Part shown: positions 1 through 64,000 of the stretch, one piece after another
How the letters are laid out: each line of letters starts with the position of its first letter
Numbering within the stretch: position 1 is the stretch's first letter
DNA from: Catalinimonas alkaloidigena
GTDB taxonomy: Bacteria; Bacteroidota; Bacteroidia; Cytophagales; Flexibacteraceae
Reading direction: 5' to 3'
DNA length: 64,000 bases
Assembly: GCF_900100765.1 (NCBI RefSeq)
Contig: NZ_FNFO01000009.1
Span: 1 to 64,000, forward strand
Made by a program: the position numbers and the translations under genes
The notes under the pieces: model-generated
Told to the model about the DNA's origin: nothing
Database searches by the model: none
Seen by the model: the letters and a program-made list of their open reading frames with translations, nothing else

Positions 1-99
1 GGGTACAAAACGCCGGTCTGGCAGCGCTTCAACAGCGAGGACATGATCGAATTGCGGTCTGACGGGCGGACGTCTCTCAGCCTGACCTATAATTTCTGA
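1..99 (+). CDS. C-terminal fragment of an outer-membrane beta-barrel protein
   Basis: Frame 1 is open from the first base to a TGA at 97-99 and encodes the last 32 residues of a protein whose start lies outside the window. It ends in SLSLTYNF: alternating hydrophobic residues and a terminal phenylalanine, the usual end of a last beta-strand recognised by the BAM machinery. A TonB-dependent receptor or porin is likely, but too little is present to name the family. Confidence 0.6.
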   Translation, partial: GYKTPVWQRFNSEDMIELRSDGRTSLSLTYNF

Positions 100-107
100 C
101 TTACAAA

Positions 108-135
108 AAAGGCCTGCGCGAGCGCGCAGGCCTTT
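108..135. terminator. Bidirectional intrinsic terminator
   Basis: A perfect inverted repeat AAAGGCCTGCGCG / CGCGCAGGCCTTT lies between two convergent genes. Read on the minus strand it is followed by a run of six T, so it mainly ends the glgE-glgB operon. On the plus strand the T-run is short. Confidence 0.85.
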
Positions 136-158
136 CAAAAGTGTTTCTTCCTAAAGGC

Positions 159-2675
159 TTAGTCGGCCTGAAACTTCAGGTACGATACGCCCAACGGCGA
201 GAGCGTGAGCGACAGCGAGTGCGGGCGGCCATGCTTGTTGATGGCTTCCGTATGAATGGGGTAGGGGTTATTGACTCCGCTGCCCCCGTAATCGTGGTTA
301 TCGCTGTTCAGAAGCTCCGTCCAGGTACCGGCTTCGGGCGAGCCGAGGCGGTAGTTATCGCGCGGAACGGGCGTGAAGTTGCACACCACCATGATCTTCT
401 CCGCACCATCCTTACTCTTCCGCAGGAAGGCGATCACGCTGTTGTTGTGATCGGAAATATCGACCCACTCGAATCCGGACGGATCGAACGGAAGTTCGTA
501 CAACGCCTTCTCCTGCTGGTAGACTTTGTTGACGTCTTTCAGCCAGTTCCGCAACCCCTTATGGTTGTCGTACTCCAAAAGGTGCCAGTTGAGGGTACCG
601 TCGTGGTTCCACTCGCTCGTATCGCCAAACTCAGCGCCCATAAAGAGCAGCTTGGTGCCGGGGTGGCCGTACATGTAGCCGTACAGATTGCGCAGGTTCG
701 CGAACTTCTGCCAGTCGTCGCCGGGCATTTTGTAGATGAGCGGCTGTTTGCCGTACACCACTTCGTCGTGCGACAGGGGAAGCATAAAATTCTCTGAGAA
801 GCCATACACCGTGCTGAACGTAATCGTGTTGTGGTGATGGCTCCGGTTGATGGGATCTTCCTTGAAATACGACAGCGTATCGTGCATCCAGCCCATCATC
901 CACTTCATGCCGAACCCAAGGCCACCGTTGTAGGTCGGGTGCGAAACTCCCGCGTAAGCGGTCGATTCCTCGGCGATGGTGTGCACACTGGGGAAATTCT
1001 CGTACACGGCAACGTTGAACTCCTGCAGGAACTGAATGGCCTCCAGGTTTTCGCGTCCGCCGTATTTGTTCGGAATCCACTCGCCTTCTTTGCGCGAGTA
1101 GTCGCGGTACAGCATCGACGCCACCGCATCGACCCGCAGGCCATCGGCGTGGTACTTGTCCAGCCAGAACAAGGCGTTGGAGATCAGGAAAGCTTTGACC
1201 TCGTTGCGTCCGTAGTTGAAGATGGCGCTGTTCCAGTCGGGGTGGTAGCCCTCACGTGGGTCGGCGTGCTCGAACAGGTGTGTGCCGTCGAAATAAATCG
1301 GGCCGTGCAGGTCGGTCGGGAAGTGCGACGGAACCCAGTCGAGAATCACGCCGATGCCTTCCTTGTGCAGGGCATCCACAAGGTACATAAAATCCTGGGG
1401 CGTGCCGTAGCGGCTCGAAACGGCGTAGTAGCCCGTTACCTGATACCCCCACGAGCCGTGGAACGGGTGCTCCATGATGGGCATAAACTCCACGTGGGTG
1501 AAGCCCATTTCCTTCAGGTAGGCCGGGAGTTGCGCAGCCAGTTCGCGGTAGCTGAGCGAGCGGAAGCCCTCTTCCGGAACGCGTTTCCACGAGCCCAGGT
1601 GCATTTCGTAAACGGACATCGGTTGAGACTGCCCGGCGCGCGCGTCGCGCTCCTGCATCCACGCCTGGTCGTTCCAGTCGTAGGCCATGTCCCAGACGAT
1701 GGACGCCGTGCCCGGCGGAATCTCACGCCAGAAGGCATACGGATCGGTTTTGTCGACCGTATAGCCGTTGTATTTCGACGCAATGTGGTACTTGTAAAGC
1801 GAGCCGTGCTGCACTTCGGGAATAAAGACTTCCCAGATGCCGGAATCGTCGTCCTGACGACCGCCCATCGGGTGGGCACCGGCGTCCCAGTTGTTGAAAT
1901 CCCCGATCACAGAAACGTAGTGCGCGTTGGGTGCCCACACGGCGAAGTAAGTCCCTTTCACACCGTTGTGCTCCATAATGTGCGCCCCCAGCTTTTCGTA
2001 GAGCTTGAAGTGTCGCCCTTCCCGGAACAGGTGGATGTCCATGTCGGTCAGCAGCGAAAGATCGTACTGCGCCGGCGCGTGCGTCACCTCGTGGGTCGGT
2101 GCCCCGGTCGGGACTTCCGTGACGTTTTCGGGTTTGGCTGGGGTAGCATGGGTATCGGCTCCGCTTTCGAGAGAAATGTCGGTTGATGAATTCATAGCGT
2201 TTTTGTCTTCCTCCTGAGAAACCGATGCTGAAGTTGAGGTCGCCTTTGGCGCTTTTTTCGCCTTGGTCGCCGACTTTTTTGCCGCAGGCTTGGCCGAAGT
2301 TGCCGCAGCCGCAGAGGCCCCTTGTTTGGCCGGTGTGGCGCTGGCCTTTGCCTTTTTTGCAGCCGGTTTGGCGGCTACCGGTTTAGTGGCCTTGGGCGCT
2401 TCGACTGCCTTGGATTCCGCTGCGGGTGCCTTTTGGGCCGGAGCCTTGGGCTTGGGGGCCGCCTTCTTGACCGGTGCTGCCGCAGCTTCCGTTTTGGCCG
2501 GAGCAGGTTCGGCCTTGGCCGACGGAGCCGAAGCCTTGGCTTTGGTGCTCGTCGGTTTGGCTTGGGCGGACGCCGATTGGGTAGCGGCCTTGGTAGCGGC
2601 CGGTTTTTTGTCGGGCGTCAGCTTGGGTTTAACTTCCTTTGCAACTTTCTTAGAATCAGGTTTCTTATCAGGCAT
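159..2675 (-). CDS. glgB: 1,4-alpha-glucan branching enzyme GlgB with long Lys/Ala/Pro-rich N-terminal extension
   Basis: GlgB (GH13) makes alpha-1,6 branches in alpha-glucan in the cytoplasm. The 838-residue frame has a core from about residue 205: an N-terminal beta-sandwich (FAVWAPNA near 245) and a GH13 barrel with nucleophile D516 in DGLRVDAV, acid/base E569 in TIAEEST and D637 in LSHDEVV. Residues 1-155 are low-complexity, almost all K, A, P, S and T, like histone H1 tails; this is not usual for GlgB. An in-frame ATG at 2195 (residue 161) would give a 678-residue protein of normal family length and has AGGAGG 14 nt upstream, so either start, or both, may be used. Last gene of the GlgE operon, 37 bp after treS-mak. 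Confidence 0.93.
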   Translation of the reverse strand: MPDKKPDSKKVAKEVKPKLTPDKKPAATKAATQSASAQAKPTSTKAKASAPSAKAEPAPAKTEAAAAPVKKAAPKPKAPAQKAPAAESKAVEAPKATKPVAAKPAAKKAKASATPAKQGASAAAATSAKPAAKKSATKAKKAPKATSTSASVSQEEDKNAMNSSTDISLESGADTHATPAKPENVTEVPTGAPTHEVTHAPAQYDLSLLTDMDIHLFREGRHFKLYEKLGAHIMEHNGVKGTYFAVWAPNAHYVSVIGDFNNWDAGAHPMGGRQDDDSGIWEVFIPEVQHGSLYKYHIASKYNGYTVDKTDPYAFWREIPPGTASIVWDMAYDWNDQAWMQERDARAGQSQPMSVYEMHLGSWKRVPEEGFRSLSYRELAAQLPAYLKEMGFTHVEFMPIMEHPFHGSWGYQVTGYYAVSSRYGTPQDFMYLVDALHKEGIGVILDWVPSHFPTDLHGPIYFDGTHLFEHADPREGYHPDWNSAIFNYGRNEVKAFLISNALFWLDKYHADGLRVDAVASMLYRDYSRKEGEWIPNKYGGRENLEAIQFLQEFNVAVYENFPSVHTIAEESTAYAGVSHPTYNGGLGFGMKWMMGWMHDTLSYFKEDPINRSHHHNTITFSTVYGFSENFMLPLSHDEVVYGKQPLIYKMPGDDWQKFANLRNLYGYMYGHPGTKLLFMGAEFGDTSEWNHDGTLNWHLLEYDNHKGLRNWLKDVNKVYQQEKALYELPFDPSGFEWVDISDHNNSVIAFLRKSKDGAEKIMVVCNFTPVPRDNYRLGSPEAGTWTELLNSDNHDYGGSGVNNPYPIHTEAINKHGRPHSLSLTLSPLGVSYLKFQAD
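2193..2215 (-). promoter_or_regulatory. Possible internal translation start of glgB (SD plus ATG)
   Basis: On the minus strand AGGAGG (2215-2210) precedes an in-frame ATG (2195-2193) by 14 nt. The same bases encode E-E in the long form, so the match may be chance, but the start falls exactly between the basic tail and the enzyme. The spacing is longer than the ideal 5-9 nt. Confidence 0.4.
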
Positions 2676-2712
2676 AAGTTAAAGTCTTCTTTTCTGTAAC
2701 TACGAGGAGAGA

Positions 2713-5700
2713 CTACTCTTCGTTTTTCGAATCTTCCAGCAGCTTCCGAATGCCACGCAGCGGAATGCCCACCCAGTTGGGGCGGTTGTTCAGTTCGTAG
2801 CCCAGTTCGTAAACCGCTTTTTCCAGAAGGAAAATCTGCAGCAGCAGATTGAGATCGTCCTTGTCTTCGGGAATGAAGTCGTAGCCCTGCACGGCCTTCA
2901 GGTAACGGCGCATGAAGAAGCCGCTGATGTAATGGTACCACTGTTCGGCCCAGGGCTCGAACTCCGACTGGTTGGCGCTCTCCTGCTGGAACAGCGCGTT
3001 GTAGGCGGCATAGTGGAACGAGCGAATCATGCCGGCCACGTCGCGCAGCGGGGAGCGCTTCAGGCGGCGTTCCGAGAACGACCGGGCAGGTTCGCCTTCG
3101 AAGTCGATGATGACGAAATCTTTCCCCGTAAACAGCACCTGCCCCAGGTGGTAGTCGCCGTGGTTGCGGATTTTCATCGCTTCGAACTTATGGCTGTAGA
3201 TGCGCTTCATGGTGGCCAGGGCTTCTTCGCGCGTGGCCAACACCGCCTTGGCATCGTCTACCCAGGCTTCGGGCAACTTGGAAAGCTGCTTCTTCAGGCT
3301 GGCATAGTTGTTCTTCACCAGACCTTGCAGCGACGAGTAGAGCGACCGCTGGTAGTGGAGCGAGAAAGCATCCGGCTCGAAACCCTCGTCTTTCGGACGC
3401 GAGGCCAGCGCGATGTGCATTTCGGCCGTGCGTTGGGCCAGCAGACCCACCCGCTCCACATAAGCGCCGCCGATGATGTTTTTCAGCACTTCGGGCATCT
3501 CCTCGAACGAGGCGGGCTCGGTCAGGCTGCCGATCAGCGGCGGAACTTTGGTTTTTTCACTGACGGCGATCACACGTTCGAAATAGCGCCGCAGCGAATC
3601 GTTGAAGTACGTCCAGGCATCGCCCTGATTCGACGCCAGTTCCTGCATCATCGCCAGCACGATGGCGGCTTTACCGCGTTGTAACTCAGCTGAGCCGAGG
3701 AACTTCGGCGTGTTGGGGAAGCCCGCCTTTTCGGTCAGGAACCGCGTAATTTCCAGGTCGGGGTTGATCGTATGGTCCAGCTTGCGGTAGATCTTCAGGA
3801 AGTACTTGTCCTGATAGATAATGGACGTATTGCTCTGTTCGGCACTCAGGACCCGCGAGCGCGCCATGCCGACGGCTTCGTTGCGGCCCACTTGCTTGGC
3901 CGCACTGAACACCAGCTCACTGCCATCCAGTTTAACCCGCCGCCGCTTGGTCAGCCCTTTGAACAGGTACTGCCGGAAGGCTTCGTCGTAAACCCCGTCG
4001 TACAACATGGTGTTGAAACCTCGGACCGCAATCGGCGCGATCAGCGCCTGAGGCGACTGTTCCTGCAACTGCTCCACCCGGCTCTCGTTCGCAGCGACCG
4101 ACAGCGGAAGCTGGTAAAGTTCGGGCAGCCCTTCGTTGTAGGTGACTTCGAGGATGGCCAGCGCCATCTGCTCGCCCTTGTCGCCCATGGGCAGCAGTTC
4201 GAGGATGTCCATCTTCTGTACGACGCGAGCTTTGCCCCCGAACCAACGGCAACGGAACAGGTAGGTCGGCAGAATCTCTTCCACCAGCACACGACGGCTT
4301 CCTTCGTCAAAAATGGTTTCCCAGCGGTCCAGCTCCAGCATCGGTTCCGCTCCCAGCGATTCGGCTTCTAGGCCGGCCCGCTCGGTTTTCAGTTGGAACC
4401 AGAAATAGCCGAAAGGAGCCAGCGTCAGCGGGTATTGGTCGCGGGTGATGTAAGGGAACTTGTTTTTGCTGAAGATCTCGTGCGGCACGTAGCCCTTGAA
4501 CTCCGGAATGTCGAGGTCTACCGCTTCGGCAAAGCGCGAAAGGTTGACGACCACCAGAATGGCTTCATCTTCGTAACAGCGGACAAAGGCCAGCACCTTG
4601 GCGTTGCTGGTTTGCAAGAAGCGAATGTCGCCCCGCCCGAAGGCCACGTGGCGTTTCCGCATCTCGATGCTGCGCTTCATCCACCAAAACAGCGAGTTCT
4701 GATTGCGCTGCTGGTTTTCGACGTTGACCGACTCGTACTGGTATTCCGGGTCGAGAATTACCGGCAGGTACAACTGCTGCGGATTGGCGTCCGAAAAACC
4801 GGCGTTGCGGTCGGCGTTCCACTGCATTGGCGTCCGTACGCCGTCGCGGTCACCCAGGTAATAGTTGTCGCCCATCCCAATTTCGTCGCCGTAATACAAC
4901 ACCGGCGTGCCGGGCAGTGAGAAGAGCAGCACGTTCATCAGCTCGATCTTCCGCCGGTCGTTTTCCAGCAGCGGAGCCAGGCGGTGGCGGATGCCCAGGT
5001 TGATGCGGGCCATCGGGTCGCGGACGTACACCTTGTACATGTAGTCGCGTTCCTCGTCGGTCACCATTTCCAGCGTCAGTTCGTCGTGGTTGCGCAGGAA
5101 CATGGCCCACTGGCAATTGGACGGGATGTCGGGCGTCTGTTCCATGATGTCGATGATGGGGTGCCGGTCCTCCATTTTCACCGCCATGAACAGCCGTGGC
5201 ATGATCGGGAAGTGGAAGTTCATGTGGCACTCGTCGCCATCACCGAAGTACGAGGCGGCCTGTTCGGGCCACATGTTGGCTTCGGCCAGGAACATCTTGT
5301 CGTCGTATTTCGAATCCAGGTGCGCCCGCAGCTTCTTCAGAAAGTCGTGGGTTTCGGGCAGGTTTTCGCAGTTGGTATTTTCCCGCTCGAACAGGTACGG
5401 AATGGCGTCGAGCCGGAATCCGTCCACGCCCATGTCGGCCCAGTAATCGATCATCTTGAATACCTCCTGCTGTACGCGGGGGCTATCGAAGTTCAGGTCG
5501 GGCTGGTGGCTGTAGAACCGGTGCCAGTAGTAGGCCTTCGCCACGGGGTCCCACGTCCAGTTCGACGCCTCAAAATCCTGGAAGATGATGCGCGTGTCTT
5601 TGTACTTGTGGGGATCGTCGCTCCAGACGTAGTAGTCGCGGTAGGGCGAGCCGGGTTTGGCTTCGCGTGCCCGCTGAAACCACGGATGGCGGTCGGACGT

Positions 5701-6039
5701 GTGGTTGATGACCAGTTCCGTAATCACTTTCAGGCCCCGTGCGTGCGCTTCTTTCAGGAAGTTCTTGAAGTCGCGGATCGTCCCGTACGATGGGTTGATG
5801 CTGTAATAGTCGGCGATGTCGTAACCGTCGTCGCGCAGGGGAGAAGGATAGAAGGGCAAGAGCCAGATGGCCGTGACGCCCAGGTTCTGCAGGTAATCGA
5901 GTTTTTGCATCAGTCCTTTGAAATCGCCGATGCCGTCACCGTTGCTATCCTTAAAAGCTTTGATGTGAAGTTCGTAGATAATGGCGTCTTTGTACCAAAG
6001 AAGATTCGCGTCCTTCTTCTCTTTGCGCGCTTTGCTCAT
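2713..6039 (-). CDS. treS: Trehalose synthase / maltokinase fusion (TreS-Mak)
   Basis: This 1108-residue protein joins two steps of the GlgE pathway: trehalose to maltose isomerisation, then ATP-dependent phosphorylation to maltose-1-phosphate, the GlgE substrate. The N-terminal half (about 1-550) is a GH13 trehalose synthase with D211 in [10 protein letters not shown]253 in LAEANMWPE and D319 in LRNHDE. The C-terminal half (about 570-1108) is a maltokinase with the kinase-like motifs HGDYHLGQ (from 960) and DFEGEP (about 979-984). Such TreS-Mak fusions are known in many bacteria. It sits between the oxidoreductase (63 bp) and glgB (37 bp). The start ATG at 6039 fits the family N-terminus ([11 protein letters not shown]). 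Confidence 0.95.
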
Positions 6040-6102
6040 ATACGGGAGGAAAGTTAAAGTCGGGTTAGGTTAGTTTCTTACGGGGAAGTGGGGCATTAGG
6101 GT

Positions 6103-7470
6103 TTATACGCTGGGTTCCCACCCCGGCGCATATTGGCGCGACCAATACTTCATGGCCTCCATGTCGCCCTGGATGTGGCCGGTTTTCGGATTGCACGACA
6201 GCGACCGCCCCACAAACTGCGAGATGTTGCCCAGATGGCACAGCAGCGTGGAAATGTGCGCGTCGGCAATGGGGGAGTGGAGGGCCTGCCCGGACCGAAT
6301 GCCGTCGAAAAAGTTGTTCATGTGGAAGATGTCGAGTGCGCCTTCGCCCAACGTATTGGTGGTGGCGCTTTCGGCTTTTTCCAGCACTTCTTTGATCAGC
6401 TTGCCGTCCATGTCGTACGCCCAGTAGCCGTTGCGGTCTAGCATCACGGTGCCCTCGGAGCCGTGGATGGTGGCGCCGCGCCCCCGGTCGTAGAAGTTGA
6501 ACGGATTGCAGCTTTTGCCCTCCCAGGTAATCATTTTATTGTCGGGAAATTCGTAGCTCACCACCTGCGTGTCAGGAAATTCCCAATCGTCGCCTTGGTA
6601 ATGATAGCGCCCGCCCGACGCACTGACCTTGGTGGGGTAGTCCACCCCCAGGGCCCAGCGGCACACGTCGATTTCGTGCGTGCCGTTGTTGTGGATTTCG
6701 CCGGTGCCCCAGTTTTTAAACCAGTGCCAGTTGTAATGCACCACGTTGTCGCGGTAAGCTTCGCGCGGCGCCGGTCCCTGCCACAGTTCCCAGTCGAGCC
6801 AGGCCGGTGGCGCCACCTCGTTGCCGTTGCCGATGGGCTTACGGTTGTTGCTGTACCAGGCCTTGCCGAAATAAGGTGTGCCGATGATGCCCTCCCGGAT
6901 GTCTTTAACGGCCTGGATGGACGTCGGCGCGGAACGTTGCTGGTTGCCCATCTGAATGAGCTTGCCGTAACGCTTTTGCGCTTCCACCAGCATTTCGCCT
7001 TCGCGCGGGTTGTGGCTGCACGGCTTTTCGACGTAGACGTGTTTTCCGGCCTGTACGCCCATCAGCGCCATCGGTGCGTGCCAGTGCTCGGGCGTGGCGA
7101 TCGTGATGGCATCGAGGTTTTTCTGGTCCAGCAGACGGCGGATGTCTTTTTCGCCTTTCGGCGTTTTGCCGGTTTTCTGCTTCACTTCGGTCAGCGTCGA
7201 TTCCAGCACTTTGCTATCCACATCGCAGATGTATGCGACTTCCGCATTGTTGCCTTTCGAGATGGCCGTGATGTGGGCCTTGCCCCGGTTGTTGGTGCCG
7301 ATTACAGCCAGGTGGATGCGGTCGTTGGCACCCAGAATGCGACGGTAGCTCTGCGGACTGGCAGCGAACGCCGACCCGAACGTACTTGCGCCGAGGGCAT
7401 TCACGCCGAGCGCCAGACCGGCGGTGCCCACAACCGATTTTTTGAGAAATTCCCTCCGATGGTGGCTCAT
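6103..7470 (-). CDS. Tat-exported Gfo/Idh/MocA-family oxidoreductase
   Basis: The 455-residue protein starts with a twin-arginine signal (HRREFLKK, residues 4-11, then a hydrophobic stretch ending in AFAAS), so it should be exported folded with its cofactor. A Rossmann nucleotide-binding start (IHLAVIGTNNRG, about 52-63) and the family EKP motif with K149 (VYVEKPCSH) follow. The C-terminal half has the family's beta-sheet domain. Members oxidise or reduce sugars, inositols or glycosides with NAD(P). The substrate cannot be read from sequence. It lies inside the glgE operon (21 bp after glgE, 63 bp before treS-mak), although the other products are cytoplasmic, so a shared pathway is uncertain. 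Confidence 0.88.
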   Translation of the reverse strand: MSHHRREFLKKSVVGTAGLALGVNALGASTFGSAFAASPQSYRRILGANDRIHLAVIGTNNRGKAHITAISKGNNAEVAYICDVDSKVLESTLTEVKQKTGKTPKGEKDIRRLLDQKNLDAITIATPEHWHAPMALMGVQAGKHVYVEKPCSHNPREGEMLVEAQKRYGKLIQMGNQQRSAPTSIQAVKDIREGIIGTPYFGKAWYSNNRKPIGNGNEVAPPAWLDWELWQGPAPREAYRDNVVHYNWHWFKNWGTGEIHNNGTHEIDVCRWALGVDYPTKVSASGGRYHYQGDDWEFPDTQVVSYEFPDNKMITWEGKSCNPFNFYDRGRGATIHGSEGTVMLDRNGYWAYDMDGKLIKEVLEKAESATTNTLGEGALDIFHMNNFFDGIRSGQALHSPIADAHISTLLCHLGNISQFVGRSLSCNPKTGHIQGDMEAMKYWSRQYAPGWEPSV

Positions 7471-7491
7471 GTGTGGTGGTGATGATGGGGT

Positions 7492-9516
<2,025 letters not shown>

Positions 9517-9749
9517 TCACAAAGAAATTGTGCGAGAAGATTGGACTCACAGGGCAGGCGGCGCGCCGTTGCCTGCGGAACTCGTCCACGGCTCGGCGGC
9601 ATAACGCACGGGCAAAAGGTACACAAAGTTTATCTGCCGTTGCCGCAACCCCCTTCACTCTATTGTACTAGCCCTTAAATCAAAGAGTTACAGCAATTAT
9701 ACGGATAGTTGCTCTTTTCCTTCAGCGCTGTGCCGCCCGGCGTGTAGTG

Positions 9750-9763
9750 CCTGAGGCCTCAGG
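9750..9763. repeat. 14-bp perfect palindrome
   Basis: CCTGAGGCCTCAGG reads the same on both strands. It could be an operator, but nothing ties it to a regulator. Confidence 0.35.
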
Positions 9764-9837
9764 TACCCCATCTATAACAAATGGTACTGGTGCTTCGCTT
9801 TTGGGATAATAACAAGCACCCCTTGGGTCCTATTCAA

Positions 9838-9870
9838 AATTAGACATTTGGAATTAGTATGCGTCTAATT
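9838..9870. repeat. Inverted repeat, 8-bp arms
   Basis: AATTAGAC (9838-9845) and GTCTAATT (9863-9870) are perfect reverse complements separated by 17 bp, in AT-rich DNA. There is no following T-run, so an operator is more likely than a terminator. Confidence 0.35.
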
Positions 9871-10009
9871 CGCCGAAAAGGGCACCTCAAGCGGTGGGTG
9901 TATATTAATATTTTGACAAAATATGTTCACATTATATTACATACGATATTTTTTACCATCTTTGCAATTGGAACATTAATTTTCGATCCTCCGTATAGAA
10001 AGCGAATCG

Positions 10010-10066
10010 TACTGTATAGTACTTTTCCTCCATGAAGTGATGAAGCGAGGCAGAGATTATACAGTA
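10010..10066. repeat. Inverted repeat, 9-bp arms, upstream of type IX cargo gene
   Basis: TACTGTATA (10010-10018) and TATACAGTA (10058-10066) are perfect reverse complements 39 bp apart, ending about 50 bp before the start codon. This could form a leader hairpin or hold two operator halves. Confidence 0.35.
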
Positions 10067-10116
10067 GTGAGAATACCATAAACGATAGTATTATTCTATT
10101 CTAAGCATAGATTGTG

Positions 10117-12375
10117 ATGACAAACGACTACAAAAAGTACGTAAAGTGGACATGGTTCCTGCCAATGCTTCTTACATGTCAGCTTTACTCCCATGCCGCT
10201 AACGCCGCAGGCTTCCGCTGGACGGGCAGCGCGAACGACAATTATTGGGGCTCGTACTTGAACTGGGAGCCCAACGGAGTGCCGGGCGCAAGCGATACGG
10301 CCATCTTCGACAACGGTGCTACACAGCTGGTATACCTGGCCGCCAACGATACCATCGGTGGCCTGGCGTTGCGCTACGGTACCCGCCTGAACCTGACGCG
10401 TCGGAACGGTGCCGTCAGCGATCCTATTATGTTGGTCATCCAAGGTTTCCCGGGCGCGACGGCCCTTACGGTCGACGCTACTTCCATTCTGGACATTCGC
10501 TCTGAAACCGGAACGCCTTCCAAAGCCATGTACCTGAAGTTGGACAATGGCGCTACCGGCCTGATCAACGGCCGTGTGGTGGCCGGCGGCGTGAACGGAA
10601 GCGGACTGGGCCTGGTGAAACTCCTCGTCACCAACCGTCAGGCGCTGGTGTTTGCCGACGGCGCGGTGTTCCAGACCCGGAACCTGGAAGGCAGTCCGTT
10701 CAACACGGTCGGCGAAATCAACACGGTGCTCTTCCGTAACGGCTCGACGTACATTCAGCAGTCAGGCGAGACTCCGTTCGGCTTCAGCGACCGCACCAAG
10801 TCGAAAGTGGTTTTCGAAGCGGAAGCGCTTTACCGCTACCGCATGGCCGGTGCTGCGCCCGATCTGGCGGGACGCAAGTACCCCAACCTGATTTTCGACG
10901 GTGGCGTAAGCGTATCGATCTCCAACGGGGTGAGTGGTTTCCCCAGCGTAACTATGACCGACCTGATCGTGCAGGGTAACGCTACACTGAACGTTAGCTT
11001 TACCACGTCCAAAACTAACTTTATCGTCAACGGCGACCTGATCGTGAGAGCGGGTTCCAGCCTGACGTTCGGTGCGGTGACGCCTTCGCTGGCGCCTTAC
11101 ATCCGCATGCAAGCGCTTTCGCCCAAAAGCATCCTGGCCATCGGAACCCTGTTCATCGCGCCGAGCGCCGAGTTGCAACTGGCCAATGGTAACGTCACGC
11201 TGGACCGGGACCTGAGCATTGCCGGGAAATTCAACCTGAGCTCGAACCTTTACCTGAACGGGTACAGCCTGACGCTGAACCAGGAAGTGGTCCGGTCGCT
11301 GACCAGCAACAAATACATCATTACCAACAACGGTGGCAAAGTGATTCAGACCTTGGCGAATGCTACGCAGCCGGTTGCCGTTCCCATCGGAACCGAGAAT
11401 GCGTACATGCCGGTTAACCTCGAGTGTACCAACTGTATTTCCAACAGCCAGTTTGCCTTTTCGGTAAACGACGGGTTGACCAAGAGCCCCAACGGTTCGG
11501 GCGCACCGGTCACGACGTCGGCGGTGTTGGGAACCTGGACAATCGACCCACCGAACGATCCCGGCGTGCAAACCGCCGACATCACGTTCTTCTGGCCGAA
11601 CACCCGACAAGTGGATGAAAACGGCGATCCGGTGTCGAATCCCAACAATCTGGTACAGCCCATCTTCGCGCAGGCTTCGGCTACTGAATGGACGGTCGAT
11701 CCCGACGCCGTTGGCGATGCGTTCCTGAATACGCCTTACTATTACTACACGCTGAACGAGTTCCCTTTCGGAACCAACGCCCCTTACGTCTTTAGCTTCG
11801 TCGATGCGCTGAACAACCCGCTGCCGGTAACGCTTCTGTCGTTCGAAGGCCGCACGGAAGGACGCATCGCCATGCTGAACTGGGTAACGGCGATGGAAGA
11901 AAACAACGACCGGTTCGAAGTTGAGAAGTCGCTGGACGGACGGAACTTCGAAGTGCTCGACGTAGTCAAAGGCATGGGCACCACGACGGCCCGGCAGGAG
12001 TATCAGTTCGTAGACGATGGCTTCCGTCGTGAGGCGTATTACCGTCTGCGGCAGGTCGACTTCGACGGCGGCTTTGCTTACAGCCCGGTGATTTACGTCA
12101 GCACCCGCAACCTGCCTGGCTTTGAGGTCTACCCGAACCCCTTGCAGCGCGGACAGCGCCTGAGCATCGAACTCAACGACCGTTCTACTACCGCCTCGGC
12201 CCTGTCGCTCTCGCTGGTGTCGGCCCGTGGCCAGGTCTTGTACCAGGCAACCGGCGATTTGGACGCACAAGTGCAGGGACTCAACGAACAATTGACAAAC
12301 GCACCTAACGGCTTGTACCTGATCCGCATCAATGCCCTGGAAGGACAGCGGACCATCCGTCTGATCAAGCAGTAG
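10117..12375 (+). CDS. Secreted protein with type IX (T9SS) C-terminal sorting domain
   Basis: The 752-residue protein begins with a Sec signal peptide (hydrophobic FLPMLLTCQLYSHAANA) and is then rich in beta-strand, with repeated solenoid-like V/L-x-N-G-x patterns to about residue 560. No catalytic motif is recognisable. Residues 565-660 form a Bacteroidota-type module (LLSFEGRTEGRIAMLNW, YRLRQVDFDGG), and the last 75 residues are a type IX sorting domain (FEVYPNPLQRG, then NGLYLIRI, then IRLIKQ). Export should be Sec then PorSS, with C-terminal cleavage and surface attachment or release. The ATG at 10117 is preferred over the adjoining GTG. The C-terminal 250 residues resemble those of the next gene; an adhesin or matrix role is only a guess. 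Confidence 0.85.
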   Translation: MTNDYKKYVKWTWFLPMLLTCQLYSHAANAAGFRWTGSANDNYWGSYLNWEPNGVPGASDTAIFDNGATQLVYLAANDTIGGLALRYGTRLNLTRRNGAVSDPIMLVIQGFPGATALTVDATSILDIRSETGTPSKAMYLKLDNGATGLINGRVVAGGVNGSGLGLVKLLVTNRQALVFADGAVFQTRNLEGSPFNTVGEINTVLFRNGSTYIQQSGETPFGFSDRTKSKVVFEAEALYRYRMAGAAPDLAGRKYPNLIFDGGVSVSISNGVSGFPSVTMTDLIVQGNATLNVSFTTSKTNFIVNGDLIVRAGSSLTFGAVTPSLAPYIRMQALSPKSILAIGTLFIAPSAELQLANGNVTLDRDLSIAGKFNLSSNLYLNGYSLTLNQEVVRSLTSNKYIITNNGGKVIQTLANATQPVAVPIGTENAYMPVNLECTNCISNSQFAFSVNDGLTKSPNGSGAPVTTSAVLGTWTIDPPNDPGVQTADITFFWPNTRQVDENGDPVSNPNNLVQPIFAQASATEWTVDPDAVGDAFLNTPYYYYTLNEFPFGTNAPYVFSFVDALNNPLPVTLLSFEGRTEGRIAMLNWVTAMEENNDRFEVEKSLDGRNFEVLDVVKGMGTTTARQEYQFVDDGFRREAYYRLRQVDFDGGFAYSPVIYVSTRNLPGFEVYPNPLQRGQRLSIELNDRSTTASALSLSLVSARGQVLYQATGDLDAQVQGLNEQLTNAPNGLYLIRINALEGQRTIRLIKQ

Positions 12376-12394
12376 GACATTTCGAATACCATTC

Positions 12395-12428
12395 AAAAAA
12401 GCTCCTGAGCAATTCGGGAGCTTTTTTT
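12395..12428 (+). terminator. Intrinsic terminator after type IX cargo gene
   Basis: The hairpin arms AAAAAAGCTCC and GGGAGCTTTTTT flank a short loop and continue into a T-run, 20 bp after the stop codon. Confidence 0.85.
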
Positions 12429-12614
12429 GATAATAACATTACGTCAACAGTAAATTATCTCTTTTGAGGTGCTTTTTGGAGATTCTATAGCACGATAGCT
12501 ATGCTGTCGTTGATTATGCCACTTTTTTGTACGATCTTGGGGCGGTATGTGACTTGACTATGGAGTTGCATAGATGTAAGCCTTCCTTATTTTATTACCT
12601 AACTCGGCTAGCTT

Positions 12615-15600
12615 ATGCGAAATTGTTCCTCTCTTCTTTCGCGTCCTTTTTTCCTTCTTCTCTTCGCATTTTCTTACACGCTTCAGGCTCAGAACGATGG
12701 AGATTTCCGGTCTGTGCAAAACGGCAGTTGGAACGACAGTAACACCTGGCAAGTGTATACCGGCGGCGCATGGACCGCGACTACCAACATCCCTGACAAT
12801 GCTCGCGTTTACGTTCGCCATCAGGTAACCAAAGATATTTCCGTTGATACAAAAGGCATCTTCATTCAAGGAGGGGCAACGCTGACCCTCAACCAGCCGA
12901 CCGTGGTCAGGGGCGATAGTCTGGTGGTGGAGAACAACGGGGTGTTGCAGATGAATGAATTGCTGACCATCAGTAGCAACAGTGTCTTTCAAGCGAAGAG
13001 CGGGGGAATTGTCCGGCTGAACTACAACTTTGCCGACGCTACGCCTTCGAGCACCATTTGGCGGGGCGAAGAAGATTTTCAGCCGGGATCGCTCGTAGAA
13101 GTTCAACAATGGAATTATGCACGGACGCTTTTTGCCAGCGACGATGACATGTCGCAGAATTCCGGCTACATTTTTGGACACCTGACGCTCAGTGCCACCA
13201 ACGTGACGAGTGGCTGGACCGTTTTTCCGTTCGGGCCCCTGGCCGTGACGGCCAACCGGTTCGAAATCAAGACGCAGGGCGCTAAAGTGACGCTGAAAGG
13301 CGACAACAAGTTTTTGGAGTTTGGCGGTGACTTCATTTCCAGCGCGCAGTCGCTAGACTTTACAAGCCTGGAGTCAGGCACTGCCACCGTTCAGATCAAA
13401 GGAAGCTTGCAGGTGCCTTCGGGAACTACCCGCCTGACTTCGGTCGCCAACACAGGGAACCGGGTGATCAGAATAAATCTGGAAGGGGATATCCGGTTGA
13501 ATGGTAACACATTACAGTCGGGCAGCGCCGCCGCTTCAGATAGCTCCGGCATTTATTTTACGCGGAACATCGACAGTGTAGAGACGACTCACCTGTTCAC
13601 AGCTACGACGCAAAGCGCCATCAGTTTGAAGTTCTTCGTGCAAAGCAGCTCCAATGTTCTGTTGCAAAACGACGTGAACCTGGCTAACAACAACGCCCGC
13701 GTCGAAGTGATGGGCGGGGGAATTCTGGATTTCAATAACCACATCGTTACGGGTAGTGGGGTTTTTAAACTCAACGCCGGGGGAATTCTGAAGATTACGT
13801 CTCCGGATGGCATCAGCCGGAACGGAAAAATCGGCAATGTACAGACCTCCCCGCAGGATGTAAACCGCATATTTGATCAAAACTCTACCTTCTGGTATAC
13901 CGGGACGACCAATCAGGTCACAGGCAACGGAGTCTACAATCCTAGTAACAGCTCTACGAAGAATCAGATCATCATCGATAACCCCACTACCGTTACGCTG
14001 AACAACAGGGTCAACCTGCGTGCCGGTGGGTTGTTAGAAATCCGTCAGGGAACCTTCGCCGAAACGACACAGTACGCGATGGGAGGCGGAGGAACTAACG
14101 GCGTAGGAAATGTGAGGATGTTTTCGGATGACTGCTTTTACGTAATTCCTCAGGTACCGAGCAGTAGCAGTACCACTTTGCCGGTACTTGACTTACTTCT
14201 GCTGCCCAAGGCGGAAGGTTCCGCAGAACTGACGGGTGGTACGCTGGTGCTGAACGGCGCAGGCTACCAGAAGTTGAAGGGAGGAAAAGACTATGGGAAC
14301 ATCGTCTTTGCCGGTTCAGGTATTAAAGAAATCAGTACTGCTACTCCGAATGTCTTTGGAACCGTTACCATTCAGGATAACGCTGAACTCAATTTGGGCG
14401 ACAGAACACTCGGTGGTGCGGCAACGGGCTTGGTTATGCTGGATAATAGCCGACTGAGGACTTCAGGATCGGGCATAAGACCTAATATGGGGGGTGCGTA
14501 TGACTTGTCGGGTAACAGCACCATTGTGTTTGCCGGCGATGACAGAACTCCGCAAACCATTCGAGGAAGTAGCGGTTCTCTTTCGCGTACCTACGTTAAT
14601 ATCGAAGTAACGGGAACGAGTGTGGCGCAAAACACGGCCCTTTTTGCCATTCAGAAATCTTTCGTTGTCAAGAAAGGGGCTACCTTCGGGATGTCAGATC
14701 TGGTAATCAGCGGTCCTGGTTCGTTTGCGGTTGAGGATAGCGCTCATCTGATATTCAGGCTGCCACTGCAAGCGGCTGGCGAAGCCAGCGGCCATATACA
14801 GGTGGAAGGATCTCGCACCTATGGTAGAGCCATTTACGAGTACTATGGCGCTGAAGGTGAACTTGGAACGGGGGTGGCAGTAGCGCAACAGTTAAAATTA
14901 AGAAATGGCAGCCTGCGGCTAAATCGCAATTTAACGGTTACTGATTCGCTGGTCATTGATCCGCTATTCTCTAGTTCGGGAACCCCGGTTCATCTCTACA
15001 CCACCGGATCGGACTTCGATTACGTAGTTACGCTGGGCCCAGAAGCAATAATCGAAGGGGAAACGTCTAATGGCTATGTCTTAGGCAAGCTGGCGGTTTC
15101 GCGTCTGTCTACTGGCTTTGGCATTGTCGATATGGGCAGGGCAGGGGTAGAAATCAATGTCAATGGGGAGTTTAATCTAGGACAAATCACCCTGCTGCGT
15201 TCCACGGGCGAGGCGGTCGATACGACGGTGGCGGGCTTCCCGATAATTAATCGAACCTGGGAGATAAATTCAACCAATCCAATCCCTGCCGATGAGTCGC
15301 TCTCGTTTATTCTATATTATCTGGGGTCGGAGCAAGGTGATATTGACTACCCATCCGCCTATTGGGGCAATGGCGTTACTTGGACAGAGAAGTCAGAAAG
15401 TACCACGGTGTATGACTACATGTCTGGTAATCCCGGGCTGCTGGTAGAAGAAATCACCGACTTTGGGCTGTTCGCATTCGGCGAAAGCAACCTCCCGCTG
15501 CCGGTCGAACTCCTGACGTTCGAAGGAAAAGCCGAGGGGCGTCTGGCACACTTGACGTGGTCGACGCTGTCGGAAACCAACAACCAGGGCTTTGAAGTAG

Positions 15601-16049
15601 AGAAATCGGTCGATGGCCGGGAGTTCGAAACCATTGGGTTTGTGTCGGGCGCAAACAACTCCACCGTACAACAGGACTACCGCTTTACGGACGATGGCTT
15701 CCAGGGTGAGGCCTACTACCGCCTGCGGCAGGTCGACTTCGACGGTGGGTTCGAATACAGCACCATCGTACACCTGCAAAGCAGTCTGCTGAGCCTCAAA
15801 GCTTATCCGAACCCGTTGGAAGGCGCGGCTGAACTGAAGCTGGAAATCAACGGGCGTACCTACTCGGCAGAAGACGTGCAGGTGCAACTGGTGGGGGCCG
15901 ACGGACGGGTGCTGTTCCAGGGAAGTGGTGAACTGTCGCAACTAACGCGCGACTTGAACCAGACGCTGCGGCAGACCGCCCGGGGTGTTTACTTCATCCG
16001 CCTGGAATCGCTGGAAGGCGCGGAGACGTTCCGACTTCTGAAACGATAA
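12615..16049 (+). CDS. Large secreted beta-rich protein with type IX sorting domain
   Basis: The 1144-residue protein starts with a signal peptide (FFLLLFAFSYTLQA) and continues as a long beta-solenoid-like region with many N-G-x-hydrophobic repeats, including GSWNDSNTWQV near residue 38, a pattern common in Bacteroidota surface proteins. From about residue 960 it has the same module as its neighbour (LLTFEGKAEGRLAHLTW, YRLRQVDFDGG), then a type IX sorting domain (KAYPNPLEGAAEL, GVYFIRLE, FRLLKR). The middle (about 13.9-15.4 kb) looks AT-richer and less codon-biased than the C-terminal part. This fits a fast-evolving passenger joined to a conserved export module. No enzyme motif was recognised; it may be an adhesin or extracellular matrix protein. 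Confidence 0.85.
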   Translation: MRNCSSLLSRPFFLLLFAFSYTLQAQNDGDFRSVQNGSWNDSNTWQVYTGGAWTATTNIPDNARVYVRHQVTKDISVDTKGIFIQGGATLTLNQPTVVRGDSLVVENNGVLQMNELLTISSNSVFQAKSGGIVRLNYNFADATPSSTIWRGEEDFQPGSLVEVQQWNYARTLFASDDDMSQNSGYIFGHLTLSATNVTSGWTVFPFGPLAVTANRFEIKTQGAKVTLKGDNKFLEFGGDFISSAQSLDFTSLESGTATVQIKGSLQVPSGTTRLTSVANTGNRVIRINLEGDIRLNGNTLQSGSAAASDSSGIYFTRNIDSVETTHLFTATTQSAISLKFFVQSSSNVLLQNDVNLANNNARVEVMGGGILDFNNHIVTGSGVFKLNAGGILKITSPDGISRNGKIGNVQTSPQDVNRIFDQNSTFWYTGTTNQVTGNGVYNPSNSSTKNQIIIDNPTTVTLNNRVNLRAGGLLEIRQGTFAETTQYAMGGGGTNGVGNVRMFSDDCFYVIPQVPSSSSTTLPVLDLLLLPKAEGSAELTGGTLVLNGAGYQKLKGGKDYGNIVFAGSGIKEISTATPNVFGTVTIQDNAELNLGDRTLGGAATGLVMLDNSRLRTSGSGIRPNMGGAYDLSGNSTIVFAGDDRTPQTIRGSSGSLSRTYVNIEVTGTSVAQNTALFAIQKSFVVKKGATFGMSDLVISGPGSFAVEDSAHLIFRLPLQAAGEASGHIQVEGSRTYGRAIYEYYGAEGELGTGVAVAQQLKLRNGSLRLNRNLTVTDSLVIDPLFSSSGTPVHLYTTGSDFDYVVTLGPEAIIEGETSNGYVLGKLAVSRLSTGFGIVDMGRAGVEINVNGEFNLGQITLLRSTGEAVDTTVAGFPIINRTWEINSTNPIPADESLSFILYYLGSEQGDIDYPSAYWGNGVTWTEKSESTTVYDYMSGNPGLLVEEITDFGLFAFGESNLPLPVELLTFEGKAEGRLAHLTWSTLSETNNQGFEVEKSVDGREFETIGFVSGANNSTVQQDYRFTDDGFQGEAYYRLRQVDFDGGFEYSTIVHLQSSLLSLKAYPNPLEGAAELKLEINGRTYSAEDVQVQLVGADGRVLFQGSGELSQLTRDLNQTLRQTARGVYFIRLESLEGAETFRLLKR

Positions 16050-16078
16050 GACAAATAACAAGCAACGCGGCTTACGCG

Positions 16079-16111
16079 AAGGCTGTCATCCACTGGGTGA
16101 CAGCCTTTTTT
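16079..16111 (+). terminator. Intrinsic terminator after second type IX cargo gene
   Basis: AAGGCTGTCA and TGACAGCCTT form a 10-bp stem with a 9-nt loop, followed by six T. Confidence 0.88.
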
Positions 16112-16138
16112 GTGCCTGTACCGGCGCAGAAGGGACAT

Positions 16139-16169
16139 AAAAAAAGCCTGACGCTTCCGTCAGGCTTTT
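16139..16169 (-). terminator. Intrinsic terminator of sucD
   Basis: AAAAGCCTGACG / CGTCAGGCTTTT with a CTTC loop; read on the minus strand it runs into seven T, 23 bp after the sucD stop. Confidence 0.88.
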
Positions 16170-16191
16170 CGAATATCGTTATAAGGCAGGA

Positions 16192-17079
16192 TTAGACCAG
16201 AATGCCTTTTTCTTTCATGGCTTTAACGACGGTTTCGCCGATGTCGGCCGGCGACTTCACTACGTAAATACCGCACTCCTGCATGATCTTCATTTTGGCT
16301 TCGGCGGTGTCGGCCGCGCCACCGATGATGGCACCTGCGTGGCCCATGCGGCGTCCGGGAGGGGCCGTCTGACCCGCAATGAACCCTACCACCGGCTTGG
16401 TGCCGTGATCGCGCACGTAATAGGCCGCTTCGGCTTCCATTGAGCCGCCGATCTCGCCGATCATCACGATGGCCTGGGTGTCGTCGTCTTCCATCAGCAT
16501 TTGTACCGCCTGCTTGGTGGTCGTCCCGATCACCGGATCACCCCCGATGCCGATGCAGGTCGACTGGCCCAGTCCGGCTTTGGTAATCTGATCCACTGCT
16601 TCGTAGGTCAGTGTGCCGGAGCGCGACACAATTCCGATGGAGCCGGGGTTGTGAATGAAGCCGGGCATGATGCCCACTTTGGCCTCGCCGGGCGTGATGA
16701 CGCCAGGGCAGTTCGGCCCTACCAGTACGACATCGCGTCCCTGCAGGTATTTTTTCGCCTCAATCATGTCGCGGGTCGGGATGCCCTCCGTAATGGCGAT
16801 GATTACGCCGATGCCTGCGTCAGCGGCTTCCATAATGGCGTCCGCGGCAAAGGGAGGTGGCACAAAGATGACCGATACGTTGGCGCCGGTCTGGTCTACG
16901 GCTTCTTGTACCGTATTGAAAACCGGCCGGTCCAGGTGCGATTGTCCGCCTTTACCGGGCGTTACCCCACCGACCACGTTAGTGCCGTATTCGATCATTT
17001 GCCCGGCGTGGAACGTCCCTTCCGAGCCTGTAAATCCCTGGACAATCACCCGGGAATCTTTATTCACAAGTACACTCAT
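16192..17079 (-). CDS. sucD: Succinyl-CoA ligase, alpha subunit
   Basis: SucD is the CoA-binding, phospho-histidine subunit of the TCA-cycle succinyl-CoA synthetase. The 295-residue protein has the CoA-binding Rossmann start ([21 protein letters not shown]), the GPNCPGVI motif and catalytic H247 in RRMGHAGAI (E. coli H246). I chose the ATG at 17079 over an upstream TTG because it matches the family N-terminus and lies 22 bp after a TATTTTTG -7 box. The beta subunit sucC is not adjacent, unlike in many proteobacteria; alpha and beta are often separate in Bacteroidota. It is followed by its own terminator. Confidence 0.96.
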
Positions 17080-17100
17080 ATCAGAATTTTTTATGCTGCA

Positions 17101-17108
17101 CAAAAATA
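17101..17108 (-). promoter_or_regulatory. -7 promoter box of sucD
   Basis: On the minus strand TATTTTTG matches the Bacteroidota -7 consensus TAnnTTTG and lies 22 bp before the sucD ATG. I see no clear -33 TTG. Confidence 0.5.
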
Positions 17109-17188
17109 GAAGTCATAGAGACTTATTTGTACTCAGGAGAAGTTTTTATCGGGAAAGATGTAACAAGGCCTCCGCACGGCCGCCTCGC

Positions 17189-18571
17189 TTACCCGTGGGT
17201 CAGGTAATAGATGCCCAGATAGGCCCCCGCTCCGGCCAGGTAACCGACCAAAGCCAGCAGGCTGATCTTTTTCAGGTACCACACGAAGTCGATCTTTTCC
17301 ATGCCCATCACGGCGACCCCGGCCGCCGACCCGATGATCAGGATCGAGCCTCCGGTACCGGCGCAATACGCCAGAAATTCCCAGAGTTTGGCGTCGGTCG
17401 GGAACTGAATCAGGTCATACATACCCATGGCAGCGGCTACCAGCGGTACGTTGTCGATGATGGCCGACGCTACCCCGATGGACAAGACTATGGCGTCCAG
17501 GTTACCGATGGTATCGTTCATCCAGAGGGCGAGCCCTTCCAACACGTGCGTGGCTTGCAGCGCGCCGATGGCCGCCAGAATGCCGAAGAAGAAAAGCACA
17601 CTGGCCGTGTCGATCTTTTCCAGCGCGTGGATGGCCGAATAGGGTTTTTTCTCTTCTTCGGTTTTATCGATGTGAATCAGTTCAGAGGTGATCCAGACCA
17701 CCCCGAGCGACAGCAGCATGCCCATGTAAGGCGGCAGGTGCGTAAAGGTTTTGAAAATCGGCACGAACACCAGGCCCCCTACGCCGACGGCGAGCATGCG
17801 GCGGCTGCCCTTGAAGCGCTCCATGTCTTCGGCCTGCTTGTAATCGTACTCTGCACGTTCTACCTCGCCCTTCATCTGGAAGGAAAGGATCAGCAGCGGC
17901 ACCAGCAGACAGACCATGCTGGGGATGATGAGTTGCAGAATAATGTTGCCCGTCGTGACTTGCCCTCCGATCCAGAGCATGGTGGTCGTCACGTCCCCAA
18001 TGGGCGACCAGGCCCCCCCGGCATTGGCCGCGATGATCAGAATCCCCGCGAAAAAGCGCCTTTGCGAAGGGTTATGGACTAGTTTTCGCAACAGCGAGAC
18101 CATCACGATGGAGGTGGTCAGGTTATCGAGGATAGCCGACATGAAAAAGGCCAGCAGCGACATGACCCAGATCAGCTTGCGCGAACTCCGGGTTTTGATG
18201 CGGTTGGTGATGACTTTGAAACCCTGGTGGATGTCGATCAGCTCGACGATCGTCATGGCGCCCATCAGAAAGAAGAGGATTTCGGCAATTTCCGAAAGGT
18301 GGTGTGCTAACTGCTCTCCTACGTATTCGCTGTAAATTTCGTGGTCGGTGATGCTTTGCCCGATCGAACTGGCCAACTCGCGAGCCTCTACCGAAAATTC
18401 TTTGAAGCCTTCGTACTCGAAAAAGTCCGCATTCGGCGTACCGAGAATGAAAACGGTCCAGAGCAATACGCCCGTCAACAGGGCAGGGGCAGCTTTGTTG
18501 ATCTTTAGCGGATGCTCAAATACAATGGCAGCATACCCTAGGATGAAGACAATCACCATCAAGGTGTACAT
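17189..18571 (-). CDS. nhaD: NhaD-type Na+/H+ antiporter
   Basis: The 460-residue integral membrane protein has about 11-12 hydrophobic segments and belongs to the ion transporter superfamily. It starts MYTLMVIVFILGYAAIVFEH followed by PLKINKAAPALLTG, which is typical of NhaD, an inner-membrane antiporter that exports Na+ or Li+ in exchange for protons. Conserved stretches include SAILDNLTTSIVM and ANAGGAWSPIGDVTTTMLW, polar helix breaks likely to form the ion site. The ATG at 18571 starts directly at the first membrane helix; upstream codons in frame have no transporter character. It is on the same strand as sucD, but 109 bp and a sucD promoter separate them, so it is probably its own unit. 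Confidence 0.9.
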   Translation of the reverse strand: MYTLMVIVFILGYAAIVFEHPLKINKAAPALLTGVLLWTVFILGTPNADFFEYEGFKEFSVEARELASSIGQSITDHEIYSEYVGEQLAHHLSEIAEILFFLMGAMTIVELIDIHQGFKVITNRIKTRSSRKLIWVMSLLAFFMSAILDNLTTSIVMVSLLRKLVHNPSQRRFFAGILIIAANAGGAWSPIGDVTTTMLWIGGQVTTGNIILQLIIPSMVCLLVPLLILSFQMKGEVERAEYDYKQAEDMERFKGSRRMLAVGVGGLVFVPIFKTFTHLPPYMGMLLSLGVVWITSELIHIDKTEEEKKPYSAIHALEKIDTASVLFFFGILAAIGALQATHVLEGLALWMNDTIGNLDAIVLSIGVASAIIDNVPLVAAAMGMYDLIQFPTDAKLWEFLAYCAGTGGSILIIGSAAGVAVMGMEKIDFVWYLKKISLLALVGYLAGAGAYLGIYYLTHG

Positions 18572-18650
18572 AAGCAGGAGAGATTTGGTATTGGAGAAAT
18601 GATAAAATGAGAAAAATAACCGCGGGGCGGCATGCCGACGCCTCGCAGCG

Positions 18651-18658
18651 TAAATATA
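18651..18658 (-). promoter_or_regulatory. Possible -7 promoter box of nhaD
   Basis: TATATTTA on the minus strand matches five of the six fixed bases of TAnnTTTG, about 80 bp before the nhaD ATG. The -33 element is unclear. Confidence 0.3.
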
Positions 18659-18828
18659 ACAGCACAGGCGGCAATTCACATTATTTTTGTGGGATCAATA
18701 TGTGTTAAACTGACGCATTGACCTGAAGCCGCTCTTTCCCCACAGACGAACGGCTCTTGGGCGGAGGGGCCTGACCTGCGCACCGGGCGGGGCGAGGCCG
18801 CGGCAGCCACCAAAAGCACCGTTTTCTG

Positions 18829-18836
18829 TACCTTTG
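18829..18836 (+). promoter_or_regulatory. -7 promoter box of kdtA-rsgA
   Basis: TACCTTTG matches TAnnTTTG exactly, 40 bp before the kdtA ATG. It implies a transcript starting near 18841. Confidence 0.5.
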
Positions 18837-18846
18837 GCCCTTATTG

Positions 18847-18870
18847 AACCGACGCCCTGTCGGTTTTTTT
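18847..18870 (+). terminator. Terminator-like hairpin in the kdtA leader
   Basis: AACCGAC / GTCGGTT forms a 7-bp stem with a GCCCT loop and runs straight into seven T, ending five bases before the kdtA ATG. It has the full form of an intrinsic terminator and lies between the likely transcription start and the coding region, so it could act as an attenuator. Confidence 0.6.
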
Positions 18871-18875
18871 ATCCT

Positions 18876-20123
18876 ATGGAAGTACTGTACCGCACCGGCG
18901 TACGTCTTTACGGCACACTGATCCGACTCTCGGCCCGGGTAAAGCCCAAAGCCCGCCAGTGGGTGGAAGGACGTCGCGACTGGCAGGCTCGCCTGCAGGA
19001 CGCGATGGCGGGCAGCGATGCACCGGTGGTCTGGTTTCATTGCGCCTCGCTGGGCGAGTTTGAGCAGGGGCGGCCGGTGATGGAAGCCTTTCGGGCGCGC
19101 TATCCGCAGTATCGCCTTGTGTTGACCTTCTTTTCGCCTTCGGGCTACGAAGTCCGGAAGAAGTATGCCGGTGCCGAGGTGGTGGCTTACCTGCCACTCG
19201 ACAGCCCCGAAGCGTCGGCAGCGTTTCTGGAGCGGGTCCGGCCGCAACTGGCGTTCTTTGTGAAGTACGAGTTCTGGTACTATTACCTGCGGGAACTGCA
19301 ATGGCGACAAATTCCGGTACTGTTGATTTCGGCGATTTTCCGGGAGGGTCAGGTCTTTTTCCGGCCCTGGGGGCGTTTCTACCGGCAGTTGCTCGCGCGG
19401 TTTACCCATCTGTTTGTGCAGGACGAAGCTTCCGCGCAGCTTCTGGCGTCCGTCGGCATTCGGCACGTTACCGTGGCGGGCGATACGCGCTTCGACCGGG
19501 TCCGGCAGATTGCGACGCAGGCGCGCGTCATTCCCGAGGCGGAGCAGTTTTGCCAGGGCGAACCGACGCTGGTGGTGGGCAGTAGCTGGCCCGCCGACCT
19601 GGAGGTGCTGTTGCCGTTTCTGCGCCAGTTTCCCGCTCCCCTGAAGGTGATCGTTGCGCCCCACGAAATTCACGAGGCTCAACTGAACCAGTGGCAGCAG
19701 GAAGCGGGCATATCCTCGGTGCGGTTTTCACAGGCAACGCCGACCACCCTGGCCGAGGCGCGTCTGTTGTGGATCGACAACGTCGGGATGCTCTCGTCGC
19801 TGTACCGCTACGGACATTTTGCCTGGATCGGCGGCGCATACGGCCAGGGGCTGCACAACACGCTGGAGGCGGCTACGTTCGGCATGCCGCTGTTTTTTGG
19901 CGACCGGAACTACCAGAAATTTCGCGAGGCCCGCGACTTGGTTGCCGCCGGGGTGGCTCATCCCGTAGCGGATGCAGAAACGTTGACGCGGCTGTTTACC
20001 GAACTGTACCACGACGAGGCCCGGCGCGCTACTTTGGCTGCGCAGAGTCGTCGCTACGTGGCCGAACAGGCGGGCGCTACCGAGAAAATTCTCACCTTTG
20101 TGGAGCAAACCAGCATCGCATGA
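18876..20123 (+). CDS. kdtA: 3-deoxy-D-manno-octulosonic acid (Kdo) transferase
   Basis: KdtA/WaaA transfers Kdo from CMP-Kdo to the lipid A precursor on the inner face of the cytoplasmic membrane. The 415-residue protein has an N-terminal membrane-associating region, the acceptor-side motif FHCASLGEFEQGRP with the conserved catalytic glutamate, and a C-terminal GT-B half with GGAYGQGLHNTLEA and FGDRNYQKF. I chose the ATG at 18876 (MEVLYRTGVRLYG) because upstream codons run through the leader hairpin. The stop overlaps the rsgA start (ATGA at 20120-20123), which suggests translational coupling. Its presence shows a Kdo-containing lipopolysaccharide. Confidence 0.93.
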   Translation: MEVLYRTGVRLYGTLIRLSARVKPKARQWVEGRRDWQARLQDAMAGSDAPVVWFHCASLGEFEQGRPVMEAFRARYPQYRLVLTFFSPSGYEVRKKYAGAEVVAYLPLDSPEASAAFLERVRPQLAFFVKYEFWYYYLRELQWRQIPVLLISAIFREGQVFFRPWGRFYRQLLARFTHLFVQDEASAQLLASVGIRHVTVAGDTRFDRVRQIATQARVIPEAEQFCQGEPTLVVGSSWPADLEVLLPFLRQFPAPLKVIVAPHEIHEAQLNQWQQEAGISSVRFSQATPTTLAEARLLWIDNVGMLSSLYRYGHFAWIGGAYGQGLHNTLEAATFGMPLFFGDRNYQKFREARDLVAAGVAHPVADAETLTRLFTELYHDEARRATLAAQSRRYVAEQAGATEKILTFVEQTSIA

Positions 20124-21052
20124 ACGGCAGGGTATTCCGATCGACCGGATCGTGGTACGAAATAGTAGACGAGCACGGGCAACGGCACCAGGGACGGTTG
20201 CGCGGCAAGCTCAAGCTGAAAGGCGTCAAAGTGACCAACCCCGTAGCCGTAGGCGATCGGGTGGTTTTTGAGCCGGAAAGCGAAGCGCAAACCGCCGAAG
20301 CCACCGTGGTGATTACGGACGTGTTGCCCCGCGACAACTACATTATCCGGAAATCGCCCCACAAAACGGCCCACGGCCATATTCTGGCCGCCAATCTCGA
20401 TCAGGCGGTACTCATTGCCACCCTGACTTTGCCTCGTACGTCGCTGGGCTTTATCGACCGCTTTCTGGTCAGTGCCGAGGCGTTCCGCATTCCCGGTGTG
20501 CTGGTGTTCAACAAACAAGACCTGCTGGACGACGAGTCTCGTGCGTACATCACGGAGCTGGAGGACCTGTACGAAGCGCTCGGCTACCGGTGCCTGAAAA
20601 CGTCGGCCGTCACCGGCGAAGGGCTGGAGGCACTACGCGCGCTGCTGACCGGCAAAACCAGCCTGATTTCCGGACATTCGGGCGTGGGCAAGTCGAGTCT
20701 GGTCAACGCGCTGGCACCCGACCTGAACCTGCGTACCCAGGCCGTGTCCACCTACGCCAACAAGGGCGTCCATACCACCACCTTTGCCGAAATGTTTACC
20801 CTGGCCGACGATACGTACCTGATCGACACGCCCGGCATCAAGGAACTGGGCATGATCGACACCGAACCCGAAGAGATTTCCCACTACTTTCCCGAAATGC
20901 GCGATCGGTTGGGCGATTGCAGGTTTCACAACTGTACGCATCAGCACGAACCGGGCTGCGCGGTGGTAGCGGCCGTGGAGGCGGGCGAGATTGCGCTGAC
21001 CCGGTATTATAACTATCTGGGGATGATCTCGGAGGAAGACAATCGCCGATGA
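20120..21052 (+). CDS. rsgA: Ribosome small subunit-dependent GTPase A
   Basis: RsgA is a circularly permuted GTPase that helps late maturation of the 30S subunit. The 310-residue protein has an N-terminal OB-fold, then the motifs in permuted order: NKQD (131-134, G4), P-loop GHSGVGKSS (185-193, G1) and DTPG (236-239, G3). A zinc knuckle of the C-x4-C-x-H-x5-C type follows (C267, C272, H274, C280). The start codon overlaps the kdtA stop by four bases. A start further upstream would run inside kdtA and has no family similarity. Confidence 0.96.
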   Translation: MNGRVFRSTGSWYEIVDEHGQRHQGRLRGKLKLKGVKVTNPVAVGDRVVFEPESEAQTAEATVVITDVLPRDNYIIRKSPHKTAHGHILAANLDQAVLIATLTLPRTSLGFIDRFLVSAEAFRIPGVLVFNKQDLLDDESRAYITELEDLYEALGYRCLKTSAVTGEGLEALRALLTGKTSLISGHSGVGKSSLVNALAPDLNLRTQAVSTYANKGVHTTTFAEMFTLADDTYLIDTPGIKELGMIDTEPEEISHYFPEMRDRLGDCRFHNCTHQHEPGCAVVAAVEAGEIALTRYYNYLGMISEEDNRR

Positions 21053-21184
21053 TCACCTGCGACTGACAGATTAGAACCCCGAACTGAGCGATTCGAAAGT
21101 TTAAAAATTGCTTTTGCGTCCTGCAATCTGGAAATTAGCTTCTCATTCAACATCTCCTCTCGCCGGGAGCTGACAGACTCCCGA

Positions 21185-21244
21185 AAACAAGGTCGGCATT
21201 GGTCCTTCTGCTGCACACTCGAAGACCAGTACCGACCTTTGTTT
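21185..21244. repeat. Long imperfect inverted repeat (about 20-bp arms)
   Basis: The left arm AAACAAGGTCGGCATTGGTC and the complement of the right arm (21224-21244) agree at almost all positions, with a loop of about 19 nt. A T-rich stretch (GTTTATTTTC) follows. It may be a large terminator for kdtA-rsgA or a structured RNA element. Confidence 0.6.
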
Positions 21245-21381
21245 ATTTTCTCTCCTTACCCCTTTACCGCTGAATTTCGCTGACGGACGCCTGTGGCCGC
21301 CCGCCGTTTTTTTGTGCGCGGACCGCTGCCGTCCGAAGGCACGATGTCGGGTTTTTACAAAGGATTCTTTTTTGCCCCGCC

Positions 21382-21389
21382 TATCTTTG
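21382..21389 (+). promoter_or_regulatory. -7 promoter box upstream of beta-helix cargo gene
   Basis: TATCTTTG fits TAnnTTTG. The distance to the chosen ATG (21664) is long, so the leader would be about 270 nt. Confidence 0.4.
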
Positions 21390-21663
21390 TTTCAATCGCT
21401 ATGACGCTCCCCTGAGCCCATAACGATTGAGCAGCCCGGCTGTCGCTCACAGCAGGGGCACCGAATAAGGCGAGATGATGGCGGAAACATTTTCTGGCAT
21501 CCGTGGTAAAAGATCCCCTGGTTCAACAAGCAGTTCCTCCCACATTCCCTTCCTCTCCCTCCATGCTTGTCCGGAGCCAACCCTCCAACCACCTCGCCTT
21601 ACTCGGTGCCCCTTGACGGGCAATACTCTCCTTCACACGCTCCCAACCAATTTCTCTACTCCT

Positions 21664-24429
21664 ATGTACACTTCTTTACGTTCCTCTTTTGTCCGACGTA
21701 TGGCCATACTGTTGGCCGGCCTGGGGTTACTAACCAGCCCGGCTGCACAGGCCACGGTATTTTACGTAAACGCCGCCGCCACGGGTGCCAACACGGGGGC
21801 CAGCTGGACCGATGCGTACACGGACCTGCAAAGTGCCCTGAGCACGGCCATTAGCGGTGACCAGATTTGGGTAGCGGCGGGTGTCTACACACCTTCCGCC
21901 TTAATTGACCTGGACGACAGCGGCGGCTCCGACCCACGCGAAGCTACATTCCGGATTCCGACCGGCGTACGGGTGTACGGCGGGTTTGCCGGTGGCGAAG
22001 TAGCGGTAGAAGCACGCGACTGGACCACGCACCTGACCATTCTGAGTGGCGACCTCGACCACAACGATGTGGACCTGGACGGAAACGCAATTGCCGAAAC
22101 CGTAGCGGATGTGGTGGGTAGTAACGCCTATCACGTCATCTTTACTAAAAACGTAGGCCCCGGGGCCTGGCTCGACGGCTGTGTGGTGACGGCCGGGCGT
22201 GCCGACATTGCGGGCCTCTCCACCAACAAAAACCGCGACGGCGGCGGGTGGTACAACGAAGCAAAAGAACCGGCAGCCAGCAGTAGCCCGACCATCCAGC
22301 ACTGCCTCTTTCAGGGCAACTACGCCGAAGACGAAGGCGGTGCGCTGTACAACACGCCCGGACCGGGAGGCGCCACCGCCTCGCCCATGCTGCTCGACTG
22401 CACGTTCGAGGCCAATTATGCCGGTCGCCAGGGCGGTGCCATGGTGCTGGGTTCGTTTACAGCGGGGACCTACGAGGCCGACATCGACCACTGCCGGTTT
22501 ATCGGCAACATTGCTTACCGTAGCGGCGGTGCGCTTTACCTGTTAGGCGATGCCTCCACACTCGACAGTTGCACCTTCGACGGCAATGCCACCACCATCG
22601 TCATGCCCGGTTCCACCTCGCCAGGTTCGGGCGGCGCGGTGAATCTGGTCGCCTCCAACGCAACATTTCAGCACTGCATGTTCCTGAACAACAGCGCCAC
22701 AGGCACCCCGAACGGCGCTTACGAAGGGGGCGGGGGCGGTGCTGTCAACATTGTAGCGGGCAGCGTCAGCCAGCAGAGTGCGCCTTCATTCTTCAGTTGC
22801 GGTTTCTACGGCAACTACGCCGGTGGCAATACCAGCGGCTGGGGCGGGGCGGTCAAGCAACTGGTCGACGGAGGTGTGCTGATCTCTCAGTTCGTCAACT
22901 GCGTCTTTGCCGACAACAGTGCGCAGGAAGACGGCGGCGCGGTGGCCCTGTTCGCTCGTGACTTTGCGTATCCCGGCCCGTCGGATGCGGTGCTGGAGTC
23001 TACATTTACGAACTGCACCTTCGCCGGAAACCACGCCGATCGCAACGGCGGCGGCTACTTTACCAACCTGGTCTACGGCGACGTGTCGCTGCTCCAGGCC
23101 AAGATGGAAAACTGCATTCTGGCCAGCAACACGGCCACAACGTCGGGCGACGAATCGTACAACAACCTGAGCACCAACACGCGCGTGTCGTACAGCCTGA
23201 TTCAGGGATATGGCGGCAGCGGGGGCGGCTGGAATACGCTGGCGGGTACGGACGACGGCAACAACCTCGATGCCCCCCCGCAATTTGTGAATGTTGCCCT
23301 GCCGCTGGGGGCCGATGGACTCCCCGCGACGTCGGACGACGGGCTGCGGCTGCAAATCGGTTCGGCGGCGCGCAATGCAGGCAACAATGCCGCGACAGGA
23401 CTGTCGGGCGTTACGCTGGACTACATCGGTGCAACGCGCATCCAGAACGGCACGGTCGACCTGGGGGCATACGAACGCTTCTCGTTCATCATTCCCGGAC
23501 TGAAACTCTACTGGTTGTACAACTGGAGACCCTACCTGCCCAACTGCCTCACGTGCCCGTGGGCTCTGCGGTTCAACACCCGAATCCTCTATGCACAGCA
23601 ACTGCAGAGCCGCGAGAAAGGCGGGAAAACGGACGAAGGAACCGGGCTGGTGTGGGATGCGCCCGCGCAGTTGCAGGTCTACGACGACTACGCACTGGTG
23701 AAGGGAACGCTCGTGCATCCGGAAAACAAAGAGATTCGGTTCGACGTGTACCTGAAACTGATTAAGCCCCATACCTGGAAAGCGTGGCGAACCAAAGGAC
23801 GGGGCTACAAGGCCGTGACCGACGAAGCCAAGAAAGCGGCGCGCGCGCATCACGAAGAATGGACCTACTGGATTCTGTCGAACGAAAGCAAACTGACCGG
23901 GCAGGGGGCATTAAAAGGAACCTTGTCGTTGGCCCATGCGCCCCGAAATGTCCGCACCGGATTTCAGTTAGGAGAGGGTGGCAACGCCTACGACGCGACG
24001 TTTGGACTGGGAGGCGATTTTACCTACAAGGGCAAACTGTATTACCAGCGGAAAAAGCTTTTGTTGAAGGGCACCGGCAGCCTGAACGTAGATGCCGAAC
24101 TGTGTACAGAGCAGTGCGAACCTACGCGTGAGCAGGCCACCACGCGTCCGGCCACCACAACCGCTTCCGTCAGCTCGGCCGAGGCACCGTACAACATATA
24201 TCCGGTCCCGGCGCGCGATCGGCTGGTGCTGGAACCGGCCGGCACCGCGTCCGGACGGCACGTCGTGCGACTGTACGACCTGCGGGGGCAACTGCTGCGC
24301 GAGAAAGCCGTGTCGGTCACCGAGGGCACACAGCATCTGGACCTGCAGGGCCTTGCGCCCGGTTTCTACCAACTCCAACTCGAAAAACCCGACGGTTCTT
24401 TCCACCGGTACAAGATCGTCGTTCAGTAA
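21664..24429 (+). CDS. Secreted right-handed beta-helix protein with choice-of-anchor and type IX sorting domain
   Basis: The 921-residue protein starts with a signal peptide (MAILLAGLGLLTSPAAQA after a basic N-region). Residues about 25-620 form a parallel beta-helix (FYVNAAATGANTG, then many CTFxGNxAxxxGGA turns), ending in the choice-of-anchor Q-like signature TVDLGAYE. This fold is found in polysaccharide lyases and surface passengers. Residues about 640-830 are a unique basic beta-domain with cysteine-containing patches. The last 80 residues are a type IX sorting domain (NIYPVPARDRLVL, APGFYQLQL, YKIVVQ). The ATG at 21664 directly precedes the signal peptide. No lyase catalytic residues could be assigned. 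Confidence 0.85.
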   Translation: MYTSLRSSFVRRMAILLAGLGLLTSPAAQATVFYVNAAATGANTGASWTDAYTDLQSALSTAISGDQIWVAAGVYTPSALIDLDDSGGSDPREATFRIPTGVRVYGGFAGGEVAVEARDWTTHLTILSGDLDHNDVDLDGNAIAETVADVVGSNAYHVIFTKNVGPGAWLDGCVVTAGRADIAGLSTNKNRDGGGWYNEAKEPAASSSPTIQHCLFQGNYAEDEGGALYNTPGPGGATASPMLLDCTFEANYAGRQGGAMVLGSFTAGTYEADIDHCRFIGNIAYRSGGALYLLGDASTLDSCTFDGNATTIVMPGSTSPGSGGAVNLVASNATFQHCMFLNNSATGTPNGAYEGGGGGAVNIVAGSVSQQSAPSFFSCGFYGNYAGGNTSGWGGAVKQLVDGGVLISQFVNCVFADNSAQEDGGAVALFARDFAYPGPSDAVLESTFTNCTFAGNHADRNGGGYFTNLVYGDVSLLQAKMENCILASNTATTSGDESYNNLSTNTRVSYSLIQGYGGSGGGWNTLAGTDDGNNLDAPPQFVNVALPLGADGLPATSDDGLRLQIGSAARNAGNNAATGLSGVTLDYIGATRIQNGTVDLGAYERFSFIIPGLKLYWLYNWRPYLPNCLTCPWALRFNTRILYAQQLQSREKGGKTDEGTGLVWDAPAQLQVYDDYALVKGTLVHPENKEIRFDVYLKLIKPHTWKAWRTKGRGYKAVTDEAKKAARAHHEEWTYWILSNESKLTGQGALKGTLSLAHAPRNVRTGFQLGEGGNAYDATFGLGGDFTYKGKLYYQRKKLLLKGTGSLNVDAELCTEQCEPTREQATTRPATTTASVSSAEAPYNIYPVPARDRLVLEPAGTASGRHVVRLYDLRGQLLREKAVSVTEGTQHLDLQGLAPGFYQLQLEKPDGSFHRYKIVVQ

Positions 24430-24462
24430 CCGTTAGGCTGCTTTGTTGATGTTTGTGGTTTG

Positions 24463-24494
24463 AAAAAGGGAAGGCACGCGTGCCTTCCCTTTTT
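24463..24494. terminator. Bidirectional terminator between convergent genes
   Basis: A 32-bp perfect palindrome with A5 and T5 ends (AAAAAGGGAAGGCACG and its complement) serves the plus-strand cargo gene and the minus-strand amidohydrolase. Confidence 0.9.
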
Positions 24495-24519
24495 GTGGAA
24501 AGTCGCCGAGGAAGGAGCG

Positions 24520-27500
24520 TTAGTTCCGTGGCAAACCGGGCACCTGTTCCGGCTTGGCATTCTGCCACGTATACGGCGCTGCCTTTTGGGCGTCGGGCAG
24601 CACTTCGTCGAGCGTGGCGGCGTCGTACAGGCGGCCGTTGCGCATTACGTACTGCAGTGTGTTGCTGTGGCGGATGTTGTCCAGCGGATTTTCGTTCAGA
24701 ATCACCAGGTCGGCCAGCTTTCCGACTTCGAGCGAACCCAGGTCATCGTCCAGCCCGATGGCTTCAGCCCCGAGGATCGTAGCCACTTTCAGCGCGTCGT
24801 GGGGCGACATGCCCCCGCTTTGCATCGACCACAGTTCCCAGTGGTACCCCAGCCCTTGCAACTGGCCGTGGCTGCCGATGCCCGCCAGCCCTCCGGCTTT
24901 CACCAGTTCGTTCATAAATTCGGCGTGGCGCTGGAAGATGTGCTCTTCGTCCATGAACCAGGCGCTGCGTCGCCGGGCTTTGGCGGCTAGTTCTTCGTAC
25001 GGCGTGAAGCGCTGCAATTTCGGATCGTGGTACGGATCTTCGGTTTCGTAGTAGTAATTCTCGGCCCAGGGACCTCCGTACGACACCAGCAGTGTGGGCG
25101 TCACGGCCATCTGCGACTCGGCAATGGTTCTGATCACGTCCTGGTAAATCGGGTAGATCGGCAGGGTGTGTTCGTGACCGGGGTAGCCGTCCAGGAGTTG
25201 CGTCATGTCGAGTTTAAAGTCCAGACCGCCTTCCGTCGTCGGCATCAGGCCCAGCTCCTTCGCCGCCATAATGACCCACTGGCGCTGCTTGCGGTTCCCC
25301 ACCAGATACATCTTGATCGTTTTGGTGTGGTAATAGTCGCTGTATTGCTTCAGCACTCGCTTGGTGTGGTCCAGGTCTTTCAGATTGTACATCCAGTAGC
25401 CGACACCAGGACCGGTCGAGTAAATCCGCGGACCGGGCATCAGGCCCGCTTCCACCATGTCGCCGTAGGTGAGCACGTCGGTCGTACCCGTTTGCGGATC
25501 ACGTGTGGTCGTGACGCCATAGGCCAGGTTGGCCGCGTAGACCCACACCTGATTTTTGTGGATGCCCCAGGTCGGGCGCAGGTGGGCGTGGGTATCGACA
25601 AATCCGGGCAAGATCGTCTTGCCGCTCACGTCCAGTTCCTGAGTGCCGGCCGGCGGTTGCAACGAACCCGAAGGCCCCACCGCTTTGATGCGGTTGTTTT
25701 CGATCCAGAGGTCGCCTTTGGCGATGACCTCGTCGCCCTTCATCGTGATGAGGCGGGCGCCTTTCAGCAAGACGTTGCCCTGGGGAATGTCGCGTGCAAA
25801 CGGCACCTTGATTTTGTATTCGTCGGCCGTGAATGCAGGGGCGTCTTTCTTGCCGTTGCGCTGGGTAGAATCCGTGCGGGCGGTGTCGGCCTTGGCGGCT
25901 TCCAGGCTATCGGCAAACGCTCTGCCCTCTGCCAGATCGTAGATGAAATGGCCGTTGCCGAGCGACCAGTGGATCTTCTCCCCGTTGCCCGACCAGGCCG
26001 GAAATTCGCCGCCCAGTTCGGTCAGCTTTTGGGCCGGAAAGGCCGATTTTTCGGGGTTGGCCACAGAAATGGTTGGCGTCTGGCCGTAGACCGGAATGGT
26101 CACCACGTAGATGTCGTTGTTGACCTGCGCGAGCGCCTGCTTGCCCGTGGGCGACAGCAGAATGACCGAGGCTTTGGAGGCTTGGTCTTCGTCGGCTTCC
26201 GGGTTTTCGGGCAGCATGTGGGCGTCGTCGGCCATGACCGAGGTGCCGTAGGTGGTGATGCCCTTGATCTTGAGGTGTTCTTTTTCGTCGGTGCCGTCCC
26301 AGCGAATCGACAGTAATCCCCGGTCGCCCTCGTTCAGGAAAATACGGTCGACGCCTTGGGTAAAATGCGGTGTTTCGCGGTCGCGGGCTTTGTCGATCCA
26401 GTGTACCTCGCCCCCCTTGCTCGCAATCCAGCAGAGGTCGTTGCCCAGATCCGGCACGCGTGGCCCGGCCGCGTCCTTATAATTCTGCGCCACGCCGCGG
26501 ACAAAGACGATGCGATCTTGCGTATACGACCAGGCCGGTTGCATGTAAACACCGGGCTGCTGCGTGAGTTGCACGAGCTTGCCTTTGCCGTTCGCGTTCA
26601 CTTTGTAGAGGTGACCGCCGTTTGTGTCGTTCCAGGTCGTAAACACAAGCGTTTTGCCGTCGGGCGACCAGGCCGGTTGCGCTTCGGTGAAATTGTGCGT
26701 TGTCAGTCGCCGGGGCGTTCCGTTCGGGAAGTCCATCACGTACAGGCGGTTCAGCGCCGTGAAGGCCAGTTGCGAACCGTCGGGCGAAGGCACCGCGTGG
26801 CGGATCTGCGTCGCCAGCATCTGCGTAGAGTCGCTGATCGGGAAGTTGAAGTCCAGGCGTGGTCCCATCGCCAGGTTCACATCGGCCTCGAACGGAATTT
26901 CGGTGGCCGTCGGATTCTGCACCGAGATCTTGTAAATCTTTCCCCCGTAGCTCACCACCAGAAACTGGCTGTCGGGAGTAAACGACATGCCGGGCAGCAC
27001 GCCCAGCGGCGCAATCGATTCCTGTTCGTCGCGCTGCACGGGATAGGCCAGCCACCGTTCGTCGCCGCTTTGCAAATCGCGGATCAGCAGGCCGGTGTTG
27101 TCTTCAAAGCGCGTCCCGAACACCAGCCACTTGCCGTCGGGCGAGAGGGTGGGCGTGAAGGCCGAGCCGTAGCGAGACGAGATGCGCGCCGTCTTTCCGT
27201 TCTTCAGGTTATAGGTACCGATCTGGTACTGGGGCAGTTGGGCATTGTATTCCCAGGCTTTGCTCCGTTGCGAAAAGTAAAGAAGTTGCCCGTCGGGGCT
27301 GAAGGCCGGATCGATGGTTTTCAGGTTTTCCGGCTCTTTGATCAGCGCCGCCCCGGCTCCGCCGTCCTTGTGGTAGAGGTGCAGCTTGAGGTTCCGGCGT
27401 CCGCGGGCCGCCACGATGTATTCGCCATCCGGCGACCAGTCGGCCGAAGCGAAGTACTGATTCTCGTCCTCCGAAATCTGGCGCATTTTCTGCGTGGCCA

Positions 27501-27885
27501 GTTCCATCGTCCAGACGTTGTCGTTGCCGCTCGAATCGGAGATGAACACAATCGATTTCCCGTCGGGACTGTAACGGGGATGCACGTCGTAGGCGAGGCC
27601 CTGGGTGATGCGGGTGGCCTTGCCGCCCGCGATGGGCAGGGTGTAGAGATCGCCCATCAGGTCGAAAATGATCGCTTGCCCGTCGGGGCGCACGTCCAGC
27701 GACATCCACGTCACCTGATCGGTCGTGAACTGGACGGTACGGGTCGGTTCCAGCGGAAGCGATTTCTTTTTTTCTTTCGAAGAGGCCGCCGAATCGGCTT
27801 TTTGGGCATGGGCGAGGGGCACGACGGCCAACGTCATCATACCCGCGAGCGAACAGCCGAAGAAGCGGGTGTAAAAAAATTTCAT
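24520..27885 (-). CDS. Exported TolB-like propeller / amidohydrolase fusion protein
   Basis: The 1121-residue protein has a signal peptide (FFGCSLAGMMTLAVVPLAHA). Residues about 50-640 contain many WD40-like PD40 repeats (YSPDGKSIVF, WSPDGEYIVA and similar), forming one or two TolB-type propellers. The C-terminal third is an amidohydrolase-fold domain with the metal-binding HxH at 766-768 (FVDTHAHLRP) and the GLEVGKLADLVIL-type ending (SLEVGKLADLVIL). The usual late aspartate motif (GTD) is replaced by GIGSHGQLQG, a feature I associate with this propeller-fused group. Predicted site is periplasm or cell surface. The substrate is unknown; a dipeptidase-, imidazolonepropionase- or lactonase-like hydrolysis is possible. 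The ATG at 27885 is chosen for the signal peptide. Confidence 0.85.
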   Translation of the reverse strand: MKFFYTRFFGCSLAGMMTLAVVPLAHAQKADSAASSKEKKKSLPLEPTRTVQFTTDQVTWMSLDVRPDGQAIIFDLMGDLYTLPIAGGKATRITQGLAYDVHPRYSPDGKSIVFISDSSGNDNVWTMELATQKMRQISEDENQYFASADWSPDGEYIVAARGRRNLKLHLYHKDGGAGAALIKEPENLKTIDPAFSPDGQLLYFSQRSKAWEYNAQLPQYQIGTYNLKNGKTARISSRYGSAFTPTLSPDGKWLVFGTRFEDNTGLLIRDLQSGDERWLAYPVQRDEQESIAPLGVLPGMSFTPDSQFLVVSYGGKIYKISVQNPTATEIPFEADVNLAMGPRLDFNFPISDSTQMLATQIRHAVPSPDGSQLAFTALNRLYVMDFPNGTPRRLTTHNFTEAQPAWSPDGKTLVFTTWNDTNGGHLYKVNANGKGKLVQLTQQPGVYMQPAWSYTQDRIVFVRGVAQNYKDAAGPRVPDLGNDLCWIASKGGEVHWIDKARDRETPHFTQGVDRIFLNEGDRGLLSIRWDGTDEKEHLKIKGITTYGTSVMADDAHMLPENPEADEDQASKASVILLSPTGKQALAQVNNDIYVVTIPVYGQTPTISVANPEKSAFPAQKLTELGGEFPAWSGNGEKIHWSLGNGHFIYDLAEGRAFADSLEAAKADTARTDSTQRNGKKDAPAFTADEYKIKVPFARDIPQGNVLLKGARLITMKGDEVIAKGDLWIENNRIKAVGPSGSLQPPAGTQELDVSGKTILPGFVDTHAHLRPTWGIHKNQVWVYAANLAYGVTTTRDPQTGTTDVLTYGDMVEAGLMPGPRIYSTGPGVGYWMYNLKDLDHTKRVLKQYSDYYHTKTIKMYLVGNRKQRQWVIMAAKELGLMPTTEGGLDFKLDMTQLLDGYPGHEHTLPIYPIYQDVIRTIAESQMAVTPTLLVSYGGPWAENYYYETEDPYHDPKLQRFTPYEELAAKARRRSAWFMDEEHIFQRHAEFMNELVKAGGLAGIGSHGQLQGLGYHWELWSMQSGGMSPHDALKVATILGAEAIGLDDDLGSLEVGKLADLVILNENPLDNIRHSNTLQYVMRNGRLYDAATLDEVLPDAQKAAPYTWQNAKPEQVPGLPRN

Positions 27886-27980
27886 AAGCACAAGTGAATG
27901 AAGTAAACGTAAATGTTTACCCAAATGCCCGAAAATCAAAACCCAAAAACTGCGAACGGAGAGAAATAGCGGGGAAAATG

Positions 27981-28018
27981 AAAAAACGCAGCGGAAGAAT
28001 GGCTCCTCGCGCTGCGTT
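27981..28018 (-). terminator. Intrinsic terminator of hybrid histidine kinase
   Basis: AACGCAGCG / CGCTGCGTT (9-bp stem, 16-nt loop); on the minus strand it runs into six T, 23 bp after the kinase stop codon. Confidence 0.8.
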
Positions 28019-28040
28019 ACTCTCTCCCATACCTATATTT

Positions 28041-31000
28041 TCAGACCAGCACCTTGATGCGTCGCGACAGCGATTCGGCCAAGGCGGCCGTGCGCGCTTG
28101 AATCTGCGCGATGTGTGCGGCGATGTCGTGGCGTTTGTGACTCGACTCCAGCAACTGCGGCCCCTGAGCCACCAGGTGTTGCAGGCCGGCGTCGTCGATC
28201 AGGTGCAACGTGGTTTTTTGTTTGTGGATGGCCGAACGCAGCGCTTTCATGTCTTCGTGGCGCAGGGCGGCGGCGTATTCGTCGGCAAATTCGCGCAACG
28301 ACCGGCAGATCATCTCGGTCAGTTGCTGGCGGTAGCTTTCTTCCTGAGCGGTGGCTTCCAGCCGCGGGAAACGGTCGGGAATGGCCATGTCGAGGATGGC
28401 GGGGCGTGTCGACGAAGGGTACGACAGCGGCAGCTCGGGCTGCATGGCCAACTGGTAGGCGCGGTTGCGGCTGTGGCGACGAATGACCCGGTGCAACTCT
28501 TTGGGCTGAAACGGTTTGCCGATCAGGTCGGTAAAGCCGTACGTCTGGGTCCGCTCCGTGAGCTCGGAAGGCGTGGCGGCCGTGAGGGCCACGATGGGCG
28601 TTTTCGCCACCCGCTGGTCGGCCGAGTTGCGGATCAGCGACGTAGCCTGCCAGCCGTCCATCACTTCCATCTGCAAGTCCATCAGAATCAAGTCGTACGA
28701 CGTAGCGTGAGCACGTTCTACGGCCACCGCGCCGTTGGGCGCAATGTCGAACGAAACGCCCCAGTTGCGCAGCATGTCGCCAGCTACCAGTTGGTTGACC
28801 TCGTTGTCTTCGACCAGCAGCACGCGGATGCCTTCCAGCGATTGCGACAGGGAAAGAGGACGTTCTTCGGGCAGGTTCTGGCCGATGCCGAACCGCAGCG
28901 AGAACGAGAATTCGGAGCCGAGCGACGGAGCGCTGTTCACATGAATGGCGCTGTTTTGCAGCTCGATGAGGCGTTTGGTAATGGCGAGGCCCAGGCCCGT
29001 ACCGCCAAAGCGCCGGGTGGTAGAGCGATCGGCCTGCATGAACCGCTCGAAGATCTGCTGCTGCCGGTCTTCCGGAATGCCGATGCCGGTATCTTTCACC
29101 GAAAACTGAATGTGTACTTCGTCGGGTTGGAGCGACTCTAGCGCCGCGCGCACCGTGACGCTGCCTTCGGGCGTGAATTTCAGGGCGTTGCCCACCAGGT
29201 TGTTCAGGATCTGCGTCAGGCGGGTGGGATCTCCCTTCAGGACCGACGGCAGGTTTTTGTCGTAATGCACCAGCAGTTGCAGGCTCTTTTCCTCGGCACG
29301 CGGCAGAAACTGCTCGCGCAGGCCGGTCAGGATGGCTTTCAGGTCGAAGTCGATCTCCTCCAGTTTGATGTGTCCGGCCTCGATCTTGTTGAAATCCAGG
29401 ATGTCGTTGATCAGTGCCAGCAGGTTATCGGCCGAAAACTTGAGGGTTTTCAGGCGGGCCTGCTGCTTGCCCGTGAGCCCCTCTTCCGCCAGCAGCAGGT
29501 TGGTGATGCCGATCACGCCGTTGAGCGGTGTGCGCAGCTCGTGGCTCATGGTCGAGAGGAACTGGTCTTTGGCCAGCACCGACCGCTCGGCCGCTTCCTT
29601 GGCCTGAATCAGCTCGGCGTGGGTGCGCTCGTCGTCGGTGATGTCGCGGACCTGCCACAGGCGGCCGTAAAGTTCGTTGTCGCGCTGTACCGGAATGCAG
29701 GCCATTTCGAGCAGACGACCGGCGTGGGTTTCGAGCCGTACTGCGTGTTGCGTCGGGGGCTCTTCCAGCACCTGGCGGATCGGCGAGTGGTCGGCCAGCA
29801 GGCGATGTTCTGCCTGGCGGATCAGGGCGGTGGCCGAGGCGCCGACGTAGTCTTTCTCGTCGCCGGGCAGTTCCCACATGCGTACGAACGTTTCGTTCAG
29901 CAGCACAATGCGGCCTTCTTCGTCTTCGGCAAGTACGCCCGCCCGCACGTGGCGCAGCAGCGTAGAGGTGCGCGACAGCGCCTTGTGCAGGTGCTGCTCG
30001 TGGCTCTTGCGTTCGTCCGAATTACGCGAAATGCTTTGTAGGCCCGTCAGGGAGCCGTTTTCGTCGCGGATGGCACGCAGCGTGGTGTCCATCCACTTGT
30101 ACTGGCTGTCGCTGTAACGCACCCGGTACTCCAGGTGGACCGGCTCTTCGGGGTGGGTCAGCGCCCGCTCCAGTCCCTGGCAAAACAGCTCGAATTCTTC
30201 CGGATGGATGTAGCGCTGCGGGAAATGGCCCACCAGCGATTCGGCCGACTGCCCCAGCAGCTCTTGTGCCGACGGCGTCACGAAGGTGTAGCGCCCCTCG
30301 CTATCGTGCAGACCGATCACGTCGTGCGTGTTTTCAGAAATCAGGCGGAACAGGTGCTCGTGGTGCAGCAGGCGCTCCTGTACTTCGCGGAACGAGGTGA
30401 TGTCTTGCGTAATGCCCAGAATCTGCGTCGGTTTGCCTTTCGGATCGCGGCGGAACACCATCTCCCGCGAACGCAGCCAGCGGTAGTTGCCGTCGCGGTG
30501 CCGTACGCGAAATTCGGTGGTGCGGATCTGGTTTTCTTCCAGTTCGCGCCACTCCTGGCGGCGGCTGGTGAAAGCGGGGAGGTCTTCCGGGTGGACGAGC
30601 GTGCTGAGGGGCAGGCCGCCCATGGCCTCCACTTCCGCATCAGTGTAGCCCACAAAATCGGTGAATTGCTTGCTGAGGTAGATGTTTCGCCCCAGCGACA
30701 GGTCGTAGACGTGCAGCATGTCGGGCGTGTTGTTCAGCACCGCCTCGATAAAGCGCTGGTCGTCCAGCAATTGCCGTTGAATCACCTCTTCTTCTTCCAT
30801 CCCGGTCAGGGTCAGCAGCCAGCCGCCGCCCGCAAAATCGGGGAGGGGCGAGCGCGAAAGGTGAACCGGGTCGCGGCGGTCTTTCTGGATGACGTACCAC
30901 TGACAGCCTGCCGTAGGCGTTTGCAACTGCTGCCACACGGCCGCCCAGCTCCCCACACTCCGGGGCAACTGGATGTCCTGCGAAAGATGCAACAGTGCGG

Positions 31001-31277
31001 GCAGTTCGTCGAGGTCGATCTGATAATTCGCCAACAAGCGCTTGGCTTTCTGGTTACTAAAAAAGGGCTCTTGTGTTGCGGAGAAAGCAATCAGGGTCGA
31101 TGGCAACTGATCCAGCCACCGGTAGTACTGTTCGCGGCACCGGCGCTGGTGGTGCTGGTACAGAAACCAGGCCCCGAGGCCGACCAGCAACAGAAGCGTG
31201 ACAACAACGAGGGAAGACAGAAAAGAGATATGAAGAAGTGAACCTGTAAAAAGGTCGAACCAAGTGACGTTTTTCAT
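28041..31277 (-). CDS. Hybrid sensor histidine kinase (TM-PAS-HisKA-HATPase-REC-Hpt)
   Basis: The 1078-residue protein has one membrane segment (about 18-40), then three or four PAS folds (about 55-150, 170-295, 305-420, 435-550), the last degenerate. HisKA follows with H579 in MSHELRTPLNG, then HATPase with N-box NLVGNALK (693-700) and GTGLGL, a receiver domain with D867 (YDLILMD), and an Hpt domain with likely H1018 (SAIHKQK). The chain allows an internal His-Asp-His relay to an external response regulator. The lone receiver protein at 32160 and the next kinase are on the opposite strand, so the partner is not certain. With only one membrane helix and no periplasmic domain, sensing is probably cytoplasmic through PAS. 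Confidence 0.93.
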   Translation of the reverse strand: MKNVTWFDLFTGSLLHISFLSSLVVVTLLLLVGLGAWFLYQHHQRRCREQYYRWLDQLPSTLIAFSATQEPFFSNQKAKRLLANYQIDLDELPALLHLSQDIQLPRSVGSWAAVWQQLQTPTAGCQWYVIQKDRRDPVHLSRSPLPDFAGGGWLLTLTGMEEEEVIQRQLLDDQRFIEAVLNNTPDMLHVYDLSLGRNIYLSKQFTDFVGYTDAEVEAMGGLPLSTLVHPEDLPAFTSRRQEWRELEENQIRTTEFRVRHRDGNYRWLRSREMVFRRDPKGKPTQILGITQDITSFREVQERLLHHEHLFRLISENTHDVIGLHDSEGRYTFVTPSAQELLGQSAESLVGHFPQRYIHPEEFELFCQGLERALTHPEEPVHLEYRVRYSDSQYKWMDTTLRAIRDENGSLTGLQSISRNSDERKSHEQHLHKALSRTSTLLRHVRAGVLAEDEEGRIVLLNETFVRMWELPGDEKDYVGASATALIRQAEHRLLADHSPIRQVLEEPPTQHAVRLETHAGRLLEMACIPVQRDNELYGRLWQVRDITDDERTHAELIQAKEAAERSVLAKDQFLSTMSHELRTPLNGVIGITNLLLAEEGLTGKQQARLKTLKFSADNLLALINDILDFNKIEAGHIKLEEIDFDLKAILTGLREQFLPRAEEKSLQLLVHYDKNLPSVLKGDPTRLTQILNNLVGNALKFTPEGSVTVRAALESLQPDEVHIQFSVKDTGIGIPEDRQQQIFERFMQADRSTTRRFGGTGLGLAITKRLIELQNSAIHVNSAPSLGSEFSFSLRFGIGQNLPEERPLSLSQSLEGIRVLLVEDNEVNQLVAGDMLRNWGVSFDIAPNGAVAVERAHATSYDLILMDLQMEVMDGWQATSLIRNSADQRVAKTPIVALTAATPSELTERTQTYGFTDLIGKPFQPKELHRVIRRHSRNRAYQLAMQPELPLSYPSSTRPAILDMAIPDRFPRLEATAQEESYRQQLTEMICRSLREFADEYAAALRHEDMKALRSAIHKQKTTLHLIDDAGLQHLVAQGPQLLESSHKRHDIAAHIAQIQARTAALAESLSRRIKVLV

Positions 31278-31540
31278 GGGAGTAAGTCGGTCCGTACGAA
31301 GCCTTCAAAACGAGATTACCCGTGGTTGCGCAACCTCACATACGTACGTTGCTCAATATTACGAGCGCCTACGTCCGTTTGCGCTTCGGGTTACGGCGAA
31401 AACGTACCGTGTAAGCTTTCCGGATAATTTTCAAGATGCTGGTGGGCATCCGGTAACGTTTGCAAGGTCGCTTGAAAAGCCGGTGCCCGAGGAGGCGCTG
31501 CAACGCCGTAGAACGCCCCGACTGGCTGGTGTTACGCAGG

Positions 31541-31582
31541 CTTCCGGCTGCGCGCTATGCGTCACGCCACAGATGCCGGAAG
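31541..31582. repeat. REP-like hairpin
   Basis: CTTCCGGC (31541-31548) and GCCGGAAG (31575-31582) are perfect reverse complements around a 26-nt loop. Short GC-rich hairpins of this type in gene-free DNA are often dispersed REP-like elements, but only one copy is visible in this window. Confidence 0.4.
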
Positions 31583-31978
31583 TAAGAATTTGGGGAGAAG
31601 TTCTGATTCTGCCTCCTTTCCTCAAGTCAACCCTCATTTTTGACGTACGTCTGGATTTAAAACAGAACGAAAAGGCAAGTGAGGTGCGCCTGAAACCCAC
31701 AGAAAATCCATTTTGGAGAGGCATTTCGACGCCATTTCGCGCATCGGCGGGCGGCGGGCGGGCGGCCTTTTTGGTACATGTGCGGCGCGTGACCCGGACG
31801 TGGAGACAACAAGTTGGTACTGAAGCCATTGGCGGTGCAAGGGTGCTGCGGTTGCCCGGCAGCGTGTGCGGATCGGGCCGCGGACAATTCCTGGATCATA
31901 CCACATCTTACGTAGGGCGTTTGAGGCGTCGTCGTAGGAATTAGGGTATTTTATCTAGATTTAGACCGGTGTTTGTGT

Positions 31979-31998
31979 ATCAATTTATTTAAATTGAT
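31979..31998. repeat. 20-bp AT-rich palindrome upstream of receiver gene
   Basis: ATCAATTT and AAATTGAT flank ATTT, a perfect 8-bp inverted repeat about 160 bp before the receiver gene. It could be an operator or a small hairpin. Confidence 0.4.
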
Positions 31999-32159
31999 AT
32001 TTAAGCATTGCGGAATGTGGGTACAGACCAGAGGCGGGTCTCGGAAATGCGTTGAACCTGCCGCGACGAGCGTAGCGCGATAAGTTTCAGAAGGTAAGGC
32101 CGTCCACGAAGCGGGCGGGTTTTTCCTCTGGTAGTGTGTATTTATTTTGAGACAACAGG

Positions 32160-32573
32160 ATGAAGAAATTACGCACCATTTTGATCATCGACGATGATCC
32201 CATCTTTACAGAAATGGCGACCATGATTATCAAGCACTGGCAGTTGTCCGAGCACGTAATCAGCGCCCTGAACGGAAAAGAAGGTTTGGCGCTTTTGCAG
32301 AAGTACTGTGGTGCCGACCCCTCGTCCCTGTGTCCGGACCTCATCCTGTTGGACATCAACATGCCCGTCATGAACGGATTCGAATTTCTGGAAGAGTTTC
32401 AACATCTGGCATTTGTCGAAACGCCGCAGGTCATTGTGTGCACCAGTTCGCAAGAGCTCTACGACCTGGAGAAAGTGCAAAAACTCGGCGTCATCGGAAA
32501 CATGGGCAAGCCCTTTAAGCCCGCCAAATTGCAAGAGATTATGGAGGCATGGGAGCACCAGCATAATCTTTGA
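32160..32573 (+). CDS. Single-domain response regulator (receiver only)
   Basis: The 137-residue protein is one CheY-like receiver domain: acidic pocket DDD (11-13), phosphoacceptor D65 in LILLDINMP, and the conserved lysine in GKPFKP near the C-terminus. There is no output domain, so it probably works by protein contact or in a phosphorelay. It lies between a hybrid kinase with an Hpt domain (opposite strand) and a nine-PAS kinase without a receiver (225 bp downstream, same strand). It is thus a natural partner for either. Confidence 0.93.
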   Translation: MKKLRTILIIDDDPIFTEMATMIIKHWQLSEHVISALNGKEGLALLQKYCGADPSSLCPDLILLDINMPVMNGFEFLEEFQHLAFVETPQVIVCTSSQELYDLEKVQKLGVIGNMGKPFKPAKLQEIMEAWEHQHNL

Positions 32574-32797
32574 CACATCAACCTGATGTGAGGTCTGACG
32601 TACAATTACTTGTAACCCTTTTGTTTGCCTCTATACCCACTGAGCCGAAGCGTGTGCAGCCTTTGGCTTACGGAGTGCCCACACGTGTGGTATCTGTTTT
32701 CCTAATAAAGTTAGTCAGTACGAATGTGTAGTTCAGCCCAGAGAGGAACGTTGAATGGCCGGAGTTTCGGGCAGAATTGGACAGAAACGGGGGATGC

Positions 32798-35700
32798 ATG
32801 AGCACCGAAACATCGCAGTCAATACCTGAGTCGCTTTTACGGGTGGTCTTTCAACAAGCCCAAGACGGAATTTTCGTGTTTGACGAACGGGCGTGTGTGG
32901 TAGAAGCCAACCCGATGGCCTGCCAGATGCTGGGGTATACCCGCCAGGAGCTACAAGGCCTGTCGCTGGCCCAACTGATCATGTCCGACCACCTGCAAAG
33001 CTATCCGCTACGTCTGGAAGAGCTGCGCAAAAAAAGCGTGCTGCGCATGGAACGGCGGATGCGCCGGAAAGACGGCACGTCCCTGGCCGTGGAGGTCAGT
33101 GCGTACGGTACGCCCGACGGACAACTGATCGGGTTTGTTCGTGAAGTGACGGAACGCCAGCAGGCCGAAGAGGCCATCCGTACGTCGGAAGCGCGTTTCC
33201 GGGCGCTGGTCGATGCCGCGGCGCAGATCGTCTGGACCACCGGCGCGCAGGGCGACGTGGTAGAAGATTCGCCTTCGTGGCGGGCGTTCACGGGCCAGAG
33301 CTACGAAGCGTGGAAGGGCTTCGGGTGGCTGGAGGTCCTTCATCCCGACGACCGCGAGCGGGTGGCAGGCGAGTGGCAACGTGCCGTTGACAGTCGCTCG
33401 CCCCTGGCTACCGAGTACCGCCTCTGGCACCACAGCGGCGAGTGGCGGTGGACGGCTGTGCGGGCCAGCCCCGTCTACAGTCCGCATGGCGAATTGGAAG
33501 CATGGGTCGGCATGAATACCGACATCACCGAACGCAAGCAGATCGAACAGGCACTGGCCGACGAACAGGAGCGCCGTCAGTTGGCACTGGAGGCCGGTCG
33601 GATGGGCACCTGGCACTGGTATCCGGCCAGCAAAACCGTTGAGGTGGACGTCAGCCTGCGGCGGATGTTTGGCCTATCGCCCGACGAATCTACGACCAGC
33701 GAAGACCGCATCTTTCAGACGTTTCATCGGGACGATCTGCCGGAAACCCGAAGGCGCCTGGAAAACGCCTTGCAACAGCGGGGCACATACGAACACGACT
33801 TCCGGGTGATCTTGCTCGACGGCTCCGTGCGGTGGTGTCGCAGCATCGGCCGCGGGTACTACGATGCCGCCGGGCAGTTTGTCGTTTTCAACGGCGTCAT
33901 CTTCGACATTCACGCGCACAAAGAAGCGGAGCAGGCCCTGCACCAAAGCGAAGATCGTCTGCAACAGGTAATCAGCCACCTGTCCGAAGGGTTGGTCATT
34001 GCCGACACCTCAGGCAAAATGCTCCACTGGAACCGGGCGGCGCTGGCCATGCACGGCTTTGCGAACATGGAAGAGTGCCGGCAAACCCTGCCGGAGTTTC
34101 AGGACCTCTACCAGCTTGCCTTCCTGGACGGAACGCCTGTGCCTTACGACCAATGGCCCATGATGCGTCTGTTCCGGGACGAAGAAGTGCAGGAGCTGGA
34201 ATTGCGCATCCGGCGACTGGATTCCGACTGGGAGCGGGTTTTTCGGTACGGCGGTAGCTCTTTTCTGGACGCCACTCAACAGCAGGTGGTGTTTCTGTCG
34301 ATTACCGACGTGACCGAACGCAATGCGGCCGAACAGGCCCTCAAAGCCAGCGAACAGCGCTTTGAGCGGATTGTCAGGGCCACCAACGATGCCGTCTGGG
34401 ACTGGGATTTTGCCACCGACGACATCTGGTGGAACGACGGCCTGCGTACCATTTTCGGGCACGACCTGAAAGAGCTGAAATCGGATATTGCCTGGTGGGA
34501 GGAGCACATTCATTCCGACGACCGACTTTGGCTGATCGACGACCTTCAAAACGCCATTGACAACGGCGAAATTTCCTGGTCGGGCGAGTACCGTTACGCC
34601 CGCGCCGACGGAACCTACGCCTGGGTGCTGGACCGCGGCTACATTGAGCGAGACGACGACGGACGGGCCGTTCGGATGGTCGGCGGCATGGCCGACATCA
34701 CGGTCCGCAAAGAAATGGAGGAGTCGATTCGCAACAGCGAAGAGCGTTTTTCCAAGGTGTTTCGCATGAGCCCGGCCGCCAAAGCGCTGGTGCGCAACGA
34801 AGGGCGCGAGATTATGGACGCCAACGAGAGTTATGCACGTCTGGTAGGCATCCGGCGCGAAGAACTGCTGGGGCAAAGTGCAGCGGAACTGCTGATTGTG
34901 GAAGCGGCAGAACGGGCTCTGATTCGGGATCGGATGATGGCGAATCGGGGGGTAATCCACAACATGGAAATCACTGCTACGTCGCGCGAAGGAAAAAAAC
35001 TAGACGTGTTGTTCTCGGCCGAACCCCTGGAGTTGGCCGGCGAAGCGTGCATCCTCGTGACGATGATCGACATTTCGCGGCAAAAGCAGGCCGAGCGGCA
35101 GATCACGCAGTTGCACAGTGACTTGGCCAAGAGCGAGAAACGATTCAGGGGACTGGTGGAAAACAGCAAAGACCTGTTTCTGGTGTCTACGCCCGCGGGC
35201 ATGCAGTACGTGAGCGACAACGTGGTGCAGATCCTGGGCTATACGCCCGAAGCGTACCTTCAACTCCTGCCCGAGCAGTTGGTGCACCCGGACGATCAGC
35301 CCCTTCGCTGGAAAGAACTGGAGCAGCCCAATGCGCTGATCACCCTGAAGTTCAGGGCGTTGCACCAGGATGGGCACTGGGTCTGGATGGAAGGAACGGC
35401 CTCCAACTTGTTCCACGTCGAAGAAGTCGGCGGCATCCTGTTTACCCTGCGCGACATTACCGAGAAGAAACACGCGGAAGATGCTTTGCGCGAGAGCGAA
35501 CTGCACTTCCGGCAACTGACCGAATCTTTACCGCAACTGGTCTGGACCTGCCGCCCCGACGGCACCTGCGATTATCTGAGCCAGCAGTGGGTGGAATACA
35601 CCGGCATGCCGGCCGAAATTCAGTTGCAGATCGGCTGGATGGAACAGGTGCACCCCGACGACCGGGACGCCACCATCGATGCATGGCACCTGGCCGTGAC

Positions 35701-37204
35701 GCAGAAATCCGACTTTCATGTGGAGTTCCGCATCCGCCGCCACGACGGCCTCTACCGTTGGTTCGACACGCGCGCCGTGCGGCTGGTCGATTCGGCCGGC
35801 GATACGGTGAAGTGGTTCGGCTCCAATACCGACATTCACGACCGGCGCGAGGCCGAGCAGGCGCTGCACCTGATGAACGAACTGCTGGAGCAGCGCGTCA
35901 AAGAGCGCACCATCCAACTGGCCGAAGCCAATCAGGACCTGCACGCGTTTGCCGAAGAAATGCAGGCCACCAACGAAGAGCTTCACACCGCCAACGAGCA
36001 CATCTCGGCCATCAACCGCCAACTCACCGAAACCACCGACCTGTTGCAGGAAGCCCAGCACGCCGCGAGTTTGGGCAACTGGGTGATCGAAATTCCGAGC
36101 ATGAAGTTGTTCTGGTCGCGCGAACTCTACGAAATCTGGGGCTTCGACACGAGCGAGACGCCCCGCCTGGCGTGGGTGGAAGAGCGCATGCATCCGGAAG
36201 ATTTCGCCCGTTTGCAGGAATCGCTCGACTGGAACATCCGCGAGAAAAAGCCGTCGGAATCGATCTTTCGCATCTTTCACCCGGACGGGCAGATGCGCTT
36301 CATCGAGACCAAAGCCTTTCCGATAGTCGACGACACCGGGAACGTGGTGCGGCTGAGGGGCATCTCCCAGGACATTACCCTGCGCAAGCGCCTGGAAGAA
36401 GATCTGCAGCAGATCAACGCTTCGCTGGAGCAGAAGGTAAACCAGCGAACCACCGAGTTGCGGCAACTGGCGCGCACGCTGCAGGCACGTAACGAGGAGC
36501 TGATGCGGACCAACGCCGATCTGGACAACTTCATCTACATGTCGTCGCACGACCTGAAACACCCCATCACCAACCTGGAAGGGCTGATCGATACCCTCCA
36601 GTTTTTCCAGGAGCCGGGGCAAATGGAACGTTGGGAAGAAATGATGCGCCTGTCGGTAGCTCGCCTGCGGAAGGTCATTACCCACATCACCGAAATCGCC
36701 AAGGTGCAAAAAGGGCTGGAAAGTGAGGTGAAGGAACTGGACATCGCACAGGTAGTGCAGGAGGTAGAAAAAGACCTGCAAGCCCTCATGACGCAGGAGG
36801 ACGCCACGATCCAGCTTCAGTTGGACGTGCCCACCGTCACCTTCATTCCCAAGTATTTCAACAGCATTCTGCAAAACCTGCTCAGCAACGCCATCAAGTA
36901 CCACCATCCGGAACGCAAACCGGTGGTCCACCTGTCGACGCATCGCGAAAAAGAACGGATTGTGCTCACGGTGCGTGACAACGGGTTGGGGTTGTCGCCC
37001 AGCCAGCAGAAGCGGCTGTTCAAAATGTTCCAGCGGTTGCACACCCACGTGGAGGGCACAGGCATTGGGCTGTACATGATCAAACGCATGGTCGAGAACT
37101 ACGGCGGGCGCATTACGGCCGAAAGCCAGGTCGACCAAGGCACAACGTTCCGGGTCTATTTCAATCCTACGTGGTTCGAGCGCCCGCCGCACCACACGAC
37201 CTGA
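32798..37204 (+). CDS. Multi-PAS sensor histidine kinase (nine PAS domains)
   Basis: This 1468-residue soluble kinase carries nine PAS/PAC units in tandem, each ending in a linker such as DITERKQIEQAL. A coiled coil separates PAS8 from PAS9 (ERTIQLAEANQDLHAFAEEM region), and a second one precedes the catalytic core. HisKA has H1251 in MSSHDLKHPI, a variant of HELRTP common in Bacteroidota. The HATPase has NLLSNAIKY and GTGIGLYMIK. No membrane helix or receiver is present. PAS domains may bind haem, flavin or small ligands; none can be named. The ATG at 32798 is chosen over a TTG 21 bp upstream because a purine-rich GGGGGA precedes it. Confidence 0.93.
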   Translation: MSTETSQSIPESLLRVVFQQAQDGIFVFDERACVVEANPMACQMLGYTRQELQGLSLAQLIMSDHLQSYPLRLEELRKKSVLRMERRMRRKDGTSLAVEVSAYGTPDGQLIGFVREVTERQQAEEAIRTSEARFRALVDAAAQIVWTTGAQGDVVEDSPSWRAFTGQSYEAWKGFGWLEVLHPDDRERVAGEWQRAVDSRSPLATEYRLWHHSGEWRWTAVRASPVYSPHGELEAWVGMNTDITERKQIEQALADEQERRQLALEAGRMGTWHWYPASKTVEVDVSLRRMFGLSPDESTTSEDRIFQTFHRDDLPETRRRLENALQQRGTYEHDFRVILLDGSVRWCRSIGRGYYDAAGQFVVFNGVIFDIHAHKEAEQALHQSEDRLQQVISHLSEGLVIADTSGKMLHWNRAALAMHGFANMEECRQTLPEFQDLYQLAFLDGTPVPYDQWPMMRLFRDEEVQELELRIRRLDSDWERVFRYGGSSFLDATQQQVVFLSITDVTERNAAEQALKASEQRFERIVRATNDAVWDWDFATDDIWWNDGLRTIFGHDLKELKSDIAWWEEHIHSDDRLWLIDDLQNAIDNGEISWSGEYRYARADGTYAWVLDRGYIERDDDGRAVRMVGGMADITVRKEMEESIRNSEERFSKVFRMSPAAKALVRNEGREIMDANESYARLVGIRREELLGQSAAELLIVEAAERALIRDRMMANRGVIHNMEITATSREGKKLDVLFSAEPLELAGEACILVTMIDISRQKQAERQITQLHSDLAKSEKRFRGLVENSKDLFLVSTPAGMQYVSDNVVQILGYTPEAYLQLLPEQLVHPDDQPLRWKELEQPNALITLKFRALHQDGHWVWMEGTASNLFHVEEVGGILFTLRDITEKKHAEDALRESELHFRQLTESLPQLVWTCRPDGTCDYLSQQWVEYTGMPAEIQLQIGWMEQVHPDDRDATIDAWHLAVTQKSDFHVEFRIRRHDGLYRWFDTRAVRLVDSAGDTVKWFGSNTDIHDRREAEQALHLMNELLEQRVKERTIQLAEANQDLHAFAEEMQATNEELHTANEHISAINRQLTETTDLLQEAQHAASLGNWVIEIPSMKLFWSRELYEIWGFDTSETPRLAWVEERMHPEDFARLQESLDWNIREKKPSESIFRIFHPDGQMRFIETKAFPIVDDTGNVVRLRGISQDITLRKRLEEDLQQINASLEQKVNQRTTELRQLARTLQARNEELMRTNADLDNFIYMSSHDLKHPITNLEGLIDTLQFFQEPGQMERWEEMMRLSVARLRKVITHITEIAKVQKGLESEVKELDIAQVVQEVEKDLQALMTQEDATIQLQLDVPTVTFIPKYFNSILQNLLSNAIKYHHPERKPVVHLSTHREKERIVLTVRDNGLGLSPSQQKRLFKMFQRLHTHVEGTGIGLYMIKRMVENYGGRITAESQVDQGTTFRVYFNPTWFERPPHHTT

Positions 37205-37232
37205 GCCGCGCGGACGGTTCCCTTTCCGAAAA

Positions 37233-37299
37233 GATGATAAGAATCATGTTTTGGGTTGATGAAGATGCTCGCCATTCCTCGTCAGCGCAGCTACCTTTA
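37233..37299 (+). promoter_or_regulatory. Tandem Crp/Fnr-type operators and -7 box, Usp-glk operon
   Basis: Upstream operator GATGA-TAAGAA-TCATG (37233-37248) contains the exact FNR core TGAT-N4-ATCA. A second, half-conserved site GTTGA-TGAAGA-TGCTC (37255-37270) is centred exactly 22 bp downstream. The -7-like TACCTTTA (37292-37299) begins 29.5 bp from the second centre and 51.5 bp from the first, the same geometry as other promoters in this window. Confidence 0.5.
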
Positions 37300-37477
37300 T
37301 CGTGTCCTTGCTGACAAGGTGGGCGGCCCGTTGCCCCGCACTGGGAGGAGCAACGCTTTACTACAAAGACCTGTCAGCCGTACCGACCTGCTACGTCGGT
37401 TACCTACAAGGCTTCGCGCTGGCGGCGTGCGGCCCTTCTTCCTACCGGCCGATCATCATCCTCTTCTCCCTATACTC

Positions 37478-38362
37478 ATGAAAAAGATTCTGGTTCCCCT
37501 CGATTTCTCGGCGCCGTCCCAACAGGCGTTGCACCTGGCTGCCCAACTGGCTCGGAAAGCTTCGGCTTCCCTCGAACTGATGCACGTGGTGGAGCTTCCA
37601 CCCACCTACGCCTACGGCGCCTACAGCCTGGCGCAGGGCAATTTGCTGACCGACTGGGAAGAACAGGCTGGCCAGATGCTGGACACCCTGCGGCAGAATC
37701 CGGACTATGCCGACCTGACCCTGCACACGTTTGTGGACATCGGTACCCCCACGCAGCGCATCGTGCAGCGTGCCCGGCAGACCCACGCCAGCCTGATTGT
37801 AATGGGCTCGAAAGGCTGCACCGGACTCGACGAACTGCTGTTCGGGTCGGTTGCCGAGCGTGTGGTGCGGTTTGCTCCTTGTCCGGTGTTGGTCAGCAAA
37901 GCGCTGGTGGACCTGGCCGACATCCGTCGGGTGGTTTTTGTGAGCGACCTGATGGAAGAGCAGAGCGGGGTGATTACCGCCTTGCGCGACCTGCTGCCGT
38001 TTTTGGGGGCCGAGTTGCACGTGCTCTACGTCGTGACGCCCCTCGATTGGGTGCCGAGCCGCGTGGCCGAACAGCGCTGGAACCATTTCCGGGAGCAATA
38101 CGGCTTGGAAGCGCAGTTTCACTTCTACTTCGAAGAGAGCAAAGAAAGCGGTATACGCCACTTTATGGAAGACCTGAAAGGCGATATGCTGGCCATGGGC
38201 ACACACGGACGGCGGGGGCTGCAACGCTTCCTGGCCGGCGGGAGCCTGGCCGAACAGGTGGTCAACCACACCCATCAGGTCATCTGGACGTGTCCGCTGG
38301 AACGGGCAACCGACGAAGACGCGCTTCCGGAAGCGCACAATTTTGCCAGCCTGGCGCACTGA
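37478..38362 (+). CDS. Tandem universal stress protein (two Usp domains)
   Basis: The 294-residue protein has two UspA folds (about 1-145 and 150-280). The first starts MKKILVPLDFSAPSQQALH and keeps the ATP-binding G-x2-G-x9-G-S pattern (GSKGCTGLDELLFGS). The second has GTHGRRGLQRFLAGGS, so both may bind nucleotide. Usp proteins help survival under starvation, oxidative stress or oxygen limitation. I chose ATG 37478, as the upstream frame has no Usp character. It is the first gene of a five-gene run (Usp, MBL-rhodanese, Usp, Usp, glucokinase) behind the tandem operators at 37233-37299. Confidence 0.92.
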   Translation: MKKILVPLDFSAPSQQALHLAAQLARKASASLELMHVVELPPTYAYGAYSLAQGNLLTDWEEQAGQMLDTLRQNPDYADLTLHTFVDIGTPTQRIVQRARQTHASLIVMGSKGCTGLDELLFGSVAERVVRFAPCPVLVSKALVDLADIRRVVFVSDLMEEQSGVITALRDLLPFLGAELHVLYVVTPLDWVPSRVAEQRWNHFREQYGLEAQFHFYFEESKESGIRHFMEDLKGDMLAMGTHGRRGLQRFLAGGSLAEQVVNHTHQVIWTCPLERATDEDALPEAHNFASLAH

Positions 38363-38493
38363 TTTCCCGAAGCAACGCGACCGGCCCCGGGCCGCTGCCA
38401 ACTCGATACCCCCGTTCCCACGGAGAATGCAACCCCGTTTGATCCGCCTTGCTTACGCGGCGGACTGTCCGAATCGCTCTTACGTTCCTTCTT

Positions 38494-39861
38494 ATGCACG
38501 TTCACACCTTTTATAATCCTACGTTGGCGCATGCGTCTTACGCCGTTTGCAGTGGTCGCGAAATTGCCCTGGTAGACCCCGGGCGCGACCCGGAGCCGTA
38601 CCTTGCTTACGCGCGTCAGCACTTCGGTCGCATTGTGGCCGTGCTGGAAACGCATCCCCATGCCGACTTTGCCAGCAGCCATCTGGAGTTTCACGAGAAG
38701 CATGGCGCCGTTATCTATGTCAATCCGCGGGCACGGGTCACATACCCCCACCGCGCGGTCGACGAAGGGGACTGGATTCGGGTGGGGAACGTGGGGCTGC
38801 AAACCCGCTACACGCCGGGCCACTCGCTCGACCACAACGCCTACCTGTTGCGCGATGAGCTGGGCGAGCCGCACGCCATTTTTACGGGCGATTCGCTGCT
38901 GATGGGCGACGTGGGGCGCCCCGACCTGCACGAAGGCGACCTGCCCATTTCGATCAGCCGTCGGGTACTGGCGGAGCTGATGTACAAGACGTTGCAACGC
39001 GTTTACGAACCCTTGCAGGAAGACATACTGATTTACCCCACGCACGGATCGGGTTCGTTGTGCGGCCGTCAGATCCGTTCGGAGCGGTACAGCACGCTGG
39101 GCTGGGAAAAGCGAAACAACTGGGCGTTTCGGACCAGCGGGCGCAAAGAGTTTATCCAGAACCTGCTGGAAAACCCGCCTTTTCGTCCGCCTTATTTCTC
39201 GTTCGACATCATCCAGAACCGGGCGGGCTTTCCGGCCTATGCCGAGAGTCTGCAGCAGGTACGGTGGATGGGACCCCACACCCGGCGCGATGCACGCGTC
39301 ACCGTGATCGATACGCGGCGCTCGGAAGCGTTCCGGGCGGGCCATGTGGCCGGCGCCATCAACCTGCGGTGTGCGCCCGACGATAAGTTCGAAACCTGGC
39401 TGGGTACGCTGGTCCGGCCGTACGAACCGTTTTATCTGGTGGTAGAAGACACCGCCGCCGCCGGGTCGGTGCTACGCCGGATCGCGTCCATCGGGTACGA
39501 AAAACAGCTGCTGGGCGTGCAGTGCAATCCTGACGATGGCCTGGAGCGGGAACAGGTGCTCAACCTGACCAATTTCCGGATGCATCCGGACGAGTACACC
39601 ATTCTGGACGTGCGCCTGCCGGCAGAAGCCAAAGCAAAACGTTATTTTGCACATGCCCATGCCATTCCACTGCCGGAACTGAAGCGGCGGATGTCGGAGG
39701 TGCCTACCGAACTCCCCATTGTGGTTCACTGTGCCGGTGGGTACCAGTCGGCGGCCGGTGCCAGCATGCTGTCCGAACGTTTTCGCGGACTGGTGCCGGT
39801 TTACGATCTGGGCGAAGCCGTCCACGAGTTTGCGCCGCTTGCGCAAAGCAGCGTCGTGTAG
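38494..39861 (+). CDS. CstB-like persulfide dioxygenase / rhodanese fusion (copy 1)
   Basis: The 455-residue protein has an N-terminal metallo-beta-lactamase fold with ETHPHADFASSH, TPGHS and FTGDSL, giving the H, H and D expected to bind a single iron as in ETHE1/CstB persulfide dioxygenases. The middle rhodanese-like domain (VIDTRRSEAFRAGH) has no cysteine in its active loop. The C-terminal rhodanese has VHCAGGYQSA with the persulfide-carrying cysteine. This matches the PDO-pseudorhodanese-rhodanese order of CstB. The likely reaction is low-molecular-weight persulfide to sulfite plus thiosulfate. It sits away from the sulfur island, among Usp genes, and is closer to the copy at 60847 than to that at 58367. 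Confidence 0.85.
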   Translation: MHVHTFYNPTLAHASYAVCSGREIALVDPGRDPEPYLAYARQHFGRIVAVLETHPHADFASSHLEFHEKHGAVIYVNPRARVTYPHRAVDEGDWIRVGNVGLQTRYTPGHSLDHNAYLLRDELGEPHAIFTGDSLLMGDVGRPDLHEGDLPISISRRVLAELMYKTLQRVYEPLQEDILIYPTHGSGSLCGRQIRSERYSTLGWEKRNNWAFRTSGRKEFIQNLLENPPFRPPYFSFDIIQNRAGFPAYAESLQQVRWMGPHTRRDARVTVIDTRRSEAFRAGHVAGAINLRCAPDDKFETWLGTLVRPYEPFYLVVEDTAAAGSVLRRIASIGYEKQLLGVQCNPDDGLEREQVLNLTNFRMHPDEYTILDVRLPAEAKAKRYFAHAHAIPLPELKRRMSEVPTELPIVVHCAGGYQSAAGASMLSERFRGLVPVYDLGEAVHEFAPLAQSSVV

Positions 39862-39902
39862 CGCGGCCTTCTCTTGTTGCGAACAACCTAAACCACTCCC
39901 TC

Positions 39903-40745
39903 ATGAAAACCCTCGTTTGCCCCACCGATTTCAGCGAAATAGCCGAGAACGGCGCCCGCTATGCCTACGACCTGGCTCAGTCCCTCCAGTTCCGTCTGCT
40001 GCTGCTCCACGCGTTTCATCTGTCCGAACTGGCTCCGGTCGACGGGACGTACGTACCCGAGCGCGTGGTCGACGATCTGGCAGCGCAGTGCGATGACAAA
40101 TTGCATACTCTGGCCCAGCAGTTAGGGCAGGAGCAACCCGAGGGCACGGCCGTCGAGGTGATCACCCGGAGCCGCTCCGGCTTTGCGCTGGAGGCCATCA
40201 TTGCCGAGGCTGAAGCGCAGCAGGCCGCGTTGATCGTGATGGGCACCGGGGGCGACAGTGGGCTGGCCAAGCTGCTGGGCACCCTCACGGCCGAGGTAGC
40301 TGTAAAAGCGCCGTGCCCGGTCCTGGTGGTGCCGGAGGGGCAGGTATGGGAGCCGTTTCGCAAAATCGCCGTGGTGGTAGACGAGCACGAGCGTCTGTCG
40401 GACGAATTGCCGGTGGTGTTGGCCATGGCGCGCCAGAGTAACGCGCAGCTTTTCTTCTTCCATGCCCTGACCGAGGCCGACGACCAGACCAAACACGAAA
40501 CCATGAAACGTTTCGAGCACATCTACCAGACGGTCGACTATCCGCAGGTTTCCTGTCATTTCAACGAACACGCTTCGGTCGAAGACGGCATCCTGGAATT
40601 TATTCAGTGGCTGGGGGCCGATCTGCTCGTCATGACCCACCACACGCGGCGCTTCTGGCAGGCGCTGTTTCACCGCAGCTGGACCAGACGCCTGGCGCAG
40701 CATACCCACCTGCCGCTGCTCGTACTGCACGACGCTCAGGCTTAA
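39903..40745 (+). CDS. Tandem universal stress protein
   Basis: The 280-residue protein has two Usp folds. Domain 1 starts MKTLVCPTDFSEIAENGARY and has a glycine-rich ATP loop (GTGGDSGLAKLLGT). Domain 2 (from about 145, KIAVVVDEHERL) ends in HHTRRFWQALFHRS, where the nucleotide glycines are lost, so only domain 1 is likely to bind ATP. It starts 41 bp after the MBL-rhodanese gene and 40 bp before another usp, in one operon. Confidence 0.9.
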   Translation: MKTLVCPTDFSEIAENGARYAYDLAQSLQFRLLLLHAFHLSELAPVDGTYVPERVVDDLAAQCDDKLHTLAQQLGQEQPEGTAVEVITRSRSGFALEAIIAEAEAQQAALIVMGTGGDSGLAKLLGTLTAEVAVKAPCPVLVVPEGQVWEPFRKIAVVVDEHERLSDELPVVLAMARQSNAQLFFFHALTEADDQTKHETMKRFEHIYQTVDYPQVSCHFNEHASVEDGILEFIQWLGADLLVMTHHTRRFWQALFHRSWTRRLAQHTHLPLLVLHDAQA

Positions 40746-40785
40746 AACCTGCGCCCGCTTGATGGGCCGCTACGTTCCGAACGCT

Positions 40786-41604
40786 ATGATCCGAGGCATT
40801 CTGGTACCGACCGATTTCTCGACCTGCGCCGAGCAAGCCCTGCACTACGCGCTAACCCTGGCCGAGCGCAGCGGGGCCTACCTGGTGTTTTGCCATACGC
40901 TGCATGCGCCGCTGGCAACCGAGCCCGCGCCGAAGCGGGTGCAGCAGTTGCGCCACATGCGCGACGCAGCCGAGCACAACTTTCAGGAACTCCAGAAGCG
41001 ACTGCCGATGCTGGGCAACCTGCCCTCCGTGTTTCGCATCGAAGAAGGCAATTTGCAGGATCACCTGCGGCACTGCATTCCGGACGACCGCATCGACCTG
41101 ATTGTGATGGGAACGCGGGGTGCCGACGGCATTGCTGAGCTGCTGGGCAGCAACACCAGCGACACCATCCGGCGTGCGCCCTGTCCGGTGCTGGCCGTTC
41201 CTGAAAACGCTCCGTTGCGGCCCGTCCGGCGCATTGCCTTTGCCACCGACGCTACTGCCCTCCGGCCGGAAGCCTTGCAACCCCTGGCCGATCTGGTAGC
41301 ATTGCTGGACGCTGAGTTGCAGGTGGTGTACGTAGAGGCAACCTCGGCTCGGCCGGGCACCGCCGCGCATCCGAACCGGTCAGTACTTGAGGCCGCCTTT
41401 CCGCAGGCCAGCGTTTCGTTTCATCAGATTGCCCACCCGCGTGTGGAAGAGGGGCTTGCGATATTTATGACGCAACACGCGACCGACCTGTTGGCCATGA
41501 TGCCCCGATCCCACACGTTTTTCGATCGTCTGTTCAAGGGCAGCCACACCCATCGGATGGCGCTGCACAGCACTGTTCCGCTGTTTACCTTTCGCGAAAA
41601 CTGA
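40786..41604 (+). CDS. Tandem universal stress protein
   Basis: The 272-residue protein has a first Usp domain (MIRGILVPTDFSTCAEQALH; loop GTRGADGIAELLGSNTS) and a second degenerate one (RRIAFATDATAL to LLAMMPRSHTFFDRLFKGS). The C-terminal DLLAMM...SHT pattern is shared with the Usp at 47695, which suggests a paralogous pair. An in-frame ATG at 40762 would add eight residues; I prefer 40786, where the Usp fold begins. Confidence 0.88.
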   Translation: MIRGILVPTDFSTCAEQALHYALTLAERSGAYLVFCHTLHAPLATEPAPKRVQQLRHMRDAAEHNFQELQKRLPMLGNLPSVFRIEEGNLQDHLRHCIPDDRIDLIVMGTRGADGIAELLGSNTSDTIRRAPCPVLAVPENAPLRPVRRIAFATDATALRPEALQPLADLVALLDAELQVVYVEATSARPGTAAHPNRSVLEAAFPQASVSFHQIAHPRVEEGLAIFMTQHATDLLAMMPRSHTFFDRLFKGSHTHRMALHSTVPLFTFREN

Positions 41605-41727
41605 GCGGAATCAGTCGAAGCGCTGGGAAAGGTCATGGCCAAAACGCCGTCAGAAAGCTTGCTTTGCCGTAGGCTGCTCTTCAAAGGACAGTCGCCGTTT
41701 TTGTTTCACCCACTGAGTTCTGATCCC

Positions 41728-42786
41728 ATGCTCGATACCGAAACCCTTACTTCCGTTGTTTCTGTCCCCGTCGCGTTTCCGTCGGCCACGCCCTTTTGCG
41801 GCAACGTGCTGGCGGTAGACGTAGGCGGAACCAAAACCGATGTGGCCCTGGTGCGTTTTGCCGAGGGCCGGGCTACCCCGCTGGCGCAGCATACGTACGC
41901 GTCGGCGGCCTATGCATCCCTGATCGAATTGTTGGACCATTTTCGGACGATGGCCCCGGCGCCGGATCGCCTCAGCCTTGGCGTGGCGGGTCCCGTCGTG
42001 GCCGGAAAAGCGCAGACCACCAACCTGCCCTGGACGGTCGACGCCGCGCAACTGAGTCAGCACTGGAACGGTATTCCCGTCTCGTTGCTGAACGATCTGG
42101 AAGCCAGTGCGTACGGACTGGCTGCGCTGCCCGCACACGACTTCGCGGTGCTCTGCCCCGGCACGCCGTCGGCGGAGGGGAATGCGGCCATCCTTTCGCC
42201 CGGCACCGGTCTGGGCGAAGCCGGTCTGTTTTGGGACGGCGAACGTTACCGGCCATTTCCTACCGAAGGGGGACATGCCGACTTTGCACCACGAACCGAA
42301 CAGGACGCGCGGCTCTGGCGCTACCTCCGCGAGCAGTTTGGGCACGTGAGCTGGGAACGGCTGGTTTCCGGCCCCGGTCTGGTGAACATTTACACCTTTC
42401 TGAAAGAGGTAGAACGCCGTCCGGTACCGGCTTGGCTGGCCGACCACCCCTCGGACGCGTCACTGGCCAAGGCCATCAGCGAGGGTGCGATGCGGCAGCA
42501 ATGCCCGATTTGCCTGGAGACGATGCAATTGTTTGTGCATTACCTGGCGCAGGAGGCAGCCAATCTGGTGCTGAAACTGAAAGCCACCGGTGGACTCTTT
42601 ATCGGCGGCGGCATTGTGCCGCGCATCCGCCCGCTGGTCACCCCCGATGCATTTTTGCCGCGCTTTTTGCAGGTGGGGCGGCTGCGTCCGCTTCTGGAAA
42701 AAGTGCCTGTGTACGTGGTGCTCAACCAGCAAACGGCCTTGTGGGGAGCCGCTCAGTACGGCGCCCATGCCGTGCCATCGGAGTGA
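41728..42786 (+). CDS. glk: Glucokinase (Glk family)
   Basis: Glucokinase phosphorylates glucose with ATP. The 352-residue protein has the phosphate-1 motif LAVDVGGTKTDVALV, a catalytic aspartate in SLLNDLEASAYG, GTGLGEAGL and EGGHADFAP, and a C-terminal GLFIGGGIVPR motif, typical of the E. coli-type Glk rather than ROK kinases. The start at 41728 is likely; an ATG at 41635 would add 31 unrelated residues. It is the last gene of the Usp operon and nearly touches the convergent AI-2E gene (2 bp gap, no visible terminator). Confidence 0.9.
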   Translation: MLDTETLTSVVSVPVAFPSATPFCGNVLAVDVGGTKTDVALVRFAEGRATPLAQHTYASAAYASLIELLDHFRTMAPAPDRLSLGVAGPVVAGKAQTTNLPWTVDAAQLSQHWNGIPVSLLNDLEASAYGLAALPAHDFAVLCPGTPSAEGNAAILSPGTGLGEAGLFWDGERYRPFPTEGGHADFAPRTEQDARLWRYLREQFGHVSWERLVSGPGLVNIYTFLKEVERRPVPAWLADHPSDASLAKAISEGAMRQQCPICLETMQLFVHYLAQEAANLVLKLKATGGLFIGGGIVPRIRPLVTPDAFLPRFLQVGRLRPLLEKVPVYVVLNQQTALWGAAQYGAHAVPSE

Positions 42787-42788
42787 GG

Positions 42789-43865
42789 TTACGCCGCTTT
42801 TCGGGTAGACGAAGGCGGATCTTCGTGCGTGCCGAGCAAAAGCGCCAGCGGTTTCCAGGCCGGCACCCGTTCCGAGAAAAGTTTCAGGATGCCGACGAAA
42901 GGAATGAAAAGGATCATGCCGGCCGTTCCCCAAAGGAGGCCACCCGCCAGAATCACCAGAAGCAACACGAGCGTATTGATGCGGAGCTTATACCCCACGG
43001 CCACGGGAAAAATGACGTTGGCTTCCAGGAGTTGCACGATCACAAACACCACGACCACCCCCAGCGGATAGTAGAGCGAGTCGTACGTGAGCCAGGCAAC
43101 TGCCATCGGCAGCAGCGCGCCCACCGTGATGCCCACGTACGGAATGAAGGTGAGCACCGAGGCCATAAAGCCAAAGAAAATCGCCTGAGGCACGCCAAGC
43201 AGCAGCAGGCCCAGGCTGTTGAGAATGCCCACGGCCAGGTAGACCAGCGCCATCCCCTTGATAAAATTGTAATACGTGTTGATGACCTCCGGAAGTGCTG
43301 TCGCAAAGGCATTTCGCCAGTGGGGCGGGGCCAGGTGCAGCACAGACGTGACCAACAGGTCACGGTAAAAAAGAATCAGCGCCGCAAAGATCGGAATCAA
43401 CAGCACCAGTACGGCCGACACCGAGGTGGAATAAAGCACGCCGGGTAACTGCCCAACAGTATGCTGCAGGGCGCTGGAGAGTGCCGACGAAAGCCACTGC
43501 TGGCGGTCGTCCTGTCCTGCCTGCAACAGGGCATCGAGGTAATCCGTCAGCCGGTGGAGTTGCCCGGTCACCTTTGCCGACAACGCCGGCCAGAGTTGCC
43601 GGAACTGCATCAGTTGGCGGATCAGCAACACCGCCACCCCGGCCACCACCAATACAAACGCCAGCAGCGCGAAGCCAATGGACAGTGACCGCGGCACGCG
43701 CCGGCGTTCCAGCCAACGGCAGAACGGATACAGCACAAAACTGATCAGAAATGCAAAGCTGAGCGTCACCCACACGGTCTGGCCGAAGTACAGAATCAGG
43801 CCACCGAACAGGATCAGTTGCAGCCAGAACAGCAGCGATGAGGAAGGGGAGCGCATGGTAGGCAT
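42789..43865 (-). CDS. AI-2E family transporter-like membrane protein
   Basis: The 358-residue protein has about seven or eight membrane helices in the PerM/AI-2E layout: two N-terminal helices, a long amphipathic loop (about 80-150), then a C-terminal bundle with ASVLTFIPYVGITVGALLP, the family signature. Characterised members export autoinducer-2 or act as Na+/H+ antiporters; the substrate here is unknown. It follows the hsp20 gene by 99 bp on the same strand and is probably cotranscribed. The start may be 43865 or the ATG at 43856. Confidence 0.87.
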   Translation of the reverse strand: MPTMRSPSSSLLFWLQLILFGGLILYFGQTVWVTLSFAFLISFVLYPFCRWLERRRVPRSLSIGFALLAFVLVVAGVAVLLIRQLMQFRQLWPALSAKVTGQLHRLTDYLDALLQAGQDDRQQWLSSALSSALQHTVGQLPGVLYSTSVSAVLVLLIPIFAALILFYRDLLVTSVLHLAPPHWRNAFATALPEVINTYYNFIKGMALVYLAVGILNSLGLLLLGVPQAIFFGFMASVLTFIPYVGITVGALLPMAVAWLTYDSLYYPLGVVVVFVIVQLLEANVIFPVAVGYKLRINTLVLLLVILAGGLLWGTAGMILFIPFVGILKLFSERVPAWKPLALLLGTHEDPPSSTRKAA

Positions 43866-43964
43866 CGGCACGGGGATGAAAGAAGCGCGTTCACGTACGA
43901 AAAAGCGAAAAGGCCGTTTTGCAGCCCTTTCGCTCGGAGAGAAGCATGAACGAACGCAGTACAA

Positions 43965-44408
43965 TCAGTTGATCTTGATCTCCCGGCTTGACAGATGCCG
44001 GGCTTTTTCCTGTTTGGGCAAGGACAGGTGCAGGATACCGCCGTCGTAGCGGGCGCGAATCTGCTCCGCATCCACCGAGTCGGGGAGGGTAAACGTCCGG
44101 CGGAACGAGCGGTAGTTGAACTCGCGCCGCGTATACGTTTTCGCTTCCTGGCTATGCTCTTCTTTTGTTTCGGCGCTGATGGTCAGCACCCCGCCGTCAA
44201 TCTGGAGGCGAAAGTCCTTTTTCCGGAGGCCGGGTGCCGCTACCTCCACTTCGAACCGGTCGGCGTGTTCCAGCACGTTTACCGCCGGCATGGAGAAGCG
44301 GCGGCCGTTCCCGAAGGGAAAATTCGTCCAACGTTCGTCGTCGAACAGGTCTGCCAGGAGTGCATCGGTTTCCGGCAGCGCAGGGAAGTTGCGGTGTAAC
44401 AAAGCCAT
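43965..44408 (-). CDS. Hsp20/alpha-crystallin small heat shock protein
   Basis: The 147-residue protein has a variable N-terminus and a central alpha-crystallin domain (VNVLEHADRFEVEVAAPGLRK to DGGILHLSLPK). Small heat shock proteins hold unfolding proteins in oligomers without ATP. The C-terminal tail REIKIN carries the I-x-I anchoring motif. Its promoter region has two perfect TGA-N6-TCA operators exactly 22 bp apart. A second Hsp20 lies at 48573 and differs enough to be an old duplication. Confidence 0.93.
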   Translation of the reverse strand: MALLHRNFPALPETDALLADLFDDERWTNFPFGNGRRFSMPAVNVLEHADRFEVEVAAPGLRKKDFRLQIDGGVLTISAETKEEHSQEAKTYTRREFNYRSFRRTFTLPDSVDAEQIRARYDGGILHLSLPKQEKARHLSSREIKIN

Positions 44409-44460
44409 GTGTGGTCCTCATAGAGGGGTTTTGGGTGAAACATGTAAACAAGCCACAACA

Positions 44461-44527
44461 GCAAGATCGGCAGCCTGACGGAAGAACGGAATGACCTGCG
44501 TCATCGGGCGGGGTGATCCTCCTCACA
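44461..44527 (-). promoter_or_regulatory. Tandem Crp/Fnr-type operators upstream of hsp20
   Basis: Two palindromes, AATGA-CCTGCG-TCATC (44490-44505) and GGTGA-TCCTCC-TCACA (44512-44527), each contain TGA-N6-TCA and are centred exactly 22 bp apart. On the minus strand the nearer centre would place the -7 box at 44468-44461, which reads GATCTTGC, a poor match. The operators are convincing by spacing; the promoter is not. Confidence 0.45.
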
Positions 44528-44557
44528 CGACATGGGTAGCGTCTGGTAAGTAGCCTT

Positions 44558-45733
44558 TCAGTGTGAAATAAGCATTCCCTGCTGGCGTCGGGTAGCCAGG
44601 TAGGCCGCCCGCAGGTCGATCAGCAGTGCGCCGAACGCAGCCGTAATTACCAGCACGCTCAGCAGAAACCCGACCAGCGGGATGAAGAACAGCCACTGCA
44701 CCACCACCGTCGCCAGAAGGGCCATCAGCGCCGTGGTGAAAGGGCGCCAGCGGCGTTCGTAACGCTGCCGGAACCCGTGCGCCAGCACCAGCCCGGCGAT
44801 GGCAGGGCCAAAAATCAAACTGAACAGGTAGGCCGCCAGGGCAAACAGGGATACCGGAATGCCCACGACCGAAGCGGCCAGCAGCGCAATCAGCGGGGGG
44901 AGGCCCAGCAAATACAAAAAACCGTAACCCAGGCTTTTGCCGGTTTCGCGGAAGAGCGTTTTGGCGGCCGGTGGCAGAAAACGTTGAAAAATTACCTGCA
45001 TCAGCAAAATGACCAACAGGGAAGCGAGCAGGTAAAAGACGGCAAACCCGACGAAGCTCCACGTCCGGGTGTCGTCAGGCGCGAGGGTCGGATCAAATTC
45101 CCAGCCTTCCAGAGGCGCGGGTTTGATCAGCTCGTTGGTCGCGTAATGCACGGTGCCGTGGGTCTGTGCCGTAGGCTGGACGGAAATGGTTCGTGCCGAA
45201 AGGGTAGCATTGCCCCACACGACACCGCCCAGGTCGAGCGACTCGGCCTGTTGTATTTCCAGTCCTTGTTCGATGATGCCCCGCAGGTGGAGCTGCCCAC
45301 CCGAGGCCACCACCTTGCCCAGCACGTGCCCGTCGAAACGAACCTCACCGGCATAGACCAGCAGATCGCCCAGAATGCGCGCCGTCGGACCCACCACCAC
45401 GTCGCCACCGAACACCATGACGTCACCCTGGGTAACGCCGTTCAGAATCAGAGTGCCGCCCGCCAGGCGAATGTCGTCGCCGACGTACCCTTCGATCGTC
45501 AGCTCTCCGCCGACGGCCATCAGATCCTGCCGGACGGTATCCTGCACCCGTAGGGTTTGCGCTGCTACAATCAGGTCGCCCTCGACGGGCGCTTGCACCC
45601 AAACCTGGCTGGCCGTCAGGTAACGATCACCCGGCGAAGGCTCCTGCAGGAGAATCGTTTCGTCGGCCGTCATGGTAGAAGGCTGCGGGGCGGCCAGCAG
45701 CCCGCTGAGCAGAAGAAGCAAGAAGGGAGTCAT
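44558..45733 (-). CDS. Exported polymer-forming (bactofilin-like) beta-solenoid protein with C-terminal membrane helices
   Basis: The 391-residue protein starts with a signal peptide (MTPFLLLLLSGLLAAPQPS). Residues about 35-185 form a left- or right-handed beta-solenoid with repeats such as GDLIVAAQTLRVQDTVRQD and GDVMVFGGDVVVGPTA, similar to polymer-forming cytoskeletal (bactofilin) domains. Four or five membrane helices follow from about 220. It therefore displays a beta-solenoid outside the inner membrane. The function is unknown. It is divergent from the BON gene and shares its operator region. I chose the ATG at 45733 for the signal peptide; upstream in-frame codons cross the operators. 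Confidence 0.8.
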   Translation of the reverse strand: MTPFLLLLLSGLLAAPQPSTMTADETILLQEPSPGDRYLTASQVWVQAPVEGDLIVAAQTLRVQDTVRQDLMAVGGELTIEGYVGDDIRLAGGTLILNGVTQGDVMVFGGDVVVGPTARILGDLLVYAGEVRFDGHVLGKVVASGGQLHLRGIIEQGLEIQQAESLDLGGVVWGNATLSARTISVQPTAQTHGTVHYATNELIKPAPLEGWEFDPTLAPDDTRTWSFVGFAVFYLLASLLVILLMQVIFQRFLPPAAKTLFRETGKSLGYGFLYLLGLPPLIALLAASVVGIPVSLFALAAYLFSLIFGPAIAGLVLAHGFRQRYERRWRPFTTALMALLATVVVQWLFFIPLVGFLLSVLVITAAFGALLIDLRAAYLATRRQQGMLISH

Positions 45734-45860
45734 GGGAGAGGGAGGGATAACGTGCAAAGGAAAAGGGAGAGTACAAAGGCATCGCGGACCGTATTCCGCG
45801 AGAAGCGACAGGAGCAAATCAGTAAAGGCAGTTTCCAGAGACGGGGCACCTCTACGCAGG

Positions 45861-45956
45861 CAAAGAACCGGATTTTTGGGCCTGCCTCCGATGATGAGGA
45901 TCATACCAGCTTGTGATGTAAGTCATTCATAATCAGTGTGCTGATGGCGACTTTTA
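45861..45956. promoter_or_regulatory. Divergent regulatory region with tandem Crp/Fnr-type operators
   Basis: Two operators, GATGA-TGAGGA-TCATA (45890-45905) and TGTGA-TGTAAG-TCATT (45912-45927), are centred exactly 22 bp apart. To the right, GACTTTTA (45949-45956) begins 29.5 bp from the nearer centre and lies 31 bp before the BON ATG. To the left, GTTCTTTG on the minus strand (45868-45861) begins 29.5 bp from the other centre. Both -7 boxes match only four of six fixed bases, but the layout is symmetric. Confidence 0.5.
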
Positions 45957-45987
45957 CCCTCGTTCATTCACCCTTCCCTCCAACGCC

Positions 45988-46635
45988 ATGAACACCGACA
46001 GTCGCGTACAGCAGGAACTCCTGCAGCGGTTTTGGCAAGCACCCGGCATCAGCACCGCAGGGGTAAGCCTCACGGTCCGCGAGGGCATTGTGACGCTGCG
46101 CGGACACGTCGCTGACCTGCGCCAGAAGTGCCGCCTCGAAGACCTTGTGCAGCACCATCCGGGGGTTCGGGCGATGGTCGTCGCGCTGCGGGTGCCGCTG
46201 GCCGAAACCCCATTGACCGACGACCAAGACCTGGCGCAACGCGCCGTATCTGAAGTAGCGCCGTACGAGGTGCCGCAGGTGAAAATCAAGGTCGAAGCGG
46301 GTCGCATAACCCTGCGCGGCGAAGTACCCGAAAGTGATCTGAAAGAGGAGCTGTTGGCGGCCGTAGCGCGTCTGGCCGGGGTGCGTGGGGTGATCAATCG
46401 TCTGGTGGTGCACCCGGTTGTGAGCGCCCCCGACGTCGAAGCCCGAATCCGGGAGGCGTTTGAGCGCAGTGCCCTGCAAGATGCCGACCGGGTTGGAGTG
46501 GAAGTGCGCGCCGACAACGTCATTCTGCGGGGGCAAGTCCGCTCCTGGCAGGAACGTCGCGATGCCGCGGCGGCGGCGTGGTCGGTGCCGGGCGTCCTGC
46601 ACGTAGAAGACCACCTGGTTGTGGTCGAGTGCTGA
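45988..46635 (+). CDS. Three-BON-domain protein
   Basis: The 215-residue protein is three BON domains in a row (about 5-70, 75-140, 148-213), each with the pattern V-x-V-x-x-G-x-V-x-L-R-G-x-V followed by VPGV (for example VSLTVREGIVTLRGHV and VRADNVILRGQV). There is no signal peptide, so unlike OsmY it should be cytoplasmic. BON domains are thought to bind membranes or polymers, and such proteins are often stress-induced. It is the first gene of a six-gene run to ppsA. Confidence 0.88.
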   Translation: MNTDSRVQQELLQRFWQAPGISTAGVSLTVREGIVTLRGHVADLRQKCRLEDLVQHHPGVRAMVVALRVPLAETPLTDDQDLAQRAVSEVAPYEVPQVKIKVEAGRITLRGEVPESDLKEELLAAVARLAGVRGVINRLVVHPVVSAPDVEARIREAFERSALQDADRVGVEVRADNVILRGQVRSWQERRDAAAAAWSVPGVLHVEDHLVVVEC

Positions 46636-46696
46636 GCCTCGTACGCCGCCATGCGCGCTACCTTAGATTGTATTTCTGACTTGCTATTACACTGCT

Positions 46697-47665
46697 ATGA
46701 AAAAGATTGTGACCCTGACCCTGAATCCGGCGCTCGACAAGAGCGCTACCGTAGCCGAGCTGGTTCCGGAACGTAAACTGCGGTGCGACCGACCTTACTT
46801 TAACGCGGGGGGCGGGGGCATCAACGTGGCGCGGGTGGTGCGTCGGCTGGGTGGAGAAGCGCTGAGCTTGTTCCTGAGTGGCGGACCTGCCGGGCAACAC
46901 CTGGAAGCCCTGCTGGCGCAGGAAAAAGTGCCCTACCAGGCGATTCCGATCCGTGGCTGGACACGCGAAAACCTGACCGTGGTGGTCACCAGCACCCAGC
47001 AGCAGTACCGCTTTCTGATGCCCGGCCCGCAGGTGCAGGCCGACGAAGGAACTCAGGTGCTGCACATCCTGCGGAAAGCCCTCACCGGGGCGCACTACCT
47101 TGTGGCCAGCGGCAGCCTGCCGCCGGGCCTTTCCCCCGATTTCTACGGAAAGGTGGCCCAGCTGGCGCACGAACAAGGCGTGCGCTTCATTCTGGATACC
47201 TCAGGCGAGCCTCTGTTGCACGCCGCCCGGCAGGGCGTCTACCTGTTGAAACCGAACCTGAACGAACTCGCTTCGCTAACCGGCCGCGATAGCATCGACG
47301 CCCCCACGCAGGAACGACTGGCCCGGCAGCTGCTGGAACAGAACATGTGCCAGGTGGCCGTGGTATCGCTCGGGCCCCGGGGTGCCATGGTGGTCACTTC
47401 CGAAGGCATTGCCTACGTAGCGGCCCCGACGGTAAAACCGCGCGGCACGGTCGGAGCGGGCGACAGCCTGGTCGGGGGCTTGGTGTGGTGCCTGGCGAAC
47501 GGCGACGCTCTGCTGGACGCAGTGCAATACGGTGTCGCCTGCGGTTCGGCCGCTACCCTGCACGCCGGCACGGAGCTCTGCCGGAAAGAAGACGCCGACC
47601 GGCTGTTCCAGTGGGTGCGCACTTCCGCCGTTGCCCAGCCGGCTTCCTCGCCGACGTTTCGCTAA
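46697..47665 (+). CDS. pfkB: 6-phosphofructokinase II (PfkB family)
   Basis: The 322-residue ribokinase-fold kinase is close to E. coli PfkB: TLTLNPALDKSATV, YFNAGGGGINVAR, SGSLPPGLSPDFY, KPNLNELASLTGR and GTVGAGDSLVGG with catalytic base D256 (the same number as in E. coli). It phosphorylates fructose-6-phosphate; fructose-1-phosphate or tagatose-6-phosphate kinase activity is a less likely alternative. It starts 61 bp after the BON gene and precedes a usp by 29 bp. The Usp-PfkB-Hsp20 neighbourhood recalls the mycobacterial DosR dormancy cluster. Confidence 0.9.
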   Translation: MKKIVTLTLNPALDKSATVAELVPERKLRCDRPYFNAGGGGINVARVVRRLGGEALSLFLSGGPAGQHLEALLAQEKVPYQAIPIRGWTRENLTVVVTSTQQQYRFLMPGPQVQADEGTQVLHILRKALTGAHYLVASGSLPPGLSPDFYGKVAQLAHEQGVRFILDTSGEPLLHAARQGVYLLKPNLNELASLTGRDSIDAPTQERLARQLLEQNMCQVAVVSLGPRGAMVVTSEGIAYVAAPTVKPRGTVGAGDSLVGGLVWCLANGDALLDAVQYGVACGSAATLHAGTELCRKEDADRLFQWVRTSAVAQPASSPTFR

Positions 47666-47694
47666 GTCATCTCCCCACCTTAACCCCCACTGCC

Positions 47695-48534
47695 ATGATC
47701 TCCCGTATTTTAGTACCGACCGATTTTTCACCTGCTGCGAACAACGCCCTGCGGTATGCCGTCGGGCTGGCCCGGCAACTGGACGCCAGGCTGACGGTAC
47801 TGACCGTCTACGAAGTGCCCATTCACGTCTATCCGATCTACTCGACGCAGACCGTTATGCTGGAAGAACGCGTGCAAAAGCAGGCGCGTACCGAGGCCAT
47901 CGACCGGCAACTGATCGAACTGGAAGCCGAATTCCTGGCCCATCAAGCCGTACCGTACGAATTGGCCCGTCAGATCGGACCGATAGAAGAAACGCTGGAA
48001 AACGTGGCAACGCATGGCGGGTACGATTTGGTCGTGATGGGTGCGGAAGGTGCTACCGGACTGGCCGCCCTGTTGGGCAGCACTACCACGCACCTGATGC
48101 GACGCGTCTCGGTGCCGGTGTTGGCCGTGCCCGCGCAGGCGCGTTATCAGGGCATCAACCGCATGCTGCTGGCCGCCGACTATCAGGAAGACATCGAACT
48201 GGAGGCGTACCGACCACTTGTCCGGTTGGCCCAAGCGTGCCAGGCTCACGTCGATGTGCTGTACGTGCTGGGCAAGTACGAGTGGCTCTCGGAGGCCGAA
48301 GTCGAGGCGGGGCGTGACCTGAAACAGCTGCTGCAGGCGGTTCCCCACACGTTCCGGATCGAACGCTACAGCGACGTAGAAACGGGCATTCTGACGCATT
48401 TGCAAGCGCATCCGGCCGACCTGCTGGCGATGATGCCCCAGCAGCACACGCTCTTTGAGCGGTTGCTGGAAAGGAGCCACACCACACACCTCTGCTTTCG
48501 GACCCACGTCCCCCTGTTGACCTTCCGAGCCTGA
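47695..48534 (+). CDS. Tandem universal stress protein
   Basis: The 279-residue protein starts MISRILVPTDFSPAANNALR and has a first Usp domain with the ATP loop GAEGATGLAALLGSTTT. The second domain (from about 150) is degenerate and ends DLLAMMPQQHTLFERLLERSHTTH, very like the Usp at 40786. It sits between pfkB and hsp20 with gaps of 29 and 38 bp. Confidence 0.9.
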   Translation: MISRILVPTDFSPAANNALRYAVGLARQLDARLTVLTVYEVPIHVYPIYSTQTVMLEERVQKQARTEAIDRQLIELEAEFLAHQAVPYELARQIGPIEETLENVATHGGYDLVVMGAEGATGLAALLGSTTTHLMRRVSVPVLAVPAQARYQGINRMLLAADYQEDIELEAYRPLVRLAQACQAHVDVLYVLGKYEWLSEAEVEAGRDLKQLLQAVPHTFRIERYSDVETGILTHLQAHPADLLAMMPQQHTLFERLLERSHTTHLCFRTHVPLLTFRA

Positions 48535-48572
48535 ACAGGCACCGTTTTTCTACACCCCTAACCGTTACAACC

Positions 48573-49004
48573 ATGTTACACACAAATGACACCTTTCACC
48601 GCATCGGCGACCGCCTGGGTCACTTGATTGACACAGATCATTTTCTGGGTCGGAGCGCTTTCGACGAACTCCGTTTCTCGTATCCCCCGACCAACTGCAC
48701 ACAGGCCATCAAAGGATACGACCTCGAAGTGGCTTTGCCGGGTTTCCGGAAAGAAGAAATCTCGGTCTCGGTCGAGCAGCACATCCTGAAAGTGCGGGCC
48801 CAAAAGCCGGCCGCCGCGGACGAAAAGCCGAACCTGGTTCGCCAGGAAATCGACATGACCTACCAGCAACGCGACTTTGCCCTGCCGACCGGCATTGACG
48901 AGGGGCGCATCGAGGCGAGCTATCAGAACGGCCTCCTGCACATTTACCTGCCCAACCTCGAAGCCAGTGCCGCGCCTGCCCACCGGCAGGTTGCCGTTCA
49001 GTAA
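48573..49004 (+). CDS. Hsp20/alpha-crystallin small heat shock protein
   Basis: The 143-residue protein has an alpha-crystallin domain from about 40 (YDLEVALPGFRKEEISVSVE, then DEGRIEASYQNGLLHIYLP). It is the second small heat shock protein of the window, embedded in the BON-pfkB-usp-ppsA run. The C-terminal tail ends APAHRQVAVQ, with only a weak I/V-x-I/V motif (VAV). Confidence 0.92.
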   Translation: MLHTNDTFHRIGDRLGHLIDTDHFLGRSAFDELRFSYPPTNCTQAIKGYDLEVALPGFRKEEISVSVEQHILKVRAQKPAAADEKPNLVRQEIDMTYQQRDFALPTGIDEGRIEASYQNGLLHIYLPNLEASAAPAHRQVAVQ

Positions 49005-49035
49005 ATCCACTTTCCACCCACCTTTCGATACGAAC

Positions 49036-49422
49036 ATGACCACTATCCCTAAACCCTTGAGCGTGCTGCACGACGACCACCAGACGTGGACCCGGCAGCT
49101 TGATTTCTACCGCGACGAGCTTCAGGTATTGAATAACCGACTCGGCGAAGTGTCCATCCACACCACCCAACAGGACGTGAAAGCCTGGGTCGACCATTTC
49201 GAAACCCAGTTGATCATTCAGAACGAGCTGATCGACGAGCTACGACACGCCATCGGAGTACACGAGCACACGCTGGAACGGCAGGCGCAGGAATATCCCG
49301 TCGCCAGCGACTACCGGCGTCTGGAAGACCACGCCGAAATGCGGGGCCAGATGCAGGTATTTGTACGGCTGTACGGCGAAATGAAAAACGACCTCAATCG
49401 CTTTTTGTCCCGTACGCTTTGA
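49036..49422 (+). CDS. Hypothetical helical protein
   Basis: I do not recognise this 128-residue protein. It is predicted almost all helical and charged, with HDDHQTWTRQLDFYRDELQV near the start and HAEMRGQMQVFVRLYGEM near the end. It contains no membrane segment or cysteine. Regular histidines (HDDH, HEH) might bind metal, but no family pattern supports this. It starts 31 bp after hsp20 and ends 50 bp before ppsA. Position in the stress operon suggests a role in the same condition. Confidence 0.75.
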   Translation: MTTIPKPLSVLHDDHQTWTRQLDFYRDELQVLNNRLGEVSIHTTQQDVKAWVDHFETQLIIQNELIDELRHAIGVHEHTLERQAQEYPVASDYRRLEDHAEMRGQMQVFVRLYGEMKNDLNRFLSRTL

Positions 49423-49472
49423 GGCCCGGCCAGTCCCCACCGCAGACGCTTCATCACTTTACTTCTATTGCC

Positions 49473-51863
49473 ATGACACTGATTCGCTATTTCCACGAAA
49501 TTGACCTGAAGAGCCTGCCGCAGGTGGGCGGAAAAAATGCCTCGCTCGGCGAAATGTACCAGAATCTCTCGGCGGAGGGCATCCAGGTGCCCGACGGATT
49601 TGCGACCACCGCCGAGGCGTACCGTCTGTTCCTGGACGAAAACAACCTCCGAACGCCGCTTCGGAAATGCCTCGCGCGCCTGGACCGCAACGATTTTTCC
49701 AACCTGACGAAAGTCGGCGAACAGGCGCGGGAGCTCATGCGTCAGGCACATCTCCCTGCGGTGCTCGAACAGGCCCTGCAGGAAGGATACGACTACCTGG
49801 CGAACCGCTACGGGCACGGCGTGGCGCTGGCAGTCCGCAGTAGCGCCACAGCCGAAGACCTGCCGGAGGCCAGTTTTGCCGGGCAACAGGAGTCGTTTCT
49901 GAACGTGAAGAGCTATCAGGAGCTGCTGGAAAAATGCCACCGGTGTTTCGTTTCGCTCTACACGGACCGCGCCATCAAGTACCGCGAAGACCAGGGATTC
50001 GAGCACGAGCCGGTGGCGTTGTCGGTCGGGGTGCAGCTCATGGTGCGATCGGACCAGGGCGCTTCGGGGGTGATTTTTACCCTCGATCCCAACACCGGGT
50101 TCGACCGCGTGGTGCTGCTGACGGGCGCCTGGGGCCTGGGCGAGAATGTGGTACAGGGATCGGTCAATCCGGACGAATTCTACGTATTCAAACCGACGCT
50201 GCAACAGGGCCGGCCCGCGATTCTGTCGCGTCGCCTTGGTAGCAAGCTACAGACCATGATGACCTGCACCGACGGGAGCAGCGGCATCGTGAACCTGGAT
50301 ACGCCCACCGAAAAGCGCGACCAGTTTGTGCTGAGTGACGACGAGGTCACCTTGCTGGCACGCTGGTCATTGCGCATCGAAAAGCACTACGGCCGCCCGA
50401 TGGACATTGAGTGGGCTAAAGATGGCTACACCGGCAAATTGTTCATTGTTCAGGCCCGCCCCGAAACGGTACACAGCAGCCAGCGATCCGGCCGGGCCGC
50501 TACGCTGTCGACCTACACTCTGCAAGAAAAAGGACCGGTGCTGTGCCAGGGCATTGGCCTGGGCAACCGAATCGCCTCCGGCCGGGCTCGCATTCTGCAC
50601 AGTCCGTCGGAAGCCCACAAGCTACAGGAAGGCGAGATTCTGGTAACCCCCATGACCAATCCCGACTGGGACCCCATCCTGAAAAAAGCCGCGGGCATTG
50701 TCACCAACCAGGGCGGGCGCACCAGCCACGCAGCCATTGTGGCGCGCGAAGTAGGCGCCGTCGCGGTGGTAGGCACTGGCAACGCCACGTCGACCATTCG
50801 GGATGGACAGGAGGTGACGCTTTCCTGTGCGGAAGGCGCACGCGGCGTGGTGTACGACGGGAAGCTGGCCTGGGAAGAAAAGGCACTAGACTTGACCGAC
50901 ATTGACTTGCCGCAGACGCAGGTGATGCTGATTCTGGGAGACCCGGATCAGGCCTTCCAACTGGCCCAGTACCCCCACCGGGGCATCGGGCTGATGCGGA
51001 TGGAGTTCATCATCAACAACGCCATCCAGATTCACCCGATGGCGCTCAAACAGTTTGCGCAGCTTGAAGACGAGGCCGTAAAGGCGCGCATTGAAGCGCT
51101 GACGCGTCATTATCCGGACAAGGAAGCCTATTTTGTCGAGAAGCTGGCCGAAGCGGTGGCGACCATTGCGGCGGCGTTCCACCCTCATGACGTCATCGTG
51201 CGGATGTCGGATTTCAAGTCCAACGAGTACGCCAACCTGATCGGCGGGCACTTGTTTGAGCCGCAGGAGGCCAACCCGATGCTGGGTTTCCGGGGCGCGT
51301 CGCGCTATTACCACCCGCGTTACCAGCCCGGCTTTGAGCTGGAATGCCGCGCCTTGCGGCAGGTGCGGGACGTGATGGGGCTGGAAAACGTCAAGGTGAT
51401 GATTCCCTTCTGCCGTACGTTTGAAGAGGCACGCCGGGTGATCGACATCATGGCCCAGTGCGGCCTGGAGCGGGGGCAGAACGGTCTGGAGTTGTACATG
51501 ATGGTGGAGTTGCCCAGCAACGTGATGCAGGCCGAAGCCTTTGCCGCGTATTTCGATGGCTTTTCCATCGGTTCCAACGACCTGACGCAACTCACACTGG
51601 GCATCGACCGGGACTCCGATCTACTGAGCGGCCTGTTTCGGGCCAACGATCCCGCCGTCAAAGCCATGATTGCAATGGTGATTGCGTCGGCCCACAAAAC
51701 CCATACGAAGATCGGCTTGTGCGGGCAGGCCCCCAGCGACGACCCGACGTTCGCGCAGTTCTTGGTAGAAGAAGGCATCGATAGCGTATCGTTCAATCCC
51801 GATGCGCTGATCGAAGGCATTCGCAACATCCACCAGGCCGAAAGTACCCGCGTACACGCCTAA
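49473..51863 (+). CDS. ppsA: Phosphoenolpyruvate synthase
   Basis: PpsA makes PEP from pyruvate and ATP (AMP and phosphate released). The 796-residue protein has the ATP-grasp domain (VGGKNASLGEMY; AVRSSATAEDLPEASFAGQQES), the swivelling phosphohistidine domain with H419 in GGRTSHAAIVARE, and the C-terminal TIM barrel ending with catalytic C750 in IGLCGQAPSD. The length and AVRSSATAEDLP motif fit PEP synthase rather than pyruvate-phosphate dikinase. It is the last gene of the BON operon, followed by a strong hairpin. With pfkB in the same run, flux in both directions of glycolysis may be adjusted under stress. Confidence 0.94.
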   Translation: MTLIRYFHEIDLKSLPQVGGKNASLGEMYQNLSAEGIQVPDGFATTAEAYRLFLDENNLRTPLRKCLARLDRNDFSNLTKVGEQARELMRQAHLPAVLEQALQEGYDYLANRYGHGVALAVRSSATAEDLPEASFAGQQESFLNVKSYQELLEKCHRCFVSLYTDRAIKYREDQGFEHEPVALSVGVQLMVRSDQGASGVIFTLDPNTGFDRVVLLTGAWGLGENVVQGSVNPDEFYVFKPTLQQGRPAILSRRLGSKLQTMMTCTDGSSGIVNLDTPTEKRDQFVLSDDEVTLLARWSLRIEKHYGRPMDIEWAKDGYTGKLFIVQARPETVHSSQRSGRAATLSTYTLQEKGPVLCQGIGLGNRIASGRARILHSPSEAHKLQEGEILVTPMTNPDWDPILKKAAGIVTNQGGRTSHAAIVAREVGAVAVVGTGNATSTIRDGQEVTLSCAEGARGVVYDGKLAWEEKALDLTDIDLPQTQVMLILGDPDQAFQLAQYPHRGIGLMRMEFIINNAIQIHPMALKQFAQLEDEAVKARIEALTRHYPDKEAYFVEKLAEAVATIAAAFHPHDVIVRMSDFKSNEYANLIGGHLFEPQEANPMLGFRGASRYYHPRYQPGFELECRALRQVRDVMGLENVKVMIPFCRTFEEARRVIDIMAQCGLERGQNGLELYMMVELPSNVMQAEAFAAYFDGFSIGSNDLTQLTLGIDRDSDLLSGLFRANDPAVKAMIAMVIASAHKTHTKIGLCGQAPSDDPTFAQFLVEEGIDSVSFNPDALIEGIRNIHQAESTRVHA

Positions 51864-51870
51864 ACCTAAC

Positions 51871-51913
51871 GAGCCGCCCGGCACCCTCTGCAACGGAGGG
51901 AGCCGGGCGGCTC
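51871..51913. terminator. Terminator between ppsA and DUF1641 gene
   Basis: GAGCCGCCCGGC / GCCGGGCGGCTC forms a 12-bp stem with a second inner stem (CCCTC/GAGGG). The following T-run is weak (CTCTCTTT), so efficiency is uncertain; it lies between convergent genes. Confidence 0.7.
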
Positions 51914-51927
51914 TCTTTGGGTACGTC

Positions 51928-52674
51928 TTACAACTGTTGCCCTACGTGCTTTCCCAGTTGGGTGACAAACCCCAGAAACTTCTGAAAATCCGGATCGGAC
52001 AGGGCTTTCAACAGCCCCAGCGGGCCTACACTGCGTGGCGGCGCTTGTTTTGTCTGCCGGTAGGCTGCCGCCAGCATAGCCATAAGTTGTAAACCGTCGT
52101 CGGCCAGGGCATGCGGGTCGAGTCCCCGGTCCTGTAACGTCCGGATAGAATCGTCCACCTGATCGACTGCGAAACTCATCAGTTCATCGGCCTGTGCCGT
52201 CAGGGCCACCAGGGCTTCGGCTTTTTCCAGCACCAGCGGCGCGGTGGCCTGCACGACCAACGCCTGCAGGCGTTTAAGCCGGTCTTCCAGGTCAATGCCA
52301 CGGTCGGCCGCCTGATCGGCCCAGGTGTCGGTCAGGTCCACCAGGTGTGCCACCAGCTCAGGCGACTGGTCGGCGACCTGCAGCAGCGTCTGGAGGTGGT
52401 GCAGGGTGTGGGAGCGGGTCAGGCGCTCCAGCAACAACAACGCTTGCCGGGTGTTCTCTTCCGGGTCCTGTCCCTGTTCCTGTTGTCGGGCGGCGTACGC
52501 ATCCAGCAGATCGGTGGCGGTGGCCATCGCATCCGGCACGGGACTCATCACGTGTGCGAGCTGCTGCAACGTCTGCTCCATCGTTTCCAGCTTGGCGAGA
52601 ATCGTCTCCAGCGTTGCTGCCGACGGTTGGGTCGGTGTGCTGCGTTGGGTCGGGGGCGGTGAGTAGGTGCTCAT
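51928..52674 (-). CDS. DUF1641-type helical protein partnered with SQR
   Basis: The 248-residue protein is helical, with no membrane segment or cysteine. It has a proline/threonine-rich start, a coiled-coil segment (LETILAKLETMEQTLQQLAH) and a C-terminal VGPLGLLKALSDPDFQKFLGF stretch, which matches DUF1641 proteins commonly encoded beside SQR-like flavoproteins or formate dehydrogenases. Only 12 bp separate it from the sqr stop, so it is cotranscribed. A membrane-tethering or quinone-access helper role for SQR is a guess. Confidence 0.75.
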   Translation of the reverse strand: MSTYSPPPTQRSTPTQPSAATLETILAKLETMEQTLQQLAHVMSPVPDAMATATDLLDAYAARQQEQGQDPEENTRQALLLLERLTRSHTLHHLQTLLQVADQSPELVAHLVDLTDTWADQAADRGIDLEDRLKRLQALVVQATAPLVLEKAEALVALTAQADELMSFAVDQVDDSIRTLQDRGLDPHALADDGLQLMAMLAAAYRQTKQAPPRSVGPLGLLKALSDPDFQKFLGFVTQLGKHVGQQL

Positions 52675-52686
52675 GGCGTAAGGGGG

Positions 52687-53883
52687 TTAAGCGGTTCCTT
52701 TCAGAATTTTGTTCCAGTACATCCAGGGGAGCACTCGCTTCTTGAGTTGGTACATGCTGAAGCGTTCGCGGGCCTGATCGAACGGAAAGCTTTCCTGCGG
52801 CTCGTGGTTGTAGTCAAATTCGGCCAGAATCAGACGGCCGATGCCGGTCACCAGCGGGCACGACCCGTAGCCGTTGTAGGTGGCAGGCAGGGACCGATGC
52901 TGTAGTGCCGCCAGCAGGTTTTCGACCACCACCGGGGCTTGCTTGCGGACGGCCGCCCCGGTTTTGGCGTTGGGCGTGTTGGTAGCGTCGCCCAAACCGA
53001 ACACGTTGTCGTAGTGGCGGTGCCGCAGTGTATGCGGGTCAACGTCGATCCAACCGGCCGCGTCGGCCAGCGGGCTTTCGCGCACAAAGTCCGGCGCGCT
53101 TTGCGGCGGGGTGACGTGAATCATGTCGAACGATTTGGTCACTTCGGTAGTATGGCCCTGGCGATCGGTTACCTTAAAAACGACCTTTTTCTGGGGTCCG
53201 TCGATGCTGATCAGGTCGTGCCGGAAAAACAGGTGAATTCCGTAACGCGCCACCACCTTTTCGAGGGCCGCCGCGTATTTCTTGACGCCGAACAGCATGC
53301 CGCCGGCCGTGCAGAACTCCACGCGGGTCTGTTTCAGGATGCCGCGCCGCTTAAAGTGGTCGCTGGACAGGTACATGACCTTTTGTGGCGCGCCCCCGCA
53401 TTTGACCGGCGTGCCGGGGCTGGTAAACAGGGCCGTGCCCCCCTTGAAGTTGCGTACGGTCTCCCAGGTGTAGCTGCACTGGTCGACGGCGTAGTTGCTG
53501 CACACGCCGTTTTTGCCCAGCGTTTCGGGCAGGCCTTTGATCTGCCCCCAGTTCAGCTGAATGCCCGGGCAAACCACCAGATAATCGTAGGTAAGTATAC
53601 CGCTGGTGGCCGTTTCGACCTGGTTCTGGTCCGGCACAAACGCCACGGCCCGGTCGCGAATCCACACGGCCCGCTCGGGCATCACCTCGGCTTCGGTCCG
53701 GATGGTGTCTTCCAGGGCAAATTCGCCGCCGCCGACCAGCGTCCAGGCAGGTTGGTAATAATGTTTGTCGGAGGGCTCGACGATGGCGAGCGTCAGGTTC
53801 GGATCTTTGCGCAGAAGTTGCGCAGCGACCGAAATGCCCGCGTTGCCGCCGCCCACAATAAGAATCTGAAAATGAGTGTCCAT
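52687..53883 (-). CDS. sqr: Sulfide:quinone oxidoreductase (SQOR-like)
   Basis: This 398-residue FAD enzyme oxidises sulfide and passes electrons to quinone. It has the FAD-binding ILIVGGGNAGISVA start, and two cysteines placed as in mitochondrial-type (type II) SQR: C162 in PVKCGGAPQK and C342 in YGSCPLVTG. The C-terminal stretch (RVLPWMYWNKIL) could bind the membrane. The frame is open to a TTG at 53922, but the ATG at 53883 gives the family N-terminus and a leader downstream of the predicted promoter. It is divergent from the Crp/Fnr gene and shares one operator with it. The product is probably a thiol persulfide, feeding the MBL-rhodanese enzymes. Confidence 0.9.
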   Translation of the reverse strand: MDTHFQILIVGGGNAGISVAAQLLRKDPNLTLAIVEPSDKHYYQPAWTLVGGGEFALEDTIRTEAEVMPERAVWIRDRAVAFVPDQNQVETATSGILTYDYLVVCPGIQLNWGQIKGLPETLGKNGVCSNYAVDQCSYTWETVRNFKGGTALFTSPGTPVKCGGAPQKVMYLSSDHFKRRGILKQTRVEFCTAGGMLFGVKKYAAALEKVVARYGIHLFFRHDLISIDGPQKKVVFKVTDRQGHTTEVTKSFDMIHVTPPQSAPDFVRESPLADAAGWIDVDPHTLRHRHYDNVFGLGDATNTPNAKTGAAVRKQAPVVVENLLAALQHRSLPATYNGYGSCPLVTGIGRLILAEFDYNHEPQESFPFDQARERFSMYQLKKRVLPWMYWNKILKGTA

Positions 53884-53918
53884 GGGTGTATAGGTTTCGG
53901 TAGGTGATACTGATGGAA

Positions 53919-53992
53919 CCAAGGTGGGCGATTTGAGAGTACAATACCGTAACTTTTGTCACAGATGACGATGATCCTTCTTCGTATTTCTG
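53919..53992. promoter_or_regulatory. Divergent sqr / crp promoter region with one central operator
   Basis: The operator CGTAA-CTTTTG-TCACA (53948-53963) lies in the middle. Exactly 29.5 bp to the right of its centre begins TATTTCTG (53985-53992), a -7 box for the regulator gene. Exactly 29.5 bp to the left, on the minus strand, begins CACCTTGG (53926-53919) for sqr. The same site can thus contact both polymerases at about -41. Confidence 0.65.
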
Positions 53993-54023
53993 TCCACGCA
54001 AAAACTAAACGAACCCCATTCGC

Positions 54024-54653
54024 ATGCACGAAAACGTAACGAACATTCTGCACAGCCTTCAATTCGAAGAACGACTGATCGAAGAGATGATGAAGGTAGG
54101 ACGCCTCAAAAAAGTCAAAGAAGGCGCGTATGTCATTGCCCCCGGTGGCCAGGCCCGCGAAATTCCGATGGTGATCGAAGGCACCCTGAAGGTGATGCGC
54201 CAGGCGCCCGACGCCGGCGAGCTGTTTCTCTACTACCTGGAGGGAGGCGAAACCTGTGCCATGTCGATCACCTGCTGCCTGGAGCACAAAAAGAGCGAGT
54301 TTAGCGCCATCGCCGAAGAAGACAGCCTCCTGTGGATGATCCCGGTACAGGAGTTGGACGGCTGGATTACCAAGTACGAGTCGTTCCGGAAGTTTGTGTT
54401 CCGCTCGTATCAGGCGCGCTTCGACGAACTGTTGCAAGCCATTGACGCGATGGCCTTTCTGAAACTGGACGAGCGGCTGTTCAAGTACCTGCTCGACAAA
54501 AAACAGGCGTCCGGTTCTTTCGTCATCCACAAAACCCACGAGCAGATTGCCAACGAACTCAACTCGTCGCGCGTGGTGATTTCCCGCCTGTTGAAACGAC
54601 TGGAACAGGAAGGGAAAATTGAGCAGCACCGCAACCGCATCGAAGTGCTCTGA
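54024..54653 (+). CDS. Crp/Fnr-family transcription regulator with cysteine-containing sensor domain
   Basis: The 209-residue protein has an N-terminal cyclic-nucleotide-binding-like barrel, a long dimer helix (about 110-140) and a C-terminal winged helix (HEQIANELNSSRVVISRLLK, from 170). The recognition helix ends S-R as in FNR but lacks FNR's glutamate. There are no N-terminal cysteines, so no FNR-type iron-sulfur cluster is expected. Instead three cysteines, C78, C84 and C85, lie in GETCAMSITCC, where cNMP contacts would be, which suggests thiol or persulfide sensing (inference). It is divergent from sqr and likely autoregulated. It is the only regulator gene in the sulfur island. Confidence 0.9.
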   Translation: MHENVTNILHSLQFEERLIEEMMKVGRLKKVKEGAYVIAPGGQAREIPMVIEGTLKVMRQAPDAGELFLYYLEGGETCAMSITCCLEHKKSEFSAIAEEDSLLWMIPVQELDGWITKYESFRKFVFRSYQARFDELLQAIDAMAFLKLDERLFKYLLDKKQASGSFVIHKTHEQIANELNSSRVVISRLLKRLEQEGKIEQHRNRIEVL

Positions 54654-54689
54654 CGCCTGACGCCCGCCAGGAGTCCTGTCCGCAGGCTG

Positions 54690-54734
54690 TGTGACCAAGG
54701 TTACACTCTTCCGCAAAGAGGCTGCCTACTTTTG
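54690..54734 (+). promoter_or_regulatory. Crp/Fnr-type operator and -7 box of the yeeE-tsdA operon
   Basis: TGTGA-CCAAGG-TTACA (54690-54705) is a near-perfect palindrome, extended by G and C on the outside. TACTTTTG (54727-54734) matches TAnnTTTG exactly and starts 29.5 bp from the operator centre. The ATG follows at 54761. Confidence 0.72.
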
Positions 54735-54760
54735 ATCTCAAATTGAAGCAGTTTATTCGT

Positions 54761-55336
54761 ATGGAGGAGATCGTAGCTTTTTTGAGTCAACCCTGGCCCT
54801 GGTATGTGGCCGGACCAGTGATTGCCCTGGTGATGGGGCTCCTGATTTATTTTGGAAATAACCTGGGCGTATCGGCCAATTTCAGAACCATTTGTGCCAT
54901 GACGGGCGGGGGCAAGAGCTGTAGTTTCTTTGCCTTTGAGTGGCGTCAGCAGGTGTGGAATCTGGTCTTTGCGGCCGGTGCCCTCGGCGGTGGGTTCATC
55001 GCACACCAGTACCTGATGCCAGACGCTGCCGTGCACATCAGCGAAGCGACCAAGCACGAGCTGGCCGCGTACGGCATTGCCGACGCCGGGCAAAACCTGC
55101 TGCCGCAGTCCATCTACAACTGGGAAACGCTGCTGAGCCTCAAGGGGCTCGTCATCATCGTGTTGGGCGGATTTCTGGTCGGGTTCGGTACGCGCTACGC
55201 GGGGGGATGCACTTCGGGGCACGCCATCAGCGGGTTGAGCGATCTGCAACTGCCTTCGCTCATTGCCGTCGCCGGTTTCTTTATCGGAGGCTTGCTGATG
55301 ACCTATCTGGTGCTGCCGTATCTGCTGGCACTTTGA
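54761..55336 (+). CDS. YeeE/YedE-like transporter half, N-terminal type
   Basis: The 191-residue membrane protein has about four or five helices and the conserved signature [14 protein letters not shown], with the cysteine that in YeeE/TsuA-type thiosulfate transporters contacts the substrate. A second conserved cysteine-bearing stretch, [14 protein letters not shown], lies near residue 45. Full-length YeeE is about 350 residues; here the function is split over this and the next gene. The ATG at 54761 is preferred over TTG 54743, which is too close to the promoter. Confidence 0.85.
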
Positions 55337-55382
55337 GTCGGCACGCGGCGCTATTCCCTCACACTCTTTTAGCACAATCAGT

Positions 55383-55799
55383 ATGATGAAATACCTTAAA
55401 TACCTGGCGGTCGGGCTGTTGTTCGGCATTACCCTGACCAAAGCAGAAATCATTTCCTGGTACCGGATTTACGAAATGTTTCGGTTCCAGTCGTTCCACA
55501 TGTACGGCGTCATCGGGTCGGCCATCGTGCTGGGCATTGTGTTCACACAGTGGATCAAACGCCGGCAGGTCAAGTCGCTCTACAGCCACCCCATTCACAT
55601 TGCGCCGAAGCAGTTCAGCGTGCCGCGTTACCTGATCGGCGGGACCATTTTTGGTCTGGGTTGGGCCATGACGGGCGCCTGCCCCGGCCCGATGTTCATC
55701 CTGGTCGGCAACGGCTTCGCCGTCATTCTGGTGGCCATTGCGGCTGCCGTTTTGGGGACGTACGTCTACGGCCTGGTGCGCGACAAATTACCCCATTAA
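55383..55799 (+). CDS. YeeE/YedE-like transporter half (DUF6691 type)
   Basis: The 138-residue membrane protein has four helices and the second YeeE-type motif GWAMTGACPGPMFILVG. It follows the first half by 46 bp. In many Bacteroidota this pair is found with a TSUP permease and MBL-rhodanese proteins, as here. The two halves probably form one channel-like transporter for thiosulfate or a related sulfur compound. Two start codons (55383, 55386) are possible. Confidence 0.85.
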   Translation: MMKYLKYLAVGLLFGITLTKAEIISWYRIYEMFRFQSFHMYGVIGSAIVLGIVFTQWIKRRQVKSLYSHPIHIAPKQFSVPRYLIGGTIFGLGWAMTGACPGPMFILVGNGFAVILVAIAAAVLGTYVYGLVRDKLPH

Positions 55800-55805
55800 T
55801 GCGCT

Positions 55806-56885
55806 ATGGAAGAGCTGGCAAAAAAAGCCCGGTTGCTGATGGGCATCGTAATGACCCTGGCGGGTGTGGTGGTCGTGTTGTTCGTCACGCTGATCGCCTA
55901 CCACCTGAATCCGGCGGCCTTTCGTGCCTCGCCCGTAGCTGAAAACGGATCGACTCCGGAAGCATCAGCGCCTGTGGCTACGGTTCCCACGGCGGCAGTA
56001 TGGCATCCGCGGTCGATAGAAACGGACCTGCCGGCGGGCGAACGGGGCAAACAAATCCGGTACGGCTACCAGCTGATTTCTGAAACGCCCCGGTGGCTCG
56101 GTCCCCATGCGGATGAGCCCGCTTTGCGGCTGGCTGGAAACGAATTGGCGTGTAAAAACTGCCACCTGGGAGCCGGTACCAAAGCCGGCGCGATTTCGTT
56201 CGTGGGGGTGGCGCAACGCTTTCCGCAGTTTCGCGGACGCGAGGGAAAAATGGGCACGCTGGAAGATCGCATCAACGGGTGCATGGAACGCAGCATGAAC
56301 GGCCAGGAACTCCCGACGCAGTCGGCAGAGATGCAAGCGATGGTGGCCTACATCCAATGGCTGAGCGAAGACGTGCCCGAAGCAAAGCTAGCCGAATACA
56401 AAGGCCTGCCGGCCTTCGAAATTCCGGCCATCAAAGCCGACACGGTGCAGGGCAAGGCGATCTACGAAGCGCAGTGCCAGGCGTGCCATGGTACGCACGG
56501 CGAAGGAATTCGCCAGCCGGGCGGCGGGGCCGGCTATCTGTATCCGCCGCTCTGGGGCGCGGATTCGTACAACCACGGAGCCGGGATGCGCCGTGTGCTG
56601 ACGGCGGCCCCGTTCATCAAAGCCAACATGCCGTTTGGGGTAAGCTGGGAAAATCCGCGCCTGACCGACGAGGAAGCGTTGCACGTGGCGGCCTACATCA
56701 ACCACTTTGAGCGACCCCACAAAGCCAACACGGCCGAAGACTTTCCGGATAAGAAACTGAAACCGGTTTCTACACCCTATGGTCCCTGGGAGGACCCCTT
56801 CCCGGCCGAACAACACCAGTACGGCCCATTCCCGCCCATCGTTGACTATTATCAGAAGACCTTTGCGCTCAAAAAGACCAATTAG
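55806..56885 (+). CDS. tsdA: Membrane-anchored dihaem thiosulfate dehydrogenase (TsdA-like)
   Basis: TsdA joins two thiosulfates to tetrathionate in the periplasm. The 359-residue protein has an N-terminal membrane anchor (about 10-32), and two c-type haem sites, CKNCH (116-120) and CQACH (224-228). Between them lies TLEDRINGCMERSMNG with C159, which matches the unusual cysteine haem ligand of TsdA. NMPFG (about 278) may give a distal ligand for haem 2. Known TsdA proteins are usually soluble, so the anchor may link it to a membrane electron acceptor. It follows the transporter halves by 6 bp and overlaps the porin gene. Confidence 0.88.
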   Translation: MEELAKKARLLMGIVMTLAGVVVVLFVTLIAYHLNPAAFRASPVAENGSTPEASAPVATVPTAAVWHPRSIETDLPAGERGKQIRYGYQLISETPRWLGPHADEPALRLAGNELACKNCHLGAGTKAGAISFVGVAQRFPQFRGREGKMGTLEDRINGCMERSMNGQELPTQSAEMQAMVAYIQWLSEDVPEAKLAEYKGLPAFEIPAIKADTVQGKAIYEAQCQACHGTHGEGIRQPGGGAGYLYPPLWGADSYNHGAGMRRVLTAAPFIKANMPFGVSWENPRLTDEEALHVAAYINHFERPHKANTAEDFPDKKLKPVSTPYGPWEDPFPAEQHQYGPFPPIVDYYQKTFALKKTN

Positions 56886-58227
56886 CCGGATCGGCCTGGC
56901 CCTCTTGTTAGGCGTGATGCTGCCGTGGACCGTGCACGCCCAGTCCGATTCGGTGCAGTCCCGGGGCGACGTCTCCGGGCAGTGGCGGACCTATTTTATG
57001 AGCACGCTGAATCAGGGCGACCTAAAGGATTTTGCGGCCCTGGCGACCGGAGGAAAGCTGAAGTACGTGCATCGGTGGGGCACCCATCTGGAAGCGGCGG
57101 CGGCTTTCTACACGGCGGTGAACCTGGGCATCAGTGACCCGACCGCCACCGACCCCGCCACCGGAAGGCCCAGCCGCTACGAAGCGGGCTTGTTCAACAT
57201 GCAGGACCTGTCGCAGCGCGAAGTGGCCTTGCTCGGCGAAGCCTACCTAACGCTACGGTACAACCGCCATGCGCTGACCCTCGGCCGCATGAAGCTGGTC
57301 TCGCCGCTGTTCAATCCGCAGGACGGACGCATGATTCCCACGTTGCTCCAGGGCCTTTGGTACGCCCAACGGCCCGACAAAGCCTTGGATCTGGGGGCAG
57401 GTGTGTTCACAAAAGTGGCTCCCCGCGGAACGGACCGGTTCTATGGCATCGGCGAAAGCATCGGGGTCTATCCGGCCGGGCGGAACCTGACCGGAGCGCC
57501 CAGCGACTACCCGATGCATACGCGGAGTAAGTTCCTGGCCATCGGCCATGCGCACTGGAAGCCGATGCCGCACGGCGAAGTGCACGTCTGGGACTACTGG
57601 GCCGACAACGTTTTTCATACGGTGTACCTGGAGCCGGCCTATACCGTCACCCTGGGCGAGCACGCCTGGCAACTGGCAGGGCAGTGGGTGCATCAGGATC
57701 GGGTGGGCGAGGGCGGCAATGCCGACCCAGTCCGGCGCTACTTCGCCTCCCGGACGGCCGACGTGTTCGGCGTGCAACTCCAGGTCAAAGGCACCACAAC
57801 CGTGCGGCTGGGCTACAACCGAATTACCGGTGCCGGGCAGTTCCTGTTTCCGCGCGAATGGGGGCGCGAAGGGCTGTATACATTCCAGAAACGCGAGCGG
57901 AGCGAAGGCAACGCTAATGCCGATGCGCTCGTGCTGACCCTGGACCGTACCTGGAAGGGGCAGGCCGGATCGCTACAGGGCATCGTGTCGGCGGGGCACC
58001 ACTGGCGGGCGTCGGTCACCGAGGCGGCAGCGAACAAATACGCTCAGCCCAGCTACACCCACCTCAACCTTGATCTGTTCTACACCCCGGCCGCACTCCG
58101 ACGGCTTCAAACCGAGCTGCTCTTGACCTACAAAATCGGGCAGGGGGACATTCCCGAAAATCCGGCTTTTGTGCTGAATAAAGTAGACATGGGGCTGATC
58201 AATCTGATCGTGAACTATACGTTTTGA
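56863..58227 (+). CDS. Outer-membrane porin-like beta-barrel protein
   Basis: This roughly 454-residue protein has a signal peptide (RIGLALLLGVMLPWTVHAQS), many alternating beta-strands and ends in LINLIVNYTF, an outer-membrane barrel C-terminus. Segments such as RYEAGLFNMQDLSQREVALLGEA resemble the OprD/porin group. There is no ATG at the signal peptide. The best start is a TTG at 56863, inside the end of tsdA (23-bp overlap); another TTG at 56842 and an ATG at 56779 are possible. Its place at the end of the transporter-tsdA operon suggests it lets thiosulfate or tetrathionate cross the outer membrane. Confidence 0.78.
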   Translation: MRSKRPISRIGLALLLGVMLPWTVHAQSDSVQSRGDVSGQWRTYFMSTLNQGDLKDFAALATGGKLKYVHRWGTHLEAAAAFYTAVNLGISDPTATDPATGRPSRYEAGLFNMQDLSQREVALLGEAYLTLRYNRHALTLGRMKLVSPLFNPQDGRMIPTLLQGLWYAQRPDKALDLGAGVFTKVAPRGTDRFYGIGESIGVYPAGRNLTGAPSDYPMHTRSKFLAIGHAHWKPMPHGEVHVWDYWADNVFHTVYLEPAYTVTLGEHAWQLAGQWVHQDRVGEGGNADPVRRYFASRTADVFGVQLQVKGTTTVRLGYNRITGAGQFLFPREWGREGLYTFQKRERSEGNANADALVLTLDRTWKGQAGSLQGIVSAGHHWRASVTEAAANKYAQPSYTHLNLDLFYTPAALRRLQTELLLTYKIGQGDIPENPAFVLNKVDMGLINLIVNYTF

Positions 58228-58273
58228 GGAGGCGGTATGCACCGCAGTTCCGTTGACGGAAGTCAGTCTCAGC

Positions 58274-58340
58274 GATGAGGCAAATCACCACGGTTGGTAA
58301 CGAGCGTTACAGCCCAACGGGCCTTTTTGGATGTACTTTG
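58274..58340 (+). promoter_or_regulatory. Tandem Crp/Fnr-type operators and -7 box of MBL-rhodanese gene
   Basis: GATGA-GGCAAA-TCACC (58274-58289) and GGTAA-CGAGCG-TTACA (58296-58311) are centred exactly 22 bp apart. The -7 box GTACTTTG (58333-58340) keeps TTTG at the same place and starts 29.5 bp from the second centre. The ATG is at 58367. Confidence 0.65.
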
Positions 58341-58366
58341 AGTCAGTAAATCAACGCATTACTGTC

Positions 58367-59773
58367 ATGAAAGTACAACAATTGTATACCGGATGCCTGG
58401 CAGAAGCTGCCTACTATATTTCGTCGGAGGGCGAAGCCGCCATCATCGATCCCTTGCGCGACCCGACCCCGTACCTGGAAATGGCCCGCGCCGACGGGGC
58501 CACCATCAAGTACGTTTTAGAGACGCACTTTCACGCGGACTTTGTGTCCGGGCACCTCGACCTGGCGAGGAAAACCGGCGCGCAAATCGTGTATGGCCCT
58601 ACGGCACTGCCCGATTTTGAGGCGCACGTCGCCACCGACGGCGAGGTGCTGCCGCTGGGCAAAGTCCAGATCAAAGTACTACACACACCCGGCCATACCC
58701 TGGAGTCGGTAACGTACCTGTTGCTCGACGAAGCGGGCCGCGAGGTCGCCATCTTTACGGGTGATACCCTCTTCATCGGCGACGTGGGACGCCCCGACCT
58801 GGCCGTAAAGACCGACCTGACGCGCGAAGATTTGGCGGGCCACCTCTACGACTCGCTGCGTCATAAAATCATGCCTTTGCCCGACGGCGTTATCGTCTAC
58901 CCGGGGCACGGGGCGGGTTCGGCCTGCGGCAAGAACATGAGCAAAGAAACCGTCGATACGCTGGGCCATCAGAAACAGGTCAACTACGCGCTGCAGGCCG
59001 ACCTGTCGCGCCGAGCGTTCATGGCTGCGGTTACGGCCGATCTGGTCGCGCCACCGCAGTACTTTCCGCAAAATGCCATGCTGAACCGCAAAGGATACGA
59101 CAGCCTGGAGAGCGTGCTGAAGAAAGGCTTGAACGCGCTGGACGTGGCGACCTTTGTGCGGCATCGTGCCCATTACGACACGCTGGTGCTCGACACCCGC
59201 AGCAAAGAAGCCTTTGCGCAGGCGCACATTCCCGGTTCCCTCTTTCTGGGCCTCGACGACAACTTCGCCTCCTGGGCGGGGGCGCTGATCCCCGACCTGC
59301 AACAACCGCTGGTCTTTATCGCGGACGCAGGACGGGAGGAAGAGGTGGTGACCCGTCTGTCGCGCGTCGGACACGACAATACGCTGGGCTACCTGAAAGG
59401 CGGCCTCGTTAGCTGGCAGAACGCCGGCTACGCCACGGATCGCATCGACGAAACAACCGCCGCCGCGTTTGCCCAGCACTACCACGAGGGCATGCAGTTG
59501 CTGGACGTCCGCAAGGCAAGCGAATACCAGTCGCAGCACGTGGCCGGGGCAAGGAACGTTCCGCTCGCTTCCATCTTCCAGTCCCTGACGCAACTCGACC
59601 CGTCCGCGACCTATTACCTCCACTGCCAGGGCGGGTACCGCTCCATGGTGGCCGCCTCGATCCTCCGAGCCAAATGCTTTGGCCACGTCGTCAACATCAC
59701 AGGCGGTTTTAACGCGCTGCGACAGACCGCCGTGCCGCTCACGGCCTACCACGAGCCGGTCACGCAGTTATAA
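58367..59773 (+). CDS. CstB-like persulfide dioxygenase / rhodanese fusion (copy 2)
   Basis: The 468-residue protein has an MBL domain with ETHFHADFVSGH, TPGHT and FTGDTL (iron ligands), then a rhodanese-like domain (VLDTRSKEAFAQAH) whose loop reads IADAGREEE with no cysteine, and a C-terminal rhodanese with YLHCQGGYRSM. It should oxidise a persulfide to sulfite and combine it with sulfane sulfur to thiosulfate, as shown for staphylococcal CstB. It is more distant from the other two copies. The ATG at 58367 starts the family N-terminus; earlier in-frame codons overlap the promoter. It has its own promoter and terminator. Confidence 0.88.
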   Translation: MKVQQLYTGCLAEAAYYISSEGEAAIIDPLRDPTPYLEMARADGATIKYVLETHFHADFVSGHLDLARKTGAQIVYGPTALPDFEAHVATDGEVLPLGKVQIKVLHTPGHTLESVTYLLLDEAGREVAIFTGDTLFIGDVGRPDLAVKTDLTREDLAGHLYDSLRHKIMPLPDGVIVYPGHGAGSACGKNMSKETVDTLGHQKQVNYALQADLSRRAFMAAVTADLVAPPQYFPQNAMLNRKGYDSLESVLKKGLNALDVATFVRHRAHYDTLVLDTRSKEAFAQAHIPGSLFLGLDDNFASWAGALIPDLQQPLVFIADAGREEEVVTRLSRVGHDNTLGYLKGGLVSWQNAGYATDRIDETTAAAFAQHYHEGMQLLDVRKASEYQSQHVAGARNVPLASIFQSLTQLDPSATYYLHCQGGYRSMVAASILRAKCFGHVVNITGGFNALRQTAVPLTAYHEPVTQL

Positions 59774-59796
59774 CTTGCCAATGCACCACCTTCCCG

Positions 59797-59832
59797 AAGC
59801 CTCCGTTGCAGACCGATGCGCGGGGGCTTTTT
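59797..59832 (+). terminator. Intrinsic terminator after MBL-rhodanese gene
   Basis: GCCTCCG (59799-59805) pairs with CGGGGGC (59821-59827, one G-U pair), followed by five T. It is just upstream of the next operator. Confidence 0.7.
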
Positions 59833-59853
59833 CGTGAATCGCAGCGCCACGTG

Positions 59854-59898
59854 TGTAACTTAAGTCACGCCACCCGGCAGGCGCACCCTCTACCTTTG
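59854..59898 (+). promoter_or_regulatory. Crp/Fnr-type operator and -7 box of TSUP gene
   Basis: TGTAA-CTTAAG-TCACG (59854-59869); TACCTTTG (59891-59898) matches the -7 consensus exactly and starts 29.5 bp from the operator centre. The ATG is at 59932. Confidence 0.72.
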
Positions 59899-59931
59899 TT
59901 GCTATACAAAACGTACTAAATACCTGAACTT

Positions 59932-60753
59932 ATGTCGCTACTTGAGATAACAGGCTACGTCGGGGCGGCGCTGATTGGCATTTCCTTAGGGCTGATCGGC
60001 AGCGGAGGTTCCATCCTGACCGTACCGGTGCTGGTGTACCTGATTCACGTCGAGCCGGTGCTGGCCACGGCCTACTCGCTCTTTGTGGTGGGCATCTCGG
60101 CACTGGTGGGGGGCATCAATTATGCCCGGAAGCACCTGGTCAGTTACAAAACCGCGCTGGTGTTTATGGTACCCGCCTTCGTGACGGTCTACCTGACGCG
60201 CCTGTGGTTGGTGCCCATGCTACCGGCTACGTGGCTCACGATCGGAAGCTTTGCGCTGACCAAGGATGTTGGCATCCTGGTGCTGTTCGCCTTGTTGATG
60301 CTATTCGCTTCCGTAGGCATGATCCGCAACGGCAAAAGTGCACAGACCGACACGACAGACGAGGCCCAGCCGCGTTTCAACTTCCCGATGATTTTGCTCG
60401 AAGGGGCGGTGGTCGGCGTGCTGACGGGGCTGGTGGGCGCAGGCGGAGGCTTTCTGATCATCCCGGCGCTGGTGTTGCTGGCGCGGTTGCCCATGAAAAT
60501 GGCCGTCGGTACCTCGCTGTTCATCATCGCCGCGAAATCGCTGATCGGGTTCCTCGGCGACATCCAGGCCGACCAGCCCATCGACTGGGGGTTTCTGCTG
60601 GTATTCTCGGCCATTGCGGCCTCCGGCATCTTTCTCGGCGGGTATCTGTCCAACTTCATCAACGGCAAAAAACTCCAGAAAAGCTTTGGGTGGTTTGTGC
60701 TGGCGATGGGCCTGTTCATGATCGTCAAGGAACTCTTCCTGCCGGGCGTGTAG
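59932..60753 (+). CDS. TSUP (TauE/SafE) family permease, likely sulfite or sulfur-compound exporter
   Basis: The 273-residue membrane protein has about eight helices in two halves, with the glycine-rich family repeats GISLGLIGSGGSILTVPVLVYL (first half, abbreviated here as GLIGSGGSILTVP) and GVLTGLVGAGGGFLIIPAL (second half). TSUP proteins move sulfite, sulfoacetate or related anions across the inner membrane. In this setting export of sulfite made by the persulfide dioxygenases is likely. It has its own promoter with a Crp/Fnr-type operator. Confidence 0.88.
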   Translation: MSLLEITGYVGAALIGISLGLIGSGGSILTVPVLVYLIHVEPVLATAYSLFVVGISALVGGINYARKHLVSYKTALVFMVPAFVTVYLTRLWLVPMLPATWLTIGSFALTKDVGILVLFALLMLFASVGMIRNGKSAQTDTTDEAQPRFNFPMILLEGAVVGVLTGLVGAGGGFLIIPALVLLARLPMKMAVGTSLFIIAAKSLIGFLGDIQADQPIDWGFLLVFSAIAASGIFLGGYLSNFINGKKLQKSFGWFVLAMGLFMIVKELFLPGV

Positions 60754-60798
60754 TGTAACTCGGGTTACAAACGCACCCCTTCCAAGCCCGTACTTTTG
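60754..60798 (+). promoter_or_regulatory. Crp/Fnr-type operator and -7 box of second MBL-rhodanese operon
   Basis: TGTAA-CTCGGG-TTACA (60754-60769) is the most symmetric site in the window and begins on the base right after the TSUP stop codon. TACTTTTG (60791-60798) starts 29.5 bp from its centre. The ATG is at 60847. Confidence 0.75.
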
Positions 60799-60846
60799 AA
60801 TAGTCGAATTGATAAAACAGAGTCTTCACTACAAATTCATAGCACC

Positions 60847-62187
60847 ATGAAAATAGAACAGATTTATGATAAAGCCCTGGCACACGGCTCGTATGCCATT
60901 GTCAGCGAAGGGCAGGTGGCCCTGGTAGATCCGGGTCGCGACCCGCAGCCCTACCTCGACTTTGCCGAAAAACACCACGGTACCATTGTGGCCGTGTTCG
61001 AGACCCACCCGCACGCCGACTTTGCCAGTAGCCACCTGGAGTTTCAGCAACGGTTCGGCGCCACCGTCTACATCAATCCGAAAGTCGGGGTGTCGTACCC
61101 CTTCCTTCCGCTGCAACACGGCGACGAAGTGCGCATCGGGAAGGTAACGTTCCGTGCCCTGTTTACACCCGGTCACTCGCCCGACCACAACGCCTACCTG
61201 TTGCTCGACGAAGCTGGCAAGCCACATGCGGTCTTCACCGGCGACTCGCTGTTTGTGGGCGACGTCGGACGACCCGATTTGCGCGAAGGCGCAGGCCACG
61301 TAAAGGCCAACCGCAAGGAGCTGGCCGGCATGATGTACGACACGGTCAACACCGTGTTTGCTCCCCTGCCCGACGACGTGCTGGTCTATCCGGCCCACGG
61401 CGCAGGGTCGCTCTGCGGCAAAAACATGAGCACCGAACTCTACAGCACCATCGGGCAGCAAAAGGAGGAAAACTGGGCGTTCCACGTTAAAGAGAAGCAG
61501 GCGTTTGTCGAGAGTTTCCTCGACGGGCAACCGTTCATTCCCAAGTACTTCCCCTACGACGTGGAGCTGAACCGCAAAGGGGCCGATCCGCTGGCCGAGA
61601 GCATTGAGCGGGTGCCGCGACTGGCTTCGGCCGAAGCCCTGGAAAAAGGGGTGCTGATTGTCGATACCCGAAATCAGGAGGCGTTCAAGGCGGGGCATCT
61701 GAACGGCGCACTCAACATCCAGAACAAAGAAGGCGATAAATTCGAAACGTGGCTGGGCGCGCTCGTAAGCCCGACCGAATCGTTTTACCTCGTTGCCGAA
61801 GACGAAGAGGCGCTGGCAGCCGCGATTGTCCGTGCGGCCAAAATCGGCTACGAAAAGCTGATCAAAGGAGCACTCGTCAACCCGGCACAGGCCCCGGTGA
61901 AAAGTGACCGCCTGGACCTGAACGAGTTCAAGGCGCATCCGGAGCGCTACACCATCGTGGACATTCGCAACCAGTCGGAAGTCGCGACCGGTAAGATTTT
62001 CGATAGCGCCGTGGAGATTCCGCTGCCGGAATTACGCGACCGCAGCGGCGAACTGGCGACCGACAAGCCCATTGTGGTGCACTGTGCCGGGGGGTATCGG
62101 TCGGCGGCCGGAGCCAGCATCCTGGAACGCAAGCTGGCCGGAGCCACGGTATACGATTTGAGTGAAGCAGTGAAAGAATTTAAATAA
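60847..62187 (+). CDS. CstB-like persulfide dioxygenase / rhodanese fusion (copy 3)
   Basis: The 446-residue protein has an MBL domain (ETHPHADFASSH, TPGHS, FTGDSL), a middle rhodanese-like domain without cysteine (VDTRNQEAFKAGH; loop LVAEDEEALA) and a C-terminal rhodanese with VHCAGGYRSA. It is very like the copy at 38494. A TTG at 60796 in the same frame is part of the -7 box, so the ATG at 60847 is the real start. A small rhodanese follows after 13 bp, with a good ribosome binding site. Confidence 0.88.
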   Translation: MKIEQIYDKALAHGSYAIVSEGQVALVDPGRDPQPYLDFAEKHHGTIVAVFETHPHADFASSHLEFQQRFGATVYINPKVGVSYPFLPLQHGDEVRIGKVTFRALFTPGHSPDHNAYLLLDEAGKPHAVFTGDSLFVGDVGRPDLREGAGHVKANRKELAGMMYDTVNTVFAPLPDDVLVYPAHGAGSLCGKNMSTELYSTIGQQKEENWAFHVKEKQAFVESFLDGQPFIPKYFPYDVELNRKGADPLAESIERVPRLASAEALEKGVLIVDTRNQEAFKAGHLNGALNIQNKEGDKFETWLGALVSPTESFYLVAEDEEALAAAIVRAAKIGYEKLIKGALVNPAQAPVKSDRLDLNEFKAHPERYTIVDIRNQSEVATGKIFDSAVEIPLPELRDRSGELATDKPIVVHCAGGYRSAAGASILERKLAGATVYDLSEAVKEFK

Positions 62188-62200
62188 GAAGGGAGGCAAT

Positions 62201-62536
62201 ATGTTTGGTTTTAGCAAGCAAGTGAAAAATTTCGAAGATGTAGACGCCGCAACGTTTGAGGCATTGCGTCAGGAGGGAAAGGCCGTGGTGTTGGACGTGC
62301 GCACACCGGCCGAGGCACAACAGGGAATGATTCCCGGTGCCAAGCTCCTCAATGTGATGTCGCCTTCGTTTCAGAACGAGGTGCAGCGGTTCGATAAGTC
62401 CGTGCCTTACCTGGTGTACTGCCGCAGCGGGAACCGGAGCGCGCAGGCGTGCCAGTGGATGGCCGATCAGGGCTTTCAGAAAGTCTTCAACCTACGCGGG
62501 GGCATAGGCGCCTGGCAGCATGCGGTTGGGAAGTAA
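62201..62536 (+). CDS. Single-domain rhodanese
   Basis: The 111-residue rhodanese has an active-site loop YCRSGNRSA with one cysteine and the closing signature FNLRGGIGAW. It carries sulfane sulfur between persulfide donors and acceptors such as sulfite. No signal peptide is present, so it is cytoplasmic. AGGGAGG lies about 6 nt before the ATG, one of few clear Shine-Dalgarno sequences here. It is cotranscribed with the MBL-rhodanese gene and closed by a terminator. Confidence 0.92.
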   Translation: MFGFSKQVKNFEDVDAATFEALRQEGKAVVLDVRTPAEAQQGMIPGAKLLNVMSPSFQNEVQRFDKSVPYLVYCRSGNRSAQACQWMADQGFQKVFNLRGGIGAWQHAVGK

Positions 62537-62569
62537 GTAGAGGAGTTTTTGCCTGCAAAGTGGTTGATG

Positions 62570-62605
62570 GCCTGGCGGTTCCGTTCGGAATCGTCAGGCT
62601 TTTTT
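62570..62605 (+). terminator. Intrinsic terminator of the sulfur island
   Basis: A 13-bp stem (GCCTGGCGGTTCC with GGAATCGTCAGGC, two G-U pairs) with a GTTC loop and six T. Confidence 0.9.
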
Positions 62606-62693
62606 GTGTCTGCAGGGGGGGGAGCAAACGAGCGTTCAGCCGCTCTGGAACTCGGTTACACGACGCACGATTCCGGTTTCGGGCAGCTCCCAA

Positions 62694-62760
62694 GATGACG
62701 AGAATCATGTTTTGCCCTGACCCGCACCAGTGCGGAAGCCCGCCAGAACCGACATCTTCG
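62694..62760 (+). promoter_or_regulatory. Crp/Fnr-type operators upstream of L,D-transpeptidase gene
   Basis: GATGA-CGAGAA-TCATG (62694-62709) is nearly identical to the site at 37233 (both continue TTTTG). A weaker site CCTGA-CCCGCA-CCAGT (62716-62731) is centred 22 bp downstream. A -7-like CATCTTCG (62753-62760) starts 29.5 bp from that centre; it matches four of six fixed bases. Confidence 0.42.
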
Positions 62761-62809
62761 GAAGATGATAAAAAGACCGTGCCGGCAGTTGTCCACTAAG
62801 AACCACTTT

Positions 62810-64000
62810 ATGAAACATGTGTACTGTCATTTGGTTTGCCTCGGGTTAGCACTCGGGGGGATGGAAAGCCTGTCGGCCGCTGCGCCGCCCGATTCGGTAG
62901 CGCAATCCCTGATGGCCTTCATCGAAACCAACGGCCCGGACGAGCGGCTGTTTTCGCAGGTGGTGTTGCCGGACTTCTACCGTCGGCGGCAGTACCAACC
63001 GGCCTGGACCGATGCGCGCAACGTGTCCGATCTGCTCGCCATTTTGCAAGCCGCTGAACAGGAAGGGCTGGCGCCTGCCGCGTATCATCTGGACCGCATC
63101 CAACGGTTGCGTTGCGCTACGGCCACCGCTCCGCAGTGCGCAGAACTGGACCTGATGCTGACCGACGCTACGCTGATGTACGCCTCGCACCTGTACTTCG
63201 GGAAGGTGGACCCCCGCACGCTTTCTGCCTCCTGGAACGTCGAAAAGCGGCCTCTGCCGGACGACCCGGCCGGTACGCTCGAAGCCAGCCTGGCGATCTG
63301 TTCCCTGCCGCAGGCGTTCGAGGCGCTGAAGCCGACGCATGCGATGTATCGGCAGTTAAAAGAAAAGCTGGTCGTGTTGCGTCAGCGCGCGGCATTGGGC
63401 GGGTGGGCCCCGGTGCGGTCGGAGGCGAGTACCCCTGCCGCTCTGGGCGACACGGTTCCCTGGCTGGGGGCATTGCGGCAGCGCTTGCGGGCCGAAGGGT
63501 ATGCCATGGCGGCCGATGGGGGGACGGTCTACGACAGCGCCCTGGCCGAAGGCGTGCGGCTGTACCAGCGGGAGCACGGCCTGGTGCCGGACGGCATCGT
63601 CGGGGCCGCGACTCTCCGTGCCCTCAACCGCCCCGTCGATTTCTGGATCGATCAGGTGCGCGTCAACCTGGAGCGGGCACGCTGGGTACTCGGGCATTTG
63701 CCCGACTCGTTTCTGGTGGTCAACATCGCCGCTGCGGAACTGTACCTGGTGTACGACCGGCAGCGCGTGTGGCAAACGTCCGTGGTGGTAGGCAAAACGG
63801 CCACGAAAACGCCCATCTTCAGTTCGCACATCACCCGGGTTGTGTTTAACCCGACCTGGACCGTGCCGCGTAGCATTTTACGTGAGGGCCTGTGGGCCGA
63901 CATCCGCCGCAATCCGGCCTATCTGGCACAACAACGGATGGTGGTGCAAGCCCGGGGGCAGACCCTGGACCCGACCACCATCGACTGGTCGACTTACAGT
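62810..64000 (+). CDS. YcbB-type L,D-transpeptidase, 3'-truncated by window end
   Basis: The frame is open from the ATG at 62810 to the window end (397 residues, no stop). A short signal peptide is followed by a scaffold domain (LPDFYRRRQYQPAW, AEQEGLAPAAYHLDRI), a peptidoglycan-binding repeat (EGVRLYQREHGLVPDGIVG) and the start of the YkuD catalytic domain (FLVVNIAAAELYLVY, VVFNPTWTVPRSIL). The catalytic cysteine lies beyond the window. Such enzymes make 3-3 peptidoglycan cross-links in the periplasm and are often stress-related. It is 273 bp after the rhodanese, behind FNR-like sites that resemble those of the Usp operon. Confidence 0.88.
   Translation, partial: MKHVYCHLVCLGLALGGMESLSAAAPPDSVAQSLMAFIETNGPDERLFSQVVLPDFYRRRQYQPAWTDARNVSDLLAILQAAEQEGLAPAAYHLDRIQRLRCATATAPQCAELDLMLTDATLMYASHLYFGKVDPRTLSASWNVEKRPLPDDPAGTLEASLAICSLPQAFEALKPTHAMYRQLKEKLVVLRQRAALGGWAPVRSEASTPAALGDTVPWLGALRQRLRAEGYAMAADGGTVYDSALAEGVRLYQREHGLVPDGIVGAATLRALNRPVDFWIDQVRVNLERARWVLGHLPDSFLVVNIAAAELYLVYDRQRVWQTSVVVGKTATKTPIFSSHITRVVFNPTWTVPRSILREGLWADIRRNPAYLAQQRMVVQARGQTLDPTTIDWSTYS

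Follow-up and report, generated by a model that had tools for sequence, protein, structure and literature searches.

A Crp-type regulator with an invariant barrel cysteine as a candidate persulfide sensor of sulfane-sulfur genes in Catalinimonas alkaloidigena

The analysed stretch of the Catalinimonas alkaloidigena genome (positions 1 to 64,000 of contig NZ_FNFO01000009.1; these 64,000 nucleotides as a whole are called the window) encodes a Crp/Fnr regulator amid sulfur genes. The best overall explanation, which we consider reasonably probable, is that this protein represents a Crp-type class II activator of a sulfane-sulfur regulon, sensing persulfide through the cysteine C78. Sequence evidence supports the regulator itself, its predicted operators, their spacing, the invariance of C78 and the regulon, the assignment of which is well supported; the sign of regulation, persulfide as the signal, the role of R132 and the use of C84 and C85 are what we infer from them. 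As a persulfide sensor of a new class, the regulator is a strong candidate, though an unproven one. Its gene and neighbours are as follows (window positions):

51928–52674, minus strand: DUF1641 protein, behind sqr (PF07849)
52687–53883, minus strand: sulfide:quinone reductase (SQR), type III-like, inferred start MDTHFQ (NCBIfam type III SQR, 2.6e-65, below the cut-off; Pyr_redox_2)
54024–54653, plus strand: Crp/Fnr regulator gene with C78, C84 and C85 (Pfam cNMP_binding and HTH_Crp_2, AF2 model, 122 homologues)
54255–54278, plus strand: codons C78 to C85 (C-x5-C-C), nucleotide-cassette region of the barrel (sequence and conservation)
54570–54608, plus strand: predicted recognition helix RVVISRLLKRLEQ, residues 183–195, V184 type (AF2 helix 183–195; covariation of V/E184 with the operator half-site)
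54761–55336, plus strand: YeeE/PmpA-like half-transporter, the ORF opening at 54743 (Sulf_transp, 1.4e-14)
55383–55799, plus strand: DUF6691 YeeE/PmpB-like half-transporter (DUF6691, 1e-10)
55806–56885, plus strand: SoxA/TsdA-like dihaem cytochrome c (SoxA-TsdA_cyt-c and Cytochrom_C)
56779–58227, plus strand: OprD-like porin, start uncertain, the ORF overlapping the cytochrome (PF03573, 2.3e-9)
58367–59773, plus strand: MBL-fold/rhodanese protein 1, persulfide dioxygenase-like, inferred start MKVQQL (Lactamase_B and two Rhodanese stretches)
59932–60753, plus strand: TauE/SafE sulfite exporter (PF01925, 3e-40)
60847–62187, plus strand: MBL-fold/rhodanese protein 2, inferred start MKIEQI (sequence; homology to MBL-rhodanese)
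62201–62536, plus strand: single-domain rhodanese (sequence; homology search)

The assignments by Pfam, NCBIfam, sequence and homology bear out the first-pass annotation, according to which the neighbouring genes handle sulfide, persulfide or thiosulfate. No CsoR/CstR-type gene (PF02583) was found in the C. alkaloidigena genome, and an Rfam scan of the window gave no match.

The regulator is a real ORF of 209 amino acids, in which an N-terminal cNMP-type barrel and a C-terminal Crp winged helix were recognised by Pfam (cNMP_binding at 29–115 and HTH_Crp_2 at 150–209, both above the cut-offs), by an AlphaFold2 (AF2) model and by Foldseek, the matches of which (Thermus CAP, Eubacterium rectale 3dv8, MtbCRP, NtcA, CprK and DNR) are all of the Crp fold. 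Pfam found Crp domains only, with neither an ArsR or CsoR fold nor a sigma-54 AAA+ domain of the FisR kind, and the score against the cAMP-CRP equivalog model was 37.5 bits, below the cut-off of 266. C78, C84 and C85 are the only cysteines of the protein, so that N-terminal cluster-ligating cysteines of the FNR type are absent, as had been noted earlier. In the AF2 model, built from 44 homologues (mean pLDDT 92, pTM 0.71), they are placed in a region of the barrel that is the counterpart of the cyclic-nucleotide cassette of CRP, with C78 immediately N-terminal of a predicted short helix (79–87) bearing C84 and C85; the earlier placement of all three in the cyclic-nucleotide loop agrees with both sequence and model.

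The alignment comprised 122 homologous loci, nearly all from Bacteroidota (searches of 296 genomes at phylum level and 241 at order level), including one true homologue from a single-sequence contig scan and the window itself. C78 is kept in 122/122 homologues, down to about 29% identity, and also in those from Pseudomonadota and Firmicutes, while 20 further Crp/Fnr regulators of these genomes, taken as controls and two residues shorter at this point of the alignment, have no equivalent (0/20). The cysteine pattern is therefore not a matter of chance, and a conserved sensor-domain cysteine, characteristic of persulfide sensors, would be represented by C78. R132, Y70 and F145 are also family-invariant, being rare or absent in the 20 controls.

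The other two cysteines behave differently from C78: C84 is present in 74 and absent in 48 homologues, several of the latter sharing the gene context of the window, and C85 is present in 64 of the 122. In a tree for which columns 84 and 85 were omitted, the states CCC, CCx and Cxx require six changes, with few independent pairs available for relating the C84 state to sulfur context. The window regulator sits in an all-CCC clade of 13, and a Cxx clade of 35 proteins contains a subclade of 11, nine of which occur in the same sulfur context; in this subclade, which still neighbours TauE, MBL-rhodanese and YeeE genes, 10/11 members have no cysteine other than C78. The alphaproteobacterial and Thiothrix homologues (about 27–30% identity) possess C78-x5-C84 without C85, and the C78–C84 pair is retained in the window regulator and in the Pseudomonadota homologues aligned. 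Taken together with the C78-only clade, these homologues suggest that C-x5-C is probably the ancestral motif, in which only C78 is indispensable, and that C85 is an addition of the Bacteroidota; the conserved element would then be either C78 alone or C78 and C84 as an ancestral pair. Since the C78-only clade has the same gene context, a C78–C84 tetrasulfide cannot be the universal mechanism, and with C84 lost so often the family as a whole has no conserved pair or triad able to bridge sulfur.

The strict C-x5-C-C triad, proposed by the first-pass annotation as the sensing unit, is thus ruled out by the C78-only clade, which lost C84 and C85 while remaining linked to sulfur genes. The expectation that the cysteines would be conserved among orthologues in sulfur context held for C78, found in every aligned homologue, and failed for C84 and C85, which are missing beside TauE, MBL-rhodanese and YeeE genes.

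Linkage was counted with profiles made from the genes of the window, for sulfur genes within 6.5 kb of crp. At least one such gene lies near 82/122 homologous loci and at least two types near 53/122, a single type being present at 29 of the 82 linked loci; by cysteine state, at least one is found at 51/60 CCC, 12/14 CCx and 19/48 Cxx loci. At the same threshold, 3/20 control Crp loci are linked, two of them only through weak matches to SQR-type flavoproteins. A YgaP-like membrane gene occurs near five further homologous loci and near none of the controls. The 35/122 loci remaining have neither a sulfur nor a YgaP-like gene nearby, and the flanks of regulators without sulfur neighbours have no common theme apart from YgaP-like proteins. 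Many of the C78-only regulators in the Cxx clade of 35 (e.g., L095, L105, L093 and L103) belong to those with neither neighbour. Among Firmicutes, Pusillibacter (L221) and PDB 3dv8 keep C-x5-C, and the next gene in Pusillibacter encodes a NifB/NifX-like, non-sulfur protein.

Several sulfur-linked loci are carried by plasmids, as in Pontibacter akesuensis and in Spirosoma linguale, where the order is crp-TauE-MBL-YeeE-YeeE. On plasmids of Ruegeria, Paracoccus, Thioclava, Pseudosulfitobacter and Chelativorans, crp is followed by DUF2892, YeeE, DUF6691, MBL, sulfur-transferase and SulP genes, and most Pseudomonadota loci read contain, with gene-by-gene variation, an operon of the crp-DUF2892-YeeE-DUF6691-MBL-SulP type; the record of Thioclava GXIMD4215 stops after DUF2892, and in Thiothrix DUF2892 alone stands behind crp. 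In Paracoccus and Chelativorans, peroxiredoxin and cytochrome bd genes lie beside crp.

A palindrome, TGTRACN4GTYACA, was spotted by eye as common to 54690–54705 and 53948–53963, and five predicted operators with fixed spacing precede genes of the window cluster:

53948–53963, plus strand: predicted operator 1, CGTAACTTTTGTCACA, between sqr and crp; -7-like TATTTCTG at 53985–53992
54690–54705, plus strand: predicted operator 2, TGTGACCAAGGTTACA, before the yeeE genes; -7 box TACTTTTG at 54727–54734, a perfect composite match
58296–58311, plus strand: predicted operator 3, GGTAACGAGCGTTACA, before MBL-rhodanese 1; TTTG at the same offset, 58337–58340
59854–59869, plus strand: predicted operator 4, TGTAACTTAAGTCACG, before tauE; -7 box TACCTTTG at 59891–59898
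60754–60769, plus strand: predicted operator 5, TGTAACTCGGGTTACA, before MBL-rhodanese 2; -7 box TACTTTTG at 60791–60798, a perfect composite match

Putative operators are thus found before sqr, rhodanese and persulfide dioxygenase genes, and the earlier tie between a cysteine-bearing Crp and sulfane-sulfur genes is strengthened by predicted operators of its own, although its other half, sensing by the triad, did not survive. Three perfect sites exist in the 7.1-Mb genome, at 54690, at 60754 and in a paralogous sulfur locus (contig C2). Allowing one mismatch raises the number to 22, of which the window cluster has five and the paralogous locus three; the reversed pattern, used as a control, gives 27. 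The enrichment in sulfur loci, calculated with the two motif-founding sites left out, has a P of about 7e-11, which, as all p-values given here, is only indicative because the loci are related by descent.

At all eight sulfur-locus sites, read towards the gene, TTTG (TCTG in one) starts at +41 counted from the first palindrome base, and it mostly belongs to the Bacteroidota -7 box TAnnTTTG. Among palindromes with at most one mismatch in the 122 loci, 44 have TTTG at +41, any other offset from 20 to 65 having at most five. The operator centre precedes the -7 box by about 33 bp, which puts it near -41, and the operator overlaps the position that a -33 box would take. From established knowledge of CRP and of Bacteroidota promoters, this arrangement would correspond to the geometry of class II CRP activation, and it is the geometry only that suggests an activator sign of regulation.

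Residue 184 varies together with the half-site over the 122 loci: V184 accompanies TGTAAC in 41 cases and TGTGAC in 7, E184 in 11 and 25, respectively (Fisher 3e-7). The pairing of E184 with TGTGAC has the direction expected from the Glu181 contact of CRP. This covariation argues that the predicted operators are used by the Crp regulator itself and not by a bystander.

In Pseudomonadota, GTGACN3GTCAC (at most one mismatch) occurs in the gap behind crp, between crp and DUF2892, at 9/9 loci scanned. Its spacer (L214–L219 and L222–L224) is one base shorter than that of Bacteroidota and CRP. A second perfect GTGACN3GTCAC (L215:5407 and L219:5407) has the peroxiredoxin gene on one side and the Rrf2-crp genes on the other, a hint that the regulon may extend to peroxiredoxin and cytochrome bd.

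A blind scan of the C. alkaloidigena genome with the composite pattern palindrome-N21-TAnnTTTG (at most two mismatches) revealed nine sites, seven of them in the two sulfur loci. The eighth (C6:204972-205016) stands directly before a YgaP-like_TM/DUF2892 gene (C6:204723-205016, L187), which is the sole member of its family in the 7.1 Mb, is unlinked to either sulfur locus and belongs to the same family as the gene behind crp in most Pseudomonadota loci read. The ninth (C16:19422-19466, L189), with two mismatches, lies upstream of a TlpA-like thioredoxin gene, which may be a regulon member, but the site could be due to chance.

The paralogous sulfur locus of the same genome (C2:470658-483242, L104) has its own Crp, with C78, C84 and E184, together with MBL-rhodaneses, TauE and a split YeeE; its three predicted operators match those of the window in geometry. 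Hybrid half-sites point to cross-talk between the two regulators, and the paralogue may bind the same operators as the window regulator. The MBL-rhodanese-like protein directly behind the paralogous Crp (L104:4392-5708) looks divergent from the other two.

We suppose that the regulator dimer would bind TGTRACN4GTYACA, centred at about -41, and recruit RNA polymerase to promoters having a -7 box and no room for a separate -33 box. The regulon would include sqr, the split YeeE transporter, the MBL-rhodanese persulfide dioxygenases, tauE and the unlinked YgaP-like gene, and sulfane sulfur is the signal that appears most consistent with it. The barrel presumably does not sense cAMP; instead, C78, which lies on an insertion of the nucleotide cassette peculiar to this family, is the likely receptor of the signal and would be modified by cellular persulfide or polysulfide generated by SQR and the rhodaneses. 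R132, which in an alignment by hand pairs with Arg123 of the cAMP pocket of CRP, is the likely partner of C78: the C78 persulfide would occupy the place of the phosphate of cAMP near this invariant arginine of the dimer helix and switch the dimer to the DNA-binding state. In the clade of the window, the persulfide would probably be passed on to, or bridged with, C84/C85, and these two cysteines may tune or lock the signal. Tentatively, and with somewhat less than even confidence, one can suggest a broader statement, namely that Crp activators of an undescribed subfamily, widespread in Bacteroidota and in Alpha- and Gammaproteobacteria, form a group that senses sulfane sulfur via the single invariant C78, its persulfide being a covalent stand-in for the cAMP phosphate.

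The same regulator and regulon might instead answer a gas (NO, CO, H2S or O2) through haem, with C78 as the axial ligand. In the CO sensor CooA, a weak phmmer match to the regulator (1ft9), C75 is such a ligand and occupies that same part of the barrel, and a single invariant cysteine, as the C78-only clade has it, suits a haem ligand better than a two-cysteine switch. This is nevertheless unlikely, since the second residue after C78 is variable (M, I, L, V, S, H or F), the His position of CooA is not conserved, the sensor barrel showed no invariant His (H172, which is invariant, belongs to the DNA-binding domain) and the linked genes are those of sulfane sulfur, not of gas metabolism. Cysteine-based switching does exist in the Crp/Fnr family (CprK), and the peroxiredoxin and cytochrome bd genes by crp in Paracoccus and Chelativorans would suit a classical thiol redox switch, with peroxide, disulfide stress or O2 acting on C78 and C84/C85 and with other targets besides the sulfur genes. 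We hold it to be rather unlikely, because seven of the nine composite sites fall in sulfur loci, the other two preceding the YgaP-like and TlpA-like genes, and because an intramolecular disulfide is impossible in the C78-only clade.

Non-covalent binding of a small sulfur anion (thiosulfate, tetrathionate or sulfite) by R132 and Y70, with C78 as a structural residue, would agree with the invariance of these two residues in the family and their absence from most control Crps, and YeeE-type transporters supply thiosulfate (PMC11073785). We find it decidedly unlikely: complete invariance of C78 while C84 and C85 drift is unexpected for a buried structural cysteine. The clustering of the three cysteines also brings to mind an [Fe-S] cluster held by C78, C84, C85 and a fourth ligand, which is highly improbable given that C84 is missing in 48/122 homologues, several with the same gene context. 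Persulfide sensing through C78 remains our preferred reading.

Sulfide oxidation is widespread in heterotrophic Bacteroidota and marine roseobacters, and the palindrome-N21-TAnnTTTG pattern offers a ready-made, genome-readable marker of the regulon. The replacement of cAMP by a covalent cysteine persulfide would be a possible new chemistry of the best-studied activator fold.

The novelty claimed earlier for a Crp-type persulfide sensor is upheld as far as the open-access literature goes, in which we found none; some queries probably miss “Crp/Fnr”, and subscription papers and preprints lie mostly outside the search. In the literature searched, no regulator of sulfide oxidation in Bacteroidota was found either. 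CstR of the CsoR family controls sqr, pdo, rhodanese and TauE-type genes, so its targets are like those of the window regulator, while its fold is different. CooA, which binds CO and a haem with Cys, His and N-terminal Pro ligands, and CprK, which binds chlorophenols and is under cysteine-based redox control, share the Crp fold, and the sensor cysteine of CooA lies in the same region as C78, but neither controls sulfur genes. The nearest solved relative by sequence, 3dv8 (Crp/Fnr, E. rectale), for which no published function was found, ranks third in the fold search with the regulator model and keeps C-x5-C without a third cysteine.

The Crp of Acinetobacter baumannii is persulfidated in cells, but it is an orthodox cAMP-type protein whose cysteine lies opposite the ligand pocket, and no sensor role is demonstrated for it (PMC7315123). 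FisR of Cupriavidus, a sigma-54 activator of sulfide-oxidizing genes, forms disulfide and tetrasulfide cross-links between its three cysteines on exposure to RSS (PMC9774590); both it and the window regulator have three cysteines and are associated with the same kind of genes, although FisR is an NtrC-type AAA+ protein and the window regulator a Crp with one cysteine universal in its family. In the ArsR family, SqrR, BigR, SoxR, sHdrR and YgaV control sulfur-oxidation genes through two conserved cysteines that bridge sulfane sulfur (PMC12423496). These are ArsR-fold repressors released by sulfur, whereas the window regulator has the Crp fold and a predicted activator geometry, and the one-cysteine mechanism proposed for C78 would be distinct from the tetrasulfide bridges of SqrR and SoxR.
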